From the NCBI RefSeq assembly GCF_000381045.1, contig NZ_KB905732.1, positions 54,903 through 118,902 of the forward strand: 64,000 bases of DNA, written 5' to 3'. A model generated the notes under the pieces. That model was not told the origin of the DNA and did no database searches. It was given only the letters and a program-made list of their open reading frames with translations. A program made the translations under genes and the position numbers. Source of the stretch: Thermus scotoductus DSM 8553. Lineage in GTDB: Bacteria > Deinococcota > Deinococci > Deinococcales > Thermaceae. This document shows positions 1-64,000 of the stretch, piece by piece. Position 1 is the first letter of the stretch. Each line of letters opens with the position of its first letter.

Positions 1-14
1 CCTTTCCAGGGGCC

Positions 15-36
15 CCGCCCCTCAAGTACAGGGCGG
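15..36 (-). terminator. hairpin downstream of rplY
   Basis: Six-base arms CCGCCC and GGGCGG with a ten-base loop lie just past the rplY stop codon. On the minus strand the stop is followed by TACC and a C-rich hairpin, as after fba and the helicase gene. There is no clear T tract. Confidence 0.45.
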
Positions 37-38
37 TA

Positions 39-659
39 CTATTCCTCCTCTTCCTTCTTGCCCTTCTTGATCACCTCGGGCTCAGCGGGCGCCTCGAGGG
101 CCTCCACCGCAAGCTTCTCCACATCCTCAGGAGGCACCACCGCAACAATGGTTTCCTCCGGGGAAATGGCCAGCTTAACCCCTTCCGGAAGCTTGAGGTC
201 AGCGGCATGGAGGCTATCCCCGATGCCCAGGCCCGAGACATCCACCTCGATGAACTCGGGAATATTCCTTGGGGAAACCCGCACCAGGATGTCCCGGTGC
301 ACCTCCTGCAGGACACCTCCTTCCCGCACCCCTTGGGGCGTACCCACAAAGCGCAAGGGAATGTACATCTCCACGGGCTCGTCGGAGAGCACGTAGAAGT
401 CCACGTGCTCGGGACGGCGCCGGCGCTTGTCCAGGTTCACCTGGCGCACCAGGGTGGGCAGTTCCTGGCCGTCGGGGAGCTCCAGAACGATCACGTGGTG
501 GATGGAAGCCTGACGGAAAACCTTATCAAACTCCCCAAGTTCCACGTACACCTTCCGGTTCAGGTGCTTGTTGTAGATGACACCGGGGAGCTTCCCCGCC
601 CGGCGCAAAGCGGCGGGCTTCTCCCCTTCCCGGTACTGGGCCTTCAAACGGTATTCCAT
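39..659 (-). CDS. rplY: 50S ribosomal protein bL25 (TL5/CTC form)
   Basis: This is the long two-domain form of ribosomal protein bL25, which binds 5S rRNA in the large subunit. The 206-residue length fits the Thermus TL5/CTC type: an N-terminal 5S-binding domain (about residues 1-90), a beta-rich C-terminal domain, and a charged Lys/Glu tail ending in four Glu. A strong ribosome-binding site (GAGGAGG) precedes the ATG. It lies 87 bases downstream of prs on the same strand and is probably the last gene of luxS-mtnN-prs-rplY. Family assignment rests on recognisable sequence over the whole length. Confidence 0.95.
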   Translation of the reverse strand: MEYRLKAQYREGEKPAALRRAGKLPGVIYNKHLNRKVYVELGEFDKVFRQASIHHVIVLELPDGQELPTLVRQVNLDKRRRRPEHVDFYVLSDEPVEMYIPLRFVGTPQGVREGGVLQEVHRDILVRVSPRNIPEFIEVDVSGLGIGDSLHAADLKLPEGVKLAISPEETIVAVVPPEDVEKLAVEALEAPAEPEVIKKGKKEEEE

Positions 660-746
660 GTCTCCTCCTCAACCTCCCAAAAGGCAAAGGCCCCCTAGGG
701 GCACACTATGGGAAAGCTTACCACACCCCCAGGCCCTCCTGCCACC

Positions 747-1670
747 TCAGATCAACGCGCTCACCGACTGGTTGGTGTGGACGTGCCGGATGGCCTGGGC
801 CAGAAGCTCAGCGGTGGAAAGCACCGTGTACCCCCCATCCCTCAAGGGGATGGTATCGGTGAAGATCACCTCACGGATGGCGGGATGGGAAAGGTTTTCC
901 CGAGCCTCCCCTACCAGGACCGGATGGGTGGCCATGACCACCATTTCCGGCAAAGCCCCAGCCAGCAGGAGGGCCTCCACCCCTCGCCTTATGGTTCCCC
1001 CCGTGGAAACGATGTCATCGATGATCAAAGGCCTCTTCCCCGCCACCTCCCCGATCACGTAGGTGACGGAGGTGTCCTTGGGGCCATGGCGGCGCTTGGC
1101 CAGCATGGCCAGGGGCAGGCCCAGCCTTTCGGAAAGCCGCCTGGCCTCCTCTGCCCGGCCCGCATCCGGGGAAACCACCACGCCGTTCTCCGTATACCCC
1201 CTTTCCTGGAGGTAGCGGGCAAAGAGGCGCACCGCCGAGAGGTGGTCCACGGGGATATCAAAAAACCCCTGGATCTGGGGAGCGTGCAGGTCAATGGCGA
1301 TCACCCGGTGCACCCCCACGGTTTCCAGGAGATTGGCCACCAGCTTGGCGCTCACGGGCTCGCGGCCCTGGGTCTGCTTATCCTGACGGGCGTAGCCGAA
1401 ATAGGGGATGACGGCGTTGATGCGGCCCGCAGAGCTCCGGCGGGCGGCATCCGCCAGCAGGAGGAGCTCCATCAGGTGGTCGTTCACCGGGGGACTGGTG
1501 GGCTGGATGAGGTACACATCATCCCCGCGCACGCTTTCCAAAAGGCGCACCCTCACCTCCCCGTCGGGGAAGCGGTCCACCACCGCCTTTCCCAAGGGAA
1601 CCCCCAGGGCTTCCGCCACCCGCCGGGCCAGATCGGGGTGGGCGCTCCCCGTGAAGAGTTTGATTTCCAT
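747..1670 (-). CDS. prs: ribose-phosphate pyrophosphokinase (PRPP synthetase)
   Basis: This enzyme makes PRPP from ribose 5-phosphate and ATP, feeding nucleotide, histidine and tryptophan synthesis. The 307-residue protein has the family landmarks: the HPDLARRVAE start, the FGYARQDK catalytic region (about residues 91-98), the VSPDAGR segment near 166-172 and the PRPP-binding loop IDDIVSTGGT at 217-226. Length matches bacterial class I enzymes. A GAGGAGGGG ribosome-binding site precedes the ATG. It follows mtnN by 14 bases, so co-transcription with luxS and mtnN is likely. PRPP is also the co-substrate for the pathway that yields GMP through the divergently placed guaA. Confidence 0.96.
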   Translation of the reverse strand: MEIKLFTGSAHPDLARRVAEALGVPLGKAVVDRFPDGEVRVRLLESVRGDDVYLIQPTSPPVNDHLMELLLLADAARRSSAGRINAVIPYFGYARQDKQTQGREPVSAKLVANLLETVGVHRVIAIDLHAPQIQGFFDIPVDHLSAVRLFARYLQERGYTENGVVVSPDAGRAEEARRLSERLGLPLAMLAKRRHGPKDTSVTYVIGEVAGKRPLIIDDIVSTGGTIRRGVEALLLAGALPEMVVMATHPVLVGEARENLSHPAIREVIFTDTIPLRDGGYTVLSTAELLAQAIRHVHTNQSVSALI

Positions 1671-1684
1671 GGACCCCTCCTCTC

Positions 1685-2350
1685 TCAGTATGCCAAAAGG
1701 GCCCGGGCTAGAAGGCCAAGCCGCCTCGAGGCCTCCTGCAAAAAGGCCTGGAAGTCCCTGGCTGCCTCCTCCCCCGCCCCATCGGTCACGGCCCGGATCA
1801 AGGCCATGGGATGCCGGAAACGCCAGGCCACCATGAGGGCCGCGGCCCCTTCCATCTCTACCGCCTGGGCCCCGTGGAGCCGGGCCAGCCTCCCTGCCTC
1901 CTCCCTATCCGCCAGAAACCGGTCCCCCGTGGCCACCACCCCCCGTCGGGCGGGAAAGCCTAAGGCGGAAGCCGCCACCTCAGCCCGGGCCAGAAGGCCA
2001 GGGTCTGAGGGGAAAAAACGCATCCCAAAGGCTGTCTCCCCAGGCTCCCGACCAAAGGGGGTGAGGTCCACATCCCACTGCACGGCTTTCTCCGCCAAAA
2101 GAAGGTCCAAAGCCCTTAAGGAAGGGTCCAAAGCCCCCGCTACCCCCAGGAAGAAGCTCTCCTTGGGAGCAAAGCGGGTAAGGACATAGGCCACCGCCGA
2201 GGCCGCCGCCACCTTCCCTACCCCGGTTTCCGCCACCAAGACCCCGTCGGCCCGGTGGAGGGGAAAAGGAGCCATAAGGGCCTCCTTGGCCTCCACGGCC
2301 TCCCTTAGGGCCAGGGCCTCCTCGGGTTCCGCGGCGAAAAAGGCCGTCAC
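1685..2350 (-). CDS. mtnN: 5'-methylthioadenosine/S-adenosylhomocysteine nucleosidase
   Basis: This nucleosidase removes adenine from S-adenosylhomocysteine and methylthioadenosine, yielding S-ribosylhomocysteine for LuxS. At 221 residues it shows the GVGKVAAA nucleotide-binding turn, ATGDRF near 140-145, the ribose-binding MEGAA with Glu167, and a catalytic-type Asp190 in RAVTDGAG. Its ATG overlaps the luxS stop by four bases (ATGA), which implies translational coupling. A futalosine hydrolase is the closest alternative in this fold, but the luxS overlap favours the methyl-cycle role. Confidence 0.85.
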   Translation of the reverse strand: MTAFFAAEPEEALALREAVEAKEALMAPFPLHRADGVLVAETGVGKVAAASAVAYVLTRFAPKESFFLGVAGALDPSLRALDLLLAEKAVQWDVDLTPFGREPGETAFGMRFFPSDPGLLARAEVAASALGFPARRGVVATGDRFLADREEAGRLARLHGAQAVEMEGAAALMVAWRFRHPMALIRAVTDGAGEEAARDFQAFLQEASRRLGLLARALLAY

Positions 2351-2814
2351 CTGCCCTCCAGGGGAATCGTCGCCTGAACCTTGAGGCCTTGCCGCAAAAC
2401 CTTTTCCGCCCAGGCCCTGGCACCCTCCAGGTCATGGTCCCGGTAGTTGCCGCATTCCCGAAGGCTGGCCCCGGGGATAGGGCCCTCATGCAAAAGCACA
2501 TCCCTTAGGGCGCGCTCCAAGGCCACCAAAACCCTCTCCTCCTCCAAAGGGCCTTCCGCCACCAGGTAAAACCCCGTGCGGCACCCCATGGGGGAAAGGT
2601 CAATGACCCCTTCCAGGTGGTCGCGCAGGTAACCCGCCAGGAGGTGCTCCAAGGTGTGCAGGGCCCCCGTGGGAATGGCCTCCCGGTTGGGCTTTGCCAG
2701 GCGCAGGTCGTACTTCTCCACCAGGCCGCTTCCCACCTTTCTCCGTCCCGCCAAGCGCACATAGGGGGGGTTTACCTTCGTGTGATCCAGGGCAAAGCTT
2801 TCCACCTCGGCCAT
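2347..2814 (-). CDS. luxS: S-ribosylhomocysteine lyase (LuxS)
   Basis: LuxS cleaves S-ribosylhomocysteine to homocysteine and the AI-2 precursor DPD, completing detoxification of S-adenosylhomocysteine. The 155-residue protein has the metal-binding HTLEH motif (His53, His57, catalytic Glu56), Cys78 in SPMGC and a third metal Cys in CGNYRDHDL. It is first in the luxS-mtnN-prs-rplY cluster and divergent from guaA with only 31 bases between the two start codons. The ATG lies six bases after TAGGAT, so the message is probably leaderless. Whether AI-2 signalling occurs cannot be told from this sequence. Confidence 0.94.
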
Positions 2815-2820
2815 GGCTTT

Positions 2821-2826
2821 ATCCTA
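2821..2826 (-). promoter_or_regulatory. leaderless -10 of luxS
   Basis: TAGGAT on the minus strand ends six bases before the luxS ATG, so transcription should start at or next to the start codon. No good -35 is visible. Confidence 0.55.
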
Positions 2827-2832
2827 CCCTGC

Positions 2833-2838
2833 TAGACT
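2833..2838 (+). promoter_or_regulatory. leaderless -10 of guaA
   Basis: TAGACT ends seven bases before the guaA ATG at 2846. It faces away from the luxS -10, with six bases between the two hexamers, so the two polymerases should compete. Confidence 0.55.
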
Positions 2839-2845
2839 GGCTTCC

Positions 2846-4357
2846 ATGGTCCTGGTCCTGGACTTCGGTTCCCAGTACACCCGCCTCATCGCCAGAAGGC
2901 TCCGCGAGCTTCGGGTCTTTTCCCTGATCCTGCCGGGGCGGGCGAGCCTGGAGGAAATCCTTAAGCACAAGCCCCAAGCCCTAATCCTCTCCGGCGGACC
3001 CAATAGCGTCTTTGACCCCGATGCCCCCCGCCCCGACCCCCGGGTGTTCACCCTCGGCCTTCCCACCTTGGGCATCTGCTACGGGATGCAGCTCCTCGCC
3101 CAGGAGCTTGGGGGGAGAGTGGAGCGCTCCGGTAGGGCCGAGTACGGCAAGGCCCTCCTCACCCGCCACGAGGGCTCCCTCTTCCGGGGATTGGAGGGGG
3201 AGGTCCAGGTCTGGATGAGCCACGCCGACGCCGTGACCGAGCTTCCCCCGGGGTGGCGGGTGGTGGCGGAAACCGAGGAAAACCCAGTGGCGGCCATGGA
3301 GGCGGAAGACGGCAAGGCCTTCGGGGTCCAGTTCCACCCCGAGGTGGCCCATACCCCCAAGGGGATGCAGATCCTGGAAAACTTCCTGGAGATCGCTGGG
3401 GTAAAACGGGACTGGACTCCGGAGCACGTGCTGGAAAGCCTGGTTAAGGAAGTGCGGGAAAGGGTGGGCGAGGACCGGGTGCTCCTGGCGGTTTCCGGCG
3501 GGGTGGACTCCAGCACCCTGGCCCTCCTCTTGGCCAAGGCCCGGGTGAACCACCTGGCGGTCTTCGTGGACCACGGCCTCCTGCGCCTGGGGGAACGGGA
3601 GGAGGTGGAAGGAGCCCTTAAAGCCCTCGGGGTAAACCTCCGGGTGGTGGACGCCAGGGAGCGCTTCCTTAAAGCTCTCAAGGGGGTGGAAGACCCCGAG
3701 GAAAAGCGCCGGATCATCGGGCGGGAGTTCGTGGAGGTCTTCTCCCTGGTGGCCCGGGAAGCAGGCCCTTTCCGGTTCCTCGCCCAGGGGACCCTCTACC
3801 CCGACGTGATCGAGTCCGCCGGGGAACCGGGAGCGGCCAAGATCAAAAGCCACCACAACGTGGGCGGTATTCCTGAAGATTTGAAGTTCGAGCTCCTCGA
3901 GCCCTTCCGCCTTCTCTTCAAGGATGAGGTGCGGGAACTCGCCCTGCTTCTCGGCCTTCCCGACCCTATCCGCCTGCGCCACCCCTTCCCGGGGCCGGGC
4001 CTGGCGGTGCGCATCCTGGGGGAGGTCACGGAGGAAAAACTGGACATCCTCCGGCGGGCCGACGATATCTTCATAAGCCTTCTAAGGGAGTGGGGGCTTT
4101 ATTCCCAGGTGGCCCAGGCCCTGGCCGTCCTCACCCCCGTGCGGAGCGTAGGCGTGGCAGGGGACGAGCGGAAGTACGGCTACGTTCTGGCCTTAAGGGC
4201 CGTGACCACCGAGGACTTCATGACCGCCGACTGGGCCAGGCTGCCCCTGGACTTCCTGGACGAGGCAGCCCGGCGCATCACCCGCAGGGTGCCGGAGATC
4301 GGCCGGGTGGTCTACGACCTCACCTCCAAGCCTCCCGCCACCATAGAATGGGAGTGA
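2846..4357 (+). CDS. guaA: GMP synthase (glutamine-hydrolysing)
   Basis: GuaA converts XMP to GMP using glutamine ammonia. An N-terminal class I glutaminase (Cys78 in GICYGMQ, His in FHPEV) is followed by an N-type ATP pyrophosphatase with the PP-loop SGGVDSS and the C-terminal dimerisation domain. The start at 2846 gives 503 residues beginning [12 protein letters not shown], the usual N-terminus; an in-frame ATG at 2813 would add 11 unrelated residues. The position of the -10 hexamer supports 2846. The gene ends in a TGATG junction with the following Uma2 gene. Confidence 0.97.
4344..4349 (+). promoter_or_regulatory. -10 inside guaA 3' end, for the Uma2 gene
   Basis: TAGAAT lies in the last codons of guaA and ends seven bases before the ATG at 4357, the same geometry as other leaderless starts here. 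Confidence 0.4.
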
Positions 4358-4929
4358 TGGGCGAACCCGCCAAGGCCCTGAAACCCCTTTCCTTGGAAGA
4401 GTATCTGGAATGGGAGGCCCGGTCCGAAACCAAGCATGAGCTGGTGGAGGGCCTGCCCTACGCCATGGCCGGGGCCAGCCGGGCTCACGCCCTTTTAACC
4501 ACCAACCTGGCCCTTCTCCTGGGCCCCTTAGCCCGTAGGCAGGGATGCCGCCTCTACGTGGCGGATATGAAGCTCAAGGTGGGGGAAAGGACCGTCTACT
4601 ACCCGGATCTCATGGTGGTTTGTGCTCCCCCGCCCGAAAACCCCTACTACGAGGAAGCTCCCTGCCTGGTGGTGGAGGTCCTTTCCCCAAGTACCGAAGG
4701 TATAGACCGGCGGGAGAAGCTTTGGCGGTATCTTTCCCTGCCTTCCTTGCAAGGGTATGTATTGGCGGATATCCAAGAAAGGCGAATAGAGCTTTATCAG
4801 AAAAAGGCCACGGGCATCCTCTATCAGGTCTTCACAGAAGGGGAGGTACCCTTGCCCTGCCCCCAAGGAACCCTCTCCTTGGAGGAGGTCTATAGCGGTA
4901 TTTCTCTGGAAGCGCCTCAGGAAGACTAG
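4357..4929 (+). CDS. Uma2 family (DUF820) restriction endonuclease-like protein
   Basis: This 190-residue protein carries the PD-(D/E)XK nuclease fold of the Uma2/DUF820 family, whose biological role is unknown. Visible motifs are YYPDLMVV (the PD of the fold) and VVEVLSPSTEGIDRREK, which matches the E-x-K region and downstream helix. The N-terminus SLEEYLEWEARSETKHELVEG is typical. The ATG at 4357 overlaps the guaA stop (TGATG) and sits seven bases after a -10-like TAGAAT; an ATG at 4348 is the alternative. A second member of the family lies at 5656. Such genes are multicopy in Thermus and cyanobacteria and do not by themselves indicate a restriction system. Confidence 0.8.
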   Translation: MGEPAKALKPLSLEEYLEWEARSETKHELVEGLPYAMAGASRAHALLTTNLALLLGPLARRQGCRLYVADMKLKVGERTVYYPDLMVVCAPPPENPYYEEAPCLVVEVLSPSTEGIDRREKLWRYLSLPSLQGYVLADIQERRIELYQKKATGILYQVFTEGEVPLPCPQGTLSLEEVYSGISLEAPQED

Positions 4930-4934
4930 CTCAA

Positions 4935-4963
4935 TTGTCAAACTGGAACTCCTGGGCTATCCT
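4935..4963 (+). promoter_or_regulatory. sigma-A-type promoter of the GYD-VOC pair
   Basis: TTGTCA, a 17-base spacer and TATCCT lie 20 bases before the ATG at 4984, with AAAGGAGG between. This is one of the few leadered promoters in the window. Confidence 0.7.
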
Positions 4964-4983
4964 GAGGGGGAAAGGAGGCCAAG

Positions 4984-5271
4984 ATGCCCACCTTTATCGT
5001 TCTCAGCACCCTCACGGATGACGGCGCTGAGACCCTGGTGAAAAACCCCGAGCGCATCAAGGAAGTGAACCAGGAGCTGGAGCGGGACTTCGGGGTCAAG
5101 GTGGTGGCCCAGTACGCGGTTTTGGGGCCCTATGACTTCGTGAACATCGTGGAGGCAGAGGATGCCCTGGCGGTGGCCCGGGCCATGCTCCACCTCTCGG
5201 CCAGGGGAAGCGTGAGGACCTCCACCCTCGAGGCCATCCCCGTGGCCGACCTCATCGCTAAGCTCAAGTAG
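4984..5271 (+). CDS. GYD domain protein
   Basis: This 95-residue protein matches the GYD family, small ferredoxin-like (dimeric alpha-beta barrel) proteins named for a Gly-Tyr-Asp triad, here GPYD in VLGPYDFVNIVEAED. Function is not established for the family. A clear promoter (TTGTCA-17-TATCCT) and a strong ribosome-binding site lie upstream. The stop codon TAG overlaps the GTG of the following VOC gene by one base, so the two products are likely made together. An Lrp-type ligand-binding domain has a similar fold, but no DNA-binding part is present. Confidence 0.75.
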   Translation: MPTFIVLSTLTDDGAETLVKNPERIKEVNQELERDFGVKVVAQYAVLGPYDFVNIVEAEDALAVARAMLHLSARGSVRTSTLEAIPVADLIAKLK

Positions 5272-5651
5272 TGGAGGTTCTGGAAACCGCCGTCTACGCC
5301 GAGGATCTGGAGAAGGCCCGGGCCTTTTACGAAGGGGTCCTGGGCCTTCCTTGCTTCCAGTACCAGCCCCCGCGCCACGCCTTCTTCCGGGCGGGAAAGG
5401 GGGTCTTTCTGGTTTTCAACCCCCATTACACGGCAAAGGAGGAAAACCTTCCTCCCCACGGGGCCCAAGGAAGCGTCCACGTGGCCTTTAAGGTGGCGGA
5501 GGAGGACCTCCCCCTTTGGGCTAAGAAGCTCGAGGAAGCGGGCTTTCCCGTCTGGTGGGCGGACTGGCCCCGGGGGAAAAGCCTTTACACCCGCGACCCC
5601 GCGGGAAACCTGGTGGAGCTGGCCCCCGCCGCCATCTGGGGCCTAGAATGA
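5271..5651 (+). CDS. VOC family (glyoxalase/dioxygenase fold) protein
   Basis: This is a 126-residue vicinal oxygen chelate protein with two beta-alpha-beta-beta-beta units: AVYAEDLEKARAFYEGVLGL opens the first, and VHVAFKV and DPAGNLVELA mark the second. Metal-ligand-like residues are His in VHVAF and Glu in LVELA. Substrates in this superfamily vary too widely to name one. Translation starts at a GTG overlapping the stop of the GYD gene. Its final codons contain a TAGAAT that may act as the -10 of the next gene. Confidence 0.8.
   Translation: MEVLETAVYAEDLEKARAFYEGVLGLPCFQYQPPRHAFFRAGKGVFLVFNPHYTAKEENLPPHGAQGSVHVAFKVAEEDLPLWAKKLEEAGFPVWWADWPRGKSLYTRDPAGNLVELAPAAIWGLE
5644..5649 (+). promoter_or_regulatory. 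-10 inside VOC gene end, for second Uma2 gene
   Basis: TAGAAT ends six bases before the ATG at 5656. It is the second case of the same hexamer formed by the last codons of a preceding gene. Confidence 0.45.
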
Positions 5652-5655
5652 GGGC

Positions 5656-6177
5656 ATGGCCACCCGGTACCGCTTCGGGGTAGAGGAGTTTGAGCGCCTC
5701 TTCCAGGGGGTGAAGCACCTCGAGCTCCTCGAGGGGGAGATCTACGAGATGAGCCCGATTGGTCCTAGGCACGTCTTTGCTGTAGCCCAGTTGGACAAGA
5801 GGCTCCAGGCTCTATTGGGAGAGGAGGCGGTCATCGCCGTGCAATCCCCCCTGCGCCTTTCCCCCGACTCCGAGCCCGAGCCCGACCTTCAGGTGCTGAA
5901 GCCCCCCCTAGAACAGTACAGCGAGCGCCTCCCTGAGCCCCAGGACGTTCTCCTCCTCATAGAGGTGGCCGACACCAGCCTGGACCACGACCACAGGAAG
6001 CTCGCCCTGTATGCCAAAGCTGGTATCCCTGAGGTCTGGATCGTGAACCCGGTGGAAAACCTCCTGGAGGTCTACCGCCACCCCCAAGAGGACCACTACC
6101 GCCTTAGGGAGATCCTCTTCCCCGGCGAGGCCAAGGCTCCCCTGGCCTTCCCCCATCGGCCCATCCCCTGGTCGTGA
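5656..6177 (+). CDS. Uma2 family (DUF820) restriction endonuclease-like protein
   Basis: This is a second Uma2-type protein, 173 residues, related only distantly to the one at 4357. The nuclease-fold core is visible: EPEPDLQVL, then LLIEVADTSLDHDHRKLALYA with Glu and Lys in the expected places, followed by GIPEVWIVN, a common family signature. The start is supported by a -10-like TAGAAT six bases upstream. The last codon and stop overlap the GTG start of rnhA. The function of the family is unknown; a housekeeping, transposon-associated or defence role cannot be distinguished here. Confidence 0.82.
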   Translation: MATRYRFGVEEFERLFQGVKHLELLEGEIYEMSPIGPRHVFAVAQLDKRLQALLGEEAVIAVQSPLRLSPDSEPEPDLQVLKPPLEQYSERLPEPQDVLLLIEVADTSLDHDHRKLALYAKAGIPEVWIVNPVENLLEVYRHPQEDHYRLREILFPGEAKAPLAFPHRPIPWS

Positions 6178-6659
6178 AACAGGTGGAGCTATTCACCGAT
6201 GGGGCCTGCCTGGGCAACCCCGGCCCTGGCGGGTGGGCGGCGCTTCTGCGCTACGGTAGCCACGAACGAATGCTTTCCGGAGGCGAGCCCTGCACCACCA
6301 ACAACCGCATGGAGCTCACCGCCCTGCTGCAAGGGCTTAGGGCGCTCAAGGAACCCTGTGAAGTACACCTCTTCTCCGACAGCCAGTACCTGGTAAAGGC
6401 CTTAAACGAGTGGCTCCCCGCCTGGGAAAAAAGGGGGATGCGCAGAGCGGACGGCAAGCCCATAGAAAACCGCGACCTCTGGGAAGCCCTTATGCCGGAA
6501 CTCAAACGGCACCGGGTGGTGCCGCACTGGATCCGGGGGCATAACGGCCACCCGGAGAACGAACGGGTGGACCGGGAAGCCAGGCGCCAGGCCCAGCGGC
6601 AAAAGGCCCTGTCCCAAACCCCTTGTCCCCCTGAGGGGGCTACGCTTTTTCCCCGATAA
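6174..6659 (+). CDS. rnhA: ribonuclease HI
   Basis: This enzyme cleaves the RNA strand of RNA-DNA hybrids. The 161-residue protein has the catalytic carboxylates in order: Asp in LFTDGACLGNPGPGG, Glu in NNRMELTA, Asp in LFSDSQY and the C-terminal Asp in NERVDREA, with the WIRGHNGHPENE handle and His. Translation begins at a GTG overlapping the stop of the Uma2 gene by three bases. The C-terminal tail after REARRQAQRQ is proline-rich and not part of the fold. Confident family call. Confidence 0.95.
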   Translation: MKQVELFTDGACLGNPGPGGWAALLRYGSHERMLSGGEPCTTNNRMELTALLQGLRALKEPCEVHLFSDSQYLVKALNEWLPAWEKRGMRRADGKPIENRDLWEALMPELKRHRVVPHWIRGHNGHPENERVDREARRQAQRQKALSQTPCPPEGATLFPR

Positions 6660-6671
6660 GCAGAAAAACGT

Positions 6672-6677
6672 TATACT
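6672..6677 (+). promoter_or_regulatory. leaderless -10 of the carboxyltransferase gene
   Basis: TATACT ends six bases before the ATG at 6684. Confidence 0.6.
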
Positions 6678-6683
6678 AAGGCC

Positions 6684-8366
<1,683 letters not shown>

Positions 8367-8374
8367 GGGAAGCC

Positions 8375-9238
8375 ATGGCCCAAACCGCCATCCGCTATGT
8401 GGAATGCCCCCGGGATGCCTGGCAGGGCTTCAGCCGCTTCATCCCCACCGAGGAGAAGGTGGCCTTCCTAAAGAAACTCCTGGAAGCGGGGTTTCGCCAT
8501 CTGGACCTCACCAGCTTCGTCTCCCCCAAGTGGGTACCCCAGATGGCGGATGCCGAGGAGGTGTTAGGAGCCTTACCTCCACCCCAGGGCCGCACCTATC
8601 TGGCCATCGTGGCCAACGAAAAGGGCTTGGAAAGGGCCCTTAAGGCCCCAAACCTCACGGCCATCGGCTACCCCTTCTCCCTCTCGGAAACCTTCCAGCG
8701 GAAGAACACCAATCGCACCCGGCAGGAATCCTGGCCTCTGGTAAAGGCCATGGTGGAGGCCACGGAGGGCAGGCTTGGCCTGGTGGTCTACCTTTCCATG
8801 GCCTTCGGCAACCCCTACGGGGACCCCTGGAGCGTGGAACGGGTTCTTGAGGACATCGCCAGGCTGCGGGAACTTGGGGTCAGGGAAATCGCCCTGGCGG
8901 ACACCTACGGGGTGGCGGAGGCAAGCCGCATCCAGGAGGTGCTAGGGGAGGCTGTGGCCCGCTTTGGCCCCGAGGGCCTGGGGGCCCACCTGCACGCCCG
9001 CCCGGAAGGGGTCTTGGCCAAGGTGGAGGCGGTGCTGGCGGCGGGCATCCTCTGGTTGGAGGGCACCTTGGCCGGGGTAGGGGGCTGCCCCTTCGCCGGG
9101 GATGAGCTGGTGGGAAACCTGCCCACGGAAAAGGTCCTCCCCTACCTGGAAGCCAAAGGCTTCCACATGGGAATAGACCTAAAAGCCCTCCCCGAGCTGG
9201 CAGGGGAAGCCGCCCGGCTTAAGCTTCTATACGGTTAG
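8375..9238 (+). CDS. mvaB: hydroxymethylglutaryl-CoA lyase
   Basis: This enzyme splits HMG-CoA into acetyl-CoA and acetoacetate. It has 287 residues in a DRE-TIM-type barrel: VECPRDAWQGF at the N-terminus (the Arg-Asp pair of the active site), LTSFVSPKWVPQMAD, the metal-binding GAHLHAR and the C-terminal loop GVGGCPFAGDELVGN with the mobile catalytic Cys. The ATG at 8375 gives the usual N-terminus; the frame is open further upstream but runs through the preceding gene. The stop overlaps, tail to tail by four bases, the gene on the other strand. Confidence 0.9.
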   Translation: MAQTAIRYVECPRDAWQGFSRFIPTEEKVAFLKKLLEAGFRHLDLTSFVSPKWVPQMADAEEVLGALPPPQGRTYLAIVANEKGLERALKAPNLTAIGYPFSLSETFQRKNTNRTRQESWPLVKAMVEATEGRLGLVVYLSMAFGNPYGDPWSVERVLEDIARLRELGVREIALADTYGVAEASRIQEVLGEAVARFGPEGLGAHLHARPEGVLAKVEAVLAAGILWLEGTLAGVGGCPFAGDELVGNLPTEKVLPYLEAKGFHMGIDLKALPELAGEAARLKLLYG

Positions 9239-9630
9239 GCGGCCCTTTTCAGGTAGATGCCCGGGTCGGTGGGGTTGGCGATGGCATTGATCCGCCTCAC
9301 CAGTTCCTCGGGCGGTAGCTCCAAGAGGGCCGTCATCTCCGCCGGGGACACCACCGCCTCGTAGAACTTCCTGGCCCCAAGGTCCAGCAACAGGCTAACC
9401 AGCTCCGAAAGCGCCTCTTCCCCTCCCTGAAAGGCGGGGCCGAACGCGTCAGGGGTGAGGAGGTCCTTCTTGCCCCCGTGGATGAGAAGGGCGTACCGGG
9501 CCTGGTGCCGGCGGTCCTGCCAGTCGGTGATGAAATAGACCTTGGCCTCAGGAAAGCGCACGCCCTTAAGGGCTTCCTTGAGGGCCTCGAGGGTAATCCT
9601 GGGAGAAGCGCGCAGACCAACGCGTTCCAT
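9235..9630 (-). CDS. hypothetical protein
   Basis: I do not recognise this 131-residue soluble protein. It is predicted alpha/beta with no cysteine, signal peptide or membrane segment; the middle contains KVYFITDWQDRRHQARYALLIHGGKK and the end is helical (LPPEELVRRINAIANP). The ATG is placed six bases after TAAGCT, consistent with leaderless expression. Its stop overlaps the mvaB stop in a shared TTAG. Codon use matches the neighbours, so it looks like a resident gene. Confidence 0.65.
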   Translation of the reverse strand: MERVGLRASPRITLEALKEALKGVRFPEAKVYFITDWQDRRHQARYALLIHGGKKDLLTPDAFGPAFQGGEEALSELVSLLLDLGARKFYEAVVSPAEMTALLELPPEELVRRINAIANPTDPGIYLKRAA

Positions 9631-9636
9631 GGGAAC

Positions 9637-9642
9637 AGCTTA
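9637..9642 (-). promoter_or_regulatory. leaderless -10 of the hypothetical gene
   Basis: TAAGCT on the minus strand ends six bases before the ATG at 9630. Confidence 0.4.
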
Positions 9643-9668
9643 CAGCCATCCCCCGGGGACAGGAGTCC

Positions 9669-10058
9669 TCAGCCCAGGAGCTTGCGGGCGTAGATGATCT
9701 GCCCCGCATGGTGCTGGGCATGCTCCACCAGGTGGTGGAGGATATGGGCCCTGGGAGCCTTAAGACCCTGGGTGCCCACCGGAACCTCCTGGCCAAGTTC
9801 CTCCTCCCGTAGGCTCTGGAAGGCGGAAAGGAGCCTGGCCCAAACCTCCCGGAAGCGGGCCTCCACCACCTCCTTGGCCTCGGGCTCCCCCTGGAGCTCC
9901 CACTCCCGCCCCTTTTTGGCCCAGTCGGGAAGCTCCTGGGGGAAGGCGTAGGAAAGGAGCCGCAAGGAGCTTCCGGTGATGTGGCGCACCAGGCCCCCGA
10001 TGGGGTTCAGCCCCTCCTTGGGCCGCCACCAAAAACCCTCATCGGAGAAGAGCTTACA
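9669..10058 (-). pseudogene. DinB family protein, 5'-truncated
   Basis: The frame encodes a DinB/YfiT-like four-helix metal-binding protein. The C-terminal metal site HHLVEHAQHHAGQI is intact, as is an internal NPIGGLVRHITGS typical of helix 2. The only standard start is a GTG at 9989 (106 residues), inside that conserved helix. The frame stays open upstream to 10058 and still reads like DinB (SDEGFWWRPKEGL), but a TAG at 10059-10061 ends it before any ATG, GTG or TTG. About 20 residues of helix 1 are missing, and the divergent gene at 10068 occupies the space. A non-standard start is possible; a 5' deletion seems more likely. Confidence 0.65.
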
Positions 10059-10060
10059 CT
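10055..10060 (+). promoter_or_regulatory. leaderless -10 of the small membrane protein
   Basis: TACACT ends seven bases before the ATG at 10068. Confidence 0.5.
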
Positions 10061-10067
10061 AACCCCT

Positions 10068-10280
10068 ATGGAGGCTTTTGGTCTTCTCATCCTTTCGGGC
10101 CTGGCCCTATTACTCGCCTACCGGTTGCGGCAAGCCTCTCCCCAGGCCCGTTGCCCCCGATGCCACCTGCCCAAAGCCCTGGCGGAGGAGGTGGCCCGGT
10201 ACCGGCGTCACTGCCCCCAGGTGGCCGTGAGAGCCTGCCCCTTCGACCCCAGAAGGGGTGTCTACCGCCTGCGCCGATGA
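10068..10280 (+). CDS. small membrane protein with four cysteines
   Basis: This 70-residue protein has one N-terminal transmembrane helix (FGLLILSGLALLLAYRL) followed by a cytoplasmic domain with Cys29 and Cys32 (CPRC), Cys49 and Cys57, which could bind zinc or a cluster. Family not recognised. The ATG follows TACACT by seven bases, and the stop TGA overlaps the ATG of the cysteine-cluster gene (ATGA), so the two are translationally coupled and may act together. Confidence 0.6.
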   Translation: MEAFGLLILSGLALLLAYRLRQASPQARCPRCHLPKALAEEVARYRRHCPQVAVRACPFDPRRGVYRLRR

Positions 10281-10885
10281 ACCCGGTGGAAGCCCATTGG
10301 CTGGCCCTCGAGGCGGACTTGGCCGACTACCTGGCCAAGAAGGGGATTACCCCCTCCTGCCGCGCGGGATGCTTTGCCTGCTGCCATGGCCTGGTGACCC
10401 TTTCCCGCCTGGAAGGGGAAGCCCTTCTTCCCCACCTCAGCGAGGCCCAGTGCTCCAGGCTCCTTAAGGAAGGCCCTAGGCGGCTTGCCCTTCTCAGGGA
10501 AGGCAAGGACGACCCCCACTTCCCAAGCCAGTTCTTTCTAACCCGCACCCCCTGCCCCTTTCTGGAAGAGGGCCTCTGCGGTGTCTATCCCTGGCGTCCG
10601 CTTGCCTGCCGGGGGCTTCTCACCCAAGGCGACCCGAGGCTTTGCGAACCCGAGGCGGGCTTGCAACGGGGCCATTTCCTTTCCGCTCCCTGGCGCATGG
10701 CCCGCCTGCGCATGGAGGCGGTTTGGGAGGAGGAAAAAAGGCGGTACGGCTTCCTGGTCCTGGGGGAGCTGGCCACCCTTTTGTACCTGCTTCTTTCCGG
10801 GTTTCCCGGGGAAAGGAAGGAGGCGGAAACCCTCCTGGAGGCGCTGGGGATCCTCGGGGGGCGGTGGGGGTTCCAGGTGGTATAA
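10277..10885 (+). CDS. YkgJ-type cysteine cluster protein
   Basis: This 202-residue protein belongs to the YkgJ/Fe-S-oxidoreductase-like family (CxxxCxxCC). The N-terminal CRAGCFACCHG and the central CPFLEEGLCGVYPWRPLACRG supply the conserved cysteines thought to bind zinc or iron-sulfur; biochemical function is unsettled. The ATG at 10277 overlaps the preceding stop; the frame is open further upstream but only as shadow sequence. A perfect hairpin follows three bases after the stop. Confidence 0.8.
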   Translation: MNPVEAHWLALEADLADYLAKKGITPSCRAGCFACCHGLVTLSRLEGEALLPHLSEAQCSRLLKEGPRRLALLREGKDDPHFPSQFFLTRTPCPFLEEGLCGVYPWRPLACRGLLTQGDPRLCEPEAGLQRGHFLSAPWRMARLRMEAVWEEEKRRYGFLVLGELATLLYLLLSGFPGERKEAETLLEALGILGGRWGFQVV

Positions 10886-10887
10886 AA

Positions 10888-10903
10888 GCGGCCCTCAGGC
10901 CGC
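10888..10903. terminator. bidirectional hairpin terminator
   Basis: GCGGCC, a CTCA loop and GGCCGC are flanked by AAAA on the left and TTT on the right. The hairpin can end the ykgJ-like message and also the tRNA-Ser transcript arriving from the other side. Confidence 0.7.
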
Positions 10904-10906
10904 CTT

Positions 10907-10998
10907 TGGCGGAGGGGGCGGGATTCGAACCCGCGAGACCCCTTGGGGGGCCTACCGGTTTTCGAGACCGGCCCGTTCAACCGCTCCGGCACCCCTCC
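10907..10998 (-). tRNA. tRNA-Ser(CGA)
   Basis: Class II tRNA with acceptor GGAGGGG/CCCCTCC, discriminator G, encoded CCA, T arm GGGTTCGAATCCC, anticodon CGA and a long variable arm. Its first 22 bases are also the 3' end of tilS-tadA, whose TGA stop lies in the D arm. Confidence 0.95.
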
Positions 10999-12521
10999 CT
11001 GAGCCGGGCAAAGAAACCCTTTAGGAGCTTAGCACACTCCCCTTCCAGGACGCCACCCCTGAGGCCTTCCCCCTGGCCGAACCGGGTCAAGGCCCCTTCC
11101 TTCAGGTTCTCCACCCCGTAGACCACCTCCACCCCCGCCTCCCGAAGGGCATGGTGGCACATGCGACACGGCTCCAGGGTCACGTAAAGCCTTCCTCCCC
11201 GGGCCCCCCGGCCCACCTCCCTAAGGAGGAGCATCTCCGCATGGGCCGTAGGATCCCGGGTAGCCTCCACCTGGTTGTGAGCCCTGTACACCCTTTCCCC
11301 CACCACCAAGACCGCCCCCACCGGCACCTCCCCCTCCTGGAAGGCCTGCCTGGCCTCCTCGAGGGCCAAGGCCATGTACCGCTCCTCCTCGGAAGGGGGA
11401 TAAAGGCCCAAGACCTCCACCACCCGCTTACCCTCCGCCCTCACCGGCCAAAGGGGCTTGAGCTCCTTAGGCACCCCTTTCTCCGCCAAAAAGTCCACCA
11501 GGCGCTTTCTCCCGTAGGGCATGGCCAGGTAGTCCCCCGGCAAGGGGCGGCGGAACCCGGGGGGAAGGGGCAGCCGGGGCTCGGGGGGAAGGAGGAAAAG
11601 GGTACCTCCCTTGCGCCTGGCCGTGTAGCCGCCGGGCAGGGTGGCCACCTTGCCCCCTAAAGCCTCCTCCAAAAGGGCGATAAGCCGGGCCTCAGGCCGG
11701 AGGTCCAAGGCCTCCAGTATCCAGCGCAAAGCCCTCCGTCTAAGGACCCCGGGAGCCTCCAAAAGGGGTGCCGCCCGGTAGGCAGGCACGAAGAAGCGGG
11801 GATCGGGCAGGAGACGAGCCCTAGCCTCCCTCTCCAGGTGGGCCTCCTCCTCCATCCGCACCTGGGCAAAGCGGGAAAGCGCCTCCTTGGCCCCGGGGAA
11901 CCGCTCCTCCACAAGGGGAAGCACCTTAAGCCTCAGGTAGTTGCGATCCCGGGAAAGGTCCTGGTTGGAGGGATCCTCCCGCCACGCTTCCCCCAGGGCC
12001 TTTAGGTACGCCCTTAACTCCTCGCGGCGAAAGGCCAGAAGGGGGCGGACCACAAGCCCCTCCTTCTCCCGGATGCCCAGACCCCGGGCCGTGCCCTGGA
12101 GAAGCTTTAAAAGTACCGTTTCCGCCTGGTCGTCCAGGGTATGGGCGGTGAGGATGGCCTTGGCCTTCACCTCCCTGGCCACCCGGTGCAGAAAGGCGTA
12201 GCGGATCTCCCTGGCCACCGCCTCGAGGTTCTCCCTCCGTTCCCTAGCCACCCTGGCCACCTCCACCCGCTCGGCGTAGAAGGGATAGCCAAGCCTTTCC
12301 GCCAGGGCCTTCACAAAGAGGAGATCCCCCCCGCTTTCCGGGCGCAGAGCGTGGTCCAGATGGGCCACCACCCCCTCCCGCCCAGCCCGCTTCACCAGGT
12401 GGGCCAGGGCCACGGAATCCCCGCCCCCCGAGACCGCCAGCACCAAAGGGCCCCGGGGTGCAAGCCGGGCCAGGCGCTTCTGGAAAGCCTCCTCCAATTC
12501 CTGCGGGAAGCCCTCAGGCAA
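10977..12521 (-). CDS. tilS: fused tRNA(Ile)-lysidine synthase / tRNA adenosine deaminase (TilS-TadA)
   Basis: This single 514-residue chain joins two tRNA anticodon-modifying enzymes. The N-terminal TilS part has the PP-loop SGGGDS (about residue 30), the DHALRPES motif and AHTLDDQAET; it converts C34 of the CAU-anticodon tRNA-Ile to lysidine. From about residue 380 a TadA domain follows (YMALALEEARQAF, TAHAEM, EPCRMCHHAL), which deaminates A34 to inosine. The TilS C-terminal domain is short. The gene overlaps the upstream copZ-like gene by 8 bases, and its stop lies inside tRNA-Ser. A candidate TilS substrate tRNA is encoded at 37109. Confidence 0.93.
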   Translation of the reverse strand: MPEGFPQELEEAFQKRLARLAPRGPLVLAVSGGGDSVALAHLVKRAGREGVVAHLDHALRPESGGDLLFVKALAERLGYPFYAERVEVARVARERRENLEAVAREIRYAFLHRVAREVKAKAILTAHTLDDQAETVLLKLLQGTARGLGIREKEGLVVRPLLAFRREELRAYLKALGEAWREDPSNQDLSRDRNYLRLKVLPLVEERFPGAKEALSRFAQVRMEEEAHLEREARARLLPDPRFFVPAYRAAPLLEAPGVLRRRALRWILEALDLRPEARLIALLEEALGGKVATLPGGYTARRKGGTLFLLPPEPRLPLPPGFRRPLPGDYLAMPYGRKRLVDFLAEKGVPKELKPLWPVRAEGKRVVEVLGLYPPSEEERYMALALEEARQAFQEGEVPVGAVLVVGERVYRAHNQVEATRDPTAHAEMLLLREVGRGARGGRLYVTLEPCRMCHHALREAGVEVVYGVENLKEGALTRFGQGEGLRGGVLEGECAKLLKGFFARLREGCRSG

Positions 12522-12906
12522 GCCTGGCCACCTCCGCCTTCAAGGTAGCAAGGCAGCAACGCCCCCTGGGGTTGCGCTGGTCGCAGGCGCATCGCCTGGC
12601 CCTGACCCCCTCCTCCACCTGGGCCACCGGATCCACCCCTTGCCCCAGGGCCTCCACCAATCCCTCCCGGGTCCAGTCAAAGCAGTAGCAGACGAGGGAG
12701 GCTCCCTTGTCGTAGATGGGGAAACGCACCTCCCCCAGGGTGTACACGCCTTCCTCCCCGTAGTAGACCACCGGGCAGGCGGGATCCTGGCAAAGGTAGT
12801 GGGGGCTAGCGGGGTTAAGCCGCATCAGGGCCCTTCCCGTGAGGAAGTTCTTCACCGTCTTCAAGGGCACCTCGAGGCCTACTCTTCCATTCTGCGGGCA
12901 GAGCAT
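12514..12906 (-). CDS. CopZ N-terminal-type iron-sulfur metallochaperone domain protein
   Basis: This 130-residue protein resembles the N-terminal [2Fe-2S]/zinc domain of the archaeal copper chaperone CopZ. Cysteines occur as CPQNG, YLCQDPACPVVYY, LVCYCFDW and CACDQRNPRGRCCL, and the YYGEEGVYTLGEVRFPIYDKG region is typical. The heavy-metal-associated domain of full CopZ is absent. The ATG sits six bases after TAAAGT. Divergently placed next to it is a CDGSH iron-sulfur protein. Role inferred only: metal or cluster delivery. Confidence 0.72.
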   Translation of the reverse strand: MLCPQNGRVGLEVPLKTVKNFLTGRALMRLNPASPHYLCQDPACPVVYYGEEGVYTLGEVRFPIYDKGASLVCYCFDWTREGLVEALGQGVDPVAQVEEGVRARRCACDQRNPRGRCCLATLKAEVARLA

Positions 12907-12912
12907 ACCTCC

Positions 12913-12918
12913 ACTTTA
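12913..12918 (-). promoter_or_regulatory. -10 of the CopZ-like gene
   Basis: TAAAGT on the minus strand ends six bases before the ATG at 12906. A GGAGG also lies in the six-base gap. Confidence 0.5.
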
Positions 12919-12925
12919 TCCTCGG

Positions 12926-12931
12926 TATCCT
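12926..12931 (+). promoter_or_regulatory. leaderless -10 of the CDGSH gene
   Basis: TATCCT ends six bases before the ATG at 12938. Confidence 0.5.
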
Positions 12932-12937
12932 GAAACC

Positions 12938-13147
12938 ATGAAGCTTCGCTTCCGCCAGGATGGGCCCTACGTGATGGACCTGCCCGAGGGAACCCCCTTC
13001 CGGCTCAACGGGGAGGAAAGGCGCCTGGAAAGGGCCAAGCTGGCCCTTTGCCGCTGCGGCCATTCCCGGAACAAGCCCTTCTGCGACGGAACCCACAAGG
13101 AAGTGGGCTTCCAGGCTGAGGGAGGGGAGATCCAGGTGGAGCCCTAA
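12938..13147 (+). CDS. CDGSH iron-sulfur domain protein
   Basis: This 69-residue protein carries the mitoNEET-type signature CRCGHSRNKPFCDGTH, giving three Cys and one His to bind a labile [2Fe-2S] cluster. There is no membrane anchor, as usual for bacterial forms. Function in bacteria is unclear (redox or cluster transfer). It is divergent from the CopZ-like gene, with 31 bases between the start codons and two back-to-back -10 hexamers. Confidence 0.92.
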   Translation: MKLRFRQDGPYVMDLPEGTPFRLNGEERRLERAKLALCRCGHSRNKPFCDGTHKEVGFQAEGGEIQVEP

Positions 13148-13198
13148 AGCCTTTGGGAGGAGGGACTGGAAGCCCTTCCATAGCGCGGCCTCGAGGGG

Positions 13199-13204
13199 TA
13201 AACT
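13199..13204 (+). promoter_or_regulatory. leaderless -10 of the alpha-glucosidase gene
   Basis: TAAACT ends six bases before the ATG at 13211. Confidence 0.5.
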
Positions 13205-13210
13205 CGGGGC

Positions 13211-14797
13211 ATGTGGTGGAAGGAAACCGTCATCTACCAGATCTACCCGAGGAGCTTTCAGGACTCCAACGGGGATGGCATCGGGGACCTGGAGGGCATC
13301 CGGCAAAGGCTTCCCTACCTGAAGGACCTGGGGGTAGGGGCCATCTGGCTTTCCCCCTTCTACAAAAGCCCCATGAAGGACTTCGGCTACGATGTGGCCG
13401 ACTATTGCGACGTGGACCCCATCTTCGGCACCCTGGAGGACTTTGACCGCCTTCTAAGGGAAGCCCACGCCCTGGGCCTCAAGGTCCTCATCGACCTGGT
13501 TCCCAACCACACCTCGGACCAGCACCCATGGTTTTTGGAATCCAGAAGCTCCCGGGACAATCCCAAGCGGGATTGGTACATCTGGAAAGACCCAGGCCCG
13601 GATGGCGGCCCTCCCAACAACTGGCAGAGCTTCTTCGGAGGCCCCGCCTGGACCCTGGATGAACACACCGGCCAGTACTACCTGCACCAGTTCCTTCCCG
13701 AGCAACCCGACCTCAACTGGCGCAACCCCGCGGTGCGGGAAGCCATCTACGAGGCCATGCGCTTCTGGCTCAGGCGGGGGGTGGATGGCTTTAGGGTGGA
13801 CGTGCTCTGGCTCCTGGCGGAAGACCTCCTTTTCCGGGACGAGCCCGGCAACCCCGACTGGCGCCCGGGGATGTGGGACCGGGGCCGGCACCTTCACCTC
13901 TTCACCGAGGACCAGCCGGAAACCTACGCCTACGTGCGAGAGATGCGCTACGTTCTGGACGAGTTCAGCCAGCCTGGGCAAGAGCGGGTCATGGTGGGGG
14001 AGATCTACCTTCCCTACCCACAGCTGGTGCGCTACTACCAGGCGGGTTGCCACCTGCCCTTTAACTTCCACCTGATCTTCCGCGGCCTCACCGACTGGCG
14101 GCCCGAGAACATCGCCCGTATCGTGGAGGAGTACGAAAGCCTCCTCACCCCCTGGGACTGGCCCAACTGGGTTTTGGGCAACCACGACCAACCCCGGCTG
14201 GCCTCGAGGCTAGGAGAAGCCCAGGCCCGGGTGGCGGCCATGCTCCTCTTCACCCTGCGGGGCACCCCCACCTGGTACTACGGGGACGAACTGGCCCTGC
14301 CCAACGGGGAAATCCCCCCGGATAGGATCCAGGACCCCGCCGCCCTACGGCAGAAAGGGCGCCTGGGCGAGCACGGCCTCCCTCCAGGCCGGGACCCCGA
14401 GCGCACCCCCATGCCCTGGGATACCTCTCCTTACGCGGGTTTCTCCACCGTGGAGCCCTGGCTTCCCCTAAACCCCGACTGGCCGGTGCGAAACGCGGCC
14501 GCCCAGGAGAAGGACCCGAAATCCATGCTCCATCTGGTGAAACACCTCCTCCGCCTTCGCCAGGATCCCGATCTCCTCCATGGCCGCTACCGCACCCATC
14601 AAGCAGCCAACGGCCTCTACGCCTACTTCAGAGGGGAAGGCTTCCTCATCGCCCTAAACTTCACGGACCGGGAAAAGGCCCTGGACCTACCCCAGGAGGG
14701 CAGGGTGGTCCTCTCCACCCACCTGGACCGGGAGGAGGCCGTGGGCAACACCCTCCGCCTACGCCCGGACGAGGGAGTGGTAGTCCGGCTAGGCTAG
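13211..14797 (+). CDS. aglA: alpha-glucosidase / oligo-1,6-glucosidase (GH13)
   Basis: This 528-residue GH13 enzyme hydrolyses terminal alpha-glucosyl linkages of short maltooligo- or isomaltooligosaccharides, most likely in the cytoplasm as no signal peptide is present. Catalytic residues are nucleophile Asp197 (DGFRVDV), acid/base Glu264 (MVGEIY) and Asp326 (LGNHDQPR). The N-terminus WWKETVIYQIYPRSFQDSNGDG is typical of the oligo-1,6-glucosidase subgroup described from Thermus. Exact linkage preference cannot be read here. No sugar transporter is adjacent. Confidence 0.93.
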   Translation: MWWKETVIYQIYPRSFQDSNGDGIGDLEGIRQRLPYLKDLGVGAIWLSPFYKSPMKDFGYDVADYCDVDPIFGTLEDFDRLLREAHALGLKVLIDLVPNHTSDQHPWFLESRSSRDNPKRDWYIWKDPGPDGGPPNNWQSFFGGPAWTLDEHTGQYYLHQFLPEQPDLNWRNPAVREAIYEAMRFWLRRGVDGFRVDVLWLLAEDLLFRDEPGNPDWRPGMWDRGRHLHLFTEDQPETYAYVREMRYVLDEFSQPGQERVMVGEIYLPYPQLVRYYQAGCHLPFNFHLIFRGLTDWRPENIARIVEEYESLLTPWDWPNWVLGNHDQPRLASRLGEAQARVAAMLLFTLRGTPTWYYGDELALPNGEIPPDRIQDPAALRQKGRLGEHGLPPGRDPERTPMPWDTSPYAGFSTVEPWLPLNPDWPVRNAAAQEKDPKSMLHLVKHLLRLRQDPDLLHGRYRTHQAANGLYAYFRGEGFLIALNFTDREKALDLPQEGRVVLSTHLDREEAVGNTLRLRPDEGVVVRLG

Positions 14798-14803
14798 AGC
14801 GGG

Positions 14804-14980
14804 ATGGGAAAGGATCCCTTTGCCCCCTTAGCCGAGGCCTACGAGGCCTGGTACGAAACTTCCTTGGGGGCCTTCGCCATCGCTGAGGAGGAAAAGGCCC
14901 TGAAGGCCCTCCTCCCTCCTGGGGAAAGCCTCCTCGAGGTGGGAGCGGGAACCGGTTACTGGCTTAGGCGCCTTCCCTGA
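14804..14980 (+). pseudogene. SAM-dependent methyltransferase fragment
   Basis: An ATG six bases after the aglA stop opens a 58-codon frame that reads as the first part of a class I methyltransferase: an N-terminal AEAYEAWYET segment and motif I (LLEVGAGTGYW), then LRRLP and a TGA. Motifs II-VI, normally another 120 or more residues, are missing. The sequence then goes straight into the terminator and tRNA-Leu. This is the stub left by a deletion next to a tRNA gene. Confidence 0.75.
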
Positions 14981-15009
14981 AAAAATAGGGGGCACTGTAC
15001 CAAAGGCTT

Positions 15010-15032
15010 GGCCAGGCCCCTGGGGCCTGGCC
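15010..15032. terminator. strong bidirectional hairpin terminator
   Basis: Ten-base perfect arms GGCCAGGCCC and GGGCCTGGCC with a CTG loop are followed by TTTT on the plus strand and AAGCC/TTTG on the minus side. It lies immediately downstream of tRNA-Leu (minus) and of the methyltransferase stub (plus). Confidence 0.75.
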
Positions 15033-15035
15033 TTT

Positions 15036-15122
15036 TGGTGCCGGGGGCGGGACTCGAACCCGCACGTCCTTGCGGACAGCAGATTTTGAGTCTGCCGCGT
15101 CTACCGGTTCCGCCACCCCGGC
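15036..15122 (-). tRNA. tRNA-Leu(CAA)
   Basis: Class II tRNA with acceptor GCCGGGG/CCCCGGC, discriminator A, encoded CCA, anticodon CAA in loop CTCAAAA, and T arm GGGTTCGAGTCCC. The first 22 bases double as the 3' end of lnt, whose TAG stop is in the D arm. Confidence 0.95.
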
Positions 15123-16432
15123 GCGCGCAACCTAAGGATAAGGCCCAAAAGGAAAAGCGTCAACGCCACCCCCACCGCCCAGTCCCCATAGCGGACATAG
15201 AAGGTGCTTCCTTCCCTCAAGCCATAAGGCGCCAGCAAGTACCCCTCCTGGTGCGGGGGAATCTGCGCCACCACCCGGCCATAAGGGTCTATGCTGGCGG
15301 TGATGCCGTCGTTTCCCGCCCTCAGGAGCCAGCGCCCCGTTTCCACCGCCCGCAAGCGCCCTAAGGCAAAGTGCTGTCTGCCCCCAAAGGAAGGCCCAAA
15401 CCAGGCATCGTTGGTGAGGAGAACCAGCACCCTAGCCCCTTCCCGGGCAAGGGTGCGGGCCACGGAGGGAAAGACGGACTCATAGCAGATCATGGCCCCA
15501 TAGGGGCCGAGGGGAATCAGCCGGTCCCCTGGCATCCGGTCCGCCAGCTCCCCCAGGCCAAAGGCCCGGAAGAAAAACCCGTACACCCCTCCCAGGGTCT
15601 CCCGGAAGGGAAAACGCTCCCCGAAAGGCACCAGGCGCACCTTGTCGTAATGGCCCAGGACCCGCCCCTCCTGGTATAGAACCGCCCGGTTAGGCCCGTA
15701 GAGGTTCAGGCCAGTGAGAAGGAACCTGCCTTGAAGCAGGCGCTTCGCTTCCTCAGGGATCTGCCACACCGCCGTTTCCGGCCAGACCACCAGTCGCGCC
15801 TCCGGATACTGGGCCAAACCTTCCCTGGTTAAACGAAGGTAGACCTCCTGATCCAACTCCCCTTGCACCTTGGCCAGGGGGTTAACGTTCCCCTGAACCA
15901 GAAGGGCTCTTTCCGGCCCTGCTTCCGGAGGCAAGGGAAGAAGCCACAGCACCCCCCAGGGCAAAAGAATCCAGTAGCGCCGTTCCCTAAGGCCCCAGGC
16001 CACGAGCAGGGCCAAAAGGGAAAGGAGGTACACTCCACCCCAGGCGGCGAGCACCCGCCCGGGAGCCTCCACCAGGCTGTAGCCCAGGAAACCCCAGGGG
16101 AAGGCCAGATCCCCCTGCTCCGTGAGCCACTCCAGCGCCACCCACCCCCCCACCCGGGCCAGGGGCGTGGGGGTGAGGGCGAAAAGAAGCCCGAAGGAAA
16201 GGGCCTTGAAAAGCACCAGGGGCAGAAAGGGCAGAGCCCCTAAGGGGCCAAAGAGCTGGGTAAAGCTTTGGGGAAGCCAGATAAGGTGGAGGCCCCAAAA
16301 CCCCAGGCCCGCCAGGAACCCCGTGCGGAAACCTCCCCCCAGGAGAAAGACCAGAACCAAGGGGGTGAAAAAGCCCAGGGGGAAGGGGGGCAGGGTGAGG
16401 GCCAGGAGGAGGCCCAGGAGGAAAGGCCGCAC
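15101..16432 (-). CDS. lnt: apolipoprotein N-acyltransferase
   Basis: Lnt adds the third acyl chain to lipoproteins in the cytoplasmic membrane. The 443-residue protein has about six N-terminal transmembrane helices followed by a nitrilase-like domain with the triad Glu (WPETAVW), Lys (YDKVRLVPFGE) and Cys (MICYESVFP), then a final transmembrane helix (VGVALTLFLLGLI). A GGAGG ribosome-binding site precedes its start. Its last codons run into tRNA-Leu on the same strand. It is the only lipoprotein-maturation gene in the window. Confidence 0.93.
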   Translation of the reverse strand: MRPFLLGLLLALTLPPFPLGFFTPLVLVFLLGGGFRTGFLAGLGFWGLHLIWLPQSFTQLFGPLGALPFLPLVLFKALSFGLLFALTPTPLARVGGWVALEWLTEQGDLAFPWGFLGYSLVEAPGRVLAAWGGVYLLSLLALLVAWGLRERRYWILLPWGVLWLLPLPPEAGPERALLVQGNVNPLAKVQGELDQEVYLRLTREGLAQYPEARLVVWPETAVWQIPEEAKRLLQGRFLLTGLNLYGPNRAVLYQEGRVLGHYDKVRLVPFGERFPFRETLGGVYGFFFRAFGLGELADRMPGDRLIPLGPYGAMICYESVFPSVARTLAREGARVLVLLTNDAWFGPSFGGRQHFALGRLRAVETGRWLLRAGNDGITASIDPYGRVVAQIPPHQEGYLLAPYGLREGSTFYVRYGDWAVGVALTLFLLGLILRLRAPGWRNR

Positions 16433-16501
16433 CCTCCTAACATAAAGGGTACGGGCCAGGTTTTCACGGGATTTTCCCAGGGTCTATGAAAGAATGGACC
16501 T

Positions 16502-17206
16502 ATGCGCCTGGGGGTCCTCTCGGACATCCACGCCAACCTCCCCGCCTTGGAAGCGGCCCTCGAGGCCCTGCGGGATGAAGGCGTGGACGAGGCCCTGGTG
16601 CTCGGGGACCTGGTGGGCTACGGCCCCCATCCCAAGCAGGTCATCCGCCGTCTTCTCAAGGAAGGGCTTCCGGCCATCGCCGGGGCCTGGGACTTAAGGG
16701 TAGCCTACCCTCTACCGGGCACCCTGCCCGAAGGCGTGGGCAAGGCCACCCTGGAGTGGACCCGGTCCCAGCTTGCGGAAAAGGAGCTGGACTATCTCCG
16801 CTCCCTGCGTCTATCCCACCGCAAAATCTACGGGGAAAGACGGCTTGTGGCCTTCCACGGCACCCCCGGTAACCCCGAAAGCCACCTGGACCTCCTGGGC
16901 CCGGCCAACCCGTTTGTGCCGCTTCTGGAACGGTACAGGGCCGCGGTCCTCCTCCTGGGGGGGCGCCACCTGCCCCTTTCTCGCCGGGTGGGCATGGGTC
17001 TTGTAGCCGATCCAGGTAGCGTGGGCCTAAGCCTAAGCGGGGAGCCCGGGGCCGATGCCATGATCCTGGACACGGAAACCCTCGAGGTCCGCTTCCTCAA
17101 GGTGCCCTACGACCTAGGACCCCTCATCTTTGACCTCAGGGCCTGGGGACTTCCCCCCGTCCTCGAAAAGGTCTACCGCACGGGGCGCTTCCCCAAGGAG
17201 GACTGA
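16502..17206 (+). CDS. metallophosphoesterase-family protein with degenerate metal motifs
   Basis: This 234-residue protein is collinear with the calcineurin-like phosphoesterases of the YfcE/PF12850 type: SDIHANLPALEA, GDLVGYGPHP, FHGTPGNPESH and DPGSVGLS. Two key motifs are altered: the usual GNHD is GAWD, losing the bridging Asn and the catalytic His, and GHTHxP is GGRHLP, losing one metal His. It may be inactive or use a different metal arrangement. Its last 93 bases overlap queG on the other strand. Start ATG at 16502 fits the family N-terminus. Confidence 0.8.
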   Translation: MRLGVLSDIHANLPALEAALEALRDEGVDEALVLGDLVGYGPHPKQVIRRLLKEGLPAIAGAWDLRVAYPLPGTLPEGVGKATLEWTRSQLAEKELDYLRSLRLSHRKIYGERRLVAFHGTPGNPESHLDLLGPANPFVPLLERYRAAVLLLGGRHLPLSRRVGMGLVADPGSVGLSLSGEPGADAMILDTETLEVRFLKVPYDLGPLIFDLRAWGLPPVLEKVYRTGRFPKED

Positions 17207-18262
17207 GGCCTCGGCCCGAATCCCCTCATCGGGATCCCTTAGAAACCCCTCAATCCCCAAGCCAGCCAGAAAAAGGGCATGGAGGGCCGTGCGGCGCACC
17301 AAGGGATGGGGATCCTTCGCTGCCTCCCGCAGGAGATCCTCCCCCAGGCCCAGGTTGCTCAGGACGATGAGGGCATTCCGGGCCATGCGGGTCCTCCCTG
17401 GACGGGCGAAGGCGGTATCCCCAAACTTCCGCTGAAAGGCTCTTCCCGAGAGGCGGAAGAACTCCTCCAGGTTGGGATGGGCCAGCTCGGGCTCCGGCCT
17501 AAAGCCCTGCCACACCTTGCCAAACCGCTCCCAGGGACAGACCTCCTGGCAGAGGTCGCACCCCAAAAGCCAGTCCCCCATTCCCGGCCAGAGGGCCGGG
17601 GGAATGAAGTCCTTATGCTCCACGGTAAGGTAGCTCACGCAAACCCGGGCATCCAGGGTGCCGTCCCCTAAAAGGGCCCCTGTGGGGCAGGAAACCAGGC
17701 AACGGGTGCAGCGGCCGCAGCGGCCTGGATTCGGGAAAGGTGCCTCCACCTCCAAGGAGGTGAGAAGAACGCCGATGAAGGCGTGCACCCCAAACCCCTG
17801 GGAAAGAAACATGCCGCTTTTGCCAATCCAGCCCATCCCGGTGAGGGCGGCCAGGGTTCGCTCGGGGATGGGCCCGTGGTCCACGTACCCCTTGGCCTCT
17901 ACGCCCAGGCTTCGGGCCAGGCCCTCGAGGGCCCTAACCTCCTCCCCCAGAACCAGATGGTAGTCCCGGACCCAGGCGTAACGGGCCACCCGGCCCACCC
18001 GGATTCCCCCTTTGGGTATTCCGGGGTCGGGGTAGGCGTAGGGGGCGAAGACCACCAGGGCGCTTCGCGCCCAGGGAAAGCGGTGCTCCAGGTGGAAACG
18101 AGCCTCCACGCCCCGCTCCAAATAGGCCATTCCCCCGTGCCGTCCCTCGGCCAGGAAGCGCCGGAAGCGGCCCTCCGCCTCCTCCGGTATGGCCAGGGGC
18201 GCCCAGGCGTAAAGAAGCCCCCGTTCCCGAAGGGCTTCCTCTAGAAGCGGGCGGGCCTCCAC
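17114..18262 (-). CDS. queG: epoxyqueuosine reductase
   Basis: QueG reduces epoxyqueuosine to queuosine at the wobble base of GUN-anticodon tRNAs, using cobalamin and two [4Fe-4S] clusters. The 382-residue protein has the cobalamin-domain ARYAWVRDYHLVL, GWIGKSGMFLSQGFG, and two ferredoxin-like motifs, CGRCTRCLVSCP and CDLCQEVCPW. The C-terminus has a HEAT-like part ending in an acidic tail that overlaps the convergent phosphoesterase gene by 93 bases. Start is a GTG six bases after TAAAGT. No other queuosine genes are nearby. Confidence 0.92.
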   Translation of the reverse strand: MEARPLLEEALRERGLLYAWAPLAIPEEAEGRFRRFLAEGRHGGMAYLERGVEARFHLEHRFPWARSALVVFAPYAYPDPGIPKGGIRVGRVARYAWVRDYHLVLGEEVRALEGLARSLGVEAKGYVDHGPIPERTLAALTGMGWIGKSGMFLSQGFGVHAFIGVLLTSLEVEAPFPNPGRCGRCTRCLVSCPTGALLGDGTLDARVCVSYLTVEHKDFIPPALWPGMGDWLLGCDLCQEVCPWERFGKVWQGFRPEPELAHPNLEEFFRLSGRAFQRKFGDTAFARPGRTRMARNALIVLSNLGLGEDLLREAAKDPHPLVRRTALHALFLAGLGIEGFLRDPDEGIRAEASVLLGEAPRAVDLFEDGGKSPGPEVKDEGS

Positions 18263-18268
18263 GGCTTC

Positions 18269-18274
18269 ACTTTA
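18269..18274 (-). promoter_or_regulatory. leaderless -10 of queG
   Basis: TAAAGT on the minus strand ends six bases before the GTG start at 18262. Confidence 0.45.
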
Positions 18275-18298
18275 GGGCAAAGGCCGAGGGGAAGCTGG

Positions 18299-18304
18299 TA
18301 TAAT
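18299..18304 (+). promoter_or_regulatory. leaderless -10 of hom
   Basis: A perfect TATAAT ends seven bases before the hom ATG at 18312. No convincing -35 is seen. Confidence 0.65.
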
Positions 18305-18311
18305 CCCCGGC

Positions 18312-19310
18312 ATGGAAGAGGTGAAGATCGCCCTCCTGGGCGGAGGCACCGTGGGTAGCGCCTTTTACACCCTGGTCCAGGAGCGCCTCGAGGACTTCCA
18401 TGCCCTGGGCTTCTCCCCTCGGTTTCTGGGGGTACTGGTGCGGGAAAGGACCAAGCCCAGGCCCATCCCTGACGAACTCCTGCGCACCGAACCCATGGAC
18501 CTCCTGCAGGCGGACGTGGTGGTGGAAGCCATGGGTGGGGTGGAGGCCCCCCTCAGCTTGGTCCGCCCCGCCCTGGAAGCGGGTATCCCCCTCATCACCG
18601 CCAACAAGGCCCTTCTGGCGGAGGCCTGGGAGGCCTTGCGCCCCTTCGCTGAGGAAGGGCTGATCTATCACGAGGCCAGCGTCATGGCCGGCACCCCGGC
18701 CCTATCCTTTTTGGAAACCCTCAGGGGAAGCCAGCTTGTAGAGCTCCACGGGATCCTGAACGGCACCACCCTCTACATCCTGCAGGAGATGGAAAAGAGG
18801 CGGACCTATGAGGAAGCCCTCCTCGAGGCCCAGCGTCTGGGCTACGCCGAGGCGGATCCCACCCTGGACGTGGAGGGCATAGACGCCGCCCACAAGCTCA
18901 CCCTTTTGGCCAGGCTTCTGGTGGACCCTGCTTTCCCCTTCCCGGAGGTGAAAACCCAGGGCATTACCCGCCTCACCCCGGAAATCCTCCAAACCGCCCA
19001 AGCCCAAGGAGAAAAAGTACGCCTGGTGGCAAGCCTCTACGGGGAAGGTGGGCGCTGGCGCGCGGCGGTGGCCCCCAGGCGCCTGCCGCAGGACCACCCT
19101 TTAGCCCGGGCCCAGGGCAACATCCTGTGGGTGCGGGCAAGGCCCCTGGGCGAGGTCTTCGTGACGGGACCGGGAGCCGGGGGCGGGGCCACGGCCAGCG
19201 GCCTCCTCGCCGACCTCTTTCGCTTCCTCTCCGGCCACCTGGGCCACCTGCCCGCCCCGGCCCCAAAGCCTCCCACGGAAGAGGGAACCCCCTTCCCCGG
19301 GGTAGAATAA
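18312..19310 (+). CDS. hom: homoserine dehydrogenase
   Basis: This enzyme reduces aspartate semialdehyde to homoserine in threonine and methionine synthesis. The 332-residue protein has the NAD(P) motif LLGGGTVGSAF at the N-terminus, TANKALLAE, the substrate-binding GILNGTTLYIL and GYAEADPTLDVEGIDAAHKL with the catalytic Lys/Asp. It lacks the C-terminal ACT domain found in about 430-residue forms, so threonine feedback through that domain is not expected. It is followed by thrC after 90 bases with a candidate small leader reading frame between. Confidence 0.95.
   Translation: MEEVKIALLGGGTVGSAFYTLVQERLEDFHALGFSPRFLGVLVRERTKPRPIPDELLRTEPMDLLQADVVVEAMGGVEAPLSLVRPALEAGIPLITANKALLAEAWEALRPFAEEGLIYHEASVMAGTPALSFLETLRGSQLVELHGILNGTTLYILQEMEKRRTYEEALLEAQRLGYAEADPTLDVEGIDAAHKLTLLARLLVDPAFPFPEVKTQGITRLTPEILQTAQAQGEKVRLVASLYGEGGRWRAAVAPRRLPQDHPLARAQGNILWVRARPLGEVFVTGPGAGGGATASGLLADLFRFLSGHLGHLPAPAPKPPTEEGTPFPGVE
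19303..19308 (+). promoter_or_regulatory. possible -10 inside hom 3' end
   Basis: TAGAAT, formed by the last hom codons, ends six bases before a GTG at 19315 that opens a 17-codon frame. It may alternatively serve thrC with an 86-base leader. Confidence 0.35.
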
Positions 19311-19314
19311 GGGC

Positions 19315-19368
19315 GTGCCCTTTCTGGACCTTCTCCACCCCATGAGCAAGGCTTTCCGGAACCCTTGA
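19315..19368 (+). CDS. candidate 17-codon leader peptide upstream of thrC
   Basis: A GTG at 19315 begins a short frame of 17 residues (PFLDLLHPMSKAFRN core) ending in TGA 32 bases before thrC. The GTG has the same spacing (six bases) to TAGAAT as known leaderless starts here. The peptide is not rich in Thr or Ile, so classical attenuation is not evident. The palindrome CCCCCTAGGGGG at 19377-19388 lies between it and thrC. Coding is unproven; it could be chance. Confidence 0.25.
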   Translation: MPFLDLLHPMSKAFRNP

Positions 19369-19400
19369 CGGCTTAGCCCCCTAGGGGGAAACATATCCCC

Positions 19401-20456
19401 ATGCGGCTTCCCCTCATCGAGCGGTACCGGGCCCACCTTCCCGTGTCTCTCAACACGCCCGTGATCTCCCTTTTGGAGGGCTCCACCCCCTTGATGCCCT
19501 TAAAAGGCCCTGAGGAAGCCCAAAGACGGGGCATACGCCTCTATGCCAAGTTCGAGGGGCTGAACCCCACGGGGAGCTTCAAGGACCGGGGCATGACCCT
19601 GGCGGTTTCCAAGGCGGTGGAGGAAGGAGCGAAGGCGGTGGCGGCTGCCAGCACGGGAAACACCGCCGCCAGCGCCGCCGCCTACGCCGCCCGTGCGGGG
19701 ATAAGGGCCATCGTCATCCTGCCCGCGGGCTACGTGGCCCTGGGCAAGGTGGCCCAGAGCCTGGTCCATGGGGCGCGGATTATCCAAATCGAAGGCAACT
19801 TCGACCAGGCCTTGGCCCTTACCAAGGCCCTCACCGAGGCCTATCCCGTGGCCCTGGTGAACTCCTTGAACCCCTACCGCCTGGAAGGCCAGAAGACCCT
19901 GGCCTTCGAGGTGGTGGACGAGCTGGGGGATGCCCCCCAGTACCACGCCCTGCCCGTGGGCAACGCCGGTAACATCACCGCCCACTGGATGGGCTACAAG
20001 GAATACCACGCCTTGGGCAAGGCGAGCCGCCTCCCCCGGATGCTGGGCTTCCAGGCGGCGGGCGCCGCTCCCTTGGTCCTGGGGCGGCCCGTGGAGAAGC
20101 CGGAAACCCTGGCCACCGCCATCCGCATCGGCAACCCGGCCAGCTGGCAAGGAGCCATGCGGGCCAAGGAGGAATCCGGCGGGACGATAGAGGCAGTGAC
20201 AGACGAGGAAATCCTCCTCGCCTACCGCTACCTGGCCCAGGAGGAAGGAATCTTCTGCGAGCCCGCCTCCGCCGCCGCCATGGCCGGGGTGTGGAAGCTC
20301 CTCAGGGAGGATCGGTTGGATCCGGGAAGCACCGTGGTCCTCACCCTCACGGGCCACGGCCTCAAGGACCCGGCCACCGCGGAAAAGGTGGCCGAGCTTC
20401 TACCCCCGGTGCCAGCGAACCTCGAGGCGGTAGCCGAGGCCGCGGGGCTATTGTGA
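19401..20456 (+). CDS. thrC: threonine synthase
   Basis: ThrC converts phosphohomoserine to threonine with pyridoxal phosphate. The 351-residue protein shows the PLP-lysine motif GSFKDRGM, the AASTGNTAASAAAYAARAG loop, the phosphate-binding VGNAGN and the C-terminal LTGHGLKD. This is the short class II form, about the length known from Thermus. It follows hom on the same strand, giving the last steps to threonine; no homoserine kinase is in the window. Confidence 0.95.
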   Translation: MRLPLIERYRAHLPVSLNTPVISLLEGSTPLMPLKGPEEAQRRGIRLYAKFEGLNPTGSFKDRGMTLAVSKAVEEGAKAVAAASTGNTAASAAAYAARAGIRAIVILPAGYVALGKVAQSLVHGARIIQIEGNFDQALALTKALTEAYPVALVNSLNPYRLEGQKTLAFEVVDELGDAPQYHALPVGNAGNITAHWMGYKEYHALGKASRLPRMLGFQAAGAAPLVLGRPVEKPETLATAIRIGNPASWQGAMRAKEESGGTIEAVTDEEILLAYRYLAQEEGIFCEPASAAAMAGVWKLLREDRLDPGSTVVLTLTGHGLKDPATAEKVAELLPPVPANLEAVAEAAGLL

Positions 20457-20462
20457 TAAGCT
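20457..20462 (+). promoter_or_regulatory. leaderless -10 of the small membrane protein gene
   Basis: TAAGCT overlaps the thrC stop region and ends six bases before the ATG at 20469. Confidence 0.35.
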
Positions 20463-20468
20463 TGGGCC

Positions 20469-20783
20469 ATGTCCGAGGCCAAAGACGCCCGCAGGAAGCC
20501 CAAGGAACCCTTCCCCGGAGCCTACTACCTGGCAGGGGCCATCACCATCGCCCTCATGCTTTTCTTTATGGTCCTGGGAGCCACCCTTCCCCCCGGGATA
20601 GCGGGGTTTCTGGTGGCCTTCGTCCTGGGCCTTACCGTAAACCCCAAGTATGTCCCCTTCTTTCTCGTGGCGGGGGTCTTCTCCGCGGTCATGGGCTTTT
20701 TGGGGCAGGAGCCCCAGGTGGCCTGGGGCGGGGTAGCCCTGGCCCTTTCCCAGGTGCTGGTCAAACGCTTTAACTGGACCTGA
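20469..20783 (+). CDS. small membrane protein
   Basis: A 104-residue protein with three predicted transmembrane segments (YYLAGAITIALMLFFMVLGA; AGFLVAFVLGLTV; VPFFLVAGVFSAVMGFLG) after a charged N-terminus of about 18 residues. Family not recognised. Its stop overlaps the next ATG (TGATG), and that gene encodes a similar-sized membrane protein, so the two may form one complex. Confidence 0.6.
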   Translation: MSEAKDARRKPKEPFPGAYYLAGAITIALMLFFMVLGATLPPGIAGFLVAFVLGLTVNPKYVPFFLVAGVFSAVMGFLGQEPQVAWGGVALALSQVLVKRFNWT

Positions 20784-21079
20784 TGAACCCTAACCGCCTA
20801 TCCCAAAGCCTGGCCCTCCTGGGTGTGGCCGCCTACGCCTACTTCCTCTTCCTGCGCCCCAACCAGGAGGGAATGGCCCTGGCCGTGGGCCTCTTCGTGG
20901 GCACCATGGGCGTCGCCTATGGGGAGAAGCCCTTTCTTGTGCCCTTCTTTGTGGGGCTTTTCGCCTTGCTCTTCCTCCTTCAGCTCCTCTTCGGCCACCC
21001 CATCCCCTTCCTCACAGGGGGTGCCCTGGGGGCAGGCCTTCCCTATCTGGTCTACCGCTTGCGCAAGCCCGCCAGGTAG
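20783..21079 (+). CDS. small membrane protein
   Basis: A 98-residue protein with four short hydrophobic stretches (LALLGVAAYAYFLFL; ALAVGLFVGTMGVAYG; FLVPFFVGLFALLFLLQLLFG; LTGGALGAGLPYLVY). No recognised family. Coupled to the preceding gene by a TGATG overlap; the last 28 bases overlap a convergent membrane-protein gene. Confidence 0.55.
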   Translation: MNPNRLSQSLALLGVAAYAYFLFLRPNQEGMALAVGLFVGTMGVAYGEKPFLVPFFVGLFALLFLLQLLFGHPIPFLTGGALGAGLPYLVYRLRKPAR

Positions 21080-21390
21080 AGGAGGGCTCCAAGGAGCATT
21101 CCCTCTCCCAGGGCCGGCAGGTAAAGGAGGAGTTCCCGGACGTCCAAGCGCAGGTAGAGGAGGAGGGGCCAAGGGGTGAGGGCCCAGGCCAATCCCGGCC
21201 TGCCGTACCCTGCCGCCAGGAAGATTCCTACACCCAGGCCCCTCAGGTAGGCCAGCCACCCCGAGCCCAGCTCGTTTTGATACACAAACCAGATGAGATT
21301 GACCCAGACCCCCAAGGCCCAGAGGGGAAGGCGGTTCTGCCAGCGAAAGGCCACGAAGAGGAGGAGCAAAAACCCGAGCACCTCAAGCAC
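21052..21390 (-). CDS. hypothetical membrane protein
   Basis: A 112-residue hydrophobic protein with about four transmembrane helices (VLGFLLLLFVAFRW, ALGVWVNLIWFVYQ, GVGIFLAAGYG, GEGMLLGALLYLAG). The GTG at 21390 overlaps the stop of the upstream kinase gene by three bases in GTGCTTGA; an in-frame ATG seven codons upstream is the alternative. Its coupling to the ATP-cone kinase hints at a shared role, but no family is recognised. Confidence 0.55.
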   Translation of the reverse strand: MLEVLGFLLLLFVAFRWQNRLPLWALGVWVNLIWFVYQNELGSGWLAYLRGLGVGIFLAAGYGRPGLAWALTPWPLLLYLRLDVRELLLYLPALGEGMLLGALLYLAGLRKR

Positions 21391-22816
21391 GGGCCACCTC
21401 CCGGGAGCCATGGGCCTCGAGGTAGGCCACCAGGACCTCCAAGGCCTTCTCCACTGCCTCATCCAGATCCTCGCCAGGGATAACGGGAATCCCCTCCTCC
21501 TGGGCCCAGCGGAGGAGGTGCTCCTGGATGAGGCGGATCTCGGCGAAGTGGGTGAGGTATTTCTCCTGCGGCCGGGCGCGGGCCGTCTCCCGGTCCCTAA
21601 GGAGAAAGCGGTCCCGGTGAAGCTTCTCGTCCTGAAGCACCACCAGCATGGGTACAGTGAGGACCCGCTCCCGGTAAGGATGGTCCAGGTAACGGGGGAC
21701 CACGTGAACCCCTTCCAGAACGATGGAGGTCCCCTCGAGGGCGCTTCGCTCCTGAATAGCCCGCAAACCCACCGCCACTCGGGCCACCTGGTCCAAAAAG
21801 CCCCGCATCACCCGCACCTCATGGCTTTCCTCCCCGCTCAGGTCCAGCAGAAGGGCTCTCCAGGCCTCAAAGGTGGAAAGGTGTAAGGTGGGAAGGAGGT
21901 CCTGGGAAAGGGAGGCCCGGAAGACCTCCCGCACGGCATCGGAGGGAACGATGTGGGTGATGCCCAAGCGGTAGGCCAGGGCCGAGGCCAGCACGCTCTT
22001 CCCCACCCCGGTTACCCCACCGATGAGGATGTGCACCGGGCGGGCGCTTCGCCTCAGGCTTCTAAGGAGCAGGTACCGCCTGGCCACCTCCTCCCCCGCC
22101 TCCTTTAGAAGGGCCTGGTACACCCTTTCCCGAAGCTCATTCCGCCGGATCACCCTCCGCCCCTCCTGGCGCAGGGCCTTTTCCATCTCCCGGGCCAGCC
22201 GGTACGCCCGCTCAGGGGAGAACCCAATGCCCATCAGGGACTGGGCCAGGATACCTTTGGAGAAAGGCATCCGGGGTTCGCCGCTTTCCTCCTCCACGAA
22301 AAGCTCCCCGGCGAAGGCCTGGCGCTGGAGGTAGCGCCTGCGAGCCCCCTTCCCCAGGGCCCGGCCCACCACCTGGGCCACCATCTCCTCCAGGCGGCGG
22401 GCGGAGATCTGCCTGACCCCTTCTTGCCTGAGATGCCCTTCCACTTCCTTGGCCAGGTCGTGGGCTTCCTTCAAGGAAAAACCCGCCTCCTCGAGGCTCC
22501 TCGCCAGAAGCCCTTTGGAAAAGGGACGGCGCTTCCTCCCCTGGAGCACCAGGATCTCCTCAAAGGGAAGGGTCTGCCTGGAAAGGCTATCCGCCACCTC
22601 CTCCCCCAGGGCCCGGGCCACCTCCTCCAAGAAAACCCGGCGCAAGACCCGAGGGGGCACGGCCAGCTGCCCCTCCGCCTTCAACCTCTCCTCCACGGTG
22701 TGGGCCACGGCTTGGGCGGCCTCGAGGGGCACCCCCAAGGGCAAAAGCGCCTCCACCAGAAGCCCCTTGGAAAGAGGCCACCTTCCTCTGCGCAGGCGAA
22801 CAAAAACCTCAGCCAT
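21383..22816 (-). CDS. 2-phosphoglycerate kinase-like P-loop kinase with three ATP-cone domains
   Basis: This is a 477-residue protein with an unusual layout. Three tandem ATP-cone-like repeats, each marked by an (P)(F/L)SKG(L/I)L motif at residues 14-20, 98-104 and 184-190, precede a P-loop kinase domain with Walker A GGVTGVGKS at 266-274 and the conserved IVPSDAVREVFRA region. The kinase part resembles 2-phosphoglycerate kinase, which in methanogens starts synthesis of the thermoprotectant cyclic 2,3-diphosphoglycerate. Substrate is inferred only. ATP cones sense ATP/dATP in ribonucleotide reductases, so allosteric nucleotide control is plausible. A membrane-protein gene follows with a 3-base coupling overlap. 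Confidence 0.7.
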   Translation of the reverse strand: MAEVFVRLRRGRWPLSKGLLVEALLPLGVPLEAAQAVAHTVEERLKAEGQLAVPPRVLRRVFLEEVARALGEEVADSLSRQTLPFEEILVLQGRKRRPFSKGLLARSLEEAGFSLKEAHDLAKEVEGHLRQEGVRQISARRLEEMVAQVVGRALGKGARRRYLQRQAFAGELFVEEESGEPRMPFSKGILAQSLMGIGFSPERAYRLAREMEKALRQEGRRVIRRNELRERVYQALLKEAGEEVARRYLLLRSLRRSARPVHILIGGVTGVGKSVLASALAYRLGITHIVPSDAVREVFRASLSQDLLPTLHLSTFEAWRALLLDLSGEESHEVRVMRGFLDQVARVAVGLRAIQERSALEGTSIVLEGVHVVPRYLDHPYRERVLTVPMLVVLQDEKLHRDRFLLRDRETARARPQEKYLTHFAEIRLIQEHLLRWAQEEGIPVIPGEDLDEAVEKALEVLVAYLEAHGSREVARA

Positions 22817-22857
22817 TCTCTGGCATCATAGCACTTTACTCATGAGAATGGCCTTTC

Positions 22858-22887
22858 TTGACAGGCCTTTTCCCCGCGTGCTACCAT
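22858..22887 (+). promoter_or_regulatory. promoter of tRNA-Cys/tRNA-Val
   Basis: TTGACA, an 18-base spacer and TACCAT lie 12 bases before the tRNA-Cys 5' end, a classical sigma-A promoter. Confidence 0.75.
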
Positions 22888-22899
22888 ACCTTACGGCTT

Positions 22900-22974
<75 letters not shown>

Positions 22975-22980
22975 AAGCAT

Positions 22981-23057
22981 GGGCGCGTAGCTCAGGTGGC
23001 CAGAGCACTACCTTGACACGGTAGGGGTCGGTGGTTCAAGTCCACTCGCGCCCACCA
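22981..23057 (+). tRNA. tRNA-Val(GAC)
   Basis: Acceptor GGGCGCG/CGCGCCC, anticodon GAC, T arm GTGGTTCAAGTCCAC, encoded ACCA. Followed by a terminator hairpin. Confidence 0.94.
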
Positions 23058-23061
23058 AGAA

Positions 23062-23083
23062 CCCCCGGGGCTGGCCCCGGGGG
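23062..23083 (+). terminator. terminator of the tRNA-Cys/tRNA-Val transcript
   Basis: Ten-base arms CCCCCGGGGC and GCCCCGGGGG are followed by ATTTTCT. It also lies just beyond the ttuA stop on the other strand. Confidence 0.8.
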
Positions 23084-23089
23084 ATTTTC

Positions 23090-24055
23090 TCATCCCAGGC
23101 GCGCCACCGGCGCCAGGGGGTGGAACTCGGCCTCCTCCGGGAGAAGGCGCCGCTTCTTGGCCCGGCGGTACACCCCATCCCACATGCGGCAGAAGGAACA
23201 CACCGCCCCCGTGGTGGGGTAGCCGCAGCGCTCGCACTCCCGCAGCTGCACCTCCTCGGCCGCCTGCAGGCGGGGCTGGATCCTATCCAGAAACCCCTCC
23301 AGGAAGCGCAGCTTGGCCCCGGGCATCTCCCGCTCCACCAGGTTTAGGGCCTCCTTGTAAAGGAGGCTCTTGGCCCCCTTGGCGTTGGGGCACTCCTCGT
23401 GCAGGTAGCGGATCCCCCTTAGGAGGGTGTAGGAGAGGACCTCCCGCTCGCTGAAGCGGAAGAAGGGCTTGACCCGGGCGGCCAGGCCCGGCTTTTCGGG
23501 AAGCACCGGCCCCTGGCGGACCAGGGCGTCCTCCTGGGGGTTCATGAGGTTGCCGAAGAGGACCGCCGCCTCGTCGTCCAGGTTGTGGCCGGTGGCCACC
23601 ACCCTAAAGCCCCCCTCCACCGCCACCTGGTTGATGATGTACCGCTTGGAAAGGCCGCAGGCGGAACAGGCCACGCGCCCCGAAAGCTCCGCCAGCTCCG
23701 GAACGCCAAAGCCATAGGCCTGGCGCAGGTCCACCACCCAAAGCTCGAGGCCCCGGTCCTGGGCAAAGCTTTGCGTAACCTCAAGGCTCCTTTCCGAGTA
23801 AGCCCCGATTCCGAGCTGCAGGTGAAGCCCCACCGCCTCATAGCCGAGCCGCCAAAGCACATCCCAAAGGGCCAGGGAATCCTTACCCCCGGAAACCGCC
23901 ACCAAAACCCGCTCGCCCGGTTGAAGCATCCTGTGGCGGCGGATGGCCCGCTCGGTTTCCTTGACAAACCACTCCAGGTAGTGCGCCTTGCACAGGGAAA
24001 AGCCCCTGCCCCGAAGCTCCACCTGGGCCTTCTCGCCGCAAACCTTACACACCAT
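23090..24055 (-). CDS. ttuA: tRNA-5-methyluridine(54) 2-sulfurtransferase
   Basis: TtuA makes 2-thioribothymidine at position 54 of tRNA, the modification that stabilises Thermus tRNA at high temperature, receiving sulfur from thiocarboxylated TtuB. The 321-residue protein equals the T. thermophilus length. It has zinc motifs at both ends (CKVCG...LCKAH; CERCGYPTTGAVCSFC), the PP-loop SGGKDS at 55-60, and the cluster/catalytic cysteines Cys130, Cys133 and Cys221. It overlaps ttuB by 11 bases. The frame is open upstream through the ttuB 3' end, so a single-base change could fuse the two. Confidence 0.95.
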   Translation of the reverse strand: MVCKVCGEKAQVELRGRGFSLCKAHYLEWFVKETERAIRRHRMLQPGERVLVAVSGGKDSLALWDVLWRLGYEAVGLHLQLGIGAYSERSLEVTQSFAQDRGLELWVVDLRQAYGFGVPELAELSGRVACSACGLSKRYIINQVAVEGGFRVVATGHNLDDEAAVLFGNLMNPQEDALVRQGPVLPEKPGLAARVKPFFRFSEREVLSYTLLRGIRYLHEECPNAKGAKSLLYKEALNLVEREMPGAKLRFLEGFLDRIQPRLQAAEEVQLRECERCGYPTTGAVCSFCRMWDGVYRRAKKRRLLPEEAEFHPLAPVARLG

Positions 24056-24266
24056 GGCCGCTTTCACCCCACCCCCCGGAGATGGCGGAGAGGACCTCGA
24101 GGGTCTCCCCTTCCCCCACCCTCTCATCCAGGGTGAGGAGCTCCTCCCCCCGGATCACCACCACCGTTTCCGGGTTCAAGCCCAGCTCCAGGAGGATCTC
24201 CTTTAGGGGCCTATCCCCTTTTACCTCCACCTCCTTGCGCTCGGGAAGGCGCAACACCAGCTTCAT
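24045..24266 (-). CDS. ttuB: ubiquitin-like sulfur carrier TtuB, with C-terminal extension
   Basis: TtuB is the beta-grasp, ubiquitin-like sulfur donor of TtuA and also a protein modifier in Thermus. Residues 1-65 closely follow the T. thermophilus protein and reach the diagnostic Gly64-Gly65. Instead of stopping there, the frame continues for eight residues (WGESGHGV) into ttuA. The carrier is active only with a free C-terminal Gly, so here it must be trimmed by a protease, or the G run at 24073-24083 hides a frameshift. The start follows TACACT by six bases, and that hexamer lies within the acuC 3' end. Confidence 0.85.
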   Translation of the reverse strand: MKLVLRLPERKEVEVKGDRPLKEILLELGLNPETVVVIRGEELLTLDERVGEGETLEVLSAISGGWGESGHGV

Positions 24267-24270
24267 CCCG

Positions 24271-25398
24271 CTAGTGTACCAGGTGGGGGCGCACCAACTC
24301 CGTGAGCCTTTCCAGGGTAAGGCGGTTCCGCTTCTCTATCTCCTGCCTCCTGGGAATCTCCGGGTAAGGCGCCTCGGGATCGTGGAGGGTGGGGGTAAGG
24401 GGTTGGCCGAGCCTTGCCTCCCACTCTCGAAGCCACCCCTCCGGCAGGCGCTCGGGAAGAGGAAGGCCATGGAAGACGAGGTAGAGAAGGGCCCAGACCC
24501 GCACGGTGGCGTCCAGGCTGTACCCGCCCCCCAAGGTGAGGAGGATCCTTCCCCCGGCGTAGGCCTCGGCGTACTCCAGCACCAGGCGGAAGAGGCGCTC
24601 GTAGGCCCGGGTGGTGAGGAGAAGGTCGGCCAGGGGGTCCAAGAAGTGGGCATCGGCCCCTGCCTGCACCACCAGCACATCCGGGCGGAAGGCCCCAAGA
24701 GCCCAGGGCACCAGGGCCTCAAAGACCTCCAGGTAACTCTCGTCCTCGGTGAAGGGCTCCAGGGGCAGGTTGAGCTTCCTCCCCACCCCCTCTCCCCGCC
24801 CGATCTCGTGCACGTGCCCGGTACCGGGGAAAAGGTAGCGGCCAGACTCGTGCAGGCTTATGGTCAGGACTTCCTTTTCCTCATAGTGGATCCACTGCAC
24901 CCCATCCCCGTGGTGGACGTCTATGTCCAGGTAGGCTACCCGTAGCCCCGAGCGCACCAGGTGCCGGATGGCCACGGATAGATCGTTGTACACGCAAAAG
25001 CCGCTGGAGCGGTCGTACTGGGCGTGATGTAGACCCCCGCCCAGCTGGAGCACCCGCTTCTCCCCCGCCAGGATCCGCCGGGCTCCCTCCAGGGTGCCCC
25101 CCACCAGGATCCTGGCCGCCCGGTCCATGCCGGGAAAGACCGGGGTGTCCCCCGTGCCCAAGCCGTAATGCTCCAAATCGGGCACCCCCTCCCCCCGGCT
25201 TGCCGCCTCCACCCGCTTCACCAAGCGCTCGGAATGCACGGAAAGCACGTCCTCCCGGGTGGCCTCTCCTGGAACCAGGGGTTCACGCCATACCCCCAGG
25301 GCTTGAAGAAGGGAGGTGAGCATCTCCAGGCGCACCGGGCTGAAGGGGTGGCTAGGACCGAAGTTGTACAGGCGGTACTCGTCCCGGTAGATCACCAT
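24271..25398 (-). CDS. acuC: AcuC-type histone deacetylase family protein
   Basis: This is a 375-residue zinc-dependent amidohydrolase of the histone deacetylase superfamily, the bacterial AcuC type that removes acetyl groups from lysines (for example of acetyl-CoA synthetase). Zinc ligands are visible as Asp and His in YLDIDVHHGDGVQW and Asp in QAGADAHFLDPLADL, with the His-His charge relay in GGLHHA and the final GGGY. It overlaps acuB by seven bases, forming an acuB-acuC pair linked to acetate/acetoin metabolism. Confidence 0.9.
   Translation of the reverse strand: MVIYRDEYRLYNFGPSHPFSPVRLEMLTSLLQALGVWREPLVPGEATREDVLSVHSERLVKRVEAASRGEGVPDLEHYGLGTGDTPVFPGMDRAARILVGGTLEGARRILAGEKRVLQLGGGLHHAQYDRSSGFCVYNDLSVAIRHLVRSGLRVAYLDIDVHHGDGVQWIHYEEKEVLTISLHESGRYLFPGTGHVHEIGRGEGVGRKLNLPLEPFTEDESYLEVFEALVPWALGAFRPDVLVVQAGADAHFLDPLADLLLTTRAYERLFRLVLEYAEAYAGGRILLTLGGGYSLDATVRVWALLYLVFHGLPLPERLPEGWLREWEARLGQPLTPTLHDPEAPYPEIPRRQEIEKRNRLTLERLTELVRPHLVH
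24273..24278 (-). promoter_or_regulatory. leaderless -10 of ttuB
   Basis: TACACT ends six bases before the ttuB ATG and lies within the last codons of acuC, allowing ttuB-ttuA to be transcribed apart from acuBC. Confidence 0.45.
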
Positions 25399-26018
25399 GG
25401 CTTCTTGGGGGGCCAGAGCACCTCAAACCCCTCCTGGCGTAGCCCCTCCGCAAGAAGGTGGGTTTCCAGGGTGTTCACCCGGACCACGGCCCGCACAAAG
25501 GCCTCCTCCTCCGGGTAGGAGAGGAGGGAGTGGATGTTCACCCCCCGCTTTGCCAGAAACCCCGTAAGCCGGAAGAGCTCCCCCACGCGGTCGGGGAGGC
25601 GCACCTCGAGGCGGCCCGAGGGCTCCGTAACCCCGGTGAGCTTAAGGAGCGCGTCCAGAAGGTCAATCCCCGTGACGATCCCCACCAAAGCGCCATCCTC
25701 CAGCACGGGCAGGCAGCCGATCTTCCTTTCCCGCATCACCCGGGCGGCCTCCTCCACGGGATCCAGGGGATGGGCGGTGACCACCTCCCGGGTCATCACC
25801 TCCCCCACCTGGGCGCACCCAGGGCAAGGCCCCTTGGGGTTTAGGTGGCTGGTGGCCAGGCGGATATCCCGGTCGGTGATGATCCCCACCAGCCTTCCCT
25901 CCTCCATCACCGGCAGGTGACGGATGCCCTTCTCCAAAAGGAGGCGGTTGGCCTCCTCGAGGGTCACCCCGGGCCCCACCGTGATCACGGGGAAGCGCAT
26001 CACGTCCTGGACCAACAT
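25392..26018 (-). CDS. acuB: AcuB-type CBS-pair / ACT regulatory protein
   Basis: This 208-residue protein has two CBS domains (VIPxL-like VITVGPGVTLEEANRLL and EVVTAHPLDPVEEAARVM) and a C-terminal ACT-like domain (VRLPDRVGELFRLTGFLAKRGVNIHSLL). CBS pairs bind adenosine nucleotides, so it probably senses energy charge and modulates AcuC. A CPGC pair lies between the CBS units. The start follows TATACT by seven bases. It is the first gene of acuB-acuC. Confidence 0.87.
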   Translation of the reverse strand: MLVQDVMRFPVITVGPGVTLEEANRLLLEKGIRHLPVMEEGRLVGIITDRDIRLATSHLNPKGPCPGCAQVGEVMTREVVTAHPLDPVEEAARVMRERKIGCLPVLEDGALVGIVTGIDLLDALLKLTGVTEPSGRLEVRLPDRVGELFRLTGFLAKRGVNIHSLLSYPEEEAFVRAVVRVNTLETHLLAEGLRQEGFEVLWPPKKPW

Positions 26019-26025
26019 GAAAAAA

Positions 26026-26031
26026 GTATAC
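26026..26031 (-). promoter_or_regulatory. leaderless -10 of acuB
   Basis: TATACT on the minus strand ends seven bases before the acuB ATG at 26018. Confidence 0.6.
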
Positions 26032-26066
26032 CCCGGCGGGATCCGCCGGGGCCTTCTCCCTAAAAC

Positions 26067-27050
26067 CTACAAGATGTCGTCCCGGATGCAGGCCTTATAG
26101 TGGCCGGGGGCCACCTCCTTAAGCTCCGGCACCACCTGAGCGCACTCGGGGAGGGCGTAGCGGCAGCGGGTGCGGAAAACGCACCCCGAGGGCGGGTTGA
26201 TGGGCGAGGGGATATCCCCCTGCAGCACGATCCTCTCCCGCTTCACCGTGGGGTCGGGGATGGGCACCGCCGAGAGCAGGGCCTCGGTGTAGGGGTGCTT
26301 GGGATTGCGGTAAAGCTCCTTCGAGGAGGCAACCTCCATCACCTTGCCCAGGTACATCACCGCCACCCGGTCGGAGATGTACTCCACCACCGCCAGGTCG
26401 TGGGCGATGAAGAGGAGGGTCAGGCCCAGCTCCTCCTTAAGGTCCTGGAGAAGGTTCACCACCTGGGCCTGGATGGATACATCCAAAGCGGAAACCGGCT
26501 CGTCCGCCACGATGAAGTCCGGGGCCACCGCAAGGGCGCGGGCGATGCCGATCCTTTGCCTCTGGCCGCCCGAGAACTCATGGGGGTAGCGGCGCATGTG
26601 GTCCGGGGAAAGCCCCACCAGCTTAAGAAGCTCCGCCACCCTTTCCGTGCGTTCCTGGGGCGTCTTGCCGATCCCGTGGATGATGAGGGGCTCGGCGATG
26701 ATGTCCCCCACGGTCATGCGGGGGTTCAAGGAGCTGAAGGGATCCTGGAAGATGATCTGCATCCGGCGGCGGTAGGGGCGGAGTTTGTCCTTGGGCAGGT
26801 CCGTGATGTCCTGTCCGTCGAAGAGGATGCGCCCCCCCGTGGGCTCGATGAGGCGGAGCAGGGTCCGGCCCACCGTGGTCTTGCCGCTTCCCGACTCCCC
26901 CACCAGGCCCAGGACCTCCCCCTTCTTGATGGCAAAGGAAACCCCGTCCACCGCCTTGACGCTTCCCACCACCCGGGAGAGGATCCCGCCGCGGATGGGG
27001 AAGTGCTTCTTCAGGTCCCGGATTTCCAGGAGGACATGGTTGCCGTTCAT
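26067..27050 (-). CDS. dppF: peptide ABC transporter ATP-binding protein (DppF/OppF)
   Basis: This is the second ATPase of a dipeptide/oligopeptide importer, 327 residues, acting at the inner face of the membrane. Walker [10 protein letters not shown], signature SGGQRQR and Walker B FIVADEP are intact, and the C-terminal oligopeptide-ABC domain with four cysteines ([18 protein letters not shown]) suggests an iron-sulfur site as in DppD/OppF. The ATG at 27050 overlaps the dppD stop (ATGA). Last gene of the five-gene operon. Substrate range is inferred from family only. Confidence 0.92.
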
Positions 27051-28066
27051 GCCCGCACCTCCCGGATCTCCCGCCAGCGCACGCACCGCACCTGGCGGCC
27101 GTCACCCGTGTCCTCCAGGGGTGGCACCTCCCGGTCGCAAAGGCCCTCCACGTAGTGCTTGCACCGGGGGTGGAAGGCGCACCCTGGGGGCAGGTACAGG
27201 GGGTTCGGCACGTTTCCGGGGATGGCCTCGAGGCGCTCCCTCCGCTCCGCCGCCAGGTCCAGCCGGGGCACGGAGTGCAGAAGCCCCCGGGTGTAAGGGT
27301 GGAGGGGATCCTTGAAAAGCGGCACCACGTCCGCCTGCTCCACCACCCGCCCCGCATACATCACCACCACCCGGTCCGCCATCTCCGCCACCACCCCAAG
27401 GTTGTGGGTGATGAAGAGGATCGCCATCCCCAGCTCCTCCTGCAGCCTCTTCATCAGCTCCAAAATCTGCGCCTGGATGGTGACGTCCAAGGCCGTGGTG
27501 GGCTCGTCGGCGATGAGCAGCGAGGGATTGCAGGAAAGGGCCATGGCGATCATCACCCTTTGCCGCATTCCCCCGGACATCTGATGGGGGTAGTTGGCAA
27601 GCCGCTTCTTGGGCTCGGGAATCCCCACCAGGTCCAGCATGTGGGCGGCCAGCTCCATGGCCTCCTTCCGGCTTTTCCCCTGGTGGAGCATGATGGCCTC
27701 GGCGATCTGGTCCCCCACCGTGTACACGGGGTTTAAGGAGGTCATGGGCTCCTGGAAGATCATGGCGATGTCGTTGCCCCTGATCCTCCGCATCTCCGCC
27801 TCGGAAAGCCGCGTGAGGTCCTTCACCTGCCCGTCCTTCCCCCGAAAGAGGACCTGACCCCCCACGATCCGGCCGGGAGGCGTGGGAATCAGGCGCATGA
27901 TGGCCAAAGAGGTCACGCTCTTGCCCGACCCCGACTCCCCCACCACCGCCAGGGTTTCCCCTTTGTCCACATGGAAGGAAACCCCGTCCACCGCCTTCAC
28001 CACTCCGTCATCGGTGAAGAAGTGGACTTTAAGGTCTCTCACCTCCAGTAACCGCTTTTCATCCAT
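27047..28066 (-). CDS. dppD: peptide ABC transporter ATP-binding protein (DppD/OppD)
   Basis: First ATPase of the importer, 339 residues, with Walker [10 protein letters not shown], signature SGGMRQR, Walker [13 protein letters not shown] and the C-terminal cysteine motif ([15 protein letters not shown]). The ATG at 28066 is chosen because AAAGGAG sits at the right distance; an in-frame start six codons upstream would leave no ribosome-binding site. A 71-base gap separates it from dppC. Confidence 0.92.
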
Positions 28067-28137
28067 GCGTACTCCTTTGAGCACCGCCGTCTAAACACCT
28101 CATCCGTTATACGCCATACCGGGTCAAAAGAGAAGGC

Positions 28138-29496
28138 CTAGGCCTTCCGCCTGGGATCCAAGGCATCCCGCAGGCCATCGCCCAGGAAGTTCCAGGACAG
28201 CACGGAAAGGAAGATGAAGAACCCGGGCCACAGCACCCAGGGCCGGTCGGTGAAGGAGGCAAACCCCCCCTGCTGGGCCGATTGCAGGAGAAGCCCCCAG
28301 CTGGTGTAGGGCTCCGTGACCCCAAGCCCCAGGAAGGAAAGCCCGCTTTCCCCCAGGATGAAGCCGGGTATGGTCAGGGAGAGGCTCACGATCACATAGC
28401 TGGCAGTGGCAGGCAGGATGTGGCGGGCGATGATGCGCCCATCCGAAGCCCCCAAGGCCCTGGCCGCCTGCACGTAGTCCATCTCCCGCACGGAGAGGAC
28501 GATCCCCCGCACCACCCGGGCCAATCCCCCCCAGCCGATGAAGCCCAAAAGCCCCACCACCAGGTAAAAGGTGATGAGCGGATCAATGTTGGTGGGAAAC
28601 ACCGCCCGCAAGGAGATGAGGAGGAAAAGGCTGGGAATGGCGGCAATGATCTCCACGGTGCGCATGATGAGGTCGTCAGGATCGAGCTTCAAAGGCTCCC
28701 GGAAAACCTTCCAAAGGATAAGAAGGGCTCCCCCAAAACCCAGGAGCAGGACGACCCCATCCACCGCCAGGGAAAAGACACCCTTGCCAGGGCTGAGCCG
28801 CACAAAGGACCAGGCCAAGAAAAGAACGCCAGCGGCCACTGCCAGCCAGAGAAGAAGGCCCACAAGCCCCAGCACCCCGCTCCAGCCGCGCCAGGCTCGA
28901 GGGGGGAGGGAAAGGGCAAAGGGCCGCCCCGAAAAGTAGCCGGCGATGCCCCCCAGCAAGAGCCCCAGGGCGAAGGAAACCAAAGCGGAAAGGATACCGA
29001 TGGTAAGGGATACCTGCCCCCCGTAGACGATCCGGCTGAAGAGGTCCCGGCCAAAGTTATCCGTACCCATAAGGAAGATGCGCCCCGGGGGATCCACCCC
29101 AATGAGCCTTAGGTCGGAGCGGAACACCTTGAAGACGGTGTAGGGCTGGTCGGGGGTTCGCACGAAAAAGCGCAGGTAGAACTTGCCCTGGGATGGATCC
29201 TCCTCGTAACGGGGCTGGAGGGTTACCGGATCAATGCTGCGTTTGGTGGCGTAGACAAAAGGCCGACTGAGCCTTCCCGTTTCGGGGTCCACAAAGTGGA
29301 TTCGGGTGGGCGGGTGGTTCCCCTTGGGGGGATAGAGCTCATAGTAGTTGGGATCGTAGGGGCTGAAAAACCCGGCGAAGGCGGCCATCAGGTAAAGCAC
29401 CAGAAGAATGCGCCCGCCCCAGACCGCCAGGCGGTGCTTGCGAAACTGGCGCAAAACCAGCTGGGTGCGGGCGGTAGAAGACGAAAGGCGTTCCAC
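28138..29496 (-). CDS. dppC: peptide ABC transporter permease (DppC/OppC), enlarged
   Basis: Inner-membrane permease of the peptide importer. At 452 residues it is about 150 longer than typical DppC. After the first transmembrane helix there is an extended external segment (about residues 48-145), and a further insertion with two extra hydrophobic helices (about 205-265) sits between the first core helices and the coupling region. The core EAA-type loop (ALGASDGRIIARHILP) is intact, as are MGTDNFGRDLFSR and the end WNFLGDGLRDALDPR. Confidence 0.88.
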   Translation of the reverse strand: MERLSSSTARTQLVLRQFRKHRLAVWGGRILLVLYLMAAFAGFFSPYDPNYYELYPPKGNHPPTRIHFVDPETGRLSRPFVYATKRSIDPVTLQPRYEEDPSQGKFYLRFFVRTPDQPYTVFKVFRSDLRLIGVDPPGRIFLMGTDNFGRDLFSRIVYGGQVSLTIGILSALVSFALGLLLGGIAGYFSGRPFALSLPPRAWRGWSGVLGLVGLLLWLAVAAGVLFLAWSFVRLSPGKGVFSLAVDGVVLLLGFGGALLILWKVFREPLKLDPDDLIMRTVEIIAAIPSLFLLISLRAVFPTNIDPLITFYLVVGLLGFIGWGGLARVVRGIVLSVREMDYVQAARALGASDGRIIARHILPATASYVIVSLSLTIPGFILGESGLSFLGLGVTEPYTSWGLLLQSAQQGGFASFTDRPWVLWPGFFIFLSVLSWNFLGDGLRDALDPRRKA

Positions 29497-29505
29497 AGAT
29501 CACCC

Positions 29506-30489
29506 CTATTCGTAGCGGATCCTGGGGTCCACCCAGGCCAGGAGGAGATCGGAGATGAGGTTGCCGATCATCAAGAGGACCAGGCTCACCGTGAGAAAAC
29601 CGGCGATCACGTAAAGGTCCTGGTTGGCGATGGCGTCCAGGAAAAAGGGGGTAATACCCGGCCAGGCCATAACCACCTCCACGAACCCCGCTCCCGAGAT
29701 CAGGCTGGGAAGAAGCCCGCCCAAGGTGGCCACAAAGGGAATCACCGCGTTGCGAAAGGCATGCTTGTAGAGGACCACCCGCTCGGCCAAGCCCTTGGCC
29801 CGGGCGGTTCGGATATAGTCCTGCCCCAAGACCTCCAGCATCTGTCCCCGCATGAGGCGGGAAAGCCCGGCGATATCGTTGGCGGTGGCCACCAGCACAG
29901 GCACCACCGCATGCCAGGCGATGTCCAGGATCTGGCGCAAGGGCGGCATCTGCTCAAAGCCGCTGCTGGTCATGCCGGAAACCGGAAAGATAAGGGTACC
30001 CGTGCGGAACTTGATCTGGAGAAGCACGTAGATGGCGATGAGCGCCAGGAAAAAGCTGGGCACGGAAAGCCCGATATACGCCAGAAAGGAAAGGATCCTG
30101 TCCCCCAAGGAGTACTGGCGCACCGCCCCATAGACGCCGATGGGAATGGCCACCAGGTACAGAAGAAGGGTGGAGGGGATGACGATTACCATGGAGTTCA
30201 CCACTCGAGGCCAGATCACCTCCAGAACCGGCGCTTGGAAAGCGAAGGAGTAGCCCAGGTTGAGGTGGAGGAGGTTATTCATCCAGAGGAGGTACTGCTC
30301 GTAGATGGGCCGGTCCAGGCCGAACTGGGCCCTAAGGCGGGCGATGGTCTCCGGGGTTACCTTGGGATCCAGCTCCAGCTGGGTCAGGTAATCCCCCGGG
30401 GCCAGCTGGATGATGAGGAAGGCCAGGAAGGTAGCCCCGAAGAAGGTGGGGATCAGGTACAGGATTCGGCGAAGGATATATGCGGTCAT
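29506..30489 (-). CDS. dppB: peptide ABC transporter permease (DppB/OppB)
   Basis: Second permease, 327 residues with six transmembrane helices. The N-terminus YILRRILYLIPTFFGATFLAFLIIQLAPGD and the EAA loop (TARAKGLAERVVLYKHAFRNA) are typical. It lies between dppA and dppC, nine bases from dppC. Immediately upstream is a 12-base-pair hairpin that separates it from the binding-protein gene. Confidence 0.93.
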   Translation of the reverse strand: MTAYILRRILYLIPTFFGATFLAFLIIQLAPGDYLTQLELDPKVTPETIARLRAQFGLDRPIYEQYLLWMNNLLHLNLGYSFAFQAPVLEVIWPRVVNSMVIVIPSTLLLYLVAIPIGVYGAVRQYSLGDRILSFLAYIGLSVPSFFLALIAIYVLLQIKFRTGTLIFPVSGMTSSGFEQMPPLRQILDIAWHAVVPVLVATANDIAGLSRLMRGQMLEVLGQDYIRTARAKGLAERVVLYKHAFRNAVIPFVATLGGLLPSLISGAGFVEVVMAWPGITPFFLDAIANQDLYVIAGFLTVSLVLLMIGNLISDLLLAWVDPRIRYE

Positions 30490-30500
30490 GGCTTCCCAAA

Positions 30501-30532
30501 GTATCCCCGGGGCCGATAGACCCCGGGGATAC
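30501..30532 (-). terminator. intercistronic hairpin between dppA and dppB
   Basis: Perfect 12-base arms (GTATCCCCGGGG and CCCCGGGGATAC) with an eight-base loop, followed on the minus strand by TTTGGG. It probably stabilises the dppA message and/or partly terminates transcription so that the binding protein is made in excess over the permease. Confidence 0.75.
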
Positions 30533-30544
30533 TCTACAGCTAGC

Positions 30545-32296
30545 TCACTTCTTGATGAAGGTCAGCTCCAGCTCCCGCTGGCCCCAGATGCTGCTGATGA
30601 TGGCATCGGGGTGCTCCCCACCCAGACGGTTGTTCCAGGCGGGGTGGTAGTTGGGCCCGGCGATGTAGATGACGGGAAGGAGCTGGGCCTCAATCTCCTG
30701 CATGCGGTAGCCGATCTCCACCCGCTTCTTGAAGTCCAGCTCGGTGCGGCCACGGGAGTAAAGGGCATCCAGCTGGGTTTCCCTGGGGTCCAGGCACTGG
30801 CCCGACTTGTTCCACATGTGCAGGTTGCCCTTGCAGGGCACCACGTTGGGGCCAAAGGGCCAGTCTAGGCTCCCGCCGGAGAGGCCGATGATGATGGCGT
30901 CAAAAGGCCGGTCGGGGCCAGAGGAGAGGAGCTGGCCCACCAGGGTGTTGAAGTCTATGGCCTGGAAGTTGACCTTGACCCCCACCTTCTTGGCCTCGTC
31001 CACGAAGATCTTGGCGATCTGCTCCCGCTGGTTGTTGCCGGCGTTGGTGGCGAGGTTAAACTCTAAGCGGCGTCCCTGACGGTCCACCAGGAAGCCGTCC
31101 TTGTCCTTTTTGGTGAAGCCCAGCTCGGCCAAAAGCTTCGCCGCCTGCTTGGGGTTGTACTCGTACTTGGGCACCTTGGGGTTCACCCACTGGGTGAGGA
31201 CCGGGTAGACGCTGCTGTACATGGGGGTGCCCAGGCCACCGTAGACGATGTCAATCACCGCCTGGCGGTTCACCAGGTGGCTCATGGCCCGGCGGAACTT
31301 ATCCGAGCGGAAGAGGCTTTGCTTGAAGGGGTCCGAGGCCTTATTCCAGTTGAAGACCATGAACTGGCTCGAGGCCACGGGGGAGGCGTTGACCTTGAGG
31401 GTGGCGTCCAGGCGGCCCTGCTGGATGGCCTGGCGCACCTGGGAAATGTGGTCTACGGTAGCGGGGGCAAAGAGGTCAATGTTGCCTGCCAGGAACTCCG
31501 CCAGCTGGGCGTTCACGTCCTTGACGATCTTGATCTCGTAGCGGTCCAGGTAGGGCAAGGGGTTTCCGGCCTCGTCCTTGTTCCACTCCCCGAAGGCCGG
31601 GTTGCGCTTCAGGACCAGGCGCTCACCCGGGCGGTAGCTCTCAATGAGCCAGGGCCCGCCGGAGACGATGTTCTCCGGCTTCTCGTTCAGGGTCCACATC
31701 TTCTTGATGCCCTCGGCCCCTTCCTTCTGGTAGACGGGCCCGAAGATGTGGGCCGGCCACGGCGCAAAGCTGGCCACGGCAAAGGCGTCCGCATCGGTCT
31801 TGGGGTAGATGAAGCGGATGGTGTAGTCGTCAATCTTGCGCAGGGTGATAGGCTTGCCGTCAATAAAGAAGGTATCGTAGAGGTTGGACCCCACCGCCTT
31901 ATCCGTGTGGATGCGCCAGGTCATGATCCAGTCGTCGGCAGTGATGGGCTTGCCGTCGGACCACTTCATCCCCCGGCGGATCTTGAAGGTGATCTCCAGC
32001 TTGTTGGGGCTGATGGTCCAGGACTCCGCCATGTAGGGAATCCAATCCCCGGTGGTGGGGTCGCGCCTCACGAGGCCGCGATCCCCGGAAATGAGGTCAG
32101 GGACGCTGTCCGCCTCGGCGGTGATAAAGGGGTTAAAGGTACGGTAGTCGGAAATAACCGCTGCCCGCAGCGTACCGCCCCGCTTCACCTCAGAGGGCTT
32201 GGCCACCGTCCACTTCTGGGGCCAGACAAAGGTTTGGGCGCTGGCCACGCCGGCCAGCGCGATAAGGCCTGCCATCCACACCAGGGCTCTTCTCAT
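30545..32296 (-). CDS. dppA: peptide ABC transporter substrate-binding protein
   Basis: Exported solute-binding protein (583 residues, SBP family 5) that captures peptides for DppBCDF. A signal peptide (RRALVWMAGLIALAGVASA, cleaved before Q) starts the chain, and no lipobox Cys is seen. Typical segments are RGGTLRAAVISDYRTFNPF and KWSDGKPITADDWIMTW, with the C-terminal WNNRLGG. First gene of the operon; promoter TTGACA-18-TAGCCT lies upstream with an overlapping palindrome. Could bind oligopeptides, dipeptides or another solute; only the family is certain. Confidence 0.93.
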   Translation of the reverse strand: MRRALVWMAGLIALAGVASAQTFVWPQKWTVAKPSEVKRGGTLRAAVISDYRTFNPFITAEADSVPDLISGDRGLVRRDPTTGDWIPYMAESWTISPNKLEITFKIRRGMKWSDGKPITADDWIMTWRIHTDKAVGSNLYDTFFIDGKPITLRKIDDYTIRFIYPKTDADAFAVASFAPWPAHIFGPVYQKEGAEGIKKMWTLNEKPENIVSGGPWLIESYRPGERLVLKRNPAFGEWNKDEAGNPLPYLDRYEIKIVKDVNAQLAEFLAGNIDLFAPATVDHISQVRQAIQQGRLDATLKVNASPVASSQFMVFNWNKASDPFKQSLFRSDKFRRAMSHLVNRQAVIDIVYGGLGTPMYSSVYPVLTQWVNPKVPKYEYNPKQAAKLLAELGFTKKDKDGFLVDRQGRRLEFNLATNAGNNQREQIAKIFVDEAKKVGVKVNFQAIDFNTLVGQLLSSGPDRPFDAIIIGLSGGSLDWPFGPNVVPCKGNLHMWNKSGQCLDPRETQLDALYSRGRTELDFKKRVEIGYRMQEIEAQLLPVIYIAGPNYHPAWNNRLGGEHPDAIISSIWGQRELELTFIKK

Positions 32297-32326
32297 ATTC
32301 TCGCCTCCCCTTGCCTTACGGCGCTA

Positions 32327-32356
32327 AGGCTACACGTTCCGTTTAGCCCCTGTCAA
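32327..32356 (-). promoter_or_regulatory. promoter of the dpp operon
   Basis: On the minus strand TTGACA, an 18-base spacer and TAGCCT are followed by a short leader and an AGGGGAGG ribosome-binding site before the dppA ATG. Confidence 0.65.
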
Positions 32357-32367
32357 GCACGCTTGAC
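32352..32367. promoter_or_regulatory. palindromic operator candidate
   Basis: GTCAAGC, two bases, GCTTGAC: seven-base perfect arms that overlap the dppA -35. It lies 45 bases before the divergent oxidoreductase gene and could bind a dimeric regulator for one or both directions. Confidence 0.5.
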
Positions 32368-32412
32368 CGGCGGGGGGGTTCGTGAAAAAATCCCCTGCAT
32401 AAGGAGGCGGCC

Positions 32413-33444
32413 ATGAAAGCGGTGGTCATGGAGGCGAGAGGCGGCCCGGAGGTGCTCAAGGTGGCGGAGGTGCCTACACCCGAGCCAGGGCCCAAGGAGG
32501 TGCGCTTACGGGTGAAGGCAGCGGCCCTCAACCACCTGGACGTCTGGGTGCGCAAGGGGGTGGCGAGCCCCAAGCTTCCCCTCCCCCACGTGCTGGGCGC
32601 GGACGCCAGCGGGGTGGTGGACGCGGTGGGCCCCGGGGTCACGGCCTTCGCGCCGGGGGACGAGGTGGTGGTGAACCCCGGCCTTTCCTGCGGCCACTGC
32701 GAGCGGTGCCTGGCGGGGGAAGATAACCTCTGCCCCAAATACGAGATACTGGGCGAACACCGCTTTGGAGCTTACGCCGAGTACCTGGTGGTACCCGAGG
32801 TGAACCTCCTCAAGAAGCCACCAAACCTTTCCTTTGAAGAGGCCGCTGCCATCCCCCTGACCTTCCTCACCGCCTGGCAGATGGTGGTGGACAAACTCCA
32901 GGTGCGCCCCGGGGAGGACGTCCTGGTGATGGCCGCAGGAAGCGGGGTCAGCGTGGCCGCCATCCAGATCGCCAAGCTCTTCGGGGCCAGGGTTATCGCC
33001 ACCGCAGGCTCGGAGGAAAAGCTCAGGAAGGCCAAGGAGCTGGGAGCCGATGAAACCGTGAACTACACCCACCCCGACTGGCCCAAGGAGGTGCGCCGCC
33101 TAACCGGCGGGAAGGGCGCCGACAAGGTGGTGGACCACACCGGGGCCCTTTACTTTGAGGGGGTGATCCGGGCCACGGCCAATGGGGGCAGGATTGCCAT
33201 CGCCGGGGCTTCCTCGGGATACGAGGGCACCCTTCCCTTCGCCCATGTGTTCTTCCGGCAACTTTCCATCCTAGGCTCCACCATGGGCTCCAAAAGCCGT
33301 CTTTTCCCCATCCTGCGCTTTGTGGAACAGGGAAGGCTAAAGCCCGTGGTGGGGCAGGTCCTTTCCTTGGAGGAGGCTGCGGAGGGACACCGCCTCCTGG
33401 AGGAGCGGCGCGTCTTTGGAAAAGTGGTGCTACGGGTGGACTAG
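32413..33444 (+). CDS. zinc-binding alcohol dehydrogenase / quinone oxidoreductase family protein
   Basis: Medium-chain dehydrogenase/reductase of 343 residues. The structural-zinc loop is present (CGHCERCLAGEDNLC) as is the nucleotide-binding AAGSGVSVAAIQIAKLFGARVIATAG. Catalytic-zinc ligands are less clear: ALNHLDVWVRKG and ADASGVVDAVG match the alcohol dehydrogenase/quinone oxidoreductase border. Substrate unknown; an NADPH-dependent alcohol dehydrogenase or alkenal reductase is plausible. AAGGAGG precedes the ATG. Divergent from dppA across a palindromic site. Confidence 0.85.
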   Translation: MKAVVMEARGGPEVLKVAEVPTPEPGPKEVRLRVKAAALNHLDVWVRKGVASPKLPLPHVLGADASGVVDAVGPGVTAFAPGDEVVVNPGLSCGHCERCLAGEDNLCPKYEILGEHRFGAYAEYLVVPEVNLLKKPPNLSFEEAAAIPLTFLTAWQMVVDKLQVRPGEDVLVMAAGSGVSVAAIQIAKLFGARVIATAGSEEKLRKAKELGADETVNYTHPDWPKEVRRLTGGKGADKVVDHTGALYFEGVIRATANGGRIAIAGASSGYEGTLPFAHVFFRQLSILGSTMGSKSRLFPILRFVEQGRLKPVVGQVLSLEEAAEGHRLLEERRVFGKVVLRVD

Positions 33445-33572
33445 TCTTCTCCAGGCGGGAGAAAGATCCCACCTTCGTGGTAAACTGGCGGACCATAGGG
33501 CGAAGATTATGGGATGGGATCAAGACCTTTGTCCCTAACCGGAAGTCGCCGCCCATAGGGTTTCCTTAAGGG

Positions 33573-33578
33573 TAGAAT
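33573..33578 (+). promoter_or_regulatory. -10 of the ferredoxin reductase gene
   Basis: TAGAAT lies 18 bases before the ATG at 33597 with GAGGTGAGG between, so this message has a short leader. The rest of 33445-33572 shows only a CCATAGGG direct repeat 60 bases apart. Confidence 0.5.
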
Positions 33579-33596
33579 GCAGGGCGAGGTGAGGCC

Positions 33597-34604
33597 ATGG
33601 AGCACACCGACGTGATCATCATTGGTGCGGGCCCCGCTGGGCTTTTTGCGGGTTTTTACGTGGGCATGCGAGGGCTTTCCTTCCGCTTCATCGACCCCTT
33701 GCCCGAGCCAGGGGGACAGCTTTCCGCTTTGTATCCGGAGAAATACATCTACGACGTGGCGGGCTTTCCCAAGGTGTATGCCAAGGACCTAGTGAAGGGC
33801 TTGGTGGAGCAGGTGGCTCCCTTCAACCCCATTTACAGCCTGGGGGAGCGGGCGGAAACCCTGGAGAGAGAAGGGGACCACTTCAAGGTGACCACCTCCT
33901 CCGGGAACACCTACACCGCAAAGGCGGTAATCATTGCCGCCGGAGTGGGTGCCTTTGAGCCCAGGCGCCTGGGTGCCCCGGGGGAAAAGGAGCTGGAGGG
34001 CAAGGGCGTTTACTATGCGGTGAAGACCAAGGCCGAGTTCCAGGGCAAGCGGGTCCTCATCGTGGGAGGTGGGGATAGCGCCGTGGACTGGGCCCTGAAC
34101 CTTCTGGGCACCGCTAAGGAGATCACCCTGATCCACAGGAGGCCCCAGTTCCGGGCCCACGAGGCCAGCGTGAAGGAGCTTTTCAAAGCCCATGAGGAAG
34201 GGCGCCTTACCGTGCTCACCCCCTACGAGGTCCGGCGGATTGAAGGGGATACCCAGGTGCGCAAGGCGGTGATCTTCCACAACGGAACCCAGGAGGAAAA
34301 GGAGCTAGAGGTGGACGCTGTGCTGATCCTGGCGGGCTACCTCACCAAGCTGGGGCCCCTGGCCAACTGGGGGCTGGAGCTGGAAAAGAACAAGATCAAG
34401 GTGGACACCACCATGGCCACCAGCATCCCCGGGGTCTACGCCTGCGGCGACATCGTCACCTACCCGGGGAAGCTTCCCCTAATCGTGCTGGGTTTCGGCG
34501 AAGCCGCCATCGCCGCCAACCACGCCGCCGCCTACGCCAACCCCGCCCTCAAGGTGAACCCCGGGCACTCCTCGGAAAAGGCCGAGGAGAAAGCACCGGC
34601 CTGA
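33597..34604 (+). CDS. ferredoxin-NADP reductase, thioredoxin reductase-like (type 2)
   Basis: A 335-residue flavoprotein with the two nucleotide-binding folds of thioredoxin reductase: FAD motif [14 protein letters not shown] at the N-terminus and NADPH motif [13 protein letters not shown] in the middle, then [24 protein letters not shown]. The redox CxxC of thioredoxin reductase is absent, which defines the ferredoxin/flavodoxin-NADP reductase group known from Bacillus, Chlorobium and Thermus. It moves electrons between NADPH and ferredoxin in the cytoplasm. A hairpin terminator follows. Confidence 0.92.
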
Positions 34605-34625
34605 GATTCCTCTCCGCTACTCACG

Positions 34626-34646
34626 GGCCCCGAGTAGCCCGGGGCC
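34626..34646 (+). terminator. terminator of the ferredoxin reductase gene
   Basis: Seven-base arms GGCCCCG and CGGGGCC with a seven-base loop, followed by TGGCTTTGT. Confidence 0.6.
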
Positions 34647-34671
34647 TGGCTTTGTCCTAAGATGGGAGCAT

Positions 34672-35220
34672 ATGCGGGTTGCCCTTTTCATTGACGGATC
34701 CTACATGTACCTTGCCACCAAGCGCCTGGGCTGGAACGTGGACCACCGCCGGGTGCTCACCCAGTTCGCCACCCCGGAGCAGCTTTACAACGCCTTCTAC
34801 TACGTGCCCATCACCGATCCCGAGGACGAGCGTCAGCAGCGCTTCATAGATGCCCTGGTCTTTATGGGCTACACGGTCCGGAGCCGCTTGGTCCGGGGAG
34901 AAGCCCGGTTTGAGGCCATGATGGCCACGGACCTCCTCACCACCGCCCCCCGCTGGGACCGGGCCATCGTGGCCAGCGGTTCGGGAGAACTGGCCCACAC
35001 CTTCAGCGCCCTAAGGGCCATGGGGAAGGAAATCCACCTCCTTGGCGTGCACGAGCTGGCGGACCTCGAGCTCCGCAACCAGGCGGACCGCTTCCTGAAC
35101 CTCCCCGAGTGGCGGGAGGTGCTGGAGAGAACCCTGGGGGGCCGCCGCATCTACGCGGGCTACCCCGTGGAGGCCACGGTGGAGGTGCCCCCCGCCCCGG
35201 TGGAAGACGCCCAGTCCTGA
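34672..35220 (+). CDS. NYN domain (LabA/DUF88) protein
   Basis: This 182-residue protein has the PIN-like NYN ribonuclease fold: the first acidic site is FIDGSYMY and a second is FEAMMATDLL. The third conserved motif, usually S-G-D-x-D-F, reads SGSGEL here, so one acidic ligand is lost or replaced by Glu. RNA cleavage is the presumed role in the family; activity is uncertain. It is followed after three bases by the next gene. Confidence 0.8.
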   Translation: MRVALFIDGSYMYLATKRLGWNVDHRRVLTQFATPEQLYNAFYYVPITDPEDERQQRFIDALVFMGYTVRSRLVRGEARFEAMMATDLLTTAPRWDRAIVASGSGELAHTFSALRAMGKEIHLLGVHELADLELRNQADRFLNLPEWREVLERTLGGRRIYAGYPVEATVEVPPAPVEDAQS

Positions 35221-35223
35221 CCT

Positions 35224-36243
35224 ATGCCCCCGGGCCCCTGGCTGGTGCTGCTGGCAGCGGGCCTTTTCTACCTGGCCCTTCCCATCCCCCCTACCCTACC
35301 CCCCTCCCCAAGCCTCAGGGATCTTCTCCCCTACCCAAGGGAAGAGCGGGAGGCTTGGGTGAGCCTCCACCTGAGCTTGAAGGCCAGCCTGCACCTGCTT
35401 TTAGGGGAGAAAGTGGCCCGGGCCTACGACCGCCTCTTGCGCCTCGAGCTCAAAAACCAGCGCTCCGGCAAGCGCGCCGCATACCCCGAAGCCAAAAGCG
35501 CCCTCCTGGCGGCCAAGCGCTGGGTGGAGGCCATCGGCCAGGCCAAGCGGGGCCAGAAGGTGAGCCTCGAGGGCCTACCCACCGCCCCCCACCACGTACT
35601 TCCCTACGCCCGGGAGATCCGCGCCGCCGCCTCCGCCCTCGGCATTCCTTATGGGGTGCTGGCCGCCATTGTGGATAACGAGCAGTACGGGGGGGACAAG
35701 GCCTTGGGGCTTTCCCGGGGGGTGCGGGAAGCGGCGGACGGCTTAGCCCAAGGTCTGGCCGAGGTCCAAGGCCACGCCCCTTTGAGCCGCACCCTGGGCC
35801 CGGCCCAGATGAGCTGGGAGGATGCCCTCAAGCAACAGGACCGCCTGCGACTCTTCGGGGCCTGGGATCCAGCAAGACCCTTCCCCAAGACCGAGGCCGA
35901 GGCCAGGAAGGCCCTCGAGGATCCCTACCTCAACCTCCTCTTCACCGCAAGCCGGCTTAGAGGCTACTTCAACGCCCTCCTCGGCCTCCCCCCACGGGAT
36001 ACCCGCCTTCTGGATGACCCCTGGCTCTACTACCTGGGCCCCGCCTGGCACAACCATCCCCTACGGGCCCAGAACCTGGAGACCTGGGAGGATAGCTTCC
36101 ACGGCTTTTTCAAAGGCCTCCTCTACCAGGTGGTCCTGGAAGGACGCTGGCACCTGGAAGGCCGCACCCTCCTGCCCCTTAAAGCCTGGGGGCCTGGGGC
36201 ACAGGACCCAGCTCCCTCCTCCGTCCCCGCCCTAACGCCCTAG
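35224..36243 (+). CDS. membrane-anchored protein with possible lysozyme-like domain
   Basis: A 339-residue protein with an N-terminal hydrophobic anchor or signal (WLVLLAAGLFYLALPIP) and a helical domain. Segment IPYGVLAAIVDNEQYGGDKALG followed by TLGPAQMSWEDAL resembles the Glu and G-x-x-Q-M core of soluble lytic transglycosylases, but the match is weak. The C-terminus includes WLYYLGPAWHNHP. Function is unproven. Its stop overlaps the convergent DUF402 gene in a shared CTAG. Confidence 0.55.
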   Translation: MPPGPWLVLLAAGLFYLALPIPPTLPPSPSLRDLLPYPREEREAWVSLHLSLKASLHLLLGEKVARAYDRLLRLELKNQRSGKRAAYPEAKSALLAAKRWVEAIGQAKRGQKVSLEGLPTAPHHVLPYAREIRAAASALGIPYGVLAAIVDNEQYGGDKALGLSRGVREAADGLAQGLAEVQGHAPLSRTLGPAQMSWEDALKQQDRLRLFGAWDPARPFPKTEAEARKALEDPYLNLLFTASRLRGYFNALLGLPPRDTRLLDDPWLYYLGPAWHNHPLRAQNLETWEDSFHGFFKGLLYQVVLEGRWHLEGRTLLPLKAWGPGAQDPAPSSVPALTP

Positions 36244-36764
36244 ATCCGTTCCATCCAGGGAAGGGGCTCCCCGGGGGGTAAAACAGGCCAGCGCCCCTCT
36301 TTCATGTGGCGGAAAATGGCCTCCACCGCTTTTTCTGCTTCCTCCACCCAAGCCTTGGGGTAAAGGAAGCGCTTGGCCAAAAACTCCTCCCGGTCGAAGA
36401 CCTGGCAGGTATGGTCGGCCTGGCAACGCACGTCCAGCTCGAGGTCGTACTGGCGAAAACCCCTTCCCGTCCACTCTGCCGGGGTTTGCACGTTCCAGTA
36501 ATACTCCAGCACCCGGCCCTCCCTCACATCCGGCCCCCCGGAGTACCAGGCCCCGGGGAAGAAGGCCACATAGGCATCGTGGTCCAGGACCACCGCCTTC
36601 CCCTTGGCCACGTGGTGAAAGGTCCCGCCCTGTGGCAAAAGGGTCAGGACGCCTTCAGGTGTCACCTCCACCACCCAGGCTTCCCAGAAGTAGTGGAGCA
36701 CATCCCCGGGAAACTTCCAAAACTCCACCCGAACGCGATCCCCAGGGGCAAGCGGCCAATCCAT
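36240..36764 (-). CDS. DUF402 family protein
   Basis: This 174-residue protein belongs to the DUF402/FomD-like beta-barrel family, some members of which hydrolyse nucleoside di- or triphosphates or related esters with a divalent metal. The conserved core is YYWNVQTPAEW, then RQYDLELDVRCQ and VFDREEFLAKR, with the acidic residues placed as in the family. The rest of the chain is helical. No ribosome-binding site of note. Confidence 0.8.
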   Translation of the reverse strand: MDWPLAPGDRVRVEFWKFPGDVLHYFWEAWVVEVTPEGVLTLLPQGGTFHHVAKGKAVVLDHDAYVAFFPGAWYSGGPDVREGRVLEYYWNVQTPAEWTGRGFRQYDLELDVRCQADHTCQVFDREEFLAKRFLYPKAWVEEAEKAVEAIFRHMKEGRWPVLPPGEPLPWMERI

Positions 36765-36836
36765 ATCCCCACCGGCCCGGCCTTCAGCCAGATGACGCCC
36801 CAGCTCACCTGGGGTCCAGGGCTGGGCAAAGCCGGT

Positions 36837-37028
36837 CTACTTCTTGGTGCTGATGCCCAGGACCTTATAGAGGGCGCAGAAGCCGGTGACCGCCGTGAAG
36901 AGGAGGACCACCCCCACGATCCCCAGGATCCAGTTCCAGGGGGATGCCGACTGGAAAGCGAAGTAGAAGAGGACCAGGGCCAGAATAAAGCGAATCACCC
37001 TATCGGTGGTGCTCTCGTTTACGGTCAT
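36837..37028 (-). CDS. DUF2892 family membrane protein
   Basis: A 63-residue protein with two transmembrane helices (VIRFILALVLFYFAF; ILGIVGVVLLFTAVTGFCALYKVLGI), matching the small YgaP-tail-like DUF2892 family. The final TGFCALYKVLGI is the family signature. ATG at 37028 has AGAGGTG upstream; a GTG three codons earlier is less likely. TATACT lies 20 bases upstream. Confidence 0.82.
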   Translation of the reverse strand: MTVNESTTDRVIRFILALVLFYFAFQSASPWNWILGIVGVVLLFTAVTGFCALYKVLGISTKK

Positions 37029-37048
37029 AGGCTTCACCTCTAAATGGA

Positions 37049-37054
37049 AGTATA
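37049..37054 (-). promoter_or_regulatory. -10 of the DUF2892 gene
   Basis: TATACT on the minus strand, 20 bases before the ATG at 37028, giving a short leader with a ribosome-binding site. Confidence 0.5.
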
Positions 37055-37089
37055 CACCCTAAAGCGCGGTCCCTTGTCCTGCCTTGTGC

Positions 37090-37095
37090 TACAAT
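37090..37095 (+). promoter_or_regulatory. -10 of the CAU-anticodon tRNA
   Basis: TACAAT ends 13 bases before the tRNA; the -35 is weak. Confidence 0.45.
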
Positions 37096-37108
37096 GCTTT
37101 TCTGGCGT

Positions 37109-37185
37109 GGGCCGTTAGCTCAATCGGTCAGAGCGGCCGGCTCATAACCGGTTGGTTGCAGGTTCAAGTCCTGCACGGCCCACCA
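37109..37185 (+). tRNA. tRNA with anticodon CAU, probably tRNA-Ile2 (TilS substrate)
   Basis: Acceptor GGGCCGT/ACGGCCC, anticodon CAU in loop CTCATAA, T arm CAGGTTCAAGTCCTG, encoded ACCA. G1-C72 rules out the initiator. C4-G69 and C5-G68 pairs, and the GGCTCATAACC stem-loop, resemble bacterial tRNA-Ile2; elongator tRNA-Met is the alternative. Confidence 0.7.
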
Positions 37186-37204
37186 GCGCCCTATCTGCAA
37201 GAGT

Positions 37205-37225
37205 CCCGCCTCCTCAAGAGGCGGG
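37205..37225 (+). terminator. terminator of the CAU tRNA
   Basis: Eight-base arms CCCGCCTC and GAGGCGGG with a CTCAA loop; no long T tract follows. Confidence 0.6.
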
Positions 37226-37267
37226 AAACGTGTTTGTACCAGCCCCTTCCTCTGGCAGAATCTAGCT

Positions 37268-37597
37268 ATGGAGGCCCTGCAAGCCTTTCAAATCCTGGAT
37301 CTGCGCATCGGCCGCATCTTGAAGGCCGAACCCCACGAGAAAGCCCGCAAACCCAGCTACAAGCTCTGGATCGACCTCGGGCCCTTAGGGGTCAAACAGA
37401 GTTCCGCCCAGATTACCGAGCTTTACCGCCCCGAGGACCTGGTGGGCCGCCTGGTGGTGTGCGCGGTGAACCTGGGAACCCGCTCCATCGCAGGCTTTCC
37501 CTCCGAGGTGCTGGTCCTGGGGGCTAAGGATGCCGAGGGCCGGGTGGTCCTCCTCACCACAGAGCGGGAGGTACCCCTGGGGGAAAGGGTCTTCTAG
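37268..37597 (+). CDS. csaA: CsaA-type tRNA-binding domain chaperone
   Basis: A stand-alone tRNA-binding (OB-fold) protein of 109 residues like CsaA, which in Bacillus has export-chaperone activity and in Thermus is a dimer of the same fold. Motifs are LDLRIGRILKAEPHEKARKPSYKL, KQSSAQIT and VVCAVNLGTRSIAGFPSEVLVLGA. The same fold occurs in the C-terminus of methionyl-tRNA synthetase, but the length and KQSSAQI segment fit CsaA. Its stop overlaps the convergent SIS gene in CTAG. Confidence 0.9.
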   Translation: MEALQAFQILDLRIGRILKAEPHEKARKPSYKLWIDLGPLGVKQSSAQITELYRPEDLVGRLVVCAVNLGTRSIAGFPSEVLVLGAKDAEGRVVLLTTEREVPLGERVF

Positions 37598-38625
37598 CGG
37601 GTCCGGGTCACCTTGGTGAGGTGCCGGGGCCGGTCCGGATCCAGGCCCCGGGCCCGGGATAGAGCCTCCGCCTTGGGATAGAAGGCCTGGGCCAGGAAAA
37701 GAGGGGTGATCTCGGGCACGGAGGCCACGGGAAGCGCCAGGGGAGAATCCGCCAGGGCCAAGGCATCGGGTTCCGGGGAGAGAACGAGAAGATGAGCCCC
37801 TTTCGCCTTTAACCCCTCGAGGGTGGAAAGCAGGGCCTCCAAGGCCTCATCCTTTTGCACCAAGGCCAGCACCGGAAAGCCAGCCTCCAAAAGGGCCTGG
37901 GGACCGTGGAGGAACTCCGCCGCCGAAAACCCCTCCGCATGAAGCCCCGCCACCTCCTTCAGCTTCAAGGCCGCCTCGAGGGCCACGGGGTACGTGAACC
38001 CCCGCCCCAGGACGAAAAGGTTTTCCGCATCTTCCAGGTAATCCAGCTCCCCCGAGGCCTCCAAGGCCCGGTGCAAGGCCTCGGGTAAGGCGGGAAGGAC
38101 CTGGCGCAGGCGGCTTTCCTCCACCAGCTGGGCCAGGAGGTGGAGGGTGGCGGCCAGCATGGCGAGGAAGCTCTTGGTGGCGGCCACCGCCTTCTCCTCC
38201 CCGGCATGGAGGGGAAGGACCACCTCCGCCATCCGGGCAAGAGGGCTCTCCTCCCGGTTCACCAGGGCCACGGTGAGGGCTCCCTGGGAGCGGTAGGCGC
38301 TTACCACCTCCAAAAGGTCGGGGCTTTCCCCGCTTTGGCTAAAGGCGAGAAGAAGGGAGGGAAAAGGCACCCTGGGCCTAGCCCGGTAAAGGGTGAGGAC
38401 GGAAGGGGCCAAGGAGAGAACCGGCCACTCCAATCGGGCCTCGAGGAGGTACTTGGCAAAAAGGGCCGCGTGGTCGGAACTCCCCCGGGCCACGGTAAGG
38501 GTGAGGGCCGGGGGGCGCTTCCTCAGGAAGCGGGCCAAGCTCCTCACCTCGCCCTCGTTCTCCCTAAGGAGGCGCTCTATGACCTTGGGGGCTTCCTCCG
38601 CCTCGGTACGCATCCAAGAGGCCAT
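37594..38625 (-). CDS. SIS domain protein, GlmS C-terminal/NagB-II-like sugar isomerase
   Basis: This 343-residue protein consists of two SIS domains like the isomerase half of glucosamine-6-phosphate synthase, without the glutaminase half. Recognisable parts are [31 protein letters not shown], the AATKSFLA loop, and [36 protein letters not shown]. It is likely a glucosamine-6-phosphate deaminase-type or ketose/aldose isomerase. The ATG at 38625 sits six bases after TATAGT; a second ATG four codons later is the alternative. Confidence 0.82.
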
Positions 38626-38631
38626 AGGTTC

Positions 38632-38637
38632 ACTATA
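38632..38637 (-). promoter_or_regulatory. leaderless -10 of the SIS gene
   Basis: TATAGT on the minus strand ends six bases before the ATG at 38625 and so selects that start over the one at 38613. Confidence 0.55.
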
Positions 38638-38687
38638 GGGCACGGGAAGCCCCCTCCTGCCACCTGGTCCTTCCCAGAAGGTAGTGG

Positions 38688-38693
38688 TATACT
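38688..38693 (+). promoter_or_regulatory. leaderless -10 of uvrA
   Basis: TATACT ends seven bases before the uvrA ATG at 38701. No LexA-like box is seen. Confidence 0.6.
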
Positions 38694-38700
38694 TCCACGG

Positions 38701-41555
<2,855 letters not shown>

Positions 41556-41559
<4 letters not shown>

Positions 41560-42194
41560 GCCTTGGCTTTGGCGGATTTCCTGGAAACCTGGGTGGGCTG
41601 GCTTCGGGCCAGAATCCCTTCCAGGGCCAAGGACAGGGATTTCTCTACCTCCTCCCCGAAATCCCGGTTAGGGGTATAGGCCGCCCAGCGCAAGGCGGCG
41701 AGGAAGTAAAGGTCAGCCAAGGTGCGGCCCATCCGCTCCAGGGAAAGGTCCTGCCGCACCACCCCCTTTTCCCGCAAGGGCTTCAGGACCTCGGCGATCA
41801 AGTCCCCCAAAGGCAGGGCCAGGAAGGCGGCCTTGGCCCGGACCGGATCGGGGTTTAAAAGCTCGTAGAGAAGGGGCAAAAGAAGGTCCTTCTCCGCCTG
41901 GGTGAAGCCCGCAAGGCGCTGGAAGAGATAGCGCAAAAGGGCCAGGGGATCCTCCTTCTGGGCCAGGCGCCGCCTTACCTCCTCTCTGAGGTCCGCAAGA
42001 AGCAGGCTCCCGTACTCCAGGAGCACGGCTTCCTTATAGGGGTAGTAGTTGAAGAAGGTACCCCGGGACACGTGGGCGGCCTTGGCGATATCGGTGGCGG
42101 TGGTTTCCCGGAAACCCTGCTGGCGGAAAAGGGCCATGGCCGCCTGGAAGATGCGCTCCCGGCGCCGCTTTTTCTGATACTCCCTCACGGTCAT
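41556..42194 (-). CDS. TetR family transcriptional regulator
   Basis: A 212-residue regulator with the TetR-type helix-turn-helix at the N-terminus ([47 protein letters not shown]) and a ligand-binding C-terminal domain without recognised specificity. A perfect palindrome GGTAGT-N2-ACTACC covers its own -10, so it probably represses itself. The adjacent same-strand genes (DJ-1-like protein, exported FAD enzyme) lie upstream and are the natural candidates for further targets. Confidence 0.9.
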
Positions 42195-42197
42195 GGG

Positions 42198-42211
42198 GGT
42201 AGTGTACTACC
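42198..42211 (-). promoter_or_regulatory. tetR operator overlapping its leaderless -10
   Basis: GGTAGT, two bases, ACTACC; within it TACACT (42201-42206, minus strand) ends six bases before the tetR ATG. Confidence 0.6.
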
Positions 42212-42219
42212 GTATAAAC

Positions 42220-42714
42220 TTAAAGCTCAATCGCTTTTTGCGCCCAATCCTCTAAAGCCTTAAGCAGGGATAACCCCCCCAGGGTGGTATAGACCTTGGC
42301 CTCCCGGTGGAAGGAACCATCCGCCACCTGGTAGCCCTGCTTGGTCAAGGCCTGGGCCACCTCCCCCGGGGCCACCACCCGGGTAGGAAGCCGGCCCGCC
42401 TCCGCCAGGAAGAGGTGGGCGTTGAATCCCAAAAACACCGCCTCCACCCCCTCCCAGATCTCCTGCAAAAAGGCCAGGTAGGCAGGATCCTGGGCCATCC
42501 GGCCTGGCCTTTTGGCCCCGGGGATGAGGAGGGCTTTGGGCGGGGGGGCCGCGGGAAAGGCGTAGGTGGGGGTCCAGACGGAACCCGCCAGGGCCGGGGT
42601 TCCCTTGCGGCCCTTGGCCACGGTGTAAGCAGGGTATTCCAGGCGCCGGGCTGCCTCGAGGGCTAGGGCCGCCTCCAGCTCGGAGAACTCGGGGAGGAGC
42701 AAGATGGCTAGCAC
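42220..42714 (-). CDS. DJ-1/PfpI family protein lacking the nucleophile cysteine
   Basis: A 164-residue protein of the DJ-1/PfpI class I glutaminase-like fold: LLLPEFSELEAALALEAARR at the N-terminus, ALLIPGA in the middle and the nucleophile-elbow region VFLGFNAHLFLAEAGRL. The cysteine normally at the elbow (G-x-C-x-G) is absent, replaced by Phe-Asn, so hydrolase, chaperone-protease or deglycase activity by that residue is not expected. Starts at GTG. Role unknown. Confidence 0.75.
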   Translation of the reverse strand: MLAILLLPEFSELEAALALEAARRLEYPAYTVAKGRKGTPALAGSVWTPTYAFPAAPPPKALLIPGAKRPGRMAQDPAYLAFLQEIWEGVEAVFLGFNAHLFLAEAGRLPTRVVAPGEVAQALTKQGYQVADGSFHREAKVYTTLGGLSLLKALEDWAQKAIEL

Positions 42715-42723
42715 TTTAGACCA

Positions 42724-44445
42724 TTATGGCAGAAGCCGGTAGAGGAGAAGGGCCGCCTCCCCCCGGGTCACGGGATCGGTGCCTGCCAGCTTATCCTCTC
42801 CCAGAGCCTGCAAGAGCTGGTTGAGGAGGGCCCGCCTTAAAGGCCTTTGCAGTTCCCCCCGGTAGAGCTCCCGGGCTTTCAGGACCACCCTTAGGCGCTC
42901 CTCAGGCCCTTTTGCCCGGTAGTAGTGCTCCAGGTTGGCCAAAAAATCCCCCAGGAGAATGGGTTCAGAAAGGCCCAAGGAGCCTTTTAAATAGTAGGGT
43001 CCGGCGAAGAGCCCGCGCCTCAGGAGGGCCACCGCCTCCCGGTACCCTGGCCTTTCCGCCTCCACCCGGCCTCCCTCCGGGGAGGAAAGCCTGGCCCCCC
43101 TTTGGGCAAGCCGCTTGCGCAGCGCCTCGAGGGCCTGCCCGCTTGCGGCCAGCTCGTGAAAATCCGCCAGGGGCACCTTCATAAGCCCTGCTTGCGGGGC
43201 CTTCCGCAGGAGGGCCACCGCCACCCCTGCCGCCTCCCCCAAGGCCATCTGCAAGGGAACCACCCGGGCGGAAAAGGCGGCCACGCTGTCAAACCCCGCC
43301 GCCTGGGAAACCACCAGGAGGTTTCTCAACTCCTGGGGCACCAGGCTCCGGAAGGGCACCCCGTAGGGTGCCGGGGTACCCAAAAGGTAAGGGGTTTCCC
43401 CCGGAAAGTAGGCCTGGCCGTCCAAGGGGTACCCCCCCAGGGCCACGGCGTCGGGAAAGGTCCGGCCCAGGAGGACCTCATCAGCCTTAAGGCGGTAAAG
43501 GGCCTTCAGGTGGCGGCTTTCCCGGACATAGAGGCTAGGGGCCACCCCGGCCAGGCGGGCGGTGCCAAAGAGGAGGGGATCCTTCTCCCGCAGGTAGGCC
43601 ACCACCCGCTCGGCCTCGAGGGCCGCTTCCAGGCGCATGCGCTCCAGGCTCAAAGGATCCGCCCCCTCCACCCCGAAGAGGAGAAGGGCGTTGACCAGCA
43701 GGCTCCCGTCGTCCTGGCGGGCCAGGTTCAAGCCCCGAAGGGCATAGCGGCTGGGATCGGAGGGGAGGTAACCCCGCACCAGGCCTGCAAAACCCCAGCC
43801 GCTCCTCCCCCAGGCCCCCGCCCCCGTGCGCCGCACCTGGCCCTCGTAGTTGAGGGCCAGAAAGACGGCACCCCAGGGAACCCCCTCCAACCGGAAGACC
43901 AAGGTGGCCGCCATGCTCCGCTGGTCCAGACCCGTGTCCTCCCTCCCCTGGGTGAAGCTGGCCCCAGCGCGAAAGGCGAGTTCCGCGGTATCGGTGGCAT
44001 CCACGAAGTAGGGAGCCTGAACGGGGCCCTCAGGGATCGCCACCAGGGTCAGGCGGCTCGCCTCCACCTCCACCCGGTCCAGGGGCACCTGCAACCGGAC
44101 CTCCACCCCCGCCTCCCGGAGCATGGCCCACAGGGCTTCCTCCGCCCGCCTCACGTCAAAGGAAGGCTCCTGCCCGATACGGCGGTAGAAGTCACGAAAA
44201 AGCCCTCCCTGGAGGAGACCCTCCCGGTCCTTGGCCAGGTCCAGGGTAGCCAGCCACCCTTGGGTGAGAACCCCTCCTACCCCCCGCCCGGGTTCCAGGA
44301 GGAGGACCCTAAGGCCCTCCTGGGCCGCGGCCACCGCTGCCGTCACCCCTTGGGGGGTGGCACCGTAGACCACCAGGTCGTACTGGGCGTAGGTCAAGCC
44401 CAGGGAGAGGATAAAGGGAAAGAAGATGCGCAAGGCGGTAAGCAT
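42724..44445 (-). CDS. exported FAD-dependent oxidoreductase with SLH-like C-terminus
   Basis: A 573-residue protein with a signal peptide (LTALRIFFPFILSLGLTYA) and a Rossmann FAD motif (VVYGATPQGVTAAVAAAQEG) of the FAD_oxidored (PF12831) type, including GGVLTQGWLATLD and FVDATDTAELAFRAGA. The last 110 residues hold two degenerate repeats ending EPILLGDFLANLEHYY and DPVTRGEAALLLYRLL that look like S-layer homology motifs, which bind the secondary cell-wall polymer in Thermus. This suggests a cell-envelope enzyme. Substrate unknown. Confidence 0.78.
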   Translation of the reverse strand: MLTALRIFFPFILSLGLTYAQYDLVVYGATPQGVTAAVAAAQEGLRVLLLEPGRGVGGVLTQGWLATLDLAKDREGLLQGGLFRDFYRRIGQEPSFDVRRAEEALWAMLREAGVEVRLQVPLDRVEVEASRLTLVAIPEGPVQAPYFVDATDTAELAFRAGASFTQGREDTGLDQRSMAATLVFRLEGVPWGAVFLALNYEGQVRRTGAGAWGRSGWGFAGLVRGYLPSDPSRYALRGLNLARQDDGSLLVNALLLFGVEGADPLSLERMRLEAALEAERVVAYLREKDPLLFGTARLAGVAPSLYVRESRHLKALYRLKADEVLLGRTFPDAVALGGYPLDGQAYFPGETPYLLGTPAPYGVPFRSLVPQELRNLLVVSQAAGFDSVAAFSARVVPLQMALGEAAGVAVALLRKAPQAGLMKVPLADFHELAASGQALEALRKRLAQRGARLSSPEGGRVEAERPGYREAVALLRRGLFAGPYYLKGSLGLSEPILLGDFLANLEHYYRAKGPEERLRVVLKARELYRGELQRPLRRALLNQLLQALGEDKLAGTDPVTRGEAALLLYRLLP

Positions 44446-44470
44446 CTTGGCGAAAACCCCCGATATGGAA

Positions 44471-45325
44471 TCAGGGCAGGCTTTGCTTGGCCTCCTGGTA
44501 CTCGGCCACCAGCCGGGCAACCACCTCCTTGGCGGAAGGGAGATCCCGGATGAAGGCCACCCCGTGCCCGGCGGAATAAACTTCCTTCCAGGCCTTGCCC
44601 CCACCCTGGCGGAAGCGCTCCAGGGATTCCTTGAGGAAGTTGGCGGGCACCCCGGTCACCTCCGGGGTGTACTGGATGTCCTCAGGAGTGGCCCTCAAGA
44701 GGGCTTCCTTGTACTCCAAGGGGGCCTCGGACTCCAGGGTGGCGATGAAGCGGGTGCCGATATAGGCAGCATCCCCCAGGGCCAAGGCGGCGAGAAGCTG
44801 CCTTCCTGTGGCGATGCCTCCAGCGATGAGCACCGGCACCCCGAGTTCCTCCCTAAGCCAGGGCCCGAGGACAAAGGGGCTCACCATCCCGGCATGCCCC
44901 CCAGCCCCACTGGCCACCGCCACCAGGGCATCGGCCCCGGCTTCCACGGCCTTTCTTCCATGCCTTAACCCCACCACGTCGCACCAGACCACGCCACCAT
45001 AGGCCTTGACCCGCTCCACCACCCGGGTAGGATCCCCCAAGGAGGTGACCACCAAGGGTACCCGGCGTTCCACCACGGCCTTTAGGTCCTCCTCGAGGCG
45101 GGGGTTGTCCTTGAGGATCAGGTTAACCCCAAAGGGCAGGCCCTGGGGAAAGCTCTCCAGGAACTCCCGGAAAGCCGCATGGGTTCGGAAGTTCAAGCTG
45201 GGGATGACCCCGATGGCCCCAGCCTCGGCCACCGCCTTAAGGAGCCTAGCCCCCGAGACCAAAAACATGGGGGCCGCCACGATGGGGTAGCGGATACCCA
45301 GCATGCGGGTGATAGCGGTTTCCAT
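44471..45325 (-). CDS. nitronate monooxygenase / 2-nitropropane dioxygenase family protein
   Basis: FMN-dependent TIM-barrel enzyme of 284 residues in the NMO/FabK-like family: ILGIRYPIVAAPM-type N-terminus (MLGIRYPIVAAPMF), SGAGGHAG, LIAGGIATGRQL and AYIGTRFIATLES. The conserved catalytic His is in GGHAG. Family members oxidise alkyl nitronates or act as enoyl-ACP reductases; without biochemical data the substrate is open. The ATG lies seven bases after TAAAAT. Confidence 0.87.
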   Translation of the reverse strand: METAITRMLGIRYPIVAAPMFLVSGARLLKAVAEAGAIGVIPSLNFRTHAAFREFLESFPQGLPFGVNLILKDNPRLEEDLKAVVERRVPLVVTSLGDPTRVVERVKAYGGVVWCDVVGLRHGRKAVEAGADALVAVASGAGGHAGMVSPFVLGPWLREELGVPVLIAGGIATGRQLLAALALGDAAYIGTRFIATLESEAPLEYKEALLRATPEDIQYTPEVTGVPANFLKESLERFRQGGGKAWKEVYSAGHGVAFIRDLPSAKEVVARLVAEYQEAKQSLP

Positions 45326-45332
45326 GGGAGAG

Positions 45333-45338
45333 ATTTTA
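45333..45338 (-). promoter_or_regulatory. leaderless -10 of the nitronate monooxygenase gene
   Basis: TAAAAT on the minus strand ends seven bases before the ATG at 45325. Confidence 0.5.
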
Positions 45339-45349
45339 CTGGGTTCAAG

Positions 45350-45355
45350 GATAAT
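45350..45355 (+). promoter_or_regulatory. leaderless -10 of the MFS gene
   Basis: GATAAT ends six bases before the GTG at 45362. The ATG at 45357 is out of frame. Confidence 0.5.
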
Positions 45356-45361
45356 CATGGG

Positions 45362-46534
45362 GTGGAACCGGAACGCTCCCTAAGGCTTTCCATCTGGGAA
45401 GGAGCCCTGGCCATCCTCTTCCTCAACTGGAGCACAGGGGTGATCGTCACCGGGTATGCCCTGGCTCTGGGGGCCTCCCCCCAGGCCTTGGCCCTCCTGG
45501 GGGCCCTTCCCTTCCTGGCCCAGCTCCTGGCTCCACTGGCCCTTTTCCTACGGGGAAGCCGCAAGGCCCTAGTGGTGCGGCTGAACTTTCTAGCCCGCTT
45601 GCTCTTTCTGCCCGCTGTCTTGGCTGGCTTTCTTCCGGAGGACCTAAGGGTACCGAGCCTTCTCCTCTTTGCCGGGCTTTCCCAGCTTCTAGCCGCTCCC
45701 GTGGGCGTGCTTTGGCTCTCCTGGATGGCCGATCTGGTGGCGGAGGGAAGGCGGGGGCGCTACTTCGGCTTCAGGAATGCCCTCTTGGGCCTGGTGGGTA
45801 CCTTGGGGAACCTCATGGGAGGCATGGTGGCCGATCGCCTCCCGCCCCCCACGGGCTACCAAGTCATCCTCCTTGTGGGAGTAGGCGCAGGCCTTCTTTC
45901 CGTCTTGCTTCTCCGCCTGCAATCCGAGCCCCCGGAGTCCCCACCTCCCCCGGCCTGGAAGGCCCTCGGGATAGCCTGGCGGGACCTAGCCTACCGGCGG
46001 TACCTGGTCCTCGTCTTCCTGTGGTATGGAGCAGTTATGGTTGGGGGGCCCTACGTGGTGCCCTATTTCATAAGGGTTGGCGGTTTGTCCATGACCGAAG
46101 TGGGCCTATGGACGGTGATCTCCGCCACCAGCGGCCTCTTGTTCGGTCCCATGTGGGGACGGGTAGCCGACCGCGAGGGGCACAAGGTGGTTCTCTTCCG
46201 CACGGGAATGGTGGCAGCCCTTATGCCCGGCCTTTGGCTTTTGGGCTCTTCAGCCCTTCCCTGGCCCATATGGCTCTCTGCCCTTGCTGACGCCCTGGCC
46301 TGGAGCGGCCTGGGCACCGCTTTGGTCAACGCCGTCTTGGCCCAGGCTCCTCGGGAAGGTCGGAACGGCTACCTCGTCCTCTTCTGGCTAGCCATGGGTC
46401 TAGGCGGACTTGCCGGAAGTGTAATAGCGGGAGGCGTTGCCAGCCTGGGCGTGGGACCAAGCCCTTATCATCTCCCTATCCTGCTCTCCTTGGGCCTACG
46501 GTTAGGCGTGGTCCTTCTCCTGCGAAGGCTCTAG
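45362..46534 (+). CDS. MFS transporter
   Basis: A 390-residue major facilitator protein with about twelve transmembrane helices. The cytoplasmic loop between helices 2 and 3 is short (LRGSRKALVVRL), and later loops have GRRGRYFGFRNA and MWGRVADREGHKVVLFR, typical MFS motif A-like segments. GTG start at 45362 is set by the frame and the -10 spacing. The 3' end overlaps the convergent kinase/glycosyltransferase chimera by 33 bases. Substrate unknown. Confidence 0.85.
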   Translation: MEPERSLRLSIWEGALAILFLNWSTGVIVTGYALALGASPQALALLGALPFLAQLLAPLALFLRGSRKALVVRLNFLARLLFLPAVLAGFLPEDLRVPSLLLFAGLSQLLAAPVGVLWLSWMADLVAEGRRGRYFGFRNALLGLVGTLGNLMGGMVADRLPPPTGYQVILLVGVGAGLLSVLLLRLQSEPPESPPPPAWKALGIAWRDLAYRRYLVLVFLWYGAVMVGGPYVVPYFIRVGGLSMTEVGLWTVISATSGLLFGPMWGRVADREGHKVVLFRTGMVAALMPGLWLLGSSALPWPIWLSALADALAWSGLGTALVNAVLAQAPREGRNGYLVLFWLAMGLGGLAGSVIAGGVASLGVGPSPYHLPILLSLGLRLGVVLLLRRL

Positions 46535-47776
46535 CCCCTTCCTTCTCATCTCCCCCCAAACCCCCCGCTTGCGCCACACCTGGAAGGTGGCCAAGAAGCG
46601 CTCCAGGGCCAGGACCTGCAGGTAGCCCAAGACCTCGAGGAAGGGCAGGAGGAGAAGCCTCAGGCGCTCCCCCAGGCTAGGGTAGCGCTTAAGGAGGGGG
46701 GTCTCCACCCCCACGGCCAGGTGGGAGAGCAAAACCCCATACCCCAGGGCGAAGAGAAGGAAGAGGAGGGCGAAAGGGGGGTTAAGGAGGCCTAGGGCAG
46801 CAAAAAGGGGTAGGCTCACATACCCCAGGACCTCCACCACCGGACCCAAGGCCTCAAAGAGGAGGAAGTAGGGCATGGCCACCAGGCCCAACCGACCATA
46901 CCGGGGGTTGAAGAGCATGATGCGGTGGTTCCAAAGCACCTCCCATAGCCCCCGGTGCCAGCGGTTCTCCACCTCCCCCCGGGTGGAGGCCCGGTAAAAA
47001 GGCTCAAAGACCCTGGCCTGCTCCTCCTGGGGAATACCTGGACCCGTATCGGAAATAGCCATCCCATACTGGTCCTGCCCCACAAGAAGGCGCACTGCCA
47101 CCCGCCCCCCTTCCGGGGTGTATTTCACCGAATTGTTAAGGACGTTCAGCACAGCCTGGTAAAGCCATTCCCGGTCCCCATACACCCAGGCCTCCCGTTT
47201 CGGCAGGACCAAGCGGAGCTGGATTCCCTTCCTGCGGGCCAAAGGCCGTATCTCGTCGGCCACCTGGCGGAGAAGGGCCTTTAGGTCTACCCGCTCGCTT
47301 TTGAGCCGAACCCCCTGGCCCAGGCGTAGGTATTCCTGAGCTTTCTGCAGAAGCTCTTGAATACGACGGGCACTCTTTTCGGCAATGGCCAGAAGTTCCT
47401 TGCCTTCCTGGGGAAGACCTTCGGTCTCTAAGGCAAGCTCCAAGGCTCCCAGAACGCTCATCAAGGGGTTCTTGATCTCGTGGAGGAGGAGACCCAGAAG
47501 CCTTGCGCTTTCCTCCTGGCTTCTTAGGAGGGCGAGCTCCCGCTCCTTTAGCTCCAAAACCTCCCGAAAGACCTGAAGGAGAAGCCGCAGGGCCTCCTGG
47601 ACCTCCCGGGAAGGGGGCGGTCCTTCCCAGTAAAGGGCGAGGTCCCCTTCTTCAAAAAGTTTCTCGCCCCGCAAGGGCCCCTCGGGAAGGACCTCACCCC
47701 GGAAGAAAACCCGCACCGGGTAGCGGCGGAGGACCTCCGCCAGAAACCCTAGGTGAGCGGGCGGGGCCTTTACCAT
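46502..47776 (-). CDS. chimeric protein: truncated histidine kinase joined to glycosyltransferase-2 C-terminus
   Basis: The 424-residue frame joins two unrelated gene parts. Residues 1 to about 264 are a soluble sensor histidine kinase: phospho-acceptor His99 (LLHEIKNPLMS), N box near 211-219 (NVLNNSVKYT), G1 box DTGPGIP at 243-249 and FEPFYRAS. At about residue 265 (near 46984) it changes into RGEVENRWHRGLWEVLWNHRIML, the C-terminal membrane part of a processive family 2 glycosyltransferase, with four transmembrane helices. The G2 box/ATP lid is missing, so kinase activity is doubtful, and the glycosyltransferase catalytic domain is missing. An in-frame deletion between two neighbouring genes explains it best. 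Confidence 0.82.
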   Translation of the reverse strand: MVKAPPAHLGFLAEVLRRYPVRVFFRGEVLPEGPLRGEKLFEEGDLALYWEGPPPSREVQEALRLLLQVFREVLELKERELALLRSQEESARLLGLLLHEIKNPLMSVLGALELALETEGLPQEGKELLAIAEKSARRIQELLQKAQEYLRLGQGVRLKSERVDLKALLRQVADEIRPLARRKGIQLRLVLPKREAWVYGDREWLYQAVLNVLNNSVKYTPEGGRVAVRLLVGQDQYGMAISDTGPGIPQEEQARVFEPFYRASTRGEVENRWHRGLWEVLWNHRIMLFNPRYGRLGLVAMPYFLLFEALGPVVEVLGYVSLPLFAALGLLNPPFALLFLLFALGYGVLLSHLAVGVETPLLKRYPSLGERLRLLLLPFLEVLGYLQVLALERFLATFQVWRKRGVWGEMRRKGLEPSQEKDHA

Positions 47777-47818
47777 CTACTCCACGCTACTCGAGGCCCT
47801 TGAAAAGCCTGTGAAAAC

Positions 47819-48136
47819 CTAAGGCCTAGGAGCCATCACCACCAGGAGGAGGGCCGGGTTCGCCGACTCGTTGCGCACGCCGTGGGCCTCCCCTGAACGG
47901 GCCAAAGCCGCCATCCCCGGGGCCAAAAGGGCCTCCTCCTCCCCGATGCGTACCACCACTTCCCCTTCCAGCACGTAGTAGATCTTATCGGAACCCTCGT
48001 GGGTGTGGGTCTTTTGCGCCTGACCAGGAAGGAGGGCGTAAAGGTCAAAGAACATCTTGTCGGATTCAAAAACCGGGATTTTGGCCATTTTCTCCGGGTT
48101 ATAGCGCACGAGACTCCGCAGGTCCTTAATCTCCAT
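47819..48136 (-). CDS. cupin domain protein
   Basis: A 105-residue single-domain cupin. The metal site is readable as motif 1 KTHTHEGSDKIYYVLEGE (His, His, Glu) and motif 2 GEAHGVRNES (His). Substrate unknown; such small cupins include isomerases, dioxygenases and sugar or ligand sensors. ATG follows TAGACT by seven bases. Divergent from tRNA-Pro, whose -35 lies two bases beyond this -10. Confidence 0.85.
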   Translation of the reverse strand: MEIKDLRSLVRYNPEKMAKIPVFESDKMFFDLYALLPGQAQKTHTHEGSDKIYYVLEGEVVVRIGEEEALLAPGMAALARSGEAHGVRNESANPALLLVVMAPRP

Positions 48137-48143
48137 GGCCCCA

Positions 48144-48149
48144 AGTCTA
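48144..48149 (-). promoter_or_regulatory. leaderless -10 of the cupin gene
   Basis: TAGACT on the minus strand ends seven bases before the ATG at 48136. Confidence 0.5.
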
Positions 48150-48150
48150 C

Positions 48151-48180
48151 TTGACGAAAGCCTAAGTGGGGCACTACACT
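48151..48180 (+). promoter_or_regulatory. promoter of tRNA-Pro
   Basis: TTGACG, 18 bases, TACACT; the tRNA begins 13 bases later. Confidence 0.7.
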
Positions 48181-48193
48181 AACCTTTGCGCGC

Positions 48194-48270
48194 CGGGGAG
48201 TAGCGCAGCCTGGTAGCGCACACGCTTGGGGTGCGTGTGGTCGTCGGTTCAAATCCGGCCTCCCCGACCA
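48194..48270 (+). tRNA. tRNA-Pro(GGG)
   Basis: Acceptor CGGGGAG/CTCCCCG, anticodon GGG in loop TTGGGGT, T arm TCGGTTCAAATCCGG, encoded ACCA. Confidence 0.95.
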
Positions 48271-48274
48271 AAAG

Positions 48275-48296
48275 GCCCCGCCTAGCTAGGCGGGGC
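48275..48296 (+). terminator. terminator of tRNA-Pro
   Basis: A 22-base palindrome with arms GCCCCGCCTA and TAGGCGGGGC, followed by TTAACTTTTC. Confidence 0.8.
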
Positions 48297-48325
48297 TTAA
48301 CTTTTCTCTGGGCCTTTTCCGGGGT

Positions 48326-48353
48326 CCCCACTCTGCCTAGCGGCAGAGTGGGG
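48326..48353 (-). terminator. terminator of the tkt-prk-rpe-fba operon
   Basis: Twelve-base perfect arms CCCCACTCTGCC and GGCAGAGTGGGG with a TAGC loop. On the minus strand it starts four bases after the fba stop; the same TAA-TACCACCCCA lead-in occurs after the helicase gene. Confidence 0.8.
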
Positions 48354-48358
48354 TGGTA

Positions 48359-49282
48359 TTATGCCCGGCCCACCGTGCCCATCAGTTCAAACTTCTCCCG
48401 GATCACCTGCTTGAGGTAGTCCCGACCTTTGCCGATGATCTTCCGGGGGTCGAACTCCTTGGGGTTCCCCACCACCACCTCGCGGATCCCCAGGGTCATG
48501 GCCAGGCGCAGGTCGGTGTCGATGTTGATCTTGGCGATGCCGTTGGGGATAGCTTTCCTGATGTCCTCGTCGTGGATGCCCGTGGCCTCCTTGAGCTCGG
48601 CCCCCGTGGCCAAGAGCTTCTCCTTAAGCCAGGTGGGAACCCCGCTCGCCCCGTGGAGCACCAGGGGAATGGAAACCCGCTGGCTGATCTCCTCGAGGCG
48701 CTTGTGGTCGATGTAGGGCCGGCCCTTCCCCTTGTAGGCCCCGTGGCTGGTGCCGATGGCGATGGCCAGGTAGTCGATCCCCGTTTCCGCCACGAAGCGC
48801 TCCGCCTCATCGGGGTCGGTGAGGAAGGCCTCCGCCTCGGACACCTGGATGTTGTCCTCAATGCCCTGAATCCGGCCCAGCTCCGCCTCCACGCTCACCC
48901 CCACCGCATGGGCCGCCTCCACCACCTTCTTGGTTTCGGCCACGTTCTCCTCAAAGGGATGGTGGCTGACGTCGATCATCACGCTGGTAAAGCCCGCCCT
49001 CAGGGCCTGCATCACCATCTTGAAGTCGGCCCCGTGGTCCAGGTGAAGGACCACGGGCACCCGCACCCGGCTCGCCATGTCCTTCACCAGGTTGGCCAGG
49101 TTCTCCATCCCAGCGTACTTCCTGGCCCCGTCCGAGATCTGGATGAAGACCGGGGCCCGCACCTCCTCGGCCACCTCCAGAATGGCCTGGGTGATCTCCA
49201 GGTTGTTGGTGTTGAAGCCGGGTACAGCATAGCCTTCCCGCCGCGCCTTGTCCAAAACCTCTTTACCTATCGCCAAGGGCAT
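48359..49282 (-). CDS. fba: class II fructose-bisphosphate aldolase
   Basis: This zinc-dependent aldolase interconverts fructose 1,6-bisphosphate and the two triose phosphates. The 307-residue protein has the HLDHGADF zinc/catalytic motif, SHHPFEENV, the GTSHGAYKG loop and the ASGVP phosphate-binding segment, closest to the Thermus class II form. It overlaps rpe by 20 bases and is the last gene of tkt-prk-rpe-fba. It also serves glycolysis and gluconeogenesis. Confidence 0.95.
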   Translation of the reverse strand: MPLAIGKEVLDKARREGYAVPGFNTNNLEITQAILEVAEEVRAPVFIQISDGARKYAGMENLANLVKDMASRVRVPVVLHLDHGADFKMVMQALRAGFTSVMIDVSHHPFEENVAETKKVVEAAHAVGVSVEAELGRIQGIEDNIQVSEAEAFLTDPDEAERFVAETGIDYLAIAIGTSHGAYKGKGRPYIDHKRLEEISQRVSIPLVLHGASGVPTWLKEKLLATGAELKEATGIHDEDIRKAIPNGIAKINIDTDLRLAMTLGIREVVVGNPKEFDPRKIIGKGRDYLKQVIREKFELMGTVGRA

Positions 49283-49931
49283 AAAGCACCTCCTTTAGCT
49301 CCTTAAGGTTATCAGCCACGGGCCGTCTGTTGAAAAGAGCGCTTCCCGCCACGGCCACGTCCGCACCCGCCCGGTACACCTCGGCCACGGTATCCCGGTT
49401 CACGCCCCCATCCACCTCAATGAGGCAGGAGGGGTTCAGCCTATCCCGCATCTCCTTGAGCCGGCGAAGCCTTCCCGTGGAGGTGGGAATATACCTCTGC
49501 CCCCCAAACCCCGGGTTCACGCTCATGAGGAGGGCCAGGTCCAGCTCGGGCAACAGGGGCTCAAAGGCCTCGAGGGGCGTGGCGGGGTTGATGGCAAGCC
49601 CCGCCTTCTTCCCCAGCTCCTTCACCTTCTGCACCGCCCGGTGGGCGTGCGGGGTGGCCTCAAAGTGCACGGTGATGACGTCGGCCCCCGCCCGGGCGAA
49701 GTCCTCCAGGTACCGCTCGGGCTGCACAATCATCAGGTGCACATCCAAGGGCAAGGAGGTAACCCGCCGCACCGCCTCCACCAAAAGGGGCCCGAAGGTG
49801 AGGTTGGGAACGAAAACCCCGTCCATGACGTCCAGATGGATCCAGTCCACCCCAGCCGCCTCGGCCTCCTCTATCTGGTCCTTAAGCCTCGCCAGGTCCG
49901 CCGTGAGGATGGAGGGCGCAAACTTCAGCAT
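49263..49931 (-). CDS. rpe: ribulose-phosphate 3-epimerase
   Basis: Rpe interconverts ribulose 5-phosphate and xylulose 5-phosphate. The 222-residue TIM barrel shows APSILTADLARL, WIHLDVMDGVFVPNLTFG with the metal His and Asp, DVHLMI, SVNPGFGGQ and EVDGGVN. Located between the phosphoribulokinase-like gene and fba in one operon of pentose-phosphate/Calvin-type enzymes. Confidence 0.95.
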   Translation of the reverse strand: MLKFAPSILTADLARLKDQIEEAEAAGVDWIHLDVMDGVFVPNLTFGPLLVEAVRRVTSLPLDVHLMIVQPERYLEDFARAGADVITVHFEATPHAHRAVQKVKELGKKAGLAINPATPLEAFEPLLPELDLALLMSVNPGFGGQRYIPTSTGRLRRLKEMRDRLNPSCLIEVDGGVNRDTVAEVYRAGADVAVAGSALFNRRPVADNLKELKEVLYALGDR

Positions 49932-49940
49932 CCTTTCCCC

Positions 49941-50804
49941 CTAGGCCACCCGCAGGTGCCCCCGCTCGATGGCCAGCTCCCGCATCTTAACCAGATAGTA
50001 GGCGATGATGAGCTGGGTCAGGGCCAGGGGGTAGCTCTGCCCGGCCTTGTCCAGGAAGGTGCCCACCAGGCTGGGGGCAAAGTGCTCCACGTGATGGCCC
50101 AGGTGGTCCCAGATGATGTGCTCAAAAGCAAGGGCCCGCTCAGGGGGAATGTTGCCGGTGATATCCAGGATATCGGCTTCCTTCCGGGTTTCCAGGCGGA
50201 TCAGGGCCTCGTCCTCGTAGGCGGAGTGAAGCACCTCGGAAAGATCCAGGCGGGGCAGGGTGTGCTTGAAGGTGATCCTCACGTTCAGAGTGCTGGGGTT
50301 TTCCGGATCGTAGCCAGCGGGCCGGTAGAAGCGCACGATGATGTCCGCATGCTCCTTCTGCGGCCAGATAAAGGCCCGGGAGTCGGGCATGCGCCTTTCG
50401 ATGTCGGCGATGACCTCCTCCGGGGTGTAGCCCCGCTTGGCCACATCCCGTTTCACCTTCCACTCCCGCCTGAGTTCCTCCTCGGGGTCCAGGTAGACGG
50501 TGAGGTGGTAGCGGCTCCTCAAGGCCGGGGAAAAAAGGATAAGGAGCCCTTCCAGGATCACCACCCGGGGGATAAGCCTACCCTCCTCTTCCACCGCCCG
50601 GGGGGCAGGAATGTATACCGGCGGGTCAAAGGTACCCGTGGAGTGGTTGTACACCGGCTTCAGGATGGGTTCCCCCTCGTAAAGAAGCCTCACGTGCTGA
50701 TCCATGATGTCCATGTAGTTGCACTCCGGGTTCAAGGGGGTGATGCCCAGCTCCTTGCGCTGCTTGCGGTCGTACTTGTTGGAGTCGCCTTCCAGCTTGC
50801 CCAC
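49941..50804 (-). pseudogene. prk: phosphoribulokinase-like protein lacking the N-terminal P-loop
   Basis: The 287-residue frame matches phosphoribulokinase/uridine kinase-type enzymes from the EGDSNKYDRKQR region onward (the substrate-binding Asp/Arg segment), with the PVYNHSTGTF region, the VVILEGLLILFSP strand, ERRMPDSRAFI and a C-terminal extension rich in histidine. The expected first 30-45 residues with the Walker A P-loop are absent. The only start is a GTG at 50804 without a ribosome-binding site. Upstream, the frame reads HAGTAVGK and meets the tkt stop codon 30 bases away, leaving no room for a P-loop. Probably inactivated by a deletion at the tkt-prk junction. Confidence 0.75.
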
Positions 50805-50834
50805 GGCGGTGCCGGCATGGATCCACCCTAAACC

Positions 50835-52790
50835 TCATAGGAGTTCTTCCAAGGCCCCCGCCACCCTTTCCGGGGTGAAGCCCAGCTTCTCGTAGACCTC
50901 AGGGTAAGGGGCGCTGGCGCCGAAGCGGTCCAGACCCACCACCTTGTGGGCGTACCGCTCCCAGCCCAGGGTAGCCCCCGCCTCCACCGCCACGGTGGGG
51001 AGGCCTGGAGGAAGCACCTCCCGCCTATACTCCTCCGGCTGGGCGGCAAAGAGTTCAAAGGAAGGCAGGCTCACCACCCGCACCCGGCGGCCCTTCTCCG
51101 CCAAAAGGGCCCTGGCCTTCAAGGCCAGGTGCACCTCGCTTCCCGTGGCCACCAGGACCCCCTCAGGATTCTCCACATCCTCGAGGATGTACCCTCCCTT
51201 CAGGGCTCCCTTGGCCTTTTCCGGGGAAAGGAGGGGGACGGCCTGGCGGGTGAGCACCAGGGCGGTAGGGCCCTCCTTGCGCTTTAAGGCCACCTGCCAG
51301 GCGTAGAAGGTCTCATAGGCATCGGCGGGGCGGATGACCCAGAGGTTGGGCATGGCCCTCAGGCTCATGAGGTGCTCCACGGGCTGGTGGGTGGGGCCAT
51401 CCTCCCCCAGGGCGATGGAGTCGTGGGTGAAGACGAAGACCGTGGGGGTGCCCATGAGGGCCGCCAGGCGGATGGCCGGGCGCATGTAATCGGAGAAGAC
51501 CAAGAAGGTGCCTCCGTAGGCCCGGTAGCCCCCGTGCAGGTTCAAGCCGTTCAGAATGGCCCCCATCCCATGCTCCCGCACCCCGTAGTGGATATAGCGC
51601 CCGGTGGGGTTTTGGGGGGAGAAGTCCGCCATGCCCTGGGCCTGGGTGTTGTTGGAAGGAGTGAGGTCAGCGCTCCCACCAAGAAGCTCGGGCATCCTGG
51701 GGGCGATGGCATCCAGAGCCTTACCGCTGGCTGCCCGGGTGGCCACGGGCTTGTCAAAGGCTGGGGGTTCCTCGGGAAGGGAGGGGAGTTCGCCCTTCAG
51801 ACGGCGCACAAGCTCCTGGTGGAGGTCAGGATAGGCCTTAGCGTAGGCCTCCATAAGCTGTTCCCAAGCTTCCTGCCAGGCCTTTCCCTTTTCCCACATG
51901 TTCATGTGCCGGTAGACCTCCTGGGGTACCTCAAAGGGGGGATAGGGCCAACCCAGGTTCTTGCGGGTGGCCTCCACCGCCTCCGGACCCAAGGGCTCCC
52001 CGTGGGCCTTGGGGGAGTCCTGCTTGGGGGAGCCGTAGCCGATGTGGCTCCGCACGGCGATGAGGGAAGGCCTTTCGTCCAGCTGGGCCAGGCGGATGGC
52101 GTGGCGGAGAGCCTCGAGGTCGTTGGCATCCTCCACCCTCTGGGTGTGCCAGCCATAGGCCCGGTAGCGGGCCAAAACGTCCTCAGTGAAGGCCAAATCG
52201 GTGGGGCCGTCAATGGAGATATGGTTATCGTCCCAAAACACGATGAGCTTGGATAGCCTCCAGTGGCCCGCCAAGGAGCTGACTTCCCCGGAAACCCCCT
52301 CCATCAAATCCCCATCCGAGGCCAACACGTAGGTGTAATGGTCCACCACCTGGTACCCTGGGCGGTTGAACTCCGCAGCCAGCTTTCTTTCCGCCAACGC
52401 CAAGCCCACGGCGGTGGATATACCCTGGCCCAGGGGGCCGGTGGTTACCTCCACCCCTGGGGTGTGGCCGTACTCGGGGTGGCCCGGGGTCTTGGAGCCC
52501 CACTGGCGGAAGCGTTTGATCTCGTCCAAGGAGAGGTCATAGCCCGTAAGGTGCAAGACCGCATAGAGGAGCATGGAGCCATGGCCCGCCGATAGCACGA
52601 AGCGGTCGCGGTTGGGCCAAGTGGGGTTCAAAGGATTGTGGCGCATGACCTCCCGGTAAAGGAGATAAGCCAGGGGGGCCATGGCCATGGGCATACCGGG
52701 GTGGCCGCTTTTGGCCTTTTCCACGGCATCTATGGCCAAAAACCGTATGGCGTTCACCGAAAGGCGGGTGAGGTCCTTGGTCTCGGTCAT
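50835..52790 (-). CDS. tkt: transketolase
   Basis: Thiamine-diphosphate enzyme (651 residues) of the pentose phosphate and Calvin cycles. Motifs: [32 protein letters not shown], the TPP-binding [13 protein letters not shown]...[23 protein letters not shown], and the C-terminal VAVEAG. ATG at 52790 has GGAGG upstream; the frame is open 12 codons earlier without support. First gene of tkt-prk-rpe-fba. No RuBisCO gene is visible in the window. Confidence 0.96.
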
Positions 52791-52847
52791 GTTGCCTCCA
52801 GGGTACGCCCCCGTGAAGGAGGGCACAAGCGGAGCCAGGGAGCCCTA

Positions 52848-53105
52848 CTATAAGCCGGGGCTTATGTAGAACCCCGTTTCCCCCGGTGAAAGACTATACC
52901 CTCTTCCGCCCCCCTTCCTCCTTGCCGAGGCTCCGGGCCAGCTTTCAGGGGAAACCCCGAGTGCCCATAGTCTGCTGGCTAAGGCCACCACCTCCTGATC
53001 TCTCAACCCAGGGGCCAGCTCAGCCACGTACAGAACCTCGTGACCCTCAGCCCGTAGCCGTGCCACAATCGGGGCGTCTACCTCTTCGTCAGCGAGAATC
53101 TTCAC
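52848..53105 (-). pseudogene. DUF5615 PIN-like toxin, frame-damaged
   Basis: The first 45 residues are a clear DUF5615 (PIN-like) start: KILADEEVDAPIVARLRAEGHEVLYVAELAPGLRDQEVVALA. Normal members continue with a conserved LLLTxDxDFG segment to about 115 residues. Here the frame departs into an unrelated Arg/Gly-rich 40-residue tail and stops. The +1 frame reads DYGHSGFPLKAGPE, faintly like the missing DFG...F region, so a frameshift plus a small deletion is likely. It overlaps its DUF433 partner by four bases. Confidence 0.7.
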
Positions 53106-53335
53106 GCCACCTTATCAGGGACCGGGTAGTACACCTCTGCCCCGAGGGTTTCGGCTGCATAGAGCAACGCTGCCCTCAGACCCTCTGGCGTAAGGCGGGG
53201 GTGGGCAGCTAGAACCTCCTCGGGTGTTTCCCCAGCAGCCAAACGGCGGAGGATCTCCTCCACGGTGATCCGGGTACCGGCCACCACGGGCTTGCCCAGC
53301 ATCACCTCGGGATCCCTGATGACCCAGGCTTCCAT
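53102..53335 (-). CDS. DUF433 family antitoxin-like protein
   Basis: A 77-residue DUF433 protein (winged-helix-like; VapB/antitoxin type): IRDPEVMLGKPVVAGTRITVEEILRRLAAGETPEEVLAAHPRLTPEGLRAALLYAAE is the full family signature. Such genes pair with DUF5615 toxins, exactly the gene it overlaps downstream (ATGA). With the toxin damaged, the antitoxin may be a leftover. TATACT and GGAGG lie upstream. Confidence 0.85.
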   Translation of the reverse strand: MEAWVIRDPEVMLGKPVVAGTRITVEEILRRLAAGETPEEVLAAHPRLTPEGLRAALLYAAETLGAEVYYPVPDKVA

Positions 53336-53422
53336 ATGTCCTCCAGTATACCACCCCGAACCTCTCGGCAGCGGATAGCAAAGGTGTTTTCCAAATCGCT
53401 CCCTTACCCGAGGACCATCCGC

Positions 53423-53451
53423 TTGCCTTGGCCCCCCAGGGCTGCTAGAAT
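53423..53451 (+). promoter_or_regulatory. promoter of tRNA-Arg
   Basis: TTGCCT, 17 bases, TAGAAT; the tRNA starts 43 bases later. A seven-base-pair hairpin TTTGCCC/GGGCAAA (53463-53479) lies in the 5' leader. Confidence 0.7.
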
Positions 53452-53493
53452 CCTTAAGTGTGTTTGCCCTACGGGCAAAGCACCTAGGTGTGG

Positions 53494-53570
53494 GCGCCCG
53501 TAGCTCAGCAGGATAGAGCGGGGGCTTCCTAAGCCCTAGGCCGGGGGTTCGAATCCCTCCGGGCGCACCA
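53494..53570 (+). tRNA. tRNA-Arg(CCT)
   Basis: Acceptor GCGCCCG/CGGGCGC, anticodon CCT in loop TTCCTAA, T arm GGGGGTTCGAATCCCTC, encoded ACCA. Confidence 0.95.
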
Positions 53571-53575
53571 AGAAA

Positions 53576-53598
53576 GCCCGCCCCCCTGGGGGGCGGGC
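53576..53598 (+). terminator. terminator of tRNA-Arg
   Basis: Arms GCCCGCCCCC and GGGGGCGGGC are followed by CCTTGATTTTT. Confidence 0.8.
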
Positions 53599-53616
53599 CC
53601 TTGATTTTTGCCGGGG

Positions 53617-53644
53617 CCCCCGCCCTGGCTTCGCCAGGGTGGGG
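53617..53644 (-). terminator. terminator of the helicase gene
   Basis: CCCTGGC, GAA, GCCAGGG core flanked by CCCC(A/G) runs, four bases past the stop on the minus strand, with the TAA-TACCACCCCA lead-in also seen after fba. Confidence 0.75.
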
Positions 53645-53649
53645 TGGTA

Positions 53650-55215
53650 TTAGAAGCGGCTGGTGCGGCGGCCTCGAGGCGATCCCCCCCGGGAGGCAGC
53701 ACCCGCATAGGCTTCAGGGAGAACCTCCACCCGCTTAGCCCTTTCCAGCTTCACCCCCTGCACCTCGGAAAGCCTCGGCAGGTCCTGGGGGCGGAGGTCC
53801 ACGTAAAAGCCCTCCTCTCCCTGGGCGATCTTGCCCACCTCGAGGCCCGCTTCCTTCAAGAGGGCCACCAGCCGGGGCAGGGTGAGCCTGGGCCCCGTGG
53901 CCTTGAAGGTAAGCCAGCCCTCCTCGCCGGTAAGAAGGCTTTTCTCCTTGGGTGCCCCGCCCAGGAGAAGGGCCATGAGGGCCGCCACCACCTCCACCCG
54001 CCCCTCGGCGAACAGACGGCTGGCGAAATCCTGGTACAGCTTGTAGTCCCTCTCGGGTACCCGGGCCAGACGGGCCAGGAGATGGTGCCACTTGGCCTCG
54101 AGGACTTCCTCGGGCGTGGGGGGATTCACCCGCTTGAGGGTGCGGCCCACGGCCCTTTCCAGCTCGGAAAGCTCCCGCCTTTCCCGGGGGCCGTAGAGGA
54201 TCACCACCTCACCCCCCCGCCCGGCCCTGCCCGTGCGCCCCGAACGGTGCTGGTAGGTCTCCGGCTTGTCGGGGAAGCGGTAGTGCACCACCAGGTCCAC
54301 CTCCGGGATATCCAGGCCCCGGGCGGCCACATCCGTGGCCACCAGAACCCTTACTTCCCCTTCCCGAAAGGCCCTCATGACCCTTTCCCGGTCCGTCTGG
54401 GAAAGATCCCCGTGGATGGCCCGCGCCGGGTGCCCGAGGCGAAGAAGCCCCGTGGCCACCTCCTCGGTTTCCGCCTTGGTACGGGTGAAGACGATGGCCC
54501 GCTTGGGGGCTTTGACAAAAAGGACATCGGACAGGAGGGAAAGGCGGTCCCCAGGGGCGGGAATAGCCTCCTCCTGGTAGGTGATGCCCTCCTCCCGCAC
54601 CACGTTGATGACCACGGGGCTTTTCATGTACCGCTCCGCCAGCTTCCTGGCCCAGGAGGGCAGGGTGGCGGAGAAGAGAAGGGTCTGGCGCTCCTTGGGG
54701 GTGGCGGAGAGGATGGCCTCCACCTCCTCCTCAAAGCCCATGGAGAGCATCTCATCGGCCTCGTCCAAGACAGCGATCTGTACCCGGGAAAGGTCCAACA
54801 CCCCTTGCCTCAGGTAATCCAGGGCCCGCCCAGGGGTGACCACCACCACATCGCACCCCCGGGTAAGCTCCTCCTTCTGCTTGCCGTAGCCCGTGCCCCC
54901 GTACACCGTGACCACCTTGAGGTGGGGGGCCACCGCCTGCAACTCCCCGGAAACCTGGAGGGCCAGCTCCCGGGTGGGGGTCAGCACCAAGGCCCTGGGG
55001 AGGCGGCCCCGCTCCTTGGAGGCCTCGAGGCCTTGCGCGATGGGCAGGGCGAAGGCCAGGGTCTTGCCGGTGCCCGTGCGGGCCTGGCCGATGAGGTCCT
55101 TGCCCTCGAGGGCCAGGGGCAAGGCCGCCGCCTGGATGGGGGTGGGGGCGGTGATGCCCCGGCGCAAAAGAGCTTCCTTAATCTCGTCCTTCAGGGGAAA
55201 ATCTTTGAACTCCAT
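53650..55215 (-). CDS. hera: DEAD-box RNA helicase Hera
   Basis: Heat-resistant RNA-dependent ATPase of Thermus. The 521-residue protein has Q motif FKDFPLKDEIKEALLRRGITAPTPIQ, Walker A ARTGTGKT, PTRELA, DEAD in VLDEADEML, SAT and HRSGRTGRAGR, then the Thermus dimerisation domain and an RNA-binding domain like YxiN/DbpA. Hera binds 23S rRNA hairpin 92 and RNase P RNA. ATG at 55215 has GAGAGAG upstream; the frame is open eight codons more. Confidence 0.94.
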   Translation of the reverse strand: MEFKDFPLKDEIKEALLRRGITAPTPIQAAALPLALEGKDLIGQARTGTGKTLAFALPIAQGLEASKERGRLPRALVLTPTRELALQVSGELQAVAPHLKVVTVYGGTGYGKQKEELTRGCDVVVVTPGRALDYLRQGVLDLSRVQIAVLDEADEMLSMGFEEEVEAILSATPKERQTLLFSATLPSWARKLAERYMKSPVVINVVREEGITYQEEAIPAPGDRLSLLSDVLFVKAPKRAIVFTRTKAETEEVATGLLRLGHPARAIHGDLSQTDRERVMRAFREGEVRVLVATDVAARGLDIPEVDLVVHYRFPDKPETYQHRSGRTGRAGRGGEVVILYGPRERRELSELERAVGRTLKRVNPPTPEEVLEAKWHHLLARLARVPERDYKLYQDFASRLFAEGRVEVVAALMALLLGGAPKEKSLLTGEEGWLTFKATGPRLTLPRLVALLKEAGLEVGKIAQGEEGFYVDLRPQDLPRLSEVQGVKLERAKRVEVLPEAYAGAASRGGSPRGRRTSRF

Positions 55216-55290
55216 TCTCTCTCGCTTCCCGGGCCCCACCCGCGCCCGAAAAGGAGGGGCAAAGCCCGTAAACCTTTCAAGTTTAGTGAA

Positions 55291-56505
55291 CTAGAGCACG
55301 AATGTCAAGGGAATGACCTCCACCCTTTCCCCTTCCCTGGCATCCCGGTCGGGGGGGAGGACCACCAGGGCGTTGCCCAAGGCCATGGAGCGCAAGACCC
55401 CGCTGGACTGGCTCCCGGTGGTGCGCACCACAATCTCCCCCTCAAAGGAGAGCACCCCGCGGCGGAAGACCTTTTTGCCCTGGGCGCCCTTAAAGGGGGT
55501 AAGGACCCTGGCCTCGAGGGAGCGGTAAGGGGAGTCGGTGCGGCGCTGGAGCCGGAAAAGGAAGGGTCTGCCGTAGAGGAAGAAGGTAACCATGCTGGAA
55601 ACCGGGTTTCCCGGAAGCCCAAGGATGGGAAGCCCACCCAAACGGGCCAGGAGCAGGGGCCCCCCAGGCTGCTGCTTCACCTTCCAGAAGACCACTTCCC
55701 CCGCTGTCTCCAAAACCTTACGCACCACATCGTACTCCCCCATGGATACCCCCCCGGAGGTAAGGAGAAGGTCCAGAGGCCCCGCAGCTTCCAGTTTTTC
55801 CAATACCCTCTCCGGCTGGTCCTCCACCTTGCCCAGGAGAACAGGCTCACCTCCCGCCTCCTTTACCAGTCCCAGAAGGCTGTAGGCGTTGGAGTTATAA
55901 ACCCCCCCAAAGGGCAGGGGCTCCCCTGGCTCCACCACCTCATCCCCCGTGGAAAGGATGCCCACACGGGGGCGCCGGAAGACCTTAAGGCGCGGGTAGC
56001 CCATGGCCGCCGCCAGGCCCAGCCTTCCCGGGGTGAGGAGGTCCCCCCGGCGCAGGTACACTTCTCCCTTCCTTAGGTCATCCCCCTGGGGCCGGATGTC
56101 CTTGGGGCTCGCCGGGGCGAAGAGGAGCACGTAATCCCCTTCCCGCCGGGTGTCCTCCACCCGGATGACGGCATCCGCCCCCTCGGGGATGGGGGCACCG
56201 GTGTAGACGGCCACCGCCTCCCCCCTCCCCACCCGTCCGGCAAAGGGCCTTCCCGCCGGCGACTGCCCGATGACCCTGAGGCGCACCGGGTTCTCCCGGC
56301 TTGCCCCCAGGGCATCCTCCTGCCGGCAGGCGTACCCGTCTATGGCCGTGTCGTCCTGGTCGGGATGGTTCACCAAGGAAACCAGGTCCTCCGCCAGGAC
56401 ACGGCCATAGGCTTCCTTCAGGGGTACCTCCTCCACGGGAAGCTCCCCTTTGGCCTCCGCCAGGACCAGCTCCAACGCTTCCTCCACGCTGATGCCCGTG
56501 CGCAT
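55291..56505 (-). CDS. moeA: molybdopterin molybdenumtransferase
   Basis: MoeA inserts molybdate into molybdopterin. The 404-residue protein has domain-typical motifs: QDDTAIDGYAC, VYTGAPIPEGADAVIRVEDT, DIRPQGDDLRKG, VGILSTGDEVVEPGEPL, TSGGVSMGEYDVV and LGLPGNPVSSMV. The C-terminal domain IV is complete. ATG six bases after TAGACT. No other molybdenum-cofactor genes are within view. Confidence 0.95.
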   Translation of the reverse strand: MRTGISVEEALELVLAEAKGELPVEEVPLKEAYGRVLAEDLVSLVNHPDQDDTAIDGYACRQEDALGASRENPVRLRVIGQSPAGRPFAGRVGRGEAVAVYTGAPIPEGADAVIRVEDTRREGDYVLLFAPASPKDIRPQGDDLRKGEVYLRRGDLLTPGRLGLAAAMGYPRLKVFRRPRVGILSTGDEVVEPGEPLPFGGVYNSNAYSLLGLVKEAGGEPVLLGKVEDQPERVLEKLEAAGPLDLLLTSGGVSMGEYDVVRKVLETAGEVVFWKVKQQPGGPLLLARLGGLPILGLPGNPVSSMVTFFLYGRPFLFRLQRRTDSPYRSLEARVLTPFKGAQGKKVFRRGVLSFEGEIVVRTTGSQSSGVLRSMALGNALVVLPPDRDAREGERVEVIPLTFVL

Positions 56506-56511
56506 AGGCCC

Positions 56512-56517
56512 AGTCTA
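56512..56517 (-). promoter_or_regulatory. leaderless -10 of moeA
   Basis: TAGACT on the minus strand ends six bases before the moeA ATG at 56505. Confidence 0.5.
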
Positions 56518-56534
56518 GGGCAAAGGCCAAGGCC

Positions 56535-57680
56535 TCAGGAAGAAGATTCCCGGTAGGCGCGGCCAAAGGTCCACGGCCAAAGGGCGATCCCCACGGCGTA
56601 AAGGCCCAGGGTAAGGGCAAAGAGGTAGTTGAAGGCGACAAGGCCCCAGGCCTCCTGCACCATGCCGGACAAGACACCCCCCAAGGCGAAGAGAAGGCTC
56701 CAGAGGGCGGACTCCATCAGGAAGAAGCCCGGGCGCTCGTCTTCCCCCAGGTAGTCCACCACCAAGGCGGCGTACACAGGCCCGGCAGCGTTCATAAGGG
56801 CTCCCCGGATGAGGAGGGCCACGGTAACCAGGGGTAGCCAAGGGACCCAGGCCAGGATGGCCATAAAGGGCAGGGACAAGGCCTGCACGAACACGATGGC
56901 CCCCAGTTTCCCAAGCCGGCGCACCAGAAGGGGCTGGAGCAACATGGCCACCCCAGTAGCCAAGGCGGAAAGGGCGAAGACCAGCCCCGTGGTTCCGTAG
57001 CTGAGGCCAAACTTTTCCCGAAGGTACAGGTTCAAGAAGGGGATGACCAGCCCGGCCCCAAACCCGATCACCGCCTGGGGCAAAAAGAGGCGCAGCCAAA
57101 TCCCAAACCGCCCCGCAAGCCTCGGGGGCGTTCCCTGCCCTTCGGGAAGGCCAACCAGAAAGGGAAGCGTCAGGAGGAAAAAGGGAAGGGCGAAGAGGAT
57201 CACCCACCTGGCCCCCACCCATTCGGAAAGGAACCCGGCAAGCAAGGTGGAGAAAAACCCCGAGGCAGTGGTAAGGGCTGCTTGCAAGCTGAAAAGGGAA
57301 ACCCGCCTCTCGGCAGGGATCAACCGGGCCATGAGAGGTGCCCCCGCCCCCTGCACCAAGGCTCCCGCCAGCCCGTACCCCGCCAACGAGGGGAACACCA
57401 GCAGACCAAACCCCAAAAGAAGCCCGCTTCCCACCGCCAGGGCCAAAGCCAGAAGAAAGCTCTTCCGGTAGCCCAGGCGGGGGATGAGGTAGGCCAGAGG
57501 CAGGGCAAAGACCACGCCCACCAGGAGCAAAAGGGCCTGGGCGAACCCAATGGCCTGGCGGCTAAAGCCCAGGCCCTCGAGGTGAAAGTTCAGGAAAAAG
57601 TAGATGAGGTTAGCCCCGAAGGACCAGAGGAAGCTGGCCGCGAGGAAGCGATAGGCTGGTGAACCGAGTATATACTTCAC
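56535..57680 (-). CDS. MFS transporter
   Basis: A 381-residue transporter with about twelve transmembrane helices; loops such as PRLGYRKSFLLALA, PAERRVSLFSLQ and VRRLGKLGAIVF are MFS-like. The GTG at 57680 is preferred because GGAGAAGG precedes it; the frame is open upstream without a better start. It may be co-transcribed with nth (41-base gap). Substrate unknown. Confidence 0.82.
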   Translation of the reverse strand: MKYILGSPAYRFLAASFLWSFGANLIYFFLNFHLEGLGFSRQAIGFAQALLLLVGVVFALPLAYLIPRLGYRKSFLLALALAVGSGLLLGFGLLVFPSLAGYGLAGALVQGAGAPLMARLIPAERRVSLFSLQAALTTASGFFSTLLAGFLSEWVGARWVILFALPFFLLTLPFLVGLPEGQGTPPRLAGRFGIWLRLFLPQAVIGFGAGLVIPFLNLYLREKFGLSYGTTGLVFALSALATGVAMLLQPLLVRRLGKLGAIVFVQALSLPFMAILAWVPWLPLVTVALLIRGALMNAAGPVYAALVVDYLGEDERPGFFLMESALWSLLFALGGVLSGMVQEAWGLVAFNYLFALTLGLYAVGIALWPWTFGRAYRESSS

Positions 57681-57720
57681 AAAACCCTTCTCCGAGGAAA
57701 CAAGCCCGGATCCAAGGCCC

Positions 57721-58374
57721 CTACCCCTGTCGGCATGGGCAGTGAGGCGCCAGGGAACAGGCCCCGCACCGGGGCTTACGGGCCAGGCACACGTACCGCC
57801 CGTGAAGGACCAGGGCGTGGTGGACGAACACCCACTCCTCCTTGGGGAAAAGGGCCTCCAGTTCGGCCCCAATCCTTTCGGGAGCCTTGGCCAGGGAAAG
57901 GCAAAGCCTCCGCGCCAGGCGGGCCACATGGGTGTCCACGGCGATACCCGGCACGCCGAAGGCCGCTCCCAGGACCACGGTAGCCGTCTTCCAACCCACC
58001 CCGGGCAACTTCATCAGGGCCTTTTTATCCCTCGGCACCTCCCCCCCATGCTCCTCCACCAGCCTCCGGGCCAGGGCCACCAGGTTTTTGGCCTTAGTGC
58101 GGTAAAGACCGATGCGCCGGATATAGGGCTCCACCTCCTCGGGAGTCGCCTTGGCTAGGGCCTGGGGATCGGGGAAACGGGCAAAGAGGGCCGGGGTGGC
58201 CTCGTTTACGCTTTTGTCCGTGGCCTGGGCAGAAAGCACCGTGGCCACCAAAAGCTGGAAGGGGTTATTGTGCTTTAGCTCCGTTTTAGCCCCCGGATAC
58301 GCCGCCTTCAGGGCCTTCAGGATGGCCAAGGCCCGCGCTTTCTTCTCCTTTTGCCCTTCCTTAGGGCAACCCAC
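57721..58374 (-). CDS. nth: endonuclease III
   Basis: Base-excision-repair glycosylase/AP lyase for oxidised pyrimidines, 217 residues. The helix-hairpin-helix LPGVGWKTATVVLGAAFG, catalytic Lys, the Asp in IAVDTHVARLARRL and the [4Fe-4S] loop C-x6-C-x2-C-x5-C (CLARKPRCGACSLAPHC) are all present. GTG start at 58374 lies seven bases after TAGAGT. It is divergent from the ASCH gene, with 23 bases between start codons. Confidence 0.95.
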   Translation of the reverse strand: MGCPKEGQKEKKARALAILKALKAAYPGAKTELKHNNPFQLLVATVLSAQATDKSVNEATPALFARFPDPQALAKATPEEVEPYIRRIGLYRTKAKNLVALARRLVEEHGGEVPRDKKALMKLPGVGWKTATVVLGAAFGVPGIAVDTHVARLARRLCLSLAKAPERIGAELEALFPKEEWVFVHHALVLHGRYVCLARKPRCGACSLAPHCPCRQG

Positions 58375-58381
58375 GGGGTCT

Positions 58382-58387
58382 ACTCTA
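58382..58387 (-). promoter_or_regulatory. leaderless -10 of nth
   Basis: TAGAGT on the minus strand ends seven bases before the nth GTG. It shares two bases with the -10 of the opposite gene. Confidence 0.5.
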
Positions 58388-58391
58388 CAAT
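58386..58391 (+). promoter_or_regulatory. leaderless -10 of the ASCH gene
   Basis: TACAAT ends six bases before the GTG at 58398 and overlaps the nth -10, so the two promoters must exclude each other. Confidence 0.5.
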
Positions 58392-58397
58392 GAAGGC

Positions 58398-58763
58398 GTG
58401 GAAAAGCCCAAGCTGGGCCTCATCGTGCGGGAGCCCTACGCCAGCTTCATCGTGGACGGAAGGAAGACCTGGGAGATCCGCAAACGCCAGACCCGACACC
58501 GGGGTCCCTTGGGGATCATCACCGGAGGGTATCTCATCGGCCAGGCGAACCTGCTGGACGTGCAGGGCCCCTTCACCGTGGAGGAGCTTCTGGCCCACCC
58601 GGAAAAGCACCTGGCGGAGGAAGCCTTTCTCAGGGCCTATGCCGGGGAACAGCCCCTTTACGCCTGGGTTTTGCACAACGCCTTCCGCTACGAAAAACCC
58701 CTCCTCATACCCAAAAAGCCCGGTAGGGTCATGTTCGTGGATCTTTCCGAGGTATGGCCATAA
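58398..58763 (+). CDS. ASCH domain protein
   Basis: A 121-residue ASCH/PUA-like RNA-binding domain protein: LGLIVREPYASFIVDGRKTWEIRKRQTRHRGPLGII holds the conserved GxKxxExR-type motif (DGRKTWEIRKR). Family members bind nucleic acid or act on modified cytidines (for example N4-acetylcytidine hydrolysis). GTG start is set by the -10 spacing. Its 3' end overlaps the convergent GNAT-ABC fusion gene by 35 bases, a pairing that is interesting because that protein has an acetyltransferase domain. Confidence 0.83.
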   Translation: MEKPKLGLIVREPYASFIVDGRKTWEIRKRQTRHRGPLGIITGGYLIGQANLLDVQGPFTVEELLAHPEKHLAEEAFLRAYAGEQPLYAWVLHNAFRYEKPLLIPKKPGRVMFVDLSEVWP

Positions 58764-60465
58764 GCCCCCCGTACCCCACGAAGACCAGGAGGTCGGGGTC
58801 CAAGGAAGCGATCACCTCCTGGCGGTGGGTGGCCACCACCAGGGTGATCCCCGCCTGGCGCACCAGCTTCCCAAGACCCAGGGCCACCCGCCTGGCGGTG
58901 GGCACGTCCAGGTGAGCGGCAAACTCGTCGATCAGGAGGAGGTCGGGGCGCTGGGCCAGGAGGAGGGCCAAGCGGTAGCGCTCCCGCTGGCCCGTGGAAA
59001 GCTCCTTCGGCCTGGCCCGGTAGAGCACGGCGTCGGAAAGCCCCACCCGGTTTAACACCTCAATGGCCGCCCCCACATCCTGAAGCTGGCGGTAAAGCCG
59101 CTCCAAGAGGGGCTCCTGGCCCAGGTCCACCTCCCGCTCCCCAGGGATATAGGCCACCCGCCTGCCCTCGGGTACCTCCACCTCTCCCCCATCCGGGGGC
59201 TCCCCCAGGAGGAGGCGAAGGAGGGTGGTCTTCCCCGCTCCGCTGGCCCCGGCCAGGGCCACCACGCTGCCCGGGGGAACCTCGAGGTCCGCCTCCCTAA
59301 GGATCGCCCGCTCCAACACCCGGGCCTTGACCCCGAAGGCGGCAAGGGTTTCCTGCACCTCTGGGGAAAGGTCGGAAAGGTCCAGGTGGCTCCGGTAGCC
59401 TTTACGAACCCCCACCAGCCGGATGGACCCCGGAAGCCCCCTCACCCTCCCGAAACGGGAAACGAAAAGCCTTCCCCCATGAGCCCTGGCGTAAGGGTCT
59501 TCCTTCAAAAACCGATCCAGGTAGTGCTCCGCCTCCTCCGTAAGGGGATAGGCCAGCACGGGCCTTCCCGAGGCGGTGTCGAAGAGGTAGCGGAAGCCCA
59601 CCTTCTCAAAAAAGGGGTGGTAGCGGGCCATCTGGGCCACGGTGTACACCAGGTGTTTCTCCCGCCTTCCCTCGGGTACAGCCCGCTCCTTCACCCAGGC
59701 CAAAGCCAGCTCCACCAAAAGAGCCCCCAGGCCCTCCGAGCGGTAGTCGGGGTGCACCACCACCCGGGCGATGCGGCTGGCGGCGGTGTGCACCCGGTCC
59801 AGAGCGCTTTCCCAGTCCTTCCCGCCCTCAAAGGTCGGGTGGAACCAGTCCTTGGGAAAGATGCGCTCCCGGATGTTCCGCTCCACGCCCCCAGGAACCC
59901 TGCGGTGCATCCGGGGAATGGGGGGGTCCAAACGCACATAGCCCAGGATCCTGGGCTCAAAGGGTAAGCGCTCCACCAGCTCCAGGATGAGGAAGCGGCT
60001 GGCCGGGGTAGAACCCCTGATCTCCTTTAGCCGGGCCTCCCCCCCGCATTCGCAAAGGGGTTTGGTGTTGGCGAAGAGGGTCTCGCCACAGCGGGGGCAG
60101 ACCCATAGGGCCACCACCTCCTTCTCCGAGGCATAGTGGTACTGCTCCAACTCGGCGATGGCCTCGAAATCGGCCTCATACATGGCCTCCCGCGCACGGA
60201 GGCGGTAGCGGTACACCTCGCCCCCTAAGGGGCTTTCCCTCACGTGGTCCAGCGCCCTGGAAAATAAAGGCCACAAGGGGAAAGCCCCCTCGAGGGCGTA
60301 CTCGTCAAAGTCCAGAAGGGGTTTGCGGTATTCCGTGGCCAGCCTGACCCGGTCCGCGGGGCGAAGCCATTTGGCCGCATCCCCGGTCATGCGAAGCCTC
60401 AGGCCCCCCTCGAGGAAAACCTCCCCAAACCAGCGCCAGTAAACCCTCCGCCCCAAGACGCGCAT
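58729..60465 (-). CDS. GNAT acetyltransferase-ABC ATPase fusion (COG2401 type)
   Basis: A 578-residue soluble protein. The N-terminal part has a zinc-ribbon-like CPRCGETLFANTKPLCECGG (about 130-150), followed by a GNAT-like domain (RVVVHPDYRSEGLGALLVELAL, about 240-262). The C-terminal third is an ABC ATPase: Walker A GASGAGKTT, signature LSTGQRERYRL and Walker B LLLIDEFAAHLD, with a final HRQ switch. It matches the description ABC-type ATPase fused to acetyltransferase, known mostly from archaea and phages. There are no membrane segments, so transport is unlikely; an RNA- or DNA-directed role is inferred. ATG at 60465. Confidence 0.82.
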   Translation of the reverse strand: MRVLGRRVYWRWFGEVFLEGGLRLRMTGDAAKWLRPADRVRLATEYRKPLLDFDEYALEGAFPLWPLFSRALDHVRESPLGGEVYRYRLRAREAMYEADFEAIAELEQYHYASEKEVVALWVCPRCGETLFANTKPLCECGGEARLKEIRGSTPASRFLILELVERLPFEPRILGYVRLDPPIPRMHRRVPGGVERNIRERIFPKDWFHPTFEGGKDWESALDRVHTAASRIARVVVHPDYRSEGLGALLVELALAWVKERAVPEGRREKHLVYTVAQMARYHPFFEKVGFRYLFDTASGRPVLAYPLTEEAEHYLDRFLKEDPYARAHGGRLFVSRFGRVRGLPGSIRLVGVRKGYRSHLDLSDLSPEVQETLAAFGVKARVLERAILREADLEVPPGSVVALAGASGAGKTTLLRLLLGEPPDGGEVEVPEGRRVAYIPGEREVDLGQEPLLERLYRQLQDVGAAIEVLNRVGLSDAVLYRARPKELSTGQRERYRLALLLAQRPDLLLIDEFAAHLDVPTARRVALGLGKLVRQAGITLVVATHRQEVIASLDPDLLVFVGYGGLMAIPRKDPRT

Positions 60466-60492
60466 CGTGCCCCCATGGTACCCCACTTAATG

Positions 60493-61453
60493 CCTTCGTG
60501 TGCTACTTGACCTAGACCCTCGGGGTGTGAAAAAAGAGGGGGTGCCATGCGGCAAGATCGTGAGCACCCCCAGAACGTAGCCTTTGGCTGACCTACTATC
60601 TTGACGCAGAGACCCTTCTGGTGGCTACCTACATCTGGGTAGATGACGAACTGAAGGCCCTGCAGGCCCAAGGCTTCAAGCTCCCCCCAAAGCAAAAGCA
60701 CCAGAAAGCCACCCTGGCCGAGCTCCTGACCCTCGCCATCTTTTTGCTCCTCCAGGGCCAGGACCTCGCCAAAGGCTACCTGGCCGCCAAGACCACCCTC
60801 AAGGCCTACTTCCCCTCCCTCCCCCACCCCAAGATGTTCCCCTTCGGGGAAGCAGCTCTCGCTTCTACCGGGTCCTTCAGAAGGCCCAGGGGCTGTTGGC
60901 TCACCTGGCCATGAGGCTCTCCGGGGGAAAAGGCCTCCTGCAGGTGGTGGACCTTAAACCCATCCCCCTGGCTCACGGCCACCGGATTCACGGCCTCTCT
61001 CTTCCTGAGGCCGCCGTGGGGGTGGGACCCCTGGGGGCTTTCGCGGGCTACGTTCTCATGCCGGTGATGAACGAGCGGGGCCTCTTTTTTCGCTGGGCCC
61101 TTCTCCCCGGAAATGCCCGGGAGACCTGGGGGAGGGACCTGCTGGACGGTCTGCCCGCGGTCTTGGGGGACCGGGGCTTCCGCTGGGTCCAGGGGGTCAA
61201 GACCCCGCCCTATCGGGTCAGGGGAGGGAAGGTGGTGGAGACGGGGTGGAGAGAGTGGATGGGGAGGGTCAGGAACTGGATAGAGACCCGCTTCAGCGTG
61301 ATGGTCCGGTCTTTGGGGCTTCATCGGATAGAAGCGCGGTCCTACTGGGGTCTGGTGGCCCGGGTGAACCTCATCCTGCTCGTTCACAACCTCATCCGTA
61401 GCCGGGTGCTCCTGAAGATGGCCGGGGTGGAGCTATGAGGTAGCACACGAAGG
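60493..61453 (+). mobile_element. insertion sequence, about 961 bp (IS982-like)
   Basis: Terminal inverted repeats CCTTCGTGTGCTAC (60493-60506) and its complement (61440-61453) are perfect over 14 bases, flanked by the 4-bp direct repeat AATG (60489-60492 and 61454-61457). It contains one DDE transposase gene broken by a frameshift. The clean repeats and target duplication point to recent insertion, just upstream of the GNAT-ABC gene start. Confidence 0.9.
60621..61438 (+). pseudogene. IS transposase (DDE), frameshifted
   Basis: Two frames together make one transposase: residues from VATYIWVDDELKALQAQGFKLPPKQ up to about 60843, then the -1/+2 frame from RGSSSRFYRVLQKAQGLLAHLAM to the end at 61438. 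The DDE residues are in VVDLKPIPLA, GDRGFRW and NWIETRFSVM. Layout (VDD start, D-x-x-P-L-P-like first Asp, IETxFS) resembles the IS982 family, though I cannot verify the family. The one-base shift occurs in a C/G-rich run (TTCCCCTTCGGGG). It could be programmed frameshifting or a disabling mutation. Confidence 0.8.
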
Positions 61454-61458
61454 AATGT

Positions 61459-61464
61459 TAAGCT
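61459..61464 (+). promoter_or_regulatory. leaderless -10 adjacent to IS right end
   Basis: TAAGCT begins six bases beyond the IS end and ends six bases before the ATG at 61471. Confidence 0.4.
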
Positions 61465-61470
61465 CATACC

Positions 61471-62214
61471 ATGAAACGATCCCTTGCCCTGATTCTGGCC
61501 TTGTTCAGCCCGTTGGCCCTCACCCAGTCCCCCAAGGAAGCGGTGGAATCCGCCCTCAAGGCCGCCTTCGGCGACTGGAGGGGCAAGACCTACCAGGGCC
61601 TGGACCGGGTAGTCTACTTCACCCCCGAGGGCCAGGAAACGCAGGTCTTGCGGATCCGGACCTACCTTGACCTCGGCGGTTGCCGCCTTCGCCTGGAGAT
61701 CGCCCCCGAGGGCGAGAAGGCGCCCGCCACCCTGGTCTACACCCGGGAGCGCCAGTTCCTCCGCCTCCCGGACGGCAGGGAAACCCCCCTGGACGACCGC
61801 CTCTTCCTGGAGCTCATCTTCGCCTGGCAGACAGGCTTCACCGGGGCCGCCTTCGGTTATGACGAGGTGGCTTCCCTGGGGAAAGTGACCCTCCCCGATG
61901 GCAGCGAGGCGGAGGCCTACCGGGTGGCGCGCCGGTCCCACGCCTGTCTCCCCAAGGGAGTGCTGGAGGCTAAACCCTACGAGGGAGAGGTCTACGTACA
62001 GGAAGGGAAGGTGGTGGGGGAGGGGCACTTCTCCCCCGTGCTCGGGATGGAGACCCTGACCCTCTACCGGGACCTTCGGAAGGAGGGGAGCGCGGGCTAT
62101 CCCGTGAGGTCGGAGGGCTACCTCCGGACGGGGGACCGGTGGGTCCTCTTCTCCCGGGGAGAAACCCTGGAAGCCCAGGTGAGCCTCCCCCTGGAGGAAG
62201 CCCTATTCCGCTGA
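61471..62214 (+). CDS. exported hypothetical protein
   Basis: A 247-residue protein with a signal peptide (RSLALILALFSPLALTQ) and a beta-rich mature part (VVYFTPEGQETQVLRIRTYLDLGG; TLPDGSEAEAYRVARR). It has two cysteines (CRLRLE and HACLPK) that may form a disulfide. No family recognised. It begins only 17 bases after the IS and converges on the beta-barrel gene, leaving two bases between the stop codons. Confidence 0.65.
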   Translation: MKRSLALILALFSPLALTQSPKEAVESALKAAFGDWRGKTYQGLDRVVYFTPEGQETQVLRIRTYLDLGGCRLRLEIAPEGEKAPATLVYTRERQFLRLPDGRETPLDDRLFLELIFAWQTGFTGAAFGYDEVASLGKVTLPDGSEAEAYRVARRSHACLPKGVLEAKPYEGEVYVQEGKVVGEGHFSPVLGMETLTLYRDLRKEGSAGYPVRSEGYLRTGDRWVLFSRGETLEAQVSLPLEEALFR

Positions 62215-62216
62215 GG

Positions 62217-62948
62217 CTAGAGGGGGCCCGTGAGTTCCAGGCCTAGGGCAAAGCCCCCGTCGCCGTACCTTACCCACACCCCCACCTCTCCCTTCCCTTC
62301 GGGGTCCAGGGCGTACCCCGCCCGCAGGAGGAGGGCTCCCCCGGGGGGCTCCAGCCCCAGAGGCAGGGAGAGGGAGGTCCCAAGCCCTAGGCTCCACACC
62401 TCGTTGGCCACCAGGGATAAGCCCAAGCCCAGCCCCAGGAGAGGCACACCGCCCCGGGGGTAGGAGACCCCCAGGGCCCAGGTGGCCACCACCGGATCCC
62501 TGAGGAGGCTCCCACTGGCCTCCCCTTCCAGGGCCCAGGGGTACCCCAGCCCCAGGCGCACCCGGGGGCGGCCCCAGAGGTCGGGAAACCGGTAGGCCAG
62601 CCCCACCCCAAGGGAAGGCCTGCCCTCCCCTCGCCAGAGGACTTCCCCTGCCTCCCCGTAGTCCCGCCTCTCCCCAAAGAGGGTGTAGCCGCCCCCCAGC
62701 CTGCCCTCCAGGAAGAGGTCTGGAGCCACCCGGTAGCTGAGACCCAAGGACAGGCTCAATCCGTGCCCCACCCGCAGGAAAGCGTAGGGACCCCGTTCGT
62801 CCGCCCCCACCCCTTGGAGGGCAGAGGGGGCGTAGGAGAGGGTGAGGCGGTAGCCCAGGGGGGGCTCCTCCGCCGGGCGCAAGGGGTCCACCTGGGCCAG
62901 GGCCCAGGCGGCGAAGGCCAGGAAGAGGGGCAGAAGCCTCAAGGCCAC
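62217..62948 (-). CDS. exported beta-barrel-like protein
   Basis: A 243-residue protein with a signal peptide (LRLLPLFLAFAAWALA) and a repeated beta-strand pattern with alternating Gly and hydrophobic residues (YRLTLSYAPSALQG, LGLSYRVAPDLFLEGRLGGGYTLFG, GVGLAYRFPDLWGRPRVRLGLGYPW, LRAGYALDPEG, GGFALGLELTGPL), ending in a hydrophobic residue as outer-membrane barrels do. Probably an outer-membrane protein. GTG at 62948 overlaps the C39 peptidase stop by 10 bases, implying coupled translation. Confidence 0.7.
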   Translation of the reverse strand: MALRLLPLFLAFAAWALAQVDPLRPAEEPPLGYRLTLSYAPSALQGVGADERGPYAFLRVGHGLSLSLGLSYRVAPDLFLEGRLGGGYTLFGERRDYGEAGEVLWRGEGRPSLGVGLAYRFPDLWGRPRVRLGLGYPWALEGEASGSLLRDPVVATWALGVSYPRGGVPLLGLGLGLSLVANEVWSLGLGTSLSLPLGLEPPGGALLLRAGYALDPEGKGEVGVWVRYGDGGFALGLELTGPL

Positions 62949-63604
62949 CTCCCCCCGAGGGCCTCCAGCCGGCGAAGCCGGGAAAGCGCCCAGGAGAGCT
63001 CCGCCTCCTGGTTGGCCCTTACCCGCCCCATCTGGGCCGCCGACCGGGGAAGGGCCAGCAGGATGACCCCGGAGAAGCCCTTCTCCGTCACTAGGGCCTC
63101 TATGGGTACGATGCGCCGGCCCCACGAGGAGTCGGCGAGGAGCACCTGGGCAGGGCCGCCCCCAGGCGGGTCCACGATGCCCGCGATCACCAGAAAGTGG
63201 AGCTGGGGCTTGGTGACGTGGCCGATGACCGGAAGCCCTCCGCGGCGGAAGTAGTCGGCGAGCCCCTCCAGGTCCACCCGGTAGGCCTTCACCTCGTACC
63301 CCCGCCCCTGCAGGTACCGCTTCAAGGAAAGGGCGGTAAGCCCCTCCCGCGGGTCCTTCCCCGAGGCCTCCGTCTCACGGACGGCCACCTCCAGGACCTC
63401 GCTTTCCGTGGCCGGGTCGTCATAGTAGTGGGTGAGCAGCGTGGCCACCGCCGCCGCGCCGCAGGTGTACCAGTCCGTCTGGCCGACGACGTGGGTGTAG
63501 CGAAGGGTGCGATAAGAAGACAGGGCACTTGCTTCGGCAAAAAACACCCAGAAGAGAAGTGGGAGGATGAGATGCAATATAGGAGCCGCGGGGACACAAG
63601 CCAT
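62939..63604 (-). CDS. exported C39 family (papain-like) peptidase
   Basis: A 221-residue protein with an N-terminal signal or anchor (PILHLILPLLFWVFFAEASA) and a C39 bacteriocin-processing-type cysteine peptidase domain: oxyanion Gln42, nucleophile Cys48 (YTCGAAAVATLL), His136 (QLHFLVI) and Asp158 (LLADSSWG). There is no ABC transporter attached. It is coupled to a beta-barrel gene, an architecture like the FapD/FapF pair of functional-amyloid export systems. The upstream region is IS remnant, so its native promoter may be altered. Confidence 0.82.
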   Translation of the reverse strand: MACVPAAPILHLILPLLFWVFFAEASALSSYRTLRYTHVVGQTDWYTCGAAAVATLLTHYYDDPATESEVLEVAVRETEASGKDPREGLTALSLKRYLQGRGYEVKAYRVDLEGLADYFRRGGLPVIGHVTKPQLHFLVIAGIVDPPGGGPAQVLLADSSWGRRIVPIEALVTEKGFSGVILLALPRSAAQMGRVRANQEAELSWALSRLRRLEALGGRWP

Positions 63605-63618
63605 CTTTTGACTTACGC

Positions 63619-63662
63619 CTTCCTGTGTTACCTCTTAGCTCCACCCTAGCCATCCTGAGTAG
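63619..63662 (-). mobile_element. IS remnant related to the 60493 element, inverted
   Basis: CCTTCCTGTGTTACCTCTTAG and the next bases match the complement of the right end of the 60493 IS (CCTTCGTGTGCTACCTCATAG) with few changes, through the stop region encoding A-R/G-VEL. Only about 45 bases are recognisable; beyond that the similarity fades. The rest of 63663-63721 holds nothing I recognise. Confidence 0.7.
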
Positions 63663-63721
63663 AACCAGCCTGGTGTTCGATCTGACAAGAAAATCATCAA
63701 AGGCTAAGGCTCAGGGTCGTG

Positions 63722-64000
63722 TCAAGAGTTATGTGTAAGAGTCTGTGTACGGGGGGCATACCGCTCCTGAAGCATCTTCTCCAGCACCTCCTTCACCTCC
63801 GAGAACCCCTTTAGTTTCCGTTCTGCCCACCTCCCTTCCTGCCTCTCCGACTCCAGGTAAAGAAGCTTGTACACCGCCTCTTCCTTAGGAAACTTGTGGT
63901 CCCGCACCTTCGTCCCCCGCCGCACTTCCCGGATAAACCGCTCCATCAGGTTGGTGCTCCGCAGGTACGGCCAAAGCACCTTGGGGTACCCGTAGAACCG
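63722..64000 (-). CDS. IS256-family transposase, C-terminal part (runs off the window)
   Basis: The frame is open to the window edge and encodes the C-terminus of a mutator/IS256-type transposase: PYLRSTNLMERFIREVRRGTKVRDHKF, then EAVYKLLYLESERQEGRWAERKLKGF. The catalytic Glu region is LRSTNLxERxxxExRRR-like. The N-terminal DDE part lies beyond the window. The element's end should be near 63710 (GTGTCAAGAGTTATGTGTAAG). Confidence 0.88.
   Translation of the reverse strand, partial: RFYGYPKVLWPYLRSTNLMERFIREVRRGTKVRDHKFPKEEAVYKLLYLESERQEGRWAERKLKGFSEVKEVLEKMLQERYAPRTQTLTHNS

Follow-up and report, generated by a model that had tools for sequence, protein, structure and literature searches.

How did the front half of a histidine kinase come to be read in one frame with the membrane end of a glycosyltransferase, and is the product a scar or a new protein? 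The question arises from an open reading frame of 424 codons in Thermus scotoductus DSM 8553, which lies in a stretch of 64,000 nucleotides that we call the window (Table 1). The frame (window translation P0001) runs uninterrupted from ATG to stop. A GGAG sits 3 bases upstream of its start codon, which is short spacing for a ribosome-binding site, and a consensus scan of the minus strand of 46300–48400 returned no promoter-like site. The original prediction that kinase and glycosyltransferase are fused in frame here holds: the frame is open, Pfam recognizes kinase domains in its first half and its tail resembles that of the GT2-type glycosyltransferase P0062.

The kinase half keeps its HisKA domain (residues 92–154; PF00512, 39.9 bits against a Pfam cut-off of 26.9), in which we take His99 to be the phospho-acceptor from its place in the motif. 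The HATPase_c domain, at residues 200–266, covers only profile positions 1–67 of 111 and is thus not a complete domain; in the intact relative P0004, it spans positions 1–110 of 111. Under the box names that we presume to apply to these stretches (H, N, G1 for DTGPGIP and G2 for GTGLGL), the fusion retains the H box, the N box, DTGPGIP and FEPFYR and has lost GTGLGL, the next motif after FEPFYR in its relatives, along with everything beyond. The ATP-binding domain had been described as replaced from about codon 265. The loss of its end and the fusion joint itself stand, but the replacement is not of the whole domain, as the N box, G1 box and FEPFYR remain, and the joint falls between codons 270 and 271 (46966/46967).

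Beyond the joint, residues 271–424 are identical to the C-terminus of P0062 at 148 of 154 positions. P0001 has no glycosyltransferase match in Pfam, whereas P0062 has three (PF13641, PF00535 and PF13632), so the GT-A catalytic domain is missing. Both catalytic centres had been thought incomplete: this is right for the kinase domain, which is cut, and falls short for the GT2 catalytic domain, which is wholly absent. The membrane half has a long hydrophobic stretch at about residues 296–358 and a second one at 372–392 that is present in the window allele and not in P0003, a second fusion protein described below. P0001 shares the hydrophobic stretches of P0062, the extra one at 372–392 appearing where Arg386 has become Leu, and the C-terminal membrane helices of the GT2 type thus appear, from sequence, to be present in the fusion. 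A structure model of low confidence (mean pLDDT 62.9, pTM 0.32, residues 258–281 below 50) places long helices at 291–327, 333–362 and 368–403. With one or two hydrophobic stretches and three long helices in that model, the four helices once proposed for the membrane half were not confirmed. The best 50 of 402 PDB matches to this weak model are nearly all histidine kinases or phytochromes, and sequence matches to solved structures gave the same two family labels again and nothing more.

Table 1. Features of the fusion locus and its surroundings, in window coordinates
Feature	Position	Strand	Basis
Fused ORF, kinase head and glycosyltransferase tail, 424 aa	46502..47776	-	ORF list, Pfam
Kinase half, residues 1–270: N-terminal region, HisKA, truncated HATPase_c	46967..47776	-	Pfam, alignment
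Glycosyltransferase C-terminal half, residues 271–424 and stop; hydrophobic, without catalytic domain	46502..46966	-	alignment, Pfam, hydropathy
Deletion junction; last kinase-side base (G) common to both parents	46966..46967	.	blastn
Hairpin, 7-bp stem and 8-nt loop, in kinase coding sequence, foot exactly at the breakpoint	46967..46988	-	folding versus shuffles; modest support
Convergent MFS-like transporter ORF, overlapping the fusion 3' end by 33 bp	45179..46534	+	ORF list; same place in sister loci where present
Cupin-like gene, upstream fixed flank of the operon	47819..48136	-	ORF list, sister loci
Nitronate-monooxygenase-like gene (NMO), fixed flank on the opposite side	44471..45358	-	ORF list, sister loci
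tRNA-Pro(GGG), beyond the cupin-like gene	48194..48270	+	tRNA found

A comparison of gene order in sister strains had been proposed as a check, and it found the kinase and GT2 genes apart in most of the genus. Counting the window's own genome, 21 of 27 Thermus genomes carry both halves separately, on one contig and strand and 3.5–6.2 kb apart; the other six comprise two with the glycosyltransferase half only, three with neither (E ≤ 1e-40) and the window's genome, where both are in one frame. The sister order is cupin, kinase, receiver, HEAT, glycosyltransferase, (MFS) and NMO, and that of the window is cupin, kinase (1–271), glycosyltransferase (321–468), MFS and NMO. The neighbours' family names (MFS-like, cupin-like and NMO) are our own presumptive assignments, that of the MFS-like gene made without a domain search. 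In the sister operons, the kinase is about 720 aa long, with a hydrophobic span and TPR repeats, the receiver is about 121 aa, the HEAT-repeat protein is 379 aa (locus L039) and the glycosyltransferase is 467–468 aa (loci L036 and L039). The receiver gene of these operons was not found at the window locus, where the fusion has no such regulator adjacent to it.

The two sides of the joint can be placed to the base. We compared the window by blastn with 12 sister loci, 10 of which reach both sides (10 of the 21 genomes with separate halves), and all 10 gave the same breakpoint, similarity ending at 46966 or 46967 and resuming on the other side at 46967; the 11 loci added later served for gene order and open frames, outside this breakpoint comparison. 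Across the 10 loci, the sister positions of the two sides lie 3538–3866 bp apart, and the parents share a single base at the joint. Separate parents in the same order, one breakpoint and a missing middle are, as far as sequence can tell, the signature of a deletion scar. The multi-kilobase in-frame deletion, one of the two origins first suggested, is strongly supported by the separate matches in 21 of the 27 genomes, the shared breakpoint and the lack of a second copy. A repeat at the joint was considered as its cause and rejected, the parents having one common base there. Slippage or end-joining with almost no common sequence probably produced the deletion, and the hairpin that ends on the kinase side of the break may possibly have aided it. 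In the intact kinase of L039, which is of the GEVE type, this hairpin has 8 bp and only 8 of 200 shuffled sequences fold as well. For the 7-bp version in the window the figure is 31 of 200, a less marked result, and for the L036 kinase, which has GEAE where L039 has GEVE, it is 147 of 200, a poor fold.

The window is not the only source of such a protein. A search over 5.8 billion protein sequences, with candidates capped at 7994 and the best 120 of at least 335 matches examined, included two full-length fusions besides the window's, P0002 and P0003; two further searches, one started from P0003 and one from just the junction region, gave no third fusion among the matches listed. P0002, encoded on a contig of 1923 bases, is the representative of the window protein's own cluster (21 member sequences) and differs from the window protein at two residues, 360 and 386. 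P0003, which comes from a cluster of 5 and a 6157-base ENA contig, is 85% identical to the window protein overall (360/425), with unequal halves: its glycosyltransferase half shows 95.5% identity with that of the window and 96.8% with that of P0002, and its kinase half, by subtraction, is about 79% identical to the window's and has its closest listed match in P0044 (88%), a kinase that carries the name T. islandicus. All three proteins have VENRWHRGLWEVLWNHRIMLF in common at and after the joint, and the string NHRIMLF is absent from all 10 intact glycosyltransferases aligned. That a single junction occurs with two kinase halves suggests one origin followed by recombination, although the P0003 contig could itself be chimeric.

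Each half also has close intact kin. Over residues 1–268, the fusion is 100% identical to P0004, one of the Thermus HisKA–HATPase–TPR kinases with a central hydrophobic span (P0012 and others also belong here); unlike them, it is without the HATPase end, the kinase hydrophobic span and the TPR repeats. Its last 154 residues are 96% identical to P0062, named glycosyl transferase, which we group with P0061, named cellulose synthase/poly-beta-1,6-N-acetylglucosamine synthase-like by its source, as Thermus GT2 membrane glycosyltransferases; unlike these, the fusion has neither the N-terminal helix nor any of the catalytic domain and reads VENRW for their QRNRW. The tail of P0002 differs from P0062 at four residues only, all close to the joint. 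Because intact proteins match each half at 96–100%, the fusion would be young or still recombining with intact alleles. Along the kinase half, the window and L036 (genome G019) show 12 mismatches in the first 630 nt of the fusion and differ at 28 of 180 positions from nt 630 to the joint. A recombination edge inside the fused gene at about nt 630 is likely on this pattern.

An assembly error had been named as the way in which the fusion could prove unreal, through an assembler jumping from the kinase gene to the glycosyltransferase gene. The genome is in 84 contigs, and P0002, belonging to the window's own protein cluster, may be less than fully independent, which leaves some room for such an artefact. 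However, P0002 is two residues off the window and P0003 is a fusion of its own whose kinase half differs, the one common base at the joint in 10 loci offers no repeat to mislead an assembler and the missing 3.5–3.9 kb is on no other contig of an assembly rated 100% complete. We therefore reject an assembly error as very unlikely. A 5112-bp sister operon, compared with the genome of the window, matched nothing there beyond the two pieces that abut at this locus and three short segments elsewhere (147, 51 and 36 bases on the query), and neither protein nor DNA search located an intact copy elsewhere in that genome. The other kinases that the search found in it match at no more than 35%.

Signs of constraint on the three fusion proteins are mixed. 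We took invariant columns from 43 intact kinases and 51 intact glycosyltransferases, selected by length limits and an exact RASTRGE or NRWHRG string, a filter that left out others such as P0044. The window protein has two changes at invariant GT2 columns, the most of 54 sequences; P0003 has four at invariant kinase columns, including the H-box proline, a count that one intact kinase equals and none of the 46 sequences exceeds; neither half of P0002 has any. This suggests, at the sequence level, relaxed constraint in one half of two of the three fusion proteins, a relaxation that is not uniform given the unchanged P0002. The dN/dS values mostly reflect time before the fusion, and synonymous sites are near saturation except against G019, so these values carry little weight: for the tail, the window against nine sisters gives 0.115–0.242, on average somewhat above the mean of 36 sister pairs (0.118) yet inside their range (0.057–0.249), and for the kinase half it gives 0.077–0.146, with a sister-pair mean of 0.145 (36 pairs, range 0.071–0.229).

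The operon itself decays repeatedly in the genus. Frame inspection found all four genes open in 17 of the 27 genomes and the operon broken or missing in 10. Besides the window's fusion, these cases are an out-of-frame HEAT deletion (G019), kinase frameshifts (G024 and G022), a glycosyltransferase frameshift (G015), a kinase found as residues 677–723 only (G010), a kinase not found (G006), a locus in which no operon gene was found and 130 bp separate the cupin match from the MFS match (G014, L177 400–1100) and two scars with pieces of the kinase front and glycosyltransferase tail (G021, L175 3698–4117; G042, L176 1–269). Both scars have breakpoints that differ from the window's and are in frame at their joints, that of G021 passing in one frame from about kinase 50 to TPR 619–673 to glycosyltransferase 436 and that of G042 from about kinase 61 to glycosyltransferase 437. 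Both are frameshifted near codon 35, which may reflect sequencing errors because the assemblies are incomplete (G021 is rated 87% complete; G042 is rated 65%, in 620 contigs, and its contig begins inside the scar). The joints are thus in frame in four of four cases (one in the window, two in G021 and one in G042), or four of five with the G019 HEAT deletion; at a one-third chance per joint, four of four would occur 1 time in 81 and at least four of five about 1 time in 22, figures that come from a small sample found after the fact, and we treat the excess of in-frame joints as a lead only.

We consider it likely that one in-frame deletion of about 3.5–3.9 kb left the fused gene as its scar, and the product would then be a catalytically inactive, membrane-tethered kinase stub. 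An ancestor would have had the full kinase–receiver–HEAT–glycosyltransferase operon, from which a single deletion would have removed everything from kinase residue 271, through the receiver and the HEAT protein, to glycosyltransferase residue 320, joining the first 270 kinase codons to the last 154 glycosyltransferase codons. With the G2 box and the last part of its ATP-binding domain missing, the kinase would be unable to autophosphorylate, and the glycosyltransferase, having lost its catalytic domain, would be dead. If made, the protein would be a kinase stub in the cytosol, tied to the membrane by the synthase helices, with neither a working ATP site nor a receiver. The fusion allele may then have moved between species by homologous recombination; it would be tolerated because the operon is dispensable, and its frame would still be open because the scar is young. 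Any residual role would be that of an inert or weakly interfering membrane-anchored phospho-acceptor. In our reading, the fusion arose in the decay of an operon that is dispensable; a new function for it is possible but unsupported.

The other origin first suggested, the birth of a membrane-tethered phospho-acceptor, would make the fusion a new selected protein whose membrane-tied HisKA domain partners receivers, either as a dominant negative or as a phosphate sink. We regard this as unlikely: as first put forward, it had the open frame as its sole positive evidence, in an operon that decays repeatedly. In its favour, none of the three fusion proteins has an interrupted frame, two kinase halves are found with this junction and glycosyltransferase tail, and the kinase/synthase joints in the window, G021 and G042 are all in frame; moreover, the parent kinase P0004 has its own hydrophobic span (315–341), so a membrane anchor would have been kept. 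Against this, the operon's receiver gene was deleted too, invariant residues have changed in the glycosyltransferase half of P0001 and the kinase half of P0003, the scars in G021 and G042 have early frameshifts (possibly sequencing errors) and the out-of-frame deletion in G019 dilutes the run of in-frame joints. A functional remnant kinase, with the stub serving as a phosphatase or as the dimer partner of another histidine kinase, would fit the complete HisKA domain and the perfect match of residues 1–268 to an intact allele, but it is highly improbable with no receiver gene at the locus and with the other kinases of the genome so divergent that shared dimerisation is doubtful. We also entertain, as a long shot, that Thermus repeatedly makes kinase/synthase fusions from this operon, that their frame is preserved at first because the membrane-tethered phospho-acceptor stub is briefly useful, for example in shutting off leftover signalling or surface-polysaccharide control, and that the fusion allele passes from species to species by natural transformation and then decays.

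Scars of this kind have a counterpart in the wrinkly spreaders of Pseudomonas fluorescens, where deletions make in-frame gene fusions that, like the window's, join an upstream gene to a downstream signalling gene, one of them having taken out four intervening genes (PMC4395868). Those fusions are taken to activate a diguanylate cyclase, often with raised transcription (PMC4395868), whereas in the window fusion both catalytic parts are cut and no gain of function is seen. Among the titles and abstract openings listed by literature searches, none describes this kinase–glycosyltransferase fusion or its operon.

By itself, the fusion gene would be a deletion scar of an ordinary kind. More value lies in the wider pattern, in that a four-gene signalling and glycosyltransferase operon at a fixed place has been broken or lost in several ways while the flanking cupin and NMO genes persist where checked, providing a natural series for how and why an operon is lost and whether fusion proteins that arise en route are ever kept. 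All 23 loci inspected have a full-length cupin-like gene, which was found in the other three genomes too, and the NMO-like gene is near full-length in all 22 loci whose stretch reaches it. Of 22 sister loci, 9 have either a partial MFS-like gene or none, so the interval would be labile as a whole. At one sister locus (L146, genome G004), the receiver lies about 2.4 kb farther from the kinase than usual, which points to an insertion in the operon.
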